Shown here: piece after piece, positions 1 to 26,399 of the stretch
Numbering within the stretch: the first letter of the stretch is position 1
Layout: every line of letters begins with the position of its first letter
Virus record (IMG/VR): IMGVR_UViG_3300044609_000032
Location: 1 to 26,399 of that record
Reading direction: 5' to 3' (one strand)
Source: a virus
Length of the DNA stretch: 26,399 nt
The notes under the pieces: generated by a model
Seen by the model: the letters and a program-made list of their open reading frames with translations, nothing else
What the model was told of the DNA's origin: nothing
Database searches by the model: none
Translations under genes and position numbers: made by a program

Positions 1-1191
1 GGATTAGATATTAACCCTACGTTTACTAATGGTGCGTTTACGGGGGTACAAAATTTGGCAGCAAGATTTCAAGGTAGAGTTGATGTAGGAGCAAATTTTA
101 TAGGAAATTTACCAACTAATCAATACCTACATTTTACAGGTGGAAGTGGAGAATATAGATTTGTCAATGGTGGAGGCAATGGGTGGTTCTATACTTGGTG
201 TCAAAATAGTAGCACAACTGAAAGAATGCGATTGTCTACTAATAATAACCTACTAATTGGCACAACCACAGACGCAGGCTTTAGGTTAGATGTAAATGGT
301 ACTGCAAGGGTACAGGGGAGTACATATATTAATGGCACATATAGTACATATACTCCAAATTTATTTGTACAAAATAAAAATGGTGGTGTAGCTAATATTG
401 GCGGTTGGAATTTTAGTGGAACTGCAACAAGTAATGATAGTAATAATAATTTATTAAGTGTAGGTTCTTATTATAATGGAAGTACAAATGTTGCAACAAA
501 TAGTACTGCAGCAATATATCAGCAATTTAATAATCTACATATTTTTTATAGTAACACAGGATTAACTTCAGGTAATACTTTTTCAAATACTGAAATTTTA
601 CGTTTTGGAGCAGGTTCAGCTGCTCTTGCTGGTAGTTTAGTTGTTAATGGCAGTACTACAATAAATGCATCAACTGATTCATATAGTTTTAGTAATAATG
701 ATAATGCATTAAATTATACAACTTCATCAGCAACTTTTAGAAGATACAATCTTACTAATACTTCAAATAATCAGAATGCAGCTATTGGAATGGTTTTAAA
801 TAATGATGTTAATGATATATTTCAAATTTATCATAGTTCATCAACCAATGTTATAATTGCTTCAAGATTATCAATGATTAGGTCTACAGGAACAGGAGGA
901 TTAAGATTGACTTCTGATGTTGGACCAATTGCATTTTATTCTGGAAATAGTAATGTAACAGAAAGTGGAAGATTTTCTACAACAGGTAGTTTTTTATTAA
1001 ATACAACTACAGACGTAGCAAGTTCTATATTAACAATGAACTCTACTACAAAAGGCTTCCTACCACCAAGAATGACTACAACACAAAAGAACGCTATTAG
1101 TAGTCCTGCAACGGGATTAGTAGTATTTGACACAACATTAGGAAAACTTTGTGTATTTAGCACAACTTGGCAAACAATAACAAGCTTATAA
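1..1191 (+). CDS. Tail fibre / collar-like protein, 5' end cut by the window
   Basis: The frame is open from base 1, so the gene starts upstream; 396 codons are visible. The protein is rich in Ser, Thr, Asn and Gly and low in charge, as in beta-structured phage fibres. It carries repeated short units of the type LLIGTTTDAGFRLDVNGTA (around codons 85-105) and FLLNTTTDVASSILTMNSTT near the end. The C-terminus has the stretch GFLPPRMTTTQKNAI followed by a TGLVVFDTT-like segment, which I know from the ends of tail-fibre and collar proteins of Bacteroidota phages. It is probably a receptor-facing virion protein. No intramolecular chaperone (S74) motif is visible. The exact role (fibre, collar or adhesin) is inference. 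Confidence 0.7.
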   Translation, partial: GLDINPTFTNGAFTGVQNLAARFQGRVDVGANFIGNLPTNQYLHFTGGSGEYRFVNGGGNGWFYTWCQNSSTTERMRLSTNNNLLIGTTTDAGFRLDVNGTARVQGSTYINGTYSTYTPNLFVQNKNGGVANIGGWNFSGTATSNDSNNNLLSVGSYYNGSTNVATNSTAAIYQQFNNLHIFYSNTGLTSGNTFSNTEILRFGAGSAALAGSLVVNGSTTINASTDSYSFSNNDNALNYTTSSATFRRYNLTNTSNNQNAAIGMVLNNDVNDIFQIYHSSSTNVIIASRLSMIRSTGTGGLRLTSDVGPIAFYSGNSNVTESGRFSTTGSFLLNTTTDVASSILTMNSTTKGFLPPRMTTTQKNAISSPATGLVVFDTTLGKLCVFSTTWQTITSL

Positions 1192-1202
1192 AACAAATAA
1201 AA

Positions 1203-1472
1203 ATGAAACAAATCGAACCAGTGGTATTCCCACTAAACTTAGGAACTGCAACTATCTTAAATTCTTATTGCATCAATGACAATTTAAGCACATCTGCAAC
1301 CTTTTACTATGCGCTATTAAGCGATACACAAGCGCAACTATCTCAAGGTAACTTGACTATGGAAGGGCAAGATTATGCTGATTGGCAGACAAATCAATAT
1401 GCTTGGGATTTTGTAGCTCAACAAATCAATGTTACAATCGTAGGCGATTATGTAGAAAATACAGAAATCTAA
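1203..1472 (+). CDS. Small hypothetical protein after the fibre gene
   Basis: The product has 89 residues from the ATG at 1203; an upstream TTG at 1167 would overlap the fibre gene and is less likely. An A-rich stretch lies before the ATG, as is usual here. The sequence begins MKQIEPVVFPLNLGTATI and is mildly acidic, with no membrane segment, Cys pair or catalytic motif that I recognise. Its position directly after the fibre gene suggests a fibre-associated virion or assembly protein, but this is inference only. Confidence 0.65.
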   Translation: MKQIEPVVFPLNLGTATILNSYCINDNLSTSATFYYALLSDTQAQLSQGNLTMEGQDYADWQTNQYAWDFVAQQINVTIVGDYVENTEI

Positions 1473-1496
1473 TATAACTTTACAAAAAAAACAACT

Positions 1497-1883
1497 ATGA
1501 AAAACAAACAACTATTACAATTAGTAAGCAACATCAATGTCGTTATTGGCAATCAGGACACCAAGACCCAGAAAAAGCTTTTCAAAATTTATAGTAAGCT
1601 AAAGACCTACCACGATGACTACAACACCGAAGTAGAAATCTTGCGTTTAGACAATGCGAGTACCGACGATAAGGATTGTTTATTGCTTGATGACAAAGGG
1701 TCTTATCGGTTTACAAAGGAAGGCATCAAGAAGCTTACTAAGGACATCGAGGCTTTAAATGATAAAGAATTTGACTTTCAAATAATTAACGTAGTCAATC
1801 CACAAGGTCTTGAGGACTTTACCTTTTTAGCTGATTGGACATCGGGCATTGAATTTAACAAACAAGAAGAAGAAGAACTATAA
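1497..1883 (+). CDS. Hypothetical acidic phage protein, 128 aa
   Basis: The product has 128 residues and starts with a helical, lysine-rich segment (about 1-40, MKNKQLLQLVSNINVVIG). A charged middle (about 60-95) contains RFTKEGIKKLTKDIEALNDK and is followed by a short beta-like region. The end is strongly acidic (KQEEEEL). There is no signal peptide or membrane segment. The stop codon overlaps the next start by one base (TAATG), which places it in the same operon as the lysis genes. I do not recognise a family. It could be a regulator or a small virion protein; the sequence does not decide this. Confidence 0.65.
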   Translation: MKNKQLLQLVSNINVVIGNQDTKTQKKLFKIYSKLKTYHDDYNTEVEILRLDNASTDDKDCLLLDDKGSYRFTKEGIKKLTKDIEALNDKEFDFQIINVVNPQGLEDFTFLADWTSGIEFNKQEEEEL

Positions 1884-2053
1884 TGGAAAATAACCACCAA
1901 GCAGACCAATCAACAATCGTATCATTAGTTAGTGCTACATTAAGCATTACAAGTATTCAACCACTATTCACATTGATTGCAAGTTTGGTGGCTATTGTTT
2001 CTGGCGGTATGGCTATTCGCTATTACTACAAAATGACTAAAAAGCTTAAATGA
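1883..2053 (+). CDS. Small single-pass membrane protein (56 aa), possible holin
   Basis: This short gene starts at the ATG overlapping the previous stop and ends in TGA overlapping the next ATG (ATGA). Translational coupling on both sides supports it. The product begins MENNHQADQSTIVSLVSATL. It has one or two closely spaced hydrophobic stretches (about residues 12-48, including LFTLIASLVAIVSGGMAI) and a basic tail, YYYKMTKKLK. A short polar N-terminus, a hydrophobic core and a positive C-terminus fit a small holin or pinholin. The gene opens the lysis cassette. Holin function is inferred from position and topology alone. Confidence 0.6.
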   Translation: MENNHQADQSTIVSLVSATLSITSIQPLFTLIASLVAIVSGGMAIRYYYKMTKKLK

Positions 2054-2481
2054 GATTAATACTTTTAGCCTTATTACTTACTTCGTGCGCCTCAGTTAAG
2101 AAGGCATCGGAGCGTTTAGATAGCACTGTAGTCAAGACCTTTGACTCGGTGCGTGTTATCGTTTTAGATAGCGTAACTAAAATAGTAGAAAAGGAAGAGT
2201 ATTTTACCAAGACAATAACTTACTACGATACTTTGTGGGTTACTAAGGATAGTATGATAACTATTCCTAAGTACACCGAAACCTACACAAGAGGCACAAA
2301 AGAGAAACAAACGGATAGTAAGCAGACCAAGACGGACTCAATGGCTCTTAATCGCACAGAAAGTAGTCAAATTTCGAAGATAATTAAAACTAAGGATAAG
2401 TCCTTTAGCGAATTCTATAAGGCTCTAATTGCGCTTATATTGATAATTACGCTAATCTTATTCTTTTGGAGACGTAAATAA
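2050..2481 (+). CDS. Putative unimolecular spanin (lipoprotein with C-terminal membrane anchor)
   Basis: The 143-residue product has a lipoprotein signal peptide: a short basic-hydrophobic start and the lipobox LTSC, with Cys13 as the predicted lipidation site. A long charged, Lys/Thr/Asp-rich periplasmic stretch (about 15-120) follows. A C-terminal transmembrane helix (about 122-139, ALIALILIITLILFF) ends with the positive tail WRRK. An outer-membrane lipid anchor plus an inner-membrane helix in one chain is the topology of unimolecular spanins such as T1 gp11, which fuse the inner and outer membranes at the last step of Gram-negative lysis. The nearby lysozyme gene supports this. The topology is seen in sequence; the function is inference. 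Confidence 0.65.
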   Translation: MRLILLALLLTSCASVKKASERLDSTVVKTFDSVRVIVLDSVTKIVEKEEYFTKTITYYDTLWVTKDSMITIPKYTETYTRGTKEKQTDSKQTKTDSMALNRTESSQISKIIKTKDKSFSEFYKALIALILIITLILFFWRRK

Positions 2482-2482
2482 T

Positions 2483-2755
2483 ATGGCAAAAGCAGCAAAA
2501 AGCGTAAACGTATCGGCTAACCCGTTACCTATTTCATTCAAAGAGTTTAGCAAAAACCCTGTTGTTGGTATGCTATTTTTATGTATCTGCGGTATTAGTT
2601 ACTTGTATATCGACAATGCAAAGCGTAACGAAAAGCAAGATGAAAAGATAGGCAGCTTGTATGAAATGGTGCGTAAGAGCGATAGCAGTAACGCAGCGAG
2701 TACGGCTCGTCTGGAAATGGCAGTAGACCTTAAGGCTCTAAAAAAGTTTAAGTAA
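2483..2755 (+). CDS. Putative i-spanin-like inner-membrane protein
   Basis: The 90-residue product has a polar N-terminus with Lys residues, a single hydrophobic helix (about 28-45, PVVGMLFLCICGISYLYI), and then a charged helical C-terminal half (about 46-90) likely to form a coiled coil. An N-in, C-out protein with one helix and a periplasmic coiled coil is the form of an i-spanin (Rz-like). The following lipoprotein gene overlaps by one base and would be its o-spanin partner. An alternative is a generic small anchor protein of the tail or lysis region. The assignment rests on topology and context. Confidence 0.5.
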   Translation: MAKAAKSVNVSANPLPISFKEFSKNPVVGMLFLCICGISYLYIDNAKRNEKQDEKIGSLYEMVRKSDSSNAASTARLEMAVDLKALKKFK

Positions 2756-3045
2756 TGCGCTATTTATTATTTGTTGCTTTGATAGGTTGCGGAACTAAAA
2801 CCGATAACCAAATTAAAGAATTGCAAGACAAAGTAAAACAAAGCCAAGTGCAGAGTGAAGCGGTGCAGGGTGTGGCTTCTCAGGATAACAAGAAGGTAAT
2901 TACTAAGACAGTCAAAACGATAGTTACCTTAAAACAAGAAGTAAAAGAATTAAAAACGGAACTAAATGAAGTTAAGGCTAAATTGGACTCCGTTAATTCT
3001 GTTGATACTAATAGCACCAAGTTCCAGTTACGCCCAATACGTTAA
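2755..3045 (+). CDS. Putative o-spanin-like lipoprotein
   Basis: The 96-residue product begins MRYLLFVALIGCGTKTDN, a short lipoprotein signal with lipobox LIGC and Cys12 as the lipidated residue. The mature part is almost entirely helical and charged (QELKELK-type heptads, about 20-85), so a coiled coil is likely. This is the form of an outer-membrane o-spanin (Rz1-like), although it lacks the proline richness of lambda Rz1. Its last 80 bases overlap the next gene in another frame, reminiscent of Rz/Rz1 nesting. Partnering with the preceding membrane protein is inferred. Confidence 0.55.
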   Translation: MRYLLFVALIGCGTKTDNQIKELQDKVKQSQVQSEAVQGVASQDNKKVITKTVKTIVTLKQEVKELKTELNEVKAKLDSVNSVDTNSTKFQLRPIR

Positions 3046-3406
3046 GAAGATAGGCGGCGAGGATAAGATTGTTATTAGCCGTACAGAAGGCGAGAAGATT
3101 AACAACTCATTTGATAGCCTAACTAATTTAGTAAGCTACCAAAACACACGAATAGATAGCTTAATTAAAGCTAACATTAAGACAAGGGATAGCCTTCGAA
3201 TCGACCTACTTACCCTTAAGGATACCCTTACAATACGCAATAAAATATCAAACGATACGTTAAACGATTATCGTAATAGATACTATAAAAACATAGCAAT
3301 TTACGAGCAGTACGAAAAGGATATGAACTTTGAACTAAAACTTCATAGGCTTAATTCTGTTTTGTTTGCTATGCTGACATTATTTCTATACTCACAAATA
3401 AATTAA
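2966..3406 (+). CDS. Exported coiled-coil protein with C-terminal hydrophobic anchor
   Basis: The 146-residue product starts inside the preceding lipoprotein gene in a different frame. The N-terminus is a signal peptide (MKLRLNWTPLILLILIAPSS) with a likely cleavage after SYA at about residue 23. The middle (about 40-120) is charged and helical. The C-terminus ends in a hydrophobic segment (about 130-144, SVLFAMLTLFLYSQI) with almost no tail. The result would be a periplasmic coiled coil fixed to the inner membrane by its C-terminus. In the lysis cassette this suggests a further spanin-related or lysis-regulating protein. I do not recognise the family. Confidence 0.55.
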   Translation: MKLRLNWTPLILLILIAPSSSYAQYVKKIGGEDKIVISRTEGEKINNSFDSLTNLVSYQNTRIDSLIKANIKTRDSLRIDLLTLKDTLTIRNKISNDTLNDYRNRYYKNIAIYEQYEKDMNFELKLHRLNSVLFAMLTLFLYSQIN

Positions 3407-3407
3407 G

Positions 3408-3854
3408 ATGCAATTAAACGACAAAGGTAAAGACCTTATTAAATTCTACGAGGGCTGCAAATTAGTGGCTTACAAATGCAGTGCTGCAAAAGATACAATC
3501 GGCTACGGGAATACTTTTTTTGAAGATGGTAAACCTGTAAAGCCTGGCGATAAGATTACCCAAGAACGAGCAAATGAGTTATTTGAAATTATAGCTAAAG
3601 AGTTTGCGGATAAGGTTGCTCCATTAGTTAAGAGTGCGGTTACACCTAATCAGTTCGCTGCCCTTACAAGCTTTGCCTATAACGCAGGTATCGGTAACCT
3701 AAAGAGTTCTACTTTATTAAAAAAGGTAAACGCTAACCCTAACGACCCAACAATAGCTTTAGAGTTTGCTAAGTGGGATAAAGCAGGTGGGAAAGTTCTT
3801 GCAGGTCTTACAAAGCGTAGAGCATCTGAGTCAAAATTATACTTCACACCTTAA
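3408..3854 (+). CDS. Endolysin, GH24 phage lysozyme
   Basis: The 148-residue protein hydrolyses the beta-1,4 bond of peptidoglycan to release progeny. It matches the GH24 (T4-like) lysozyme family along its length. The catalytic glutamate is E15 in FYEGCKLVAY, and TIGYGNT follows at 30-36. The motif reads E-8 residues-C-5 residues-T (E15, C24, T30), the known variant with Cys in place of the usual Asp. A later TPNQFAALTSFAYNAGIG and a C-terminal GLTKRRASE also match the family. No signal peptide or signal-anchor is present, so it should need a holin to cross the inner membrane. Membrane and spanin-like genes surround it. Confidence 0.93.
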   Translation: MQLNDKGKDLIKFYEGCKLVAYKCSAAKDTIGYGNTFFEDGKPVKPGDKITQERANELFEIIAKEFADKVAPLVKSAVTPNQFAALTSFAYNAGIGNLKSSTLLKKVNANPNDPTIALEFAKWDKAGGKVLAGLTKRRASESKLYFTP

Positions 3855-3863
3855 ATTAATACT

Positions 3864-4082
3864 ATGAAATGGTTAGCCAATTTATTATCAGACGAAAGAG
3901 GTAGCGTGTCTACAAAGCGTGTTATTGCTTTACTATCGGCTTTGTTTATCTGTATTACCTTATTAGCTAATAGCTTTACGCATCAAGAAATTGCCCCTTC
4001 GGATAAACTTGTAGATGCCGTTATGGTTATTTGCATAGCTGCAATGGGTACTACTACAATAGATAAATTCAGCCAAAAATAA
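3864..4082 (+). CDS. Two-helix membrane protein, holin candidate
   Basis: The 72-residue product has two hydrophobic helices (about 19-36 and 47-63) separated by a short polar turn (SFTHQEIAPSDK) and ends with a basic tail. The start, MKWLANLLSDERGSVSTKRV, resembles holin-like proteins found next to lysozymes in Flavobacteriia phages, as I recall them. It lies 9 bases after the endolysin gene. A holin forms the inner-membrane hole that frees the endolysin. The 56-aa gene at 1883 is the rival candidate. Topology is clear; the role is inference. Confidence 0.6.
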   Translation: MKWLANLLSDERGSVSTKRVIALLSALFICITLLANSFTHQEIAPSDKLVDAVMVICIAAMGTTTIDKFSQK

Positions 4083-4112
4083 TTGCTGAATGAATAAACT
4101 TTAGTATCTTTG
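4083..4112 (+). promoter_or_regulatory. Bacteroidota-type promoter before the HNH gene
   Basis: A TTG at 4083-4085 and TATCTTTG at 4105-4112 are separated by 19 bases, matching the known TTTG-N17-23-TAnnTTTG consensus of Bacteroidota primary sigma factor promoters. Transcription would begin a few bases later, leaving a leader of about 10 bases before the ATG at 4128. It gives the HNH gene its own transcription start. Confidence 0.5.
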
Positions 4113-4127
4113 AGAAAATCAAAGAAT

Positions 4128-4607
4128 ATGATAAAAAAGTTTAAAATGCCTAAGTATTATGAAGTAAGCATAAACTTAGAAACTGGAGAAGTAAAAGTGT
4201 TTAGTAACTCCAAACACGCAAAAGGTAGAGAGTTATCAGTAAATAAAAGCGAAAGCGGATATTTAAGAGTGAAAATGAATAACAAAAGTTACCAAATTCA
4301 TTCTTTAGTAGCAGGGTTTATTTTAGGAGACCGACCTAAAGATTATGTAGTTAATCATAAAGACGGAGTAAAAACAAATAATAGACCAAGTAATTTGGAG
4401 TATGTTACAATAGCAGAAAATATAAGACATTCAGTTGAAACAGGATTGCATATTTGTAACACACCAGAATTAATGGGAAACTATAAAGACGGAAGATGTA
4501 AAGACCAGGTGAAATATAAACGAGATTGGTATCTACAAAATAAACAACGCATCTTGGAAAAGATGAAAAAAGTATACTATGACAAAAAGCAACTTGCTCA
4601 AATCTAA
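4128..4607 (+). CDS. HNH homing-type endonuclease (NUMOD4-like plus HNH)
   Basis: The product has 159 residues from the ATG at 4128, which fits better than a TTG at 4110 that would lie inside the promoter. The N-terminal part (about 9-50, YYEVSINLETGEVKVFSN) resembles the NUMOD4 DNA-binding motif. The HNH core follows: H58 in YQIHSLVAGFIL, NHKDG at 76-80, and N-x3-NLEYVT at about 85-94. The tail is lysine-rich. Such enzymes nick or cut DNA and often spread as free-standing homing genes in phages. A private promoter between the lysis genes and the exonuclease gene suggests insertion as a selfish unit. The target is unknown. Confidence 0.85.
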   Translation: MIKKFKMPKYYEVSINLETGEVKVFSNSKHAKGRELSVNKSESGYLRVKMNNKSYQIHSLVAGFILGDRPKDYVVNHKDGVKTNNRPSNLEYVTIAENIRHSVETGLHICNTPELMGNYKDGRCKDQVKYKRDWYLQNKQRILEKMKKVYYDKKQLAQI

Positions 4608-5328
4608 ACGCAAACGTTTATACTTCGATATCGAGGTAAGTCCCAACATCGGTTTCTTTTGGACTTCTGGATTTAAATTAAACATCTCTACCGAAAGCAT
4701 TATTAAAGAACGTGCTATCATTTGCATCTGCTACAAGTGGGAAGACGAAAAAGAAGTTTACCATTTGGAATGGGATAGCAAACAAAACGACAAAAAGATG
4801 CTACAAAGTTTTGTAGATGTAGCTAATACGGCTTCGGAACTTATAGGGCATAATGGAGACAAGTTCGACCTTGCGTGGATAAGAACACGCTGCTTGTTTC
4901 ACGGCATCGAGATGTTTCCTAAGTACGTTACAATCGACACGTTAAAAGTAGCACGTCAAAAGTTTAGATTTAATAGCAACAAGCTTAATTACATAGCTGA
5001 TTACTTAGGCATTGGCACTAAGATCAAAACAGAATATAGTTTATGGAAAGACATTGTTCTGCATAAGGACAAAGTAGCTATGGCTAAAATGATTAAGTAC
5101 TGCCAAAAAGATGTTGTATTATTAGAGCAGGTATTTAATGCACTTAAAAACCACATCGAACCTAAAACACATTACGGAGTTATCTTCGGACAAGATAGGG
5201 GCTCTTGCCCTGAATGCGGAAGCGATGATTTGATTATTTCACTTCGTAGAACAACCGCAACTGGTGTAAAGAAAATACAATACAAGTGCAAAACTTGTTT
5301 TAAGATACATAGCAAAACCGACAAATAA
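4579..5328 (+). CDS. DEDDy 3'-5' exonuclease with C-terminal zinc ribbon
   Basis: The 249-residue protein is of the RNase H-like / DnaQ-like exonuclease fold. Exo I is YFDIEVSP (D17, E19). Exo II includes IGHNGDKFDLAW (D97). Exo III is YCQKDVVLLEQVF (Y174, D178), giving the DEDDy pattern. It resembles exonuclease domains of family B polymerases but without a polymerase domain. The last part carries CPECG (C210, C213) and CKTC (C237, C240), a likely zinc ribbon. The start overlaps the HNH gene by 29 bases. It probably acts in DNA replication, recombination or host DNA breakdown. Confidence 0.82.
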   Translation: MTKSNLLKSKRKRLYFDIEVSPNIGFFWTSGFKLNISTESIIKERAIICICYKWEDEKEVYHLEWDSKQNDKKMLQSFVDVANTASELIGHNGDKFDLAWIRTRCLFHGIEMFPKYVTIDTLKVARQKFRFNSNKLNYIADYLGIGTKIKTEYSLWKDIVLHKDKVAMAKMIKYCQKDVVLLEQVFNALKNHIEPKTHYGVIFGQDRGSCPECGSDDLIISLRRTTATGVKKIQYKCKTCFKIHSKTDK

Positions 5329-5532
5329 ATGGATAGTAAAATACTTAGCTTAGTAATTGAAGATATGCGTAGACGTGAACTTGTAGGGAAATCAAAGTAC
5401 GGAACTACAATGGATAGAAGTGATCTAAGCACCGGTCAATGGATAACGCATCTAAAGGAAGAGCTGCAAGATGCTATTTTATATTTAACCAAACTTGAAC
5501 AAATACACAATGCGCCTCAAGAAGATATTTAG
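5329..5532 (+). CDS. Small nucleotide pyrophosphohydrolase-like protein
   Basis: The 67-residue product contains SKYGTTMDRSDLSTGQW (about 22-38) and HLKEELQDAILYLTKLE (about 41-57). The pattern KYGT ... W-x2-HL-EEL-DA-YL-KL is one I associate with small phage proteins related to dATP/dGTP diphosphohydrolase or MazG-like (all-alpha NTP pyrophosphatase) families. The EELxDA helix would supply metal ligands. It is shorter than full MazG domains. It follows the exonuclease without a gap, suggesting a role in nucleotide metabolism. Enzyme activity is unproven. Confidence 0.55.
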   Translation: MDSKILSLVIEDMRRRELVGKSKYGTTMDRSDLSTGQWITHLKEELQDAILYLTKLEQIHNAPQEDI

Positions 5533-5938
5533 CTTCGGCAACATCTTAGACCGAGATACCTACGAGCAATTAAGGGAATTAGATTACACCAATCCTAACT
5601 TTAAGGGTTGCGGTGACGAGTTTCAGTTTAATCGTGAATGGTGGGTTATGTTAGATCAAGGCGAAATAGTAGCTTATTGCGGATCAATTTATTCTAAGGG
5701 CATCTGCATATTTAACAGAGCGTGGGTTAGAAAAGATTATAGAGGGCAGGGCATACAAAGACGAATGATTAAAACCAGGTTAAAGGCAGCTTCTACTTTT
5801 TGCCATATAGCTATTACTTATACTACCTTAGACAACTTCCCTTCAGCTAATAACCTTATAGATTGCCGGTTCAAGCTATACTTACCGGAGTATTCTTACG
5901 GGGGTTCTGACAAACTTTACTTCCAAAAATTACTATAA
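5510..5938 (+). CDS. GNAT-family N-acetyltransferase
   Basis: The product has 142 residues from the ATG at 5510, overlapping the previous gene by 23 bases; an upstream TTG at 5495 is less likely. The acetyl-CoA binding motif A is seen as RKDYRGQGIQRRMI, with RGQGIQ at 78-83, preceded by the usual beta strands (GEIVAYCGSIYSKGICIFNR). A following strand, CHIAITYTTLDNFPSANNLI, and a C-terminal LYLPEYSYGGSDKLYF complete the fold. GNAT enzymes in phages can modify host proteins, toxins or modified DNA bases; the substrate here is unknown. The operon ends in a hairpin soon after. Confidence 0.8.
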   Translation: MRLKKIFSFGNILDRDTYEQLRELDYTNPNFKGCGDEFQFNREWWVMLDQGEIVAYCGSIYSKGICIFNRAWVRKDYRGQGIQRRMIKTRLKAASTFCHIAITYTTLDNFPSANNLIDCRFKLYLPEYSYGGSDKLYFQKLL

Positions 5939-5957
5939 AGTTTCACTTTAGTACAAC

Positions 5958-5982
5958 AAAAGGTAGTAAAACTACTACTTTT
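5958..5982 (+). terminator. Hairpin at the end of the exonuclease-GNAT operon
   Basis: AAAAG plus GTAGT pairs with ACTAC plus CTTTT around a three-base loop, with a two-base bulge (TA) on the 3' side. It lies 20 bases after the GNAT stop. No clean T-run follows beyond the stem's own TTTT, so it is a weak terminator at best. It could equally be a regulatory hairpin. Confidence 0.35.
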
Positions 5983-6005
5983 GGCTGCATTTTACTTCCG
6001 ACTTT

Positions 6006-6059
6006 GTCAAGTTATACCTTTACTTTATTACATTTTTAGTCAAGTTTTAGCTTTACTTT
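6006..6059. repeat. Two phased direct repeats in the early control region
   Basis: The 21-base unit GTCAAGTTaTAcCTTTACTTT at 6006-6026 recurs at 6039-6059 with 19 of 21 matches (differences in lower case). The copies are exactly 33 bases apart, about three turns of B-DNA, so they face the same side of the helix. They lie upstream of the promoter at 6098 and directly beside the inverted repeat at 6058-6077. They look like paired operator or iteron-type binding sites. The binding protein is unknown. Confidence 0.6.
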
Positions 6060-6077
6060 GTACGTATTTGCGTACAA
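6058..6077. promoter_or_regulatory. Operator-like inverted repeat upstream of the early promoter
   Basis: TTGTACG and CGTACAA are perfect 7-bp arms around the six-base spacer TATTTG, total 20 bases. The site sits about 20 bases before the promoter's TTTG element. Symmetric arms with this spacing suit a dimeric DNA-binding protein. An RNA hairpin is less likely, because the site lies upstream of the predicted transcription start. Confidence 0.55.
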
Positions 6078-6097
6078 TTAAAAATATTTTTTTGACT

Positions 6098-6131
6098 TTT
6101 GCACTTTGTATTGTGTATTGTGTTATCTTTG
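6098..6131 (+). promoter_or_regulatory. Early-operon promoter, Bacteroidota type
   Basis: TTTG at 6098-6101 and TATCTTTG at 6124-6131 are separated by 22 bases, fitting the TTTG-N17-23-TAnnTTTG consensus exactly. The predicted start lies about 14 bases before the ATG at 6150, the first gene of the replication operon. The operator-like inverted repeat and phased direct repeats lie just upstream. This is the best-supported promoter in the window. Confidence 0.65.
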
Positions 6132-6149
6132 TTGAAACAAAACACAATA

Positions 6150-6355
6150 TGACACATTTAACCACCTACCAAATGTTCCAATATCAGCGATACGGGAACA
6201 TATTAATTGACGGGAGCAGGAGTACATCAAACCCTTACGACCCTGCCCTATTGCCTAAAAACTACGATTACGAAGACGATGATTACACGTTTACTCGTTG
6301 GGTAGAACACAATGCAGAACTTGAACTTTTAAAAAACGAAGTATATGAAGATTGA
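6150..6355 (+). CDS. Small hypothetical protein, first gene of the early operon
   Basis: The product has 68 residues from the ATG at 6150. The frame stays open upstream to 5981, but that stretch lies in the control region and encodes an unlikely sequence, so the later ATG behind the promoter is chosen. The sequence MTHLTTYQMFQYQRYGNILI is followed by an acidic, Asp/Tyr-rich middle (YDYEDDDYTFTRW) and a helical end. No domain is recognised. First-gene position suggests an early regulator or host-takeover peptide, but that is inference. Confidence 0.6.
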
Positions 6356-6560
6356 ATTTGTAAAAGAAACTAACCACAGAGGCGATGTTTACTATTATAC
6401 AACAGTAGATGGTCGCTACCAAAAAGACACTATATCGTTGGACTACTCACAAGCCTATGAAATATTTATAGGTATGAGAAAAAAACAAGAGCCGACTATC
6501 GAAGTGTTAGAACATTATATTATTAAAGAAACAACACCAGAAACCAATGAGCCTAATTAA
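6345..6560 (+). CDS. Hypothetical early protein, 71 aa
   Basis: The 71-residue product overlaps the previous gene by 11 bases and the ERF gene by 14. It starts MKIEFVKETNHRGDVYYYTT, a beta-hairpin-like segment, followed by a helix (YSQAYEIFIGMRKKQ, about 34-48) and an acidic tail. It has no Cys, signal or membrane segment. Tight coupling to the ERF gene suggests a recombination accessory role, but I do not recognise the family. Confidence 0.6.
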   Translation: MKIEFVKETNHRGDVYYYTTVDGRYQKDTISLDYSQAYEIFIGMRKKQEPTIEVLEHYIIKETTPETNEPN

Positions 6561-7080
6561 AATTCAACAGGAACTAAAAGCACCTAAAAACCAATTCAAT
6601 GCTTTTGCTAAATACAAGTACAGAAGTGCAGAAGATATAATCGAAGCTGCAAAACCTATCTGCCATAAATACGGCTACGCTTTAATGTTAAGCGATGAGG
6701 TAATAGAAGTAGGCGGTAGAGTTTATGTAAAAGCTACTGCTTGTTTAAGTAACGGAGAAGATAACATTACCTGTACAGGTCTTGCTCGTGAAGAGGAAAA
6801 CAAAAAGGGAATGGACTCTTCGCAGATTACTGGCAGTTCAAGTTCTTATGCTCGTAAGTATGCTATGAATGGTTTGTTTGCAATAGATGACACTAAAGAT
6901 GCAGATGCTACTAATGAGCATAAAGACGAAGTAAGCGAAGGACAAAAAGCATTCTTGATTGAAGCACTTGATAAGACAAAGTTTACTCAGGAACAAAAGT
7001 ATAAAGCTATTGAGAAAATAAAAGCTATTAAGACATTAGAGGAATTTAACAAGATCAAAGAAACAATAAAGAAAAGCTAA
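6547..7080 (+). CDS. erf: ERF-family single-strand annealing protein
   Basis: The 177-residue product shows the ERF pattern. The N-terminus has QFNAFAKYKYRSAEDIIEAA (about 17-36), matching the family's N-FKYRSxEDI. The central motif GSSSSYARKYAMNGLFAIDD (about 96-115) is the family signature. A flexible acidic linker is followed by a C-terminal helical domain (about 135-177) that may bind partners. ERF proteins anneal complementary strands during phage recombination and genome circularisation or repair. The usual length is about 200 residues, so this one is compact. The next genes include an SSB-tail-like protein. Confidence 0.88.
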   Translation: MSLIKIQQELKAPKNQFNAFAKYKYRSAEDIIEAAKPICHKYGYALMLSDEVIEVGGRVYVKATACLSNGEDNITCTGLAREEENKKGMDSSQITGSSSSYARKYAMNGLFAIDDTKDADATNEHKDEVSEGQKAFLIEALDKTKFTQEQKYKAIEKIKAIKTLEEFNKIKETIKKS

Positions 7081-7310
7081 TGAGGGAACTATTACCATTT
7101 GAAAGGCAGATGCTTCTGGCAGAAGTTTACCATTACGCTTGGTATAACGAAGAGGCATACGAGGACTTATTATCCTTTATTAAAAAGTATGAAAACAAAT
7201 TAGACAAACCCGTTTTTTTTAACCCAATTAATAACAATGACACAGAAACAACAAATCTTGAACCACTTGCTTTCGGGCAAAACATTGACACCAATCCAGG
7301 CTCTAACTAA
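7080..7310 (+). CDS. Hypothetical early protein, 76 aa
   Basis: The start overlaps the ERF stop (TAATG), a sign of coupled translation. The first 45 residues are helical (MRELLPFERQMLLAEVYHYA and AYEDLLSFIKKYENKL). The remainder is low in complexity and rich in Asn and Thr. The last 74 bases overlap the next gene in another frame, so the disordered C-terminus may be constrained by that overlap. No family is recognised. Confidence 0.55.
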   Translation: MRELLPFERQMLLAEVYHYAWYNEEAYEDLLSFIKKYENKLDKPVFFNPINNNDTETTNLEPLAFGQNIDTNPGSN

Positions 7311-7446
7311 GTTTAATAGCCTAAGATTATCGGCAGTTATCTTTGAACTTAAACGCAAAGGATATAAGATACAGTCCGACTTAATTAACGTAGGTAATAA
7401 GAAACAACCTAAATTTGTAAGTAAATATTCACTAATAAAAAAGTAA
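7237..7446 (+). CDS. Small winged-helix / HTH protein
   Basis: The 69-residue product is a compact helix-turn-helix. MTQKQQILNHLLSGKTLTPI gives helix 1 and the start of helix 2, QALTKFNSLRLSAVIFELKR (about 21-40) looks like the turn and recognition helix, and KGYKIQSDLI plus PKFVSKYSLI form a beta wing. The pattern of LTPIQAL-NS-RLSA-I-LK-KGY is common in small phage DNA-binding proteins. It could be a regulator binding the early control region. The target is inferred only. Confidence 0.65.
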   Translation: MTQKQQILNHLLSGKTLTPIQALTKFNSLRLSAVIFELKRKGYKIQSDLINVGNKKQPKFVSKYSLIKK

Positions 7447-7449
7447 AAA

Positions 7450-7644
7450 ATGGAACAAAAAAAATGGAGTGCAGGTGCTTGGAAAAAGACCACTGCTAAA
7501 GGAGAAGTAATTAATTTTACAATTAATGATGTACGTTACTCAATGTGGGTTAATGCCTACAAGACAGAGGACAAGCAACCAGATTACAAGATTTATGTAA
7601 ACGATTTTAAACCTAAAGAAGATACGGAAGGATTGCCGTTTTAA
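7450..7644 (+). CDS. Small protein with an SSB-like acidic LPF tail
   Basis: The 64-residue product begins MEQKKWSAGAWKKTTAKGEV and continues with beta-rich sequence containing VRYSMWVNAYKT and PDYKIYVNDFKP. It ends in EDTEGLPF. An acidic stretch closing with [I/L]PF is the tip bacterial SSB proteins use to recruit partners. The body is much shorter than an OB fold (about 110 residues), so it may be a mini ssDNA-binding or partner-binding protein. It sits between ERF and the DnaA-like gene. Function is inference. Confidence 0.5.
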   Translation: MEQKKWSAGAWKKTTAKGEVINFTINDVRYSMWVNAYKTEDKQPDYKIYVNDFKPKEDTEGLPF

Positions 7645-7646
7645 TT

Positions 7647-8075
7647 ATGCTAACGAGAAATAAAGATGTTTCAATAAGACAGTTAAAGGAGTTATACTAT
7701 GCCCAACGTAATACCCACGTTAAATTGCACGAAATGATGCACCAGTTGGGATTGTTAGGCATAGAAGATAACGAGCCTTTAGGTGCGGATATAGGTGCGA
7801 GAAGCATCGTTAAATTAGTAGAGGAAGTATTTGAGTGCGATATATCAAGAAGGGATAGGTCTTTAAGAACTACCTTTGGTCGCAAGGCTGCCGCTTATTT
7901 ACTTAGAAGGTATACTAAATTGAACCTCAAAGAGATAAGCGCATACACTGGCACTAAAGACCATACTACCGCAATTCATAACATTAAACAAGCAAATAAC
8001 CTAATTGACACGGAAGATTGGTTTAAAGACAAAATGAAAAGAATTTGTCAAAAACTTGAAATCATCGAAAATTAG
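7647..8075 (+). CDS. DnaA domain-IV-like DNA-binding protein without ATPase domain
   Basis: The 142-residue product has a helical N-terminal half (about 1-65) and a C-terminal half that resembles DnaA domain IV. RKAAAYLLRRYTKLNLKEIS (79-98) matches the family's R-x-x-A-YL-R-T-SL-x-EI segment. TGTKDHTTAIHNI (101-113) matches the DnaA signature (G-R/K-DHTTV-H) that contacts the DnaA box. The AAA+ ATPase domain III is absent. It probably binds an origin or operator, perhaps working with host DnaA or the replication protein downstream. A structured RNA follows directly. Confidence 0.78.
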   Translation: MLTRNKDVSIRQLKELYYAQRNTHVKLHEMMHQLGLLGIEDNEPLGADIGARSIVKLVEEVFECDISRRDRSLRTTFGRKAAAYLLRRYTKLNLKEISAYTGTKDHTTAIHNIKQANNLIDTEDWFKDKMKRICQKLEIIEN

Positions 8076-8085
8076 TGTATATTCG
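8056..8085 (+). promoter_or_regulatory. Candidate promoter for the structured RNA
   Basis: TTG at 8056-8058 and TATATTCG at 8078-8085 are 19 bases apart. The second element has one mismatch to TAnnTTTG. It overlaps the end of the DnaA-like gene. Transcription would begin near 8090, shortly before the paired region at 8099, giving a transcript of about 100 nt ending in the T-run at 8182-8189. Confidence 0.4.
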
Positions 8086-8098
8086 CAACATAAATAAA

Positions 8099-8189
8099 AA
8101 ATACATTAGCGGAAGTCGAGCCGATAATGTGTTTAGTGGTTAAATAATAGCCCCTGATAGCTCGACTCTATTGGGGGCTTCTTTTTTTT
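8099..8189 (+). ncRNA. Two-hairpin structured RNA with complementary (kissing) loops
   Basis: Hairpin 1 pairs 8099-8108 with 8125-8134 and 8110-8112 with 8121-8123 (13 pairs, one G-A mismatch, one G-T). Its loop at 8113-8120 is AAGTCGAG. Hairpin 2 pairs 8149-8160 with 8168-8179 (12 continuous pairs, including two G-T). Its 7-base loop at 8161-8167 is CTCGACT. The second loop is perfectly complementary to AGTCGAG at 8114-8120 in the first, so the loops can kiss within one molecule or between two. A 14-base linker joins the hairpins, and eight T follow. It could be a free small RNA or an attenuator leader for the replication gene at 8190. I do not recognise it as a named RNA family. Confidence 0.7.
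8149..8189 (+). terminator. Intrinsic terminator abutting the replication gene
   Basis: A 12-bp stem with the GC-rich base AGCCCC/GGGGCT is followed by TC and eight T (8182-8189). This is a textbook rho-independent terminator and the strongest in the window. The next base, 8190, is the A of the ATG of the replication gene, so transcripts must read through the hairpin to express it. Its loop takes part in the kissing interaction. Confidence 0.82.
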
Positions 8190-8915
8190 ATGGCAAAAGA
8201 CCCTGCATTCCTATTTTATAGCAGCGACTTCCTAAATGGAGTAGCTGACTTAACAATGGAAGAGAGAGGACAATTTATTACTCTCTTATGTTTACAACAC
8301 CAAAAAGGTACACTTACAGACAAAACCATTAGGTTATCTTTAGGTTCGGTTTCGGTTGATGTTTTGAGCAAGTTTTCAAAAGACAAAGACGGAAATTTTT
8401 TCAATGAACGCCTAAGCGAAGAGATTGAAAAACGTATTCAATTTACTGAAAGCCGCAGAAACAATGGCTCTAAGGGTGGTAGACCTAAAAATAACACAAA
8501 ACCATTAGGTTTAGCTAAACATAACCTTATGGAAGATGTAAATGAAAATGAAAATGAAGATATAATTATAAATAAAAGTAAGTGTACTTTTGAAGAAGTT
8601 TATGAATATATGGCTTTTAGGATTGGAACAGAAGTAGCAAAGATTGAAGCCGAAAAGTTTGTAAATTACTATACAAGCAATGGGTGGAAAGTAGGTAAAA
8701 ACCCTATGAAAAGTTGGACACACGCAGTAAATAATTGGATAACAAACGCTAAACAATATGCAAAAGGAACTACAAACAATAAGCCAAAACTTAATAAGCA
8801 CGAACTCGACAACCTTGCCAATTACAACTATATCCACTCTACTTCCTATGGAGCAGGAGATTATGCAAAGCTTTTCGGGGGAGAGGGTTCGCAATCTGAA
8901 CTCTACCATATTTAA
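8190..8915 (+). CDS. Replisome organiser / replication initiation-like protein
   Basis: The 241-residue product begins MAKDPAFLFYSSDFLNGVAD, followed by LTMEERGQFITLLCLQHQKG. This is the winged-helix start typical of DUF1376-like and replication-initiator proteins of phages, and it supports the ATG at 8190. A basic linker, SRRNNGSKGGRPKNN (about 88-102), leads to an acidic low-complexity stretch and a C-terminal domain, FVNYYTSNGWKVGKNPMKSW (about 151-170), of the DnaD/DnaT or phage O type. Such proteins bind the origin and load helicase. The position after the DnaA-like gene and the structured RNA supports this. Confidence 0.75.
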   Translation: MAKDPAFLFYSSDFLNGVADLTMEERGQFITLLCLQHQKGTLTDKTIRLSLGSVSVDVLSKFSKDKDGNFFNERLSEEIEKRIQFTESRRNNGSKGGRPKNNTKPLGLAKHNLMEDVNENENEDIIINKSKCTFEEVYEYMAFRIGTEVAKIEAEKFVNYYTSNGWKVGKNPMKSWTHAVNNWITNAKQYAKGTTNNKPKLNKHELDNLANYNYIHSTSYGAGDYAKLFGGEGSQSELYHI

Positions 8916-9516
8916 ACAAAACCTTGTTTATTTAATGCAGCTTGTAGGAATTAACAATCCTGGAGAAGTTAAGTTAGCAATCTTAGAGGATTGGATAAGA
9001 AACGAGTATGGAGGCTTTACAATAAATGAAGTTAAAGTAGCGTTTAAGCAAATGGTAGCTAATGACTTTATAGACCACTACCAGAACTTTAGTCCTGCAT
9101 ACTTTAGTCAAGTTATGGATAGGTACAAGAAAAAAGCAAACGAAGTAAGAAAAATGATGCCACAAGAACGAGTTGAAGCAATACCGCACTTAACCGATTT
9201 AGAGATAATCGATTACTCTTACCAAGAATATAAGCTTTTGGAAAATAGAACTTTTGATAGGTTGTTTAACCCATTAAGTGTATTTACAAAGCTTAATAGT
9301 TCAGGCATTAAGAAGTGGACAAAAGAAGATGGAGCGGTTGCTAAAAAGAAACTTATGGAGATTATTACCTACAAAGCTAATAAAATGGACATAATAAGCG
9401 CAAAGCAGTACCGAGACGAATGGACTGAACAATGGCTTAAGAACCAAGCAAGAGCCGTAGCCGTAGCTTTATTTTTTGATTTGCAAATTGCTAATAATAA
9501 AACTTCATTCAAATGA
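8863..9516 (+). CDS. Replication-associated protein, possible helicase-loader partner
   Basis: The frame is open from 8758 to 9516. I choose the ATG at 8863, with AGGAG just upstream and 53 bases of overlap with the previous gene; 8848 and 8935 are alternatives, while 8758 would give a 158-base overlap and a low-complexity start. From 8863 the product has 217 residues and is mostly helical. It contains GEVKLAILEDWIRNEYGGFT and NEVKVAFKQMVAN, then FSPAYFSQVMDRYKKK. I recall similar proteins after replication initiators in Bacteroidota phages, with no assigned function. No Walker motif is present, so it is not itself a helicase. Confidence 0.6.
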   Translation: MQSFSGERVRNLNSTIFKQNLVYLMQLVGINNPGEVKLAILEDWIRNEYGGFTINEVKVAFKQMVANDFIDHYQNFSPAYFSQVMDRYKKKANEVRKMMPQERVEAIPHLTDLEIIDYSYQEYKLLENRTFDRLFNPLSVFTKLNSSGIKKWTKEDGAVAKKKLMEIITYKANKMDIISAKQYRDEWTEQWLKNQARAVAVALFFDLQIANNKTSFK

Positions 9517-10508
9517 GACACGGAAGTTTATTTAGCGGAATAGGTGGCTTTGATCTAGCAGCAGAATGGTGCGGTTGGGAAAACGTATTTCACTGCGAAT
9601 GGAACACCTTTGGACAAAAAGTATTAAAACATCACTTCCCAAATTCAATAAGTTACAATGACATCACAAAAACAGATTTCACTATTCACAGAGGAACTAT
9701 CGACATCATTAGTGGAGGCTTCCCTTGCCAACCCTACTCAAATGCAGGAAAGCGACTTGGCAAAGAAGATGAGAGACACCTCTGGCCAGAGATGCTTAGA
9801 GCAATTAGGGAAATTCAGCCGAGTTGGGTTGTGGGCGAGAACGTTCGCGGACTTACTAATTGGAACGGGGGATTGGTATTCGACGAGGTGCAAACTGAGT
9901 TGGAAGCTGAAGGCTACGAAGTCCTCGCGTTTTTACTTCCAGCTTGTTCCGTTAACGCACCACACCGAAGAGACCGAATATGGTTCGTGGCTTTTAAAGA
10001 CACCAACAACAATGGACGGGGAAGTAAGCAGTGGCAAGAAGAAACCAATAAGCGGAAATTCAGGAACTCTTGCTCAGGAAATAATGAGCTCGTACAAACC
10101 GACAATGAAAAAGTTGGGACTATTACCTACTCCGACAACTATGGATCAAACAAATGCAACAGCAACAATGAAGTCAACACAAGTCAAGGAAGGGTCTATG
10201 AGGTCAGTAACACTATCGAGAGCATTAGTAATGGGTTTAATACCAACACCACTTGCATCGGATTGCGGAGAGAAAGTAACAGGATTGGAAACACAGGACT
10301 CACTTTCAAAAAGAGTAAGAGAAATAACTGGCAAACCTTCCCAACTCAATCCGCTATTTGTAGAGGAAATGATGGGTTTCCCGGAGAACTGGACAACATT
10401 ACCTTTTCTAAATGGAGAAAAGAAAGCATCAAAGCCTACGGAAACGCAATAGTTCCACAGGTTGCTTATCAGATATTTAAAAGTATTTGTCAATATCAAG
10501 AACTTTAG
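9513..10508 (+). CDS. DNA (cytosine-5) methyltransferase
   Basis: The 331-residue enzyme transfers a methyl group from SAM to C5 of cytosine. Motif I is FSGIGGFD (7-14), motif IV GGFPCQPYS with catalytic C72, motif VI GENV (108-111), motif VIII RRDRIW (152-157) and motif X GNAIVPQ (310-316). The region between motifs VIII and X (about 160-290), where the target-recognition domain lies, is unusually rich in Asn, Ser and Lys. It is also the region overlapped by a second ORF in the +1 frame. The ATG overlaps the previous stop (ATGA). It probably protects phage DNA against host restriction. No cognate restriction enzyme is seen. Confidence 0.9.
   Translation: MRHGSLFSGIGGFDLAAEWCGWENVFHCEWNTFGQKVLKHHFPNSISYNDITKTDFTIHRGTIDIISGGFPCQPYSNAGKRLGKEDERHLWPEMLRAIREIQPSWVVGENVRGLTNWNGGLVFDEVQTELEAEGYEVLAFLLPACSVNAPHRRDRIWFVAFKDTNNNGRGSKQWQEETNKRKFRNSCSGNNELVQTDNEKVGTITYSDNYGSNKCNSNNEVNTSQGRVYEVSNTIESISNGFNTNTTCIGLRRESNRIGNTGLTFKKSKRNNWQTFPTQSAICRGNDGFPGELDNITFSKWRKESIKAYGNAIVPQVAYQIFKSICQYQEL
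9658..10452 (+). CDS. Second ORF inside the methyltransferase gene, +1 frame
   Basis: A 264-codon frame starts with ATG and lies entirely within the methyltransferase gene. It encodes protein-like text: an N-terminal SLFTEELSTSLVEASLA, a middle FSRVGLWARTFADLLIGTGD with KLSWKLKATKSSRFYFQLVP, repeated LLPTPTTMD / LIPTPLASD elements, and the end LNPLFVEEMMGFPENWTTLP. I recall these motifs from phage proteins found beside or fused to C5 methyltransferases, so I think the frame is expressed. The length is very unlikely by chance in AT-rich DNA. Its role is unknown; help with target recognition or with the methyltransferase is possible. How it is translated (internal start or reinitiation) cannot be seen. 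Confidence 0.6.
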   Translation: MTSQKQISLFTEELSTSLVEASLANPTQMQESDLAKKMRDTSGQRCLEQLGKFSRVGLWARTFADLLIGTGDWYSTRCKLSWKLKATKSSRFYFQLVPLTHHTEETEYGSWLLKTPTTMDGEVSSGKKKPISGNSGTLAQEIMSSYKPTMKKLGLLPTPTTMDQTNATATMKSTQVKEGSMRSVTLSRALVMGLIPTPLASDCGEKVTGLETQDSLSKRVREITGKPSQLNPLFVEEMMGFPENWTTLPFLNGEKKASKPTETQ

Positions 10509-10518
10509 TATATTTTTG
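10486..10518 (+). promoter_or_regulatory. Candidate promoter before the VRR-NUC gene
   Basis: TTTG at 10486-10489 and TATTTTTG at 10511-10518 are 21 bases apart, a full match to the Bacteroidota consensus. It overlaps the end of the methyltransferase gene. The predicted start falls within a few bases of the ATG at 10523, so the transcript would be leaderless or nearly so. A chance match in AT-rich coding DNA is possible. Confidence 0.4.
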
Positions 10519-10522
10519 CTTT

Positions 10523-10828
10523 ATGACCGCAAACGAATTAACCAAAGAAGCTATTAAGACCCTAAACAAAAATGGGTGCTTTGTATGGCGTAATAACAAC
10601 CTTGCGGTTAGGGGGCGAACCTTCATAGGTTTAAAAGGAGTTCCAGATGTAGTAGGCTTTCACACACAAACAGGAGTAGCGGTATACTGCGAAACAAAAG
10701 CCATAGGCGATAAACTTAGCAGCTATCAAATAGCATTCTTAAACTTAGCAAAAACGGCAAATTGTTTTTGTTACATAGCAACCGAAGAGAACGGCAAACT
10801 AACCTTAAACGAGTATGAACAAGAATAG
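10523..10828 (+). CDS. VRR-NUC family nuclease
   Basis: The product has 101 residues from the ATG at 10523; the TTG at 10487 would lie in the promoter and the methyltransferase gene. The core GVPDVVGFHTQTGVAVYCET gives the metal-binding D and E of the PD-(D/E)xK fold, with K in ETKAIGDKLSSYQIAFL and a closing NCFCYIA strand. This is the stand-alone VRR-NUC type found in many phages, related to Holliday-junction or structure-specific nucleases. It probably processes branched DNA during recombination or packaging. The size is normal for the family. Confidence 0.85.
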   Translation: MTANELTKEAIKTLNKNGCFVWRNNNLAVRGRTFIGLKGVPDVVGFHTQTGVAVYCETKAIGDKLSSYQIAFLNLAKTANCFCYIATEENGKLTLNEYEQE

Positions 10829-11291
10829 CATCATATTAGAACTTTGGGAAAGCCGAGAACTAAAGGAAGCAATAGATAAAATGCAGCCTGAAGATTTACG
10901 AGAAGATTTAAGAAGCGAACTATTTAAGGTGCTATGCGAAATGGACGAGGAACGTTTAATTGATATGCGCACCCGTAACGTATTAAAGTTCTACTTAGTT
11001 AGAACTATGATTAATATGATGCAAAGTAATACAAGCCAATTTTATAGAACATACAGAAAACCTTTAGAGGTTGAATTAATAGTACATGATAGAGACGAAG
11101 AATTGCTTGACAAAGTAGAAGATGAGTTATCAAAGATGCATTGGTACAAAGCGGAACTTTTAAGAGTGTATGCTATTAAGCACAACTGCAATGCTAAAGA
11201 ATTAAGCAGGGTTACAGGTATACCTTATATGTCAATCCATAGGGAACTAAAACTAACTAAACGAGAACTTAAAAAACAATTACGCAAATGA
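10815..11291 (+). CDS. Sigma-factor-like transcription regulator
   Basis: The 158-residue, mostly helical product has a C-terminal HTH: NAKELSRVTGIPYMSIHREL (about 126-145) followed by a basic helix, KLTKRELKKQLRK, like sigma-70 region 4. The first part (WESRELKEAIDKMQPEDLRE to LKFYLVRTMINMMQSNTSQF) matches what I recall of sigma-like proteins in Bacteroidota phages, roughly in the position of region 2. It may redirect host RNA polymerase to middle or late promoters. The start overlaps the VRR-NUC gene by 14 bases. Sigma activity is inferred from motif and size. Confidence 0.65.
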   Translation: MNKNSIILELWESRELKEAIDKMQPEDLREDLRSELFKVLCEMDEERLIDMRTRNVLKFYLVRTMINMMQSNTSQFYRTYRKPLEVELIVHDRDEELLDKVEDELSKMHWYKAELLRVYAIKHNCNAKELSRVTGIPYMSIHRELKLTKRELKKQLRK

Positions 11292-11521
11292 TAATTATAG
11301 CAGCAATATGCTTTGCAATATTCTTTGTAGAAATACACCAATTCCATAGGAAGTGGAAATTAGATTTTAAGCCTTTTAGTTGCACGAGTTGTTTAGCAGC
11401 TTGGAGCGGTTTGGCTTTATATTTACTTCCTACAATATGTACCGATGTAATTGCGTTTGTATTCATACCAGGAGTAGCAGCACCTTTACTTTCAAAACTA
11501 ATGTGGAACTTATGGAAATAG
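11288..11521 (+). CDS. Small membrane protein with CxxC motif
   Basis: The 77-residue product overlaps the sigma-like gene by ATGA. It has an N-terminal hydrophobic helix (about 1-14, MIIIAAICFAIFFV), then the motif FKPFSCTSCLAAWSGL (about 27-42). That motif resembles the F-x-C-x-x-C-x-x-W segment of DUF1360-type membrane proteins. A second hydrophobic region (about 40-70) contains LYLLP and AFVFIPGVAAPLL. Host-envelope modification or superinfection exclusion is conceivable, but no function can be assigned. Confidence 0.6.
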   Translation: MIIIAAICFAIFFVEIHQFHRKWKLDFKPFSCTSCLAAWSGLALYLLPTICTDVIAFVFIPGVAAPLLSKLMWNLWK

Positions 11522-11760
11522 ATCACAGAAATTATTTAGACCTACATAGACCTAATTACGAAATGGTGCAGAACGGCTATGTAAGGAATATAGATTTGGA
11601 CATCTTAAAAATGTACGAGCATATATATCGCAAGTATATGAACCCAGATTTCATATTAACAGTATGGTGTAGCCATTGTATTTTTGATATGATTAAAAGG
11701 CTTTACGAATGGTACGATTTACAACCACAACCAAAGAAACGCAATGCAAAGAGTAATTAA
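11512..11760 (+). CDS. Hypothetical protein, 82 aa
   Basis: The product has 82 residues from the ATG at 11512, overlapping the preceding membrane-protein gene by 10 bases. A longer frame from 11380 would run through that gene and is rejected. The sequence MEIDHRNYLDLHRPNYEMVQ is followed by a helical stretch and VWCSHCIFDMIKRLYEWYDL (about 51-70), where Cys pairs with Ser/His (C-S-H-C) and could bind metal. The end is basic (QPKKRNAKSN). I recall similar short proteins in Bacteroidota phages without a function. Confidence 0.6.
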   Translation: MEIDHRNYLDLHRPNYEMVQNGYVRNIDLDILKMYEHIYRKYMNPDFILTVWCSHCIFDMIKRLYEWYDLQPQPKKRNAKSN

Positions 11761-12448
11761 TTTTAGCGGTGGCAAAACTTCTGCTTATATGACTATCCAA
11801 GAATATAAGCCAGGAGACATAGTATTGTTCTGCGATACTATGAGGGAACACCCTAAAACCTATAAATTTATTAATGACTTTGAAGCATTTGAAAACATAC
11901 CTGTAACAAGAATAAGTTACGAAGGTGGCTTTACCGGAATGTTAAAAAAGCATAAAGCCTTACCTAATCAGTTTAAAAGGTTCTGCACAATAGAACTAAA
12001 GATTAAAACGGCAAAAAGATATTTGAGAAGCATAGGAATAAGAGAATTTGAAAACCTGGTAGGCTTTAGATATGACGAACCAATGCGAGTTAGCCGACGC
12101 GCCCAAAGATTTAAGAAGGTACACGATAAGTTTCCTTTGTTTGAAAGCAAGGTTACAAAGCAAATAGTAAATGAGTATTGGAGCAAAAAACCTTACACTT
12201 TGGAAATACCTTCTATATTAGGTAACTGTACTTTGTGTTTTATGAAAGGTAAAAACGCTATCTTAGCAATATTAAGGGAGTTCCCAGAACTTGCAGACGA
12301 ATGGATCAATGACGAAAATAATAGCAAATACACTTACTTTAATGGTGTAACAATAGAAACGCTTAAAAGTATATCACAAAATAATTTGTTTAAGGAATTT
12401 GATTTAGATAACATAAACCCTGCGTATGACTGCGCTTGTACTACTTAA
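11744..12448 (+). CDS. PP-loop ATPase of the PAPS-reductase / DndC-like superfamily
   Basis: The 234-residue product has the PP-loop SGGKTSAYM (8-16) that binds ATP pyrophosphate, followed by LFCDTMREHPKTYKF and the RFCTIELKIKTAKRYL segment (about 79-94) common to phage PAPS-reductase-like proteins. Cys81, the pair CTLC (162, 165) and the C-terminal DCACTT (230, 232) could hold an iron-sulphur cluster. Members of this superfamily activate sulphate, thiolate tRNA or modify DNA. The gene opens the run of acyltransferase and glycosyltransferase genes, so a biosynthetic role is possible. Substrate unknown. Confidence 0.8.
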   Translation: MQRVINFSGGKTSAYMTIQEYKPGDIVLFCDTMREHPKTYKFINDFEAFENIPVTRISYEGGFTGMLKKHKALPNQFKRFCTIELKIKTAKRYLRSIGIREFENLVGFRYDEPMRVSRRAQRFKKVHDKFPLFESKVTKQIVNEYWSKKPYTLEIPSILGNCTLCFMKGKNAILAILREFPELADEWINDENNSKYTYFNGVTIETLKSISQNNLFKEFDLDNINPAYDCACTT

Positions 12449-12450
12449 CT

Positions 12451-12930
12451 ATGGCAAACTTTATACACCCTACCGCAATCATTGGCGATAACGTAATTAT
12501 CGGAGACGGAAACTACATTGGTGCTTATTGTATTATTGGCGACAAAGCCGAACATAAAAAGTTCTGGCAAAAAGAAAAAGGCAAAGTTTATATAGGCGAT
12601 AACAATGTTATTACAGGACTTGTAACAATAGATGCAGGAACAGAGATTGATACCTTTATTGGTAATAATTGTTTCATAATGAAACACGCACACATAGGAC
12701 ACGATTGCACAATTTTAGATAATGTTACTATAAGCTGCGGAGCAAAAATAGGTGGGCATTCAATTATTGATAAAGGTGCTAACATAGGACTAAACGCAGT
12801 TTTACATCAGTTTGCAAACGTAGGAGAAAATTGTATGATTGGTGCAAGTGCCTTTGTAAAAGGAGATGCAAAACCAAATACTAAATATGCAGGAGTTCCT
12901 GCACGAGAAATCGGCTCAAACATAAGATAA
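12451..12930 (+). CDS. LpxA-like hexapeptide-repeat acyltransferase
   Basis: The product has 159 residues from the ATG at 12451, two bases after the previous stop (the in-frame TTG at 12436 is less likely). It is built of hexapeptide repeats ([I/V]-G-D-x-x) forming a left-handed beta helix: IHPTAIIGDNVIIGDGNYIG, VYIGDNNVITGLVTI, KHAHIGHDCTIL and IGGHSIIDKGANIG. The His in AHIGHD occupies the catalytic position known from LpxA. The ending YAGVPAREI is typical of sugar O- or N-acyltransferases. It is shorter than cellular LpxA (about 260), lacking the C-terminal helices. It probably acylates a sugar nucleotide used by the glycosyltransferases downstream. Confidence 0.82.
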   Translation: MANFIHPTAIIGDNVIIGDGNYIGAYCIIGDKAEHKKFWQKEKGKVYIGDNNVITGLVTIDAGTEIDTFIGNNCFIMKHAHIGHDCTILDNVTISCGAKIGGHSIIDKGANIGLNAVLHQFANVGENCMIGASAFVKGDAKPNTKYAGVPAREIGSNIR

Positions 12931-13517
12931 TGAATGCAATAATCTACTTAAACTATAAAGACAGGAACATCAATACATTGTTTGAGAATATCAAGAATGC
13001 AGGTAAGCATATTGATATAGTAACTATAATTAATGAAGAAGGTATAGCATTTGCAACTAATAAAGGCTTAAGGAATTTAAACTTTGATAATATAGATTAT
13101 GTAACTATTATGGGTAATGATATATTAGAACCTGATAATTGGTTGCAAATAAGAAATGACTTTTTACAAGACAAAACTATTGGTATTTGTTCTATTCCTT
13201 TACATAGTACAGGTAATGACACGTCTGATTTAATTGGCAACCTTACTATAACAAAAGAAACTATAAATAAAGTTGGCGCATTTAATCAAGAACTTGACCC
13301 ATACGGAGCAATAGATTTAGATTATTGTACAAGATGCAGGGCAGCAGGTTTGCATACGAAATACATTAAAGAATATACCGCAAATCATATTGAGCAAAAT
13401 AGCATTGATGCTTATGGTTACAATAAAAATGAATTAGTACAAAAGACCTGGAGTTTGCATAGTAATAATGTATCTGGTTATACAAATGGAAATAAAACTT
13501 ATTATATAAACTTATGA
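12930..13517 (+). CDS. Glycosyltransferase, GT2-like (GT-A fold)
   Basis: The 195-residue product starts as a Rossmann-like strand (MNAIIYLNYKDRNINTLFEN). It contains FATNKGLRNLNFDNIDYVTI and GNDILEPDNW (about 62-71), where GND stands for the usual DxD-type metal site. The segment GAFNQELDPYGAIDLDYCTR (about 116-135) with R-x-x-AAG matches the acceptor and catalytic region of GT2 enzymes (GxFDE...DxDYxxR). It is smaller than most GT2 proteins and has no membrane helix. The start overlaps the acyltransferase stop. It transfers a sugar from a nucleotide donor; the acceptor is unknown. Confidence 0.78.
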   Translation: MNAIIYLNYKDRNINTLFENIKNAGKHIDIVTIINEEGIAFATNKGLRNLNFDNIDYVTIMGNDILEPDNWLQIRNDFLQDKTIGICSIPLHSTGNDTSDLIGNLTITKETINKVGAFNQELDPYGAIDLDYCTRCRAAGLHTKYIKEYTANHIEQNSIDAYGYNKNELVQKTWSLHSNNVSGYTNGNKTYYINL

Positions 13518-14518
13518 AAATACTTTGTATAACTTCTGCCAACTCTGGTGTCGGCTATCATAGAATTATGATGCCAATAGTTAATATGGAAAAAGAGTAC
13601 GCACTTATTACCGATGTACTTAATGACGAACTATTAGAGCAAGGTTGGGATATTGTGTTAATGAATAGAATGCTTAACGAGATAGATGCAAAGCAAATGG
13701 ACACTTGGCGCACTAAGTATGGGTTTAAGTTGGTAGTAGATAATGACGATTACTGGGAACTTAGCGAAACGCATCTATTGTATTACCGATACAAGTACAA
13801 TAACATAGGCAAACAGATTACCGATTACTTAGAGATTGCAGACCTTTGCACTTGCACACACGAAAGGTTAGCAAGTGAGATAACTAAATACAATAAGAAC
13901 GTTCACATCTTACCAAACGCATTACCTTATGGGCAAGAGCAGTTCCAGGATAACAAGACCGAAGATTACAAGGTTAGGTTGTTTTGGAGCGGTAGCGGAA
14001 CGCACGAAAGAGATTTAGAAATACTTAGGCAGCCGTTCAAAAGGCTACAAGGTATGAATATAAGAACTGTTATTGCAGGTTACAATGACGGGGAGAAACC
14101 TATATGGGATAAAATGATAGATGCTTTTACTTGCGGACTAAAGCTTAACCCTACTATATATAACTATGCAAAGGTTACGGAATATATGGGTGCTTACACT
14201 GATAGCGATATTTCAGTTATCCCATTGGTAGATAACAAGTTTAACGCTATGAAGTCCAACCTTAAGGTATTAGAAACGGCTGCAAAAAAGAACCCTGCCA
14301 TAGTTAGCCATGTCAATCCTTATTTAGATATGCCAGTGCATTATGTTAAAAGCCAGAAGGATTGGTACAAACATATTAAAGATTTGGTAAGCGATGGGGA
14401 TATGCGAAAGGAAAGCGGACAAAAGTTATTTGAGTTCTGCCAAAAGAAGTATAACTTTGATGAGATAAATTTAGACCGAAAGTATATTTATACAAAACTA
14501 ATAGATGCCAATATATAA
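13514..14518 (+). CDS. Glycosyltransferase, GT4-like (GT-B fold)
   Basis: The 334-residue product begins MKILCITSANSGVGYHRIMM, a GT-B N-terminal Rossmann start with a sugar-binding-like glycine segment. It continues with DIVLMNRMLNEIDAKQM and KLVVDNDDYWELSE. The C-terminal half carries VRLFWSGSGTHERDLEIL and then DISVIPLVDNKFNAMKSNLK, followed by VLETAAKKNPAIVS. This is the donor-binding region of GT4 enzymes, although the classical E-x7-E is only partly kept. It overlaps the GT2 gene by four bases, so the two are likely to act in sequence. No signal or membrane helix is present. Confidence 0.75.
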   Translation: MKILCITSANSGVGYHRIMMPIVNMEKEYALITDVLNDELLEQGWDIVLMNRMLNEIDAKQMDTWRTKYGFKLVVDNDDYWELSETHLLYYRYKYNNIGKQITDYLEIADLCTCTHERLASEITKYNKNVHILPNALPYGQEQFQDNKTEDYKVRLFWSGSGTHERDLEILRQPFKRLQGMNIRTVIAGYNDGEKPIWDKMIDAFTCGLKLNPTIYNYAKVTEYMGAYTDSDISVIPLVDNKFNAMKSNLKVLETAAKKNPAIVSHVNPYLDMPVHYVKSQKDWYKHIKDLVSDGDMRKESGQKLFEFCQKKYNFDEINLDRKYIYTKLIDANI

Positions 14519-14927
14519 ATGCAGTTCAGGAAAATGGAGAATAGGTAACGGAGGTTGTGTTTACAATACCGAAGAAAAAGCTATGCAAGTTTGGAAAGCT
14601 ATTCTTGCATATGGCAAGTTTGCGGATAGCTATACCGACTATCCTGAGTCAGCTACTAACAATGCAAAGAGGGCAATAGAATGGGCTGAGAAAAATGGTT
14701 GGGGTTCTTGCGGAGAAGCAACTGGTAAGGCAAGGGCAAGGCAGTTGGCAAATCGTGAGCCGATTAGTAGAGATACTATTGCTCGTATGGCTTCCTTTAA
14801 AAGACACCAACAACACAAAGATGTACCTTATAGCGAAGGTTGTGGTGGGTTAATGTGGGACGCATGGGGTGGGACATCAGGTGTTGAATGGGCGATTAAC
14901 AAACTAAAAGAAATAGATCAAAAATAA
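14505..14927 (+). CDS. Two-part phage protein of unknown function
   Basis: The 140-residue product has two recognisable parts. Residues 4-36 (YKCSSGKWRIGNGGCVYNTE) resemble a short repeat seen in phage proteins, with two Cys. Residues 50-138 (NAKRAIEWAEKNGWGSCGEA, ARARQLANREPISRDTIARM, then a DAWGG-SGVEWA end) match a domain I recall at the ends of phage head-maturation proteins and as free proteins. The domain is helical. The role may be structural or in assembly. It overlaps the GT4 gene by 14 bases. Confidence 0.6.
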   Translation: MPIYKCSSGKWRIGNGGCVYNTEEKAMQVWKAILAYGKFADSYTDYPESATNNAKRAIEWAEKNGWGSCGEATGKARARQLANREPISRDTIARMASFKRHQQHKDVPYSEGCGGLMWDAWGGTSGVEWAINKLKEIDQK

Positions 14928-14980
14928 TTTGCATACTTAAATTTTTATTATTAACTAACGGAAAATTTAATGGGGAAAGT

Positions 14981-15235
14981 ATGCAGAAACACACACAAAT
15001 TTATTTGCAGGGAATGGGGTATAAAAAAACGGACTTCATTCCTTGCGAAGTGTGTGGCTCACAAGCGGTAGACATACATCATATTGAGGCGAGGGGAATG
15101 GGTGGCAGCAAAGACAAAGACACGATTGAAAACCTAATGGGATTGTGTAGGAAGTGCCACATAGAATACGGAGACAAAAAACAATATAAAGAGTTCCTAA
15201 AAGACATACACGCAAAGAATTATGGCAAAGATTAA
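14981..15235 (+). CDS. HNH endonuclease, packaging-associated type
   Basis: The 84-residue product has CEVC (22, 25) and a later CRKCH that together bind structural zinc, with the HNH core DIHHIEARGMGG (about 31-42) and ENLMGLCRKCHIEYG (about 50-64). This small zinc-linked form often lies next to terminase genes, where it assists the terminase in cutting DNA during packaging. Here it precedes the terminase genes by five small genes. A 53-base AT-rich gap lies upstream; I see no convincing promoter there. Confidence 0.85.
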   Translation: MQKHTQIYLQGMGYKKTDFIPCEVCGSQAVDIHHIEARGMGGSKDKDTIENLMGLCRKCHIEYGDKKQYKEFLKDIHAKNYGKD

Positions 15236-15344
15236 AGAGAACAATAACAAAGTTAGCTTTGGCAAACGCAAAAGAGGCTCTGCAAAGAAGTCCTTTAATA
15301 AGCACACTCCAAGAGAAAAAGCATACAGAGGTCAAGGACGATGA
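15222..15344 (+). CDS. Tiny basic protein, 40 aa
   Basis: The ATG at 15222 overlaps the HNH gene end by 14 bases, and the TGA overlaps the next ATG (ATGA). The product is strongly basic: MAKIKENNNKVSFGKRKRGS, AKKSFNKHTPREKAYRGQGR. The pattern SFGKRK-G-AKKSFNKH-R-YRGQGR is one I recall as a conserved short protein near HNH/terminase genes in Bacteroidota phages. Its charge suggests DNA or RNA binding during packaging. The coupled overlaps on both sides support it as real. Confidence 0.6.
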   Translation: MAKIKENNNKVSFGKRKRGSAKKSFNKHTPREKAYRGQGR

Positions 15345-15562
15345 GAAAGTTAAACGCTATATGGCTTCTCCTAACCCACAAAGCTTACTTCCTTGCGGTA
15401 TGTAAGACGGGTAAAAACGGAGACGATATGACCACGATAGGACACTACACCTACGCAATGGCAGAAACTTTAATCAATAAGCATATAGCAGACGTAGATA
15501 CTTACTTAGATCAAGAAGATGCAATCGACGAAGCAAACGACATAATTAATGGAATACTATGA
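15341..15562 (+). CDS. Hypothetical protein, 73 aa
   Basis: The product has 73 residues. It starts with a helical, mildly hydrophobic segment (MRKLNAIWLLLTHKAYFLAV), followed by KTGKNGDDMTTIGHYTY and an acidic helix rich in Asp (about 46-72). The first segment is too short and polar to be a clear signal anchor. It overlaps neighbours by four bases on each side. The position in the packaging operon and the acidic helix suggest a small regulatory or chaperone protein, which is inference. Confidence 0.55.
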   Translation: MRKLNAIWLLLTHKAYFLAVCKTGKNGDDMTTIGHYTYAMAETLINKHIADVDTYLDQEDAIDEANDIINGIL

Positions 15563-15912
15563 TATTATTATCAAGCCAAGTAGAGAGCATAGCCTCACGC
15601 AAAGACAAAACAATCAAACTAACTTTAGCAACCCAGGAACTAAGTCCTAAAGATGCTGCGGATATATTCCAACTTAACCAACAGTTCTGCTACTTGGCAA
15701 TTAAAGAAGAGCCTTTTAGTAAAGAAGAGCAAGACATTGTAGAAAACCTTAAAGCAGACCCTGACACGTTTAAAACACCAAGTCAAAGATTAAGGGGCAT
15801 CTTATACAGAACATACGAACAAGATAACGAAGGGTACAAAGATTTTAATACATATTACCTTTCCGTAATGGATAGGATATGCCAACACTATAAAAACAAG
15901 ATAGATGGGTAG
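15559..15912 (+). CDS. Conserved phage hypothetical protein upstream of terminase
   Basis: The product has 117 residues: SQVESIASRKDKTIKLTLAT, then QELSPKDAADIFQLNQQFCY, a charged middle (KEEPFSKEEQDIVENLKADP), and TPSQRLRGILYRTYEQDNEG with a C-terminal helix ending YKNKIDG. The layout (ES-x-RKD-TIK-TL-TQE, later TPSQRLR) is one I recall in a widespread protein family of Bacteroidota phages and mobile elements with no known function. It sits directly before the terminase small subunit. Confidence 0.65.
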   Translation: MILLSSQVESIASRKDKTIKLTLATQELSPKDAADIFQLNQQFCYLAIKEEPFSKEEQDIVENLKADPDTFKTPSQRLRGILYRTYEQDNEGYKDFNTYYLSVMDRICQHYKNKIDG

Positions 15913-16315
15913 GTTTAAACTTATAGAGACACCAGAATTAATGCTTCAATACTTTAACGAGTATGCAGAATATTGCAAAAGCAATCCTATTAAAGTACAC
16001 GATTTTGTAGGCAAAGACGGAGACGAAGTTTATAGGTTAAGGGAGCGACCTTTGACAATAGAAGGCTTTGAGAATTTTTGTGCAGACAAAGGAATTATAG
16101 GAGATTTAAGCCACTATTTTGCTAATACAAATAATGCTTACGCAGATTTTTTAACCATCTGTTCGCATATTAGGAGAAAAATAAGGCAAGACCAAATCGA
16201 AGGGGGAATGGCAGGGGTTTACAATCCAAGCATTACTCAGCGATTAAATAGCTTAGTAGAGAAGTCAGAGAACAAACACGAAGTAAGTGAGATTAAAATA
16301 ACTTACGATAAGTAA
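15905..16315 (+). CDS. Terminase small subunit-like protein
   Basis: The 136-residue helical product has the segment RLRERPLTIEGFENFCADKG (about 44-63), the R-P-T-GF pattern of small terminases in Bacteroidota phages that recognise the packaging start. Helices with ADFLTICSHIRRKIRQDQIE (about 80-99) are followed by a glycine turn (GGMAGVYNPSITQRLN) and a charged tail for oligomer or partner contact. Direct overlap with the large subunit gene supports the assignment. The DNA site is not identified. Confidence 0.78.
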   Translation: MGRFKLIETPELMLQYFNEYAEYCKSNPIKVHDFVGKDGDEVYRLRERPLTIEGFENFCADKGIIGDLSHYFANTNNAYADFLTICSHIRRKIRQDQIEGGMAGVYNPSITQRLNSLVEKSENKHEVSEIKITYDK

Positions 16316-17481
16316 TGCAAACAATAGGTCTAAGCTTACATAAACCACACCCTGCACAAAAGCAAGTAATCGACTGCGAAAGTAGATTTATTGTAATGAT
16401 GGCAGGGAGAAGATTTGGCAAGTCCTTGATTAGCCAAACGATAAGCATAGATACCGCAGTTAATAAAAAGCGTGTAGCTTACATTACCCCTACTTACCAA
16501 TTAGGAAAGATATTTTTTAAGGAAATAGTTGATCTATTACCATTGGAGATATACTCTAAGAATGAAAGCGACCTGGTTATTACTTTCATAACGGGCGGTT
16601 CAATTCGTTTCTTTACGGGCGAAAGGTTGGACAATCTTAGAGGGTTAAAGTTTCATTTGGCAGTAATAGACGAGGCTTCCTTTATACCTAACCTTGAAGA
16701 TGGGTGGCTTAACTCGATAAGACCTACCTTAACTGACTACAAGGGTAAAGCTATATTTTTAAGCACCCCCAAAGGTAAAAACTACTTCTTTAGTTTATTT
16801 AGCAAAGCCGAACCCGATTGGCAAAGCTTTAAATTTACTACATACGATAACCCATACATAGACCCGAACGAAATAGACGATGCAAGAAAGCAACTCCCAG
16901 AGGTTGTATTTGAGCAAGAGTATATGGCAAACCCGGCTGAGAACGCAGCTAACCCTTTCGGCAGCCAACACATTCGCAAATGTATACACCCAGTAACAAC
17001 AATGCCGGTAGTAGCTTATGGGATTGATCTGGCGAAGTCAGTCGATTGGACAGTTATCGTAGGCTTAGACGAAGACGGGAATGTGGCTTATTTTGACCGA
17101 TTTCAAATGGATTGGCACAATACCAAGCAAACTATCCTTAGGCTGCCTAAATGCCCTATCCTTGTCGATAGTACAGGGGTTGGCGACCCTATCCTTGAGG
17201 ACTTACAAAGAGAAGGGGTAATGATACAAGGCTTAAAGTTTACAAGTTCAAGTAAGCAGCAGCTTATGGAAGGCTTACAAGCTGCAATACATCAAGGTAA
17301 GATAGGCTACCCTGAGGGAATAATAAGCCAGGAGTTAGAAGTATTTGAATATATGTACACGGCAACGGGGGTAAAGTACTCAGCACCTTCAGGCTTCCAC
17401 GATGATGCCGTAATGGCTTTGGCTTTGGCTTGGCAGAACTTCAGCCTTAAACGTGGCACGGGTAGGTATGCCTTCCTTTAA
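16315..17481 (+). CDS. terL: Terminase large subunit
   Basis: The 388-residue ATPase-nuclease packages DNA into the prohead. Walker A is AGRRFGKS (30-37) and Walker B is HLAVIDEAS (D119, E120). A coupling-like STPKGKNYF follows at about 150-158. The RNase H-like nuclease domain shows YGIDLAKSVDWT (about 237-248), VDSTGVGDP (about 285-293) and HDDAVMALALA (about 362-372), giving the expected acidic metal ligands. The length is at the short end for the family (often 400-550). The start overlaps the small subunit stop. The portal, usually next, is not here. Confidence 0.95.
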   Translation: MQTIGLSLHKPHPAQKQVIDCESRFIVMMAGRRFGKSLISQTISIDTAVNKKRVAYITPTYQLGKIFFKEIVDLLPLEIYSKNESDLVITFITGGSIRFFTGERLDNLRGLKFHLAVIDEASFIPNLEDGWLNSIRPTLTDYKGKAIFLSTPKGKNYFFSLFSKAEPDWQSFKFTTYDNPYIDPNEIDDARKQLPEVVFEQEYMANPAENAANPFGSQHIRKCIHPVTTMPVVAYGIDLAKSVDWTVIVGLDEDGNVAYFDRFQMDWHNTKQTILRLPKCPILVDSTGVGDPILEDLQREGVMIQGLKFTSSSKQQLMEGLQAAIHQGKIGYPEGIISQELEVFEYMYTATGVKYSAPSGFHDDAVMALALAWQNFSLKRGTGRYAFL

Positions 17482-17538
17482 TTACCGCTTATCCTTGATA
17501 TTTACCGCTCATCACAATTTTAAAAAAAAGTTTACCCA

Positions 17539-17572
17539 TTTGATTGTTGAATGTTAAAAGGTTGTAGATTTA
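17539..17572 (+). promoter_or_regulatory. Candidate promoter after the terminase gene
   Basis: TTTG at 17539-17542 and TAGATTTA at 17565-17572 are 22 bases apart. The second element has one mismatch to TAnnTTTG. It lies in a 119-base gap after terL, and the first ATG is at 17601. The stretch 17482-17538 shows nothing else apart from AT-rich sequence. Confidence 0.45.
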
Positions 17573-17600
17573 CATACCAATTAACCATAAACACATTTTT

Positions 17601-17780
17601 ATGAAAAACTTAATTTACAAATCTTCTTATTTATCAAAGCTTAATTCAAATAACCAAAGACATTGGGTTATAGATTATTACAATGGTAGATTTACTATGA
17701 GTGTGCCATTTTATATGATGCCATTTAGTATTAAAAAAGAAATGGTAAAACAAGGCTTTAATGCAAATAGAAACAAATAA
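17601..17780 (+). CDS. Small hypothetical protein, 59 aa
   Basis: A short gene starts 28 bases after the promoter-like element. The product begins MKNLIYKSSYLSKLNSNNQR and continues HWVIDYYNGRFTMSVPFYMM, PFSIKKEMVKQGFNANRNK. It is basic, with an aromatic beta-like middle and no membrane helix. It lacks known motifs. The frame is clean from ATG to TAA, and a 55-base gap follows that holds a 5-bp hairpin (GTGCG/CGCAC). It is probably coding because of its promoter context, but the evidence is modest. Confidence 0.5.
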   Translation: MKNLIYKSSYLSKLNSNNQRHWVIDYYNGRFTMSVPFYMMPFSIKKEMVKQGFNANRNK

Positions 17781-17835
17781 CATAAGCAGGGGTGCGACTG
17801 AATAACGCACAATTCAACTACCTAAACTAAACACA

Positions 17836-17922
17836 ATGAAAAAAGAAACCGCACAACTTTTAGCCGTATTTTTAGTAGCTTGTTACCTTATAGGGCAACT
17901 TCAAGACATCTACTCAAAATGA
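17836..17922 (+). CDS. Tiny single-helix membrane peptide, 28 aa
   Basis: ATG at 17836 and TGA at 17920-17922 overlap the next start by ATGA. The product is MKKETAQLLAVFLVACYLIG followed by QLQDIYSK: a short basic N-terminus, one hydrophobic helix (about 7-20) and a polar end. The coupled overlap and typical small-membrane-peptide layout support it. Function unknown. Confidence 0.4.
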   Translation: MKKETAQLLAVFLVACYLIGQLQDIYSK

Positions 17923-18044
17923 TTTACGCTATATGCCTTCTGCTAATTGCAACAGGTTTTGTAATGGCAGCATTAACTGACTACACAATTAAAAACTATG
18001 ACCCAAAGCACAAAAGATTACATAGACAAATATTACGCAAGTGA
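17919..18044 (+). CDS. Tiny membrane protein, 41 aa
   Basis: ATG at 17919 overlaps the previous stop; the TGA is at 18042-18044. The product starts MIYAICLLLIATGFVMAALT, a hydrophobic helix or uncleaved signal, followed by a basic tail rich in Lys, Arg and His (about 25-41). It overlaps the next gene by 47 bases in another frame. The pair of tiny membrane proteins could act as an inner-membrane accessory, but nothing specific is recognisable. Confidence 0.4.
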   Translation: MIYAICLLLIATGFVMAALTDYTIKNYDPKHKRLHRQILRK

Positions 18045-18210
18045 GCCAATTAGTATAATGATGTCTAACATTGATGCGACTTACTTAGAGATACTTACAT
18101 ACTGCAACGAGAAGGGTTACGAGCCTTCTAAACGCAGAATGAGAAGTCCAGAACAAAAGTCAAAAGTTGGCTTTTTTGACATAGATAATTACAAACCCGA
18201 AACAATATAA
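17998..18210 (+). CDS. Hypothetical protein, 70 aa
   Basis: The 70-residue product starts MTQSTKDYIDKYYASEPISI, with a helix and an ATYLEILTYCNEKGYEPSKR segment (about 27-46) that looks like a small helical domain. A basic stretch, RRMRSPEQKSK, and the end FFDIDNYKPETI follow. No family is recognised. It is in the group of small genes between terminase and tail module. Confidence 0.5.
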   Translation: MTQSTKDYIDKYYASEPISIMMSNIDATYLEILTYCNEKGYEPSKRRMRSPEQKSKVGFFDIDNYKPETI

Positions 18211-18212
18211 CA

Positions 18213-18677
18213 ATGGAACTACAACAAATCTTTGAAACAACAAAAGAACAACGCATCGAGTTTACGCATCAATTAATTGAACGCTTAAACGCAGGGGAAC
18301 TTGACCCGTTAAAAACACATATTCAGGTAAAAGCCTTAGAGGATATGCTCGAAACACTAAAAGCAAACAAGGACTACAAAGATGCGGTATTACAAGCAGC
18401 CGTGCTTAATGGCAAGGACTTTGAGTATATGAGTGCTAAGTTTAACATTAGAGAAGTAGGCGTTAAGTATGACTTTAGCAAATGTGAAAGTCCTGCTTAC
18501 GAGGAGATTATGAACGAGTACAATAGCGCAGCTAAAGCCAAAAAGGATATGGAAGAGTTCCTAAAAAAAGTTCCGCATCAAGGGTTAGACATTATTAACG
18601 GAGTTACTGGCGAGGTTACAAGAGTTTACCCACCTTCTAAAATTAGCACAACAAGTGTAGCCGTATCATTAAAGTAA
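18213..18677 (+). CDS. Conserved phage hypothetical, 154 aa
   Basis: The 154-residue product starts two bases after the previous stop. The N-terminal helices include RIEFTHQLIERLNAGELDPL and THIQVKALEDMLETLKANKD (about 12-55), then NGKDFEYMSAKFNIREVGVK and a YDFSKCESPAYEEI segment. A C-terminal charged helix and a short beta end follow. I recall this family (GE-PL-HIQ-KALE; IREVGVKYD) in virion regions of Bacteroidota phages, with no function assigned. Its place before the tail chaperones suggests a virion or assembly role. Confidence 0.6.
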   Translation: MELQQIFETTKEQRIEFTHQLIERLNAGELDPLKTHIQVKALEDMLETLKANKDYKDAVLQAAVLNGKDFEYMSAKFNIREVGVKYDFSKCESPAYEEIMNEYNSAAKAKKDMEEFLKKVPHQGLDIINGVTGEVTRVYPPSKISTTSVAVSLK

Positions 18678-18685
18678 TAAAAATA

Positions 18686-18778
18686 TTGTACTTCTTTGCA
18701 ATTTGCTTACCTTTGGCAGCGTTATGCTACATAGGTGGGCATCTTGCTTATGAGATAATGTTAAAACTAAGAAAATGA
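18686..18778 (+). CDS. Possible tiny membrane peptide with TTG start
   Basis: A frame starting at TTG 18686 encodes 30 residues, beginning MYFFAICLPLAALCYIGGHL and ending in a basic MLKLRK. Its stop overlaps the tail-chaperone ATG (ATGA), which favours it. There is no ATG start in the frame downstream of the stop at 18638, so the call is weak. It fills the 97-base gap before 18775. Confidence 0.3.
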   Translation: MYFFAICLPLAALCYIGGHLAYEIMLKLRK

Positions 18779-19449
18779 CCTGGAACGAATTAACAGTATG
18801 GCAGTACCAACAGATTTATCCGATAGTTACTAAGCCTGAGAAGGATTGGACTACCTTAGACGTTGAAAGTAAGTTAGTAGGTATTTTACATAACCTTACA
18901 GACACGCAAGTGGATAGCTTAAGCGTAGGCGAGTTTAACAAATTAAAGGTAACCTTAAACTTTTTAGACGATAAGATAGAAGGTAAGCCGGTTAAGTACA
19001 CCGAAGTAAATGGCAAACGCTATAAGTTTATTTATGATGTGCAGCAGATCAAAGCAGCCAGATACATCGAGACAAAAGTATTCAGCACCGATTTAGTAGG
19101 TAACCTACACAAGTTAGCAGCCTCAATGGTTATGCCTCAACGCAAAACTTGGTGGGGCAAATGGGTAGATGATAAGTACGATGCTTCCAAGCATAGCGAC
19201 TATGCAGAGGACTTACAAGGGGCAAATTTTATGCACGTTTACCAATCCATTGTTTTTTTTTATCAAGTATACAGAAATTGGATAGAAGTTTCTCAGGCTT
19301 ATTTGGTCAAGGAAATGACGAACAAGGGAATGAGTTTGGAACAAGCGAAAGAGGTGGTTCAAATTTTATGCAGCACTTTGGATGGCAGTATTGCGCCAAA
19401 TCTGTTGCCGACCACGAAAATATCACAGTTGACCAAAGCTATGAGCTAA
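18775..19449 (+). CDS. Tail assembly chaperone, short form (gpG-like)
   Basis: The 224-residue product, MTWNELTVWQYQQIYPIVTK with later KLAASMVMPQRKTWWGKWVD, is placed directly before tail genes, where lambda-type gpG chaperones lie. The last part (about 160-224) is read in the zero frame past a T9 run. It is mainly helical, with an acidic middle that suits a chaperone for the tape measure. I know the position and frameshift logic better than the sequence family, so the assignment is by context plus the slippery run described separately. Confidence 0.65.
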   Translation: MTWNELTVWQYQQIYPIVTKPEKDWTTLDVESKLVGILHNLTDTQVDSLSVGEFNKLKVTLNFLDDKIEGKPVKYTEVNGKRYKFIYDVQQIKAARYIETKVFSTDLVGNLHKLAASMVMPQRKTWWGKWVDDKYDASKHSDYAEDLQGANFMHVYQSIVFFYQVYRNWIEVSQAYLVKEMTNKGMSLEQAKEVVQILCSTLDGSIAPNLLPTTKISQLTKAMS

Positions 19450-19532
19450 CAACCATACAATTCTTAAATACCCTATCCTATCTAAAGGCTAAAGCCGATT
19501 ACGATAAGGAGCAACATAGAAAACTTAAGTAG
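18775..19532 (+). CDS. Tail assembly chaperone, long form by -1 frameshift (gpGT-like)
   Basis: The ribosome can slip back one base at the T-run at 19254-19260 and continue in the frame that ends at 19532. The fusion would have 252 residues: 162 from the first frame and 90 from the second. The added part contains LSSIQKLDRSFSGLF, then ENITVDQSYELTTIQFLNTL and SYLKAKADYDKEQHRKLK, a convincing protein sequence. The separate frame lacks an ATG near its beginning. This matches the lambda G/GT strategy, where a small fraction of chaperone carries the tail-tube-binding T domain. Confidence 0.65.
19254..19260 (+). other. Slippery heptamer for -1 ribosomal frameshifting
   Basis: The zero-frame codons at 19252-19263 read GTT TTT TTT TAT. 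T TTT TTT (19254-19260) is a classical X-XXY-YYZ slip site, within nine T in a row (19253-19261). The -1 frame then stays open to 19532. I did not identify a clear downstream stimulatory hairpin; nine T could also allow slippage by RNA polymerase. Confidence 0.6.
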
Positions 19533-19566
19533 CCCTGCCATTTTTGGTGGGGTTAGTTATTTTTAT
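19533..19566 (+). terminator. Intrinsic terminator after the tail-chaperone genes
   Basis: CCCTGCCA at 19533-19540 pairs with TGGTGGGG at 19545-19552 around a TTTT loop (eight pairs, two of them G-T). A T-rich tract (TTAGTTATTTTTA) follows. It starts one base after the frameshifted stop and could end or reduce transcription before the next tail gene at 19588. Confidence 0.55.
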
Positions 19567-19587
19567 ACCTTCCTTATATTTATTAGC

Positions 19588-20253
19588 GTGAGTATATCGA
19601 AAGCACAAATACAAGCGTTAAGGGATAGCTTTATACAAAGCTTAGGCGGTAGCTTTGACAAAGTAAAAGATGGCGATTTACCAATATTAGAGGAAACACT
19701 TGCTTTGTATGGTAAAGCCTTTAACGATAAGATTACTGAAATACTTGACAAGGAAAACATTACGAGTTCTGGAAGATTGGCAGAACCGGCTTTGCCTATC
19801 ATTACAAAGTTTGGCACGGGTTACATTTTAAGCCTCGGTTATGAACCAGGAAGCGAAGCATCTAAATACTATGACTTTGTAAACAAAGGGGTAAAAGGTA
19901 CAAAGAACGAGAAAGCAGACAATAAAACACCTTACGCTTTTAAGGGCAATAAAAAAGCCGTTCCGGTAAGTTCAATAGAAAAATGGCTTGGATATAACAA
20001 GTTAAAATCGGTATCGGTTAAAAAGTATACAAAGCTTGGAACTGAAGCAAAGGCAATAGACGGCAAGAAATCCTTAGCCTTTTTAATTGCTCGTAGCATA
20101 CATAGGAAAGGTTTAAAATCTACACGCTACTTTGATAGAGCAGTAGCGCAAATATTTAATAAGCAATTTATTGAAAACATAGCAGTCGCAATAGGTGGCG
20201 ATGTGCAAATACAAATAAGACAAACAATCAATGGCAATAACAATAACAAGTAG
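19588..20253 (+). CDS. Tail completion / neck-type protein
   Basis: The product has 221 residues from a GTG at 19588; the codons after it (SISKAQIQALRDSFIQSL) read as the true N-terminus. The frame includes EPGSEASKYYDFVNKGVKGT (about 91-110) and IARSIHRKGLKSTRYFDRAV (about 171-190), where the last segment resembles what I recall of minor tail or tail-completion proteins in Bacteroidota phages. The C-terminus is basic and Asn-rich. It overlaps the next gene by 23 bases. A weak TATATTTA at 19575-19582 upstream has no good partner element. Confidence 0.55.
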   Translation: MSISKAQIQALRDSFIQSLGGSFDKVKDGDLPILEETLALYGKAFNDKITEILDKENITSSGRLAEPALPIITKFGTGYILSLGYEPGSEASKYYDFVNKGVKGTKNEKADNKTPYAFKGNKKAVPVSSIEKWLGYNKLKSVSVKKYTKLGTEAKAIDGKKSLAFLIARSIHRKGLKSTRYFDRAVAQIFNKQFIENIAVAIGGDVQIQIRQTINGNNNNK

Positions 20254-21445
20254 TCCTGCACCCTATTCGTCTATGCACGATAACTTATGGTTCGTATCAA
20301 GTTCTACTAATAGCGGAACTACAAACTTTAAATTCGTGTATGACGTATACATAAACGGCAGCCAGGTTATTAGATCAAAGGTATTCCCTGCTCCAAGTGC
20401 AGAAGGTAGCTATGGGGTGTTTAACGCATCTCCAATGGTAAGAAGTTTTGTTACTAACTACTTTGAGCCTTCTGGAAACTCAATACTTGTAGCTTCAAAT
20501 GATAAAATCAAAGTAGATTACCAAGTAAGGATAGGAGAAGAGGTAAGCGGTGTTACTACTACAAACTTAGCATCTGGCAGCTACTCAGCCTACAACTTTG
20601 TTCCACCATTGTTTGCAGACGTATTCTTAACTAAGAACCAAACACCTTTGGTGTTATCTGACTATTACGATAATTTACTATTAGAAAACTTTACCGATGA
20701 TTTCTTAACGGAGCGAGATACCGACGAAATCACACTTGAATACGGAGATAACTTTTACATTACCTTCCTACGCATAGCAACTGGCGGTTATTCTGCTTGG
20801 GTTGAAGTATTAGGGCAAGGCGATGTGGTTACCAATACTGTATCGGGTAACATCACGTTAAGCGGTCAATTCAATATGTTTAACCTACAAGCAGGACACA
20901 TAAATGATTGGGCAAGTGGAACTATTATTAACGAAGATACTTACGGCTACAATTTCTATTTAAAAAGAAGTGGCGCACAAACAAGAGTAATTAAGATAAG
21001 ACATAAGTGCTATCCTAAATACCAACAATTTAACTTAGAGTTCCTAAATAGATTAGGCGGTTGGGATACAAAAAAGTTTGCCCTTGTAAATAGAAGGTCA
21101 AGCGAGTATCAAAGAGCATCATACAGGCGAAGCGATTGGCAGCTTGTAGGTGGGCAAATGACAAATATAGATGGATATAACAGATATAACGAGACAACTT
21201 TCAACTATGCTATTCAGCATAAGGATAAATATAGGCTTACTTCTGATTGGGTTAGCGAACAAGATTATTCGTGGTTGGCTCAGCTTGTATCAAGTCCTAT
21301 TGTTTATATGGAGGTTCTTGGTGCTTATTTCCCTGTTACCATAAGTACAAGTAATTACGAGTACAAGTTAGAAAGTGCAGATAAACTATTTAACTTTGAG
21401 ATTGAAGTAGAAGTAGGAAAATACTTAACAAGCCAATTCAGATAA
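20231..21445 (+). CDS. Tail protein, 404 aa (Bacteroidota phage type)
   Basis: The 404-residue product is beta-rich. It begins MAITITSSPAPYSSMHDNLW, continues with YDVYINGSQVIRSKVFPAPS, and later has KCYPKYQQFNLEFLNRLGGW and RRSSEYQRASYRRSDWQLVG, then the C-terminal SSPIVYMEVLGAYFPVTIST. I recall this layout, with a conserved F-NRLGGWD segment, as a virion protein near the tail tip in Bacteroidota phages. No enzymatic motif is seen. Tight overlap with the following 684-residue tail protein suggests a complex. Confidence 0.65.
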   Translation: MAITITSSPAPYSSMHDNLWFVSSSTNSGTTNFKFVYDVYINGSQVIRSKVFPAPSAEGSYGVFNASPMVRSFVTNYFEPSGNSILVASNDKIKVDYQVRIGEEVSGVTTTNLASGSYSAYNFVPPLFADVFLTKNQTPLVLSDYYDNLLLENFTDDFLTERDTDEITLEYGDNFYITFLRIATGGYSAWVEVLGQGDVVTNTVSGNITLSGQFNMFNLQAGHINDWASGTIINEDTYGYNFYLKRSGAQTRVIKIRHKCYPKYQQFNLEFLNRLGGWDTKKFALVNRRSSEYQRASYRRSDWQLVGGQMTNIDGYNRYNETTFNYAIQHKDKYRLTSDWVSEQDYSWLAQLVSSPIVYMEVLGAYFPVTISTSNYEYKLESADKLFNFEIEVEVGKYLTSQFR

Positions 21446-23499
21446 TGATTAGTACCGAGATATACGTAGAAGAGCAGAAGATTGATCTATTGCAAGATAT
21501 ATCTACCGAGTTTACTTATGCCATTGACGATGTAAGTGAGTTCGGTAGTCGCAATACTTCTTATAGTAAAACAATTAGCGTTCCAGGAACGGCAAACAAT
21601 AACCTTGTATTTGGGTACATATTCGAACTTAACAACGCTAACTTTACGGATAATACCTTACCAAACGTAGGGTATAACTTCAACGTAACTAAACAAGCGA
21701 ACTGCAAAATCTTTATTGATAAGGTGCAAATATTCAAAGGCACTTTAAGAATATTAGAGATAGTAATTGACAAAGAGACAATCGAATACCAATGCAGCGT
21801 TGTCGGGGAACTTGGTGGCTTTATTAATCAGTTAGGAAATAAGCGTTTGGAAGATTTAGATTTTAGCGCATACAACCATACTTATAGCGTAGCAAATATT
21901 AGTGCGAGTTGGGATAACGCAGGGGGTTCTGGTTATTATTATCCTTTGATTGATTACGGAAACGTAAGTACGGGAACATACGGAACACTTAAAAAGGATT
22001 TTCAATACACAACGTTTAGACCTGCTTTGTATGTTAAGGAGTATATGCAAAAGATATTTGCAGGAACAGATTATACTTTTAGTTGCCCGTTCTTTGATAC
22101 CGCTTTATTCAAACGTTTAATTATACCGCATAACCAAACAAACATAACAACGCTAAACAATACAAGCCTTAATGCAGCTGCCAAGCTAATAACTATAAAC
22201 ACTAACTTAAGTCCTTATGTAGAATATACAATGGTTACCGCAGGTAGTTTTACACTTGACGGGTTAGGACAATTATTTACTTATGGAAGTGGTGTAACAA
22301 TTACAACCGATATAAAGGTTTTATTAAGGGGTAACATTACCTTTTACAATCCACCATTACCAAACTATTCTGTTATACTTAAAAAGAATAACGCAGAAAT
22401 AGGCAGACAAGATTTCGATGCAAGTGTAAGTAACTTTATGAATTGCGAATTCACTGTTAGCGGAGTAACCTTTGCTAATACTGACACAATGCAAGTTGAG
22501 ATATTAGGAAACGGCATTATCCTGGATATAACTTTAGGAGAGATAGGTGTAACTACAAGCACACCTACACAAGTACAGGTAAACTTAGGAGAAACAATTA
22601 AGGTAAACGATACAATCCCAAAAGGTATATTTCAAACTGATTTCTTTTTAAGCATTGTTAAGATGTTTAACCTTTACGTCTATGAGAATAAGTTTAATGA
22701 CAAGGAACTGGTTATTAGTCCGTATGTGGACTTTTATCCTGTTACATCGGCTACGGCAGAAGATTGGACTAACAAAGTAGATCGTGCAAAGCCTATAAGC
22801 ATCAAACCAATGAGTGAAATTAACGCTCGTTACTATAACTACAAGTTTAAGGCTGACAATGACTTTTACGGGGAAAACTACCGCAAGAAGTACACCGAAG
22901 GCTATGGCGATTTTATTTATGATACTGAGTTTGACTTTGTAAAAGAAACCGATACTTTAGAAGTTATATTTGCTGCATCTGTATTGTTTCAGCAAACAGG
23001 ACAAGACAAAGTATTCCCTGCTATTTACAAGAAATCAAACACCAATAGCGCAGAAGATAGAATGGATAGCATCATTCGTATAATGCAAACAAAGAAGATT
23101 ACCGGTGTAGCAAGTTGGAATATTATGAACACAACTACTAACTTGGCTACTTATACAAGCTATGGTTACGCAGGGCATTTAGATGACCCTATTAACCCTA
23201 CTAATGACATAAACTTTGGCGCACCTAAAGAACTACAATTTAACCCTAATAGTTACCCAAGCACAAACGTATTTAATGCCTTTCATAGTCCTTACATTGC
23301 TGAAATAACAAGCAAGGATAGTAAGCTATTAACCTGCTTTGGTTTATTGGATATTATAGACATTTTTAATTTAGATTTTAGTAAATATGTATTTATAGAT
23401 GGGGTATTGTTTAGGCTTAATAAAGTCGAGAACTTTAACCCAATGGAATACAACACTACTAAACTATCATTCCTTAAAGTAATAGAAACATCATACTAA
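21445..23499 (+). CDS. Large tail-tip / baseplate-type protein, 684 aa
   Basis: The product starts MISTEIYVEEQKIDLLQDIS, followed by SEFGSRNTSYSKTISVPGTA (about 32-51), a segment I recall in large tail proteins of Bacteroidota phages. The body is mostly beta (LYVKEYMQKIFAGTDYTFSC, then TTFRPAL-type and FQTDFFLSIVKMFNLYVYEN) with Ser, Thr and Asn-rich stretches. It ends EYNTTKLSFLKVIETSY. Its position next to the tape measure and its size suit a tail-tip or hub protein (similar in role to distal tail or Tal-like proteins). No peptidase motif is recognised. Confidence 0.65.
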   Translation: MISTEIYVEEQKIDLLQDISTEFTYAIDDVSEFGSRNTSYSKTISVPGTANNNLVFGYIFELNNANFTDNTLPNVGYNFNVTKQANCKIFIDKVQIFKGTLRILEIVIDKETIEYQCSVVGELGGFINQLGNKRLEDLDFSAYNHTYSVANISASWDNAGGSGYYYPLIDYGNVSTGTYGTLKKDFQYTTFRPALYVKEYMQKIFAGTDYTFSCPFFDTALFKRLIIPHNQTNITTLNNTSLNAAAKLITINTNLSPYVEYTMVTAGSFTLDGLGQLFTYGSGVTITTDIKVLLRGNITFYNPPLPNYSVILKKNNAEIGRQDFDASVSNFMNCEFTVSGVTFANTDTMQVEILGNGIILDITLGEIGVTTSTPTQVQVNLGETIKVNDTIPKGIFQTDFFLSIVKMFNLYVYENKFNDKELVISPYVDFYPVTSATAEDWTNKVDRAKPISIKPMSEINARYYNYKFKADNDFYGENYRKKYTEGYGDFIYDTEFDFVKETDTLEVIFAASVLFQQTGQDKVFPAIYKKSNTNSAEDRMDSIIRIMQTKKITGVASWNIMNTTTNLATYTSYGYAGHLDDPINPTNDINFGAPKELQFNPNSYPSTNVFNAFHSPYIAEITSKDSKLLTCFGLLDIIDIFNLDFSKYVFIDGVLFRLNKVENFNPMEYNTTKLSFLKVIETSY

Positions 23500-25241
23500 T
23501 GGCACAAGAGAACGTAGGTATAAATATTAACGTACAAGGAAACGCAGTCGAGTCAATAGGTAACGTTAAAAAAGCATTAAAGGAAGCTAATGCCGAATTA
23601 ATAAACGCACAAAGTAATTTTGGAGATTACTCACAAGAAGCAATTGCAGCTGCTAAAAGAGTTGCCGAATTAAAAGATAGGATTAGTGAAGCAAGGGAAA
23701 CGGCTGACTTGTTTGACCCAGGTAAAAAGTTTCAGGCTCTTGCTGGAGCAGTTAATGCGGTTGCAGGTGGCTTTACTGCCGTTCAAGGTGCGCTTGGTGT
23801 AATAGGTGTAGAAAGCGAGGACTTACAAAAGTCCTTATTAAAAGTGCAATCTGCTTTGGCTTTATCGCAAGGCTTATCTGCGGTTACTGACTCAGCAAAG
23901 GACTTTCAACGTCTTGCTACAATCGTAAAAACAAACGTAGTAAGTGCGTTTTCTACTTTAAGAGGTGCTTTAATCGCAACGGGAATTGGTGCTTTAGCTA
24001 TTGGCGTTGGCTTAGTAGCTGCTAACTTTGATAAGGTTAAAAAAGCGGTTCTTGATTTTATCCCAGGACTTGGAAAGTTAGCTACGTTCTTTGGAAATAT
24101 TATAGAGAAGGTTACCGACTTCGTAGGTGTAACATCACAAGCAGAACGTGCTTTATCTTCTTTAGAAAAAACAACTAAGCGTGGTAATGAAGGTATTGAG
24201 GCACGAATTAAAATACTTACTGCACAAGGTGGAAAGGAAAAGGAGATATACGCATTAACTAAACAACAAGGAGAAAACGAACTTAACTTTTTAAGAGAAA
24301 AACTTAAAAGCAAAAACAAGCTAAGCGATGAGGAACTAAAGAAGTTTAGAGACCTTAAAACAGAACAAGCCGTTTTAGATGCCCAAGAACAAAAAAGGCA
24401 ACAAGATATATTAACCGAAAATGCTAAGAAGGGAGCAGATGCAAGTAAAGAAGCAGACGCAAGACGTAAAGCAGAAGCAGAAAAAAGAAAAGCAGAAGAG
24501 GAAAAACTAAGCGAGGAATTATTAAAGACACAACAAGACCGAAGGAAACTACTTGCAGAAGATAACCTAATAACGCAAGACCAACTTGCTCAAGATAAAA
24601 AAGATGCAGAAGAGAAGGCTAAAAAAGAGCAAGAGGCAATAGACAATGAAAGGTTAGAAAATCAAAAAAAGGTTCTTGCTACTACTACTAACTTTACTCT
24701 ACAAGGTATACAAGAACAACAAAACGCAGCAAAGGCAGAAGCTGAAATAGAAAGGTTAGCTACTGAAAACAAGTTAAAAGAACTTGAATTACAAAAAGCA
24801 GGAGCAATGGCAGCCCTTGATGCAGTCGCAGGACTTATAGATCAAAATAGTGTTGCAGGTAAAGCTATCGCAGTTGCCAAAGCAGTTATGTCTACTTACG
24901 AAGGTGCGACCAAAGCTTTAGGGGCTTACCCACCACCATTCGGACAAATAGCAGCAGCAGCCACAATAGCAGCAGGTTTAATTAATGTTAAAAAGATTGT
25001 AAGTACAAACATACCTTCTGCAAAGGGAACGGGTAGCGTAGGAGGTGGAGCAACCGCACCAAGTATAAGTTCAGCAGCACCTATGTCTCCGGCTCAACCT
25101 CAAGCAGCTACTACAAACCTAAGTAACCAGACAATCAACGCAATAGGCAACCAAGCGATAAGAAGCTACGTTGTAGAGAGCGATGTAACAAGTAACCAAC
25201 AAAGGATTGCAGCAATTCAGCAAAGAGCCAGGTTTGGTTAA
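23499..25241 (+). CDS. Tape measure protein
   Basis: The 580-residue product sets tail length. Coiled-coil start: NVKKALKEANAELINAQSNF (about 23-42). A hydrophobic middle follows, AVNAVAGGFTAVQGALGVIG and LRGALIATGIGALAIGVGLV (about 150-170), then GKLATFFGNIIEKVTDFVGV. A long Lys/Glu-rich helical region (about 240-420) and a second hydrophobic stretch with AIAVAKAVMSTYEGATKALG lie before an Ala/Ser-rich C-terminus. At roughly 0.15 nm per residue it would measure a short tail of about 87 nm. It follows tail-tip genes instead of preceding them, which is the reverse of the lambda order. Confidence 0.85.
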   Translation: MAQENVGININVQGNAVESIGNVKKALKEANAELINAQSNFGDYSQEAIAAAKRVAELKDRISEARETADLFDPGKKFQALAGAVNAVAGGFTAVQGALGVIGVESEDLQKSLLKVQSALALSQGLSAVTDSAKDFQRLATIVKTNVVSAFSTLRGALIATGIGALAIGVGLVAANFDKVKKAVLDFIPGLGKLATFFGNIIEKVTDFVGVTSQAERALSSLEKTTKRGNEGIEARIKILTAQGGKEKEIYALTKQQGENELNFLREKLKSKNKLSDEELKKFRDLKTEQAVLDAQEQKRQQDILTENAKKGADASKEADARRKAEAEKRKAEEEKLSEELLKTQQDRRKLLAEDNLITQDQLAQDKKDAEEKAKKEQEAIDNERLENQKKVLATTTNFTLQGIQEQQNAAKAEAEIERLATENKLKELELQKAGAMAALDAVAGLIDQNSVAGKAIAVAKAVMSTYEGATKALGAYPPPFGQIAAAATIAAGLINVKKIVSTNIPSAKGTGSVGGGATAPSISSAAPMSPAQPQAATTNLSNQTINAIGNQAIRSYVVESDVTSNQQRIAAIQQRARFG

Positions 25242-25276
25242 ATGATAACAATTTAAAACCATTAATATTTAGAAAT

Positions 25277-25861
25277 ATGGACTTACCTGTTTATTTATTA
25301 GACATTAGCGAGGATATGAATGACGATGCTGAGGTTGATTATGTGGCACTCGTAGACAAACCTGCTATTCAAAAGAATTGGAATGCCTTTAAAAACCAAC
25401 AACGCTTTGAAGTGGTTAGCGAAGATAAGCGTATTATCAGCGGCCCATTAATGTTGGCAGATGTCCCGATATTCCGCAGTGACTCTACTTATGGAGATTA
25501 TTTTGTCGTTTTCTCTAAAGATACTATTTTTAAGATTGCGCAAAAGTTTTTCAAAAGAGGCTACCAATCAAACGTAAACTTAATGCACTCTCCAGATGCT
25601 CAGGTAGAAGGTGTTACTATGTTTGAAAGCTTTATTACAGATCAAAGCCGTGGCATACAACCAATGAAGGGTTTTGAAGATGCACCTGACGGCTCGTGGT
25701 TTGGTTCGTTCAAAGTAGACAATGAAGGCGTGTGGAACGATGTTAAAGAGGGCAAATTCAAAGGCTTTAGCGTAGAGGGGTTATTTACCTACAAGACAAA
25801 GCCAACTAAAGAACAAGAACTTATGAATGCAATAAAGGAAATATTGCAACGGGTTAAATGA
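25277..25861 (+). CDS. XkdF-like putative prohead serine protease
   Basis: The 194-residue product starts MDLPVYLLDISEDMNDDAEV and has DYVALVDKPAIQKNW (about 21-35), the hallmark of XkdF-like phage proteases. KRIISGPLMLADVPIFRSDS, the NLMHSPDAQVEG segment with His, and FKGFSVEGLF near the end continue the family. The Ser in FSVEG and the His in LMHS are likely catalytic or structural. Such proteins mature the prohead by cutting scaffold. Starting the head module here, after the tape measure, is unusual. A 35-base gap upstream holds nothing clear. Confidence 0.8.
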   Translation: MDLPVYLLDISEDMNDDAEVDYVALVDKPAIQKNWNAFKNQQRFEVVSEDKRIISGPLMLADVPIFRSDSTYGDYFVVFSKDTIFKIAQKFFKRGYQSNVNLMHSPDAQVEGVTMFESFITDQSRGIQPMKGFEDAPDGSWFGSFKVDNEGVWNDVKEGKFKGFSVEGLFTYKTKPTKEQELMNAIKEILQRVK

Positions 25862-25897
25862 TAAACAAAATCTTTTATTAATATTTAAACAAAAAGA

Positions 25898-26399
25898 ATG
25901 ATGAACGCAAAAGATGCAATTATGCAAATTAGGGCTTTATTCGAAGATATGCCACAAGTAGAAGCACCTGCTCCTGCTGAAGCACCTATCGAGGAAGTAC
26001 CTGTTACATTCGCAGAATATAGCCTTATGGACGGAACGAAGGTTATGATTAGCGAATTAGCTATTGGCGGTGAAGTTACTTTAGCTGACGGAACACCTGC
26101 TCCAACTGGCGAACACCAATTAGCAGACGGCACTAAAATCGTATTAGACGAAGCCGCTAAAATCTTATCTATTGAAACTCCAGAAGCAGAAGCTAAAGAA
26201 GCTGACGAAACACCTGCTGAAATGGGCAAGAAGATGGACGAGAAAATGGCTGACGAAATCGCAAACTTAGTAGCTGAAAACGAAGGTCTTAAAACACAAG
26301 TAGCACAATTAGAGGCAAAAGTTAAGAATGGCTTTAGTCAAGTAGCTGAATTAATAGAAGCACTTACTAAGACACCTAACGCTGAACCTATTGCGCAAC
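25898..26399 (+). CDS. Scaffold / head-assembly-like protein, 3' end cut by the window
   Basis: An ATG at 25898 (a second at 25901) opens a frame that runs to the window end (167 codons seen). It is very acidic, with an Ala/Pro/Glu-rich start (APAPAEAPIEEVP), a beta part with repeated LADGT segments (GEVTLADGTPAPTGEHQLAD), then a coiled-coil helix (IANLVAENEGLKTQVAQLEA). This pattern is what I know from scaffold or capsid-accessory proteins after XkdF-like proteases. The acidic coiled coil suits a scaffold. The major capsid gene probably lies beyond the window. Confidence 0.7.
   Translation, partial: MMNAKDAIMQIRALFEDMPQVEAPAPAEAPIEEVPVTFAEYSLMDGTKVMISELAIGGEVTLADGTPAPTGEHQLADGTKIVLDEAAKILSIETPEAEAKEADETPAEMGKKMDEKMADEIANLVAENEGLKTQVAQLEAKVKNGFSQVAELIEALTKTPNAEPIAQ

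Follow-up and report, generated by a model that had tools for sequence, protein, structure and literature searches.

The window analysed here is a virus DNA stretch of 26,399 bases (IMGVR_UViG_3300044609_000032, positions 1 to 26,399). It contains an RNA of about 100 nt on the + strand (8090-8189), predicted from the fold and from the covariation and the usage of G-U pairs in relatives. The RNA consists of a 5' hairpin, a linker, a terminator hairpin and a T-run, and the loops of its two hairpins almost certainly pair with each other. The RNA lies directly in front of a replication-initiator-like gene, and the chances seem about even that this kissing-loop terminator attenuates the replication operon in cis. 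With the same reservation, it may represent a new class of phage leader RNA, namely a kissing-loop terminator that heads a replication operon.

The whole element is held in a 114-base gap between two genes on the + strand. The upstream gene (7647-8075) encodes a protein with a DnaA C-terminal DNA-binding domain (Bac_DnaA_C, PF08299, E 3e-11), and the downstream gene (8190-8915) encodes a replication-initiator or primosomal-like protein with a weakly matching DUF1376-like N-terminal domain and similarity to primosomal proteins in PHROG; this agrees with the first-pass annotation, which had described a DnaA-like DNA-binding gene and a replication-organiser gene. The minimum free energy and centroid structures of 8090-8189 both show two hairpins (-30.1 kcal/mol, z = -3.6), and none of 200 shuffles of this interval was as stable as the native sequence.

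Hairpin 1 (P1, 8099-8134, + strand) is composed of 10 bp, a conserved 1x1 mismatch and a further 2-3 bp that close the kissing loop. In the window, these are 8099-8108/8125-8134 (10 bp), G8109.A8124 and 8110-8112/8121-8123 (3 bp), and the loop at 8113-8120 is AAGTCGAG. The kissing strand of loop 1, AGTCGAG (8114-8120, + strand), is perfectly complementary over 7 nt to that of loop 2, CTCGACT (8161-8167, + strand), and the C at 8121 can give the kissing helix an eighth pair. Hairpin 2 (P3, 8149-8179, + strand) is a terminator hairpin of 12 bp (8149-8160/8168-8179), the 7-nt loop of which (8161-8167) is used completely in kissing, and it is followed by a T8 tract (8182-8189, + strand) that touches the ATG of the gene at 8190-8915. 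Between the hairpins is a 14-nt linker (8135-8148, + strand), whose core, AGTGGTTAA, is invariant in the alignment of the closest relatives (family I, see below). Folding and inspection of the sequence bear out all of the first-pass measurements of hairpins, loops, 7-nt complementarity, linker and T8 tract.

According to a simple A-form estimate, a distance of about 75-87 A has to be bridged along the stacked hairpins, and even the shortest linker has a reach of about 96 A; pairing within one molecule is therefore geometrically allowed, a linker of 14-15 nt being long enough to bridge the stacked hairpins. Within the linker, GGTT (8138-8141) can pair with AGCC (8149-8152), which is possibly the counterpart of a middle mini-hairpin, GGTT..AACC, found in a second family. 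This pairing comprises just 4 bp. No strong alternative (antiterminated) fold of the leader was found, which speaks against attenuation. As a separate observation, the linker core AGTGGTTAA of family I (window 8135-8148) has exactly the sequence of a common tRNA D-loop, and in several elements loop 2 resembles a T-loop (G-TTCGNNN-C). We rejected a tRNA reading of the linker, as neither the Rfam tRNA model nor ARAGORN sees a tRNA.

To estimate chance expectation, we used a scanner for pairs of stable hairpins whose loops are complementary over 7 nt and which are accompanied by a T-run. On both strands of the window, the single match was the element at 8090-8189, with a stem score of 26+28 = 54. 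In 3,100 random 26.4-kb sequences of the same dinucleotide composition, searched with a slightly more permissive version of the scanner, 33 matches scored at least 34, two at least 40 and none at least 46. In a scan of 3.2 Mb of loci, all other matches in viral loci but one, in locus L534, belonged to the element and its relatives, some of them on the reverse strand, and the remaining singleton matches lay in bacterial contigs. The reading that these are two ordinary hairpins, one of them a terminator, whose loops match by accident has nothing in its favour except that terminators are common; it is opposed by the random expectation, by paired loop changes and by independent families, and since the homologues already refute it, its probability is negligible.

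The relatives of family I were gathered through the neighbouring proteins and the linker sequence, that is, blind to the loops. In 77 of the 80 loci found via the DnaA-domain gene, the RNA stands directly behind that gene, and the other three loci end at or near the gene. Perfect 7-nt complementarity between the loops was observed in 136 of the 138 family I elements in which both loops are readable. Six loop types occur, AGTCGAG, AGTCCAG, CTGCGAA, CTACGAA, GTACGAA and GAGCGAA, each with its complement (for example, AGTCCAG/CTGGACT and CTGCGAA/TTCGCAG). When distinct elements are counted, the loops match in 89 of 91, compared with a mean of 17 and a maximum of 30 after permutation. In particular, one stem-1 background (ATTAACG ... 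CGATAA) carries all six loop types, each with the matching loop 2, so that the loops change together inside a constant frame; this is the strongest single fact for the loop contact.

The kissing helix was also evaluated column by column in 28 distinct family I sequences, where five of its seven pairs are changed on both sides and 99% of the cells are paired, a proportion that falls to 26-33% when the kissing cells are slid by 1-3 columns. No G-U pairs are used in this helix. In the stem of hairpin 1, three pairs are changed on both sides and 98.8% of the cells are paired; in the two stems together, 70 of the 588 cells are G-U on the + strand and 10 are unpaired. On the opposite strand, each of these G-U pairs would become an A-C mismatch, which identifies the + strand RNA as the structured one. 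Loop 1 comprises 10 nt in most family I relatives (two unpaired and eight pairing), hairpin 2 has a family mean energy of -15.1 kcal/mol, and in 81 of 95 distinct contexts no base separates the T-run from the ATG. In the most divergent member, locus L352, the stem is shorter and re-paired and the linker is altered, but the loop match is retained. Covarying loop changes, whose absence from homologues the first-pass annotation had named as fatal to its proposal, are clearly present here, and those in the other families likewise support an interaction of the loops within one transcript.

The same annotation had pointed out that the palindrome TCGA in each loop could lead to dimers. This suggestion did not survive the comparison, since in relatives TCGA is replaced by TCCA/TGGA and others and the match between loop 1 and loop 2 is kept. 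Oligomers could also arise from pairing of loop 1 with the loop 2 of a different copy, giving dimers or chains, in principle like phi29 pRNA or the GOLLD/ROOL cages. Such head-to-tail pairing is possible in every loop type, the two loops being mutually complementary, and the kissing loops of the phage-encoded GOLLD and ROOL RNAs do build RNA-only multimers (PMC12286853). We nevertheless consider an oligomerising RNA improbable: both loops are located in one short molecule, the linker permits pairing in cis, which should win at low concentration, and self-pairing of the palindrome is not conserved.

Only two loop mismatches, each of a single base, are present among the 138 elements, and these may be natural test cases or assembly chimeras. 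One, in locus L044 (CTACGAA/TTCGCAG, locus position 2940), is a one-base step between two matched types, and the other, in L199 (AGTCGAG/CTGGACT, locus position 190), is a mix of two types. Mapping the loop type on a tree of the upstream gene required 57 changes, compared with a mean of 68 and a minimum of 63 after shuffling. Thus, recombination has heavily reassorted RNA types and neighbour genes, and the tree cannot reliably count independent loop changes. This frequent exchange may be driven by homing-endonuclease-like genes that have entered exactly between the T-run and the replication gene, with HNH-like genes directly behind the T-run in L088, L094, L108, L133, L141, L165, L166, L173, L185, L197 and L199, and GIY-YIG genes in L083, L095, L129 and L187. 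The replication gene of family I swaps its N-terminal domain (DUF1376-like, MAKRF type or Lin1244_N) under an unchanged RNA, as seen at 8190-8915 in the window, at 3872-4660 in L168 and at 1728-2537 in L352; no link between loop type and replication-domain type was seen by eye.

More distant relatives of the replication protein have leaders without obvious sequence similarity that follow the same plan: promoter, hairpin, terminator with a complementary loop, T-run and ATG. These leaders provide about 18 loop pairs beyond those of family I. Note that the members of families II and III were recognised by the loop match, so that their 100% complementarity is partly by construction. Family II precedes genes of the DUF4373/Lin1244_N type and has the loops GTAGGAG, GTCGGAG, GTGAGAG, GTGGTAG, GTCGTAG, GTCGAGA and GTTGTGA with their complements. 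Its hairpin 1 has a 10-nt loop (two unpaired and eight pairing, as in most of family I) and one mismatch inside the stem, and its middle mini-hairpin, GGTT..AACC, is weak, with 81% of cells paired. In 20 sequences of family II, 19 of 31 pairs are changed on both sides, including four of the eight pairs of the kissing helix, and 95% of the cells are paired as against 33-45% when slid. The family II covariance model gives a weak match to the window element (22 bits, E 0.02).

Family III precedes MAKRFTDT-type genes, and its T-run also abuts the ATG. Its loops are ATGCGAC, GTCGCAT, GTCGGAT, GTAGGAT, GTCGTTT and GTTGCAG, and one pair was found with the loops swapped between the hairpins (ATGCGAC/GTCGCAT and GTCGCAT/ATGCGAC). 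Since the MAFFT alignment of this family misplaced the loops, no column statistics were drawn from it. Single cases are L447 (TATAGGG), L464 (AACACAC), L465 (AACCAGCGAC), L463 (TGCGGG, 6 nt) and L672 (GTGGAT, 6 nt, read by eye). As a fairer measure, members were clustered by overall similarity of the upstream DNA; the loop pair was then found at a loose threshold in 46 of 50, 21 of 21 and 23 of 23 members of three clusters, compared with 14% of shuffled upstreams. Other upstream clusters are without a loop pair, several of them having an inserted gene beside the start codon, and in L466/L467 and L591 the element was found further upstream.

By family conservation and consensus, the promoter-like element noticed in the first pass is a predicted promoter of a different type from sigma70. 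It consists of a -33-like TTG (8056-8058) and a -7 box, TATATTCG (8078-8085), on the + strand (8056-8085 in total) with a spacer of 19 bp, and corresponds to the flavobacterial sigmaA type. The TAnnTTTG -7 box of Bacteroidota sigmaA promoters stands just 5' of the transcript in all 138 family I elements, as TATATTTG in 89 and as TATATTCG in 49, and in family III the variation falls mostly at the nn of TAnnTTTG. In flavobacteria, this box is located at -12 to -5 (PMC9723704), which places the predicted transcription start at about 8090, the first base of the interval originally annotated. Some family II promoters (e.g., L469 and L473) read TAnnTTGY (TATATTGT, TATATTGC), a box that belongs to the alternative-sigma motif SM5 of Flavobacterium psychrophilum (PMC9723704). 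In a pattern scan of the window, the next TTG-N17-22-TAnnTT[TC]G promoter occurs only at 10487; hence, the genes at 8190-10508 seem to depend on the promoter at 8056-8085 or on upstream transcription, both of which pass through the terminator.

The layout of an intrinsic terminator, that is, a GC-rich hairpin followed by a U-rich tract, is found at 8149-8179 plus 8182-8189 and is kept in all families, so hairpin 2 and the T8 tract form a predicted intrinsic terminator. In the mechanism that we propose, RNA polymerase would start near 8090 and most transcripts would stop at the T-run, giving an RNA of about 100 nt. The loop-loop helix would lock the 5' hairpin onto the emerging terminator hairpin and so fix the efficiency of termination, which in turn would set how often polymerase reads through into the replication gene and those that follow it. 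An early occupant of either loop, such as a second copy of this RNA, a protein of phage or host, or some other RNA, would shift this balance. The pairing is assumed to be intramolecular, and pairing between two copies is also conceivable. In Bacteroidota, translation initiation is favoured by A at -3 and -6 and hindered by structure at -20 to +20 (PMC6847099). An ATG placed behind a hairpin and U8, as that of 8190-8915 is, would therefore be expected to be poorly translated, which suits a tightly set gene.

Gene context bears on whether such a mechanism acts on the replication operon. Every family has a replication gene downstream of the RNA, at times with one small gene inserted in between; in named phages, relatives of 8190-8915 whose N-terminal domain has been swapped (Lin1244_N/DUF4373) carry the annotation replication initiation protein. 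The upstream neighbours differ (DnaA_C, ParB-like and several unknown), the DnaA_C gene being upstream of the RNA throughout family I and absent in families II and III. Promoter and terminator are retained in every family; together with the loop match and the downstream replication gene they are constant across families, and the RNA and loop sequences vary. This constancy points to a cis function for the replication operon or to an RNA role that belongs to replication. In cultured phages with a related replication protein (LBR48, EF62phi, Porphyromonas phage 005 and Flavobacterium phage 1/32), the gaps are at most 61 nt and such a leader is absent, so the replication gene does not need it, which counts against the mechanism.

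The first-pass interpretation is partly supported: a small RNA or attenuator beside the replication gene, with a promoter and a terminator, agrees with the observations, and this RNA may set initiation or copy number through an effect of kissing on termination. Promoter, hairpins and terminator are equally what would be expected of a free-standing small RNA gene that lies tight against its neighbour, a complete unit whose product of about 100 nt would act in trans on phage or host targets; kissing would then only shape or protect the RNA, and the replication gene would merely be next to it. The linker, invariant in family I as a targeting or protein-binding stretch would be, agrees with this reading, and the small genes and homing endonucleases that separate the RNA from the replication gene at some loci favour it and count against a cis attenuator. 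On the other hand, the association with the replication gene persists between phage groups whose flanks and RNA sequences are unrelated, the linker has no second match on either strand of the window when up to two mismatches are allowed, and families II and III are without the family I linker sequence, apart from GGTT..AACC in II. On balance, we regard a free-standing small RNA as rather unlikely.

The terminated RNA carries both complementary loops and could, as it accumulates, bind the loops of the nascent leader in trans and alter termination before the replication gene. This sense-only copy sensor is an unlikely variant: if it were true, replication would be fed back by the number of phage genomes without an antisense RNA, and the loop types would be compatibility groups between co-infecting phages, which would explain the many orthogonal loop pairs. 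A further reading makes the transcript itself a participant in replication initiation (as primer, in an R-loop or in strand opening), like ColE1 RNAII, instead of a regulator of a gene. Its position between a DnaA-domain gene and a replication-initiator gene, and its retention beside replication genes in unrelated phages, speak for such a role. We find it doubtful, because DnaA boxes (TTWTNCACA) are absent from the window, neither iterons nor a turn in GC skew occur around the element, a U8 end makes the transcript a poor primer, and the DnaA-domain gene is absent beside families II and III. A DNA-level origin was rejected for the window by the same lack of DnaA boxes, iterons and a skew turn.

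The leader can be compared with several known systems. The first-pass comparison with ColE1 RNAI/RNAII holds for the fully complementary 7-nt loops (the whole of loop 2 and 7 of the 8-10 nt of loop 1) beside replication functions. It is an analogy only: the ColE1 loops are on two antisense transcripts, whereas here both are on one sense strand, the two stems lack mutual complementarity, we found no antisense partner, and loop 1 exceeds the size of a 7-nt loop that pairs completely. Inspection by eye revealed no evident antisense promoter beside the element. In attenuators of the pT181 type, loop-loop contacts with a countertranscript decide termination; the leader described here likewise has an intrinsic terminator ahead of a replication-initiator gene, but the complementary loop is in the leader itself. 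In the replication leaders of I-complex plasmids, a pseudoknot activates translation and an antisense RNA competes with it. An upstream hairpin loop that pairs with a downstream segment of the same transcript, before a replication-initiator gene, is common to those leaders, where the pairing sets expression of that gene, and the present one; here, however, a transcription terminator supplies the partner loop, we found no antisense RNA and the sequences are unrelated. An intramolecular pseudoknot plus RNAI is attributed to IncI-alpha ColIb-P9 repZ and IncB repA in work cited in PMC10724649.

At the gathering score, Rfam 15 gave no match to the window or to 10 relatives. The nearest model, Chlorobi-RRM RNA (RF01697), likewise describes a hairpin and a terminator before a gene, but the match (27.6 bits versus a gathering score of 45) covers only linker and terminator, and that RNA has no kissing loops. 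GOLLD and ROOL are phage-encoded structured RNAs with conserved kissing loops (PMC12286853); unlike the window RNA, they are several hundred nt long, make their contacts between molecules and are not leaders of replication genes. We found no description in the open-access literature of a terminator loop that kisses an upstream hairpin of the same transcript.

Other readings and searches were also considered. A metabolite riboswitch was rejected because families I, II and III share the architecture without a sequence core and every helix varies. A leader peptide, MCLVVK (8128 onward), was rejected because ATGTGTTTAGTGGTTAAATAA loses its stop in L049, L052, L061 and L066 and is ATGTTTTAG in L352. 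A 16-nt linker pattern, used to look for bacterial or prophage homologues, occurred in 101 stretches in bacterial genome contigs, which is about chance level, and the best covariance-model match among these contigs, L202, proved to be a terminator with no relation to the element. A search with model R2 gave no match in 298 Flavobacteriales genomes, a set that had no positive control, and L616 and L617 are ordinary terminators. The phages of INPHARED contain no DNA match, and a gut phage match, L381, is without the leader.

Plasmids are known to control replication genes through loop-loop contacts, in which the partner is typically an antisense RNA; here the terminator's own loop almost certainly pairs with a hairpin of the same transcript. 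Several unrelated Bacteroidota phage groups appear to keep such a self-kissing terminator right before the replication initiator, in about two dozen sequence variants. This natural mutagenesis series allows one to test whether tertiary contacts of a terminator hairpin tune termination, how lytic phages time the making of their replication proteins, and whether co-infecting phages are insulated from one another by loop type. In addition, RNA regulators could be built with the matched loop pairs as orthogonal parts.

Two further observations concern other noncoding stretches. In the ORF list of the window, a 516-nt stretch behind the terminase gene (17482-17997) is without a + strand ORF of 60 aa. 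Related replication genes in L435 (about 1380-1500), L547 (about 1365-1500) and L603 (about 850-1001) have other, apparently pseudoknotted leaders. In L435, for example, GCTTAGTCCG/CGGACTAAGC enclose CCTACGC, with GCGTAGG behind. These three leaders also sit between a TATATT[TC]G promoter and the ATG.
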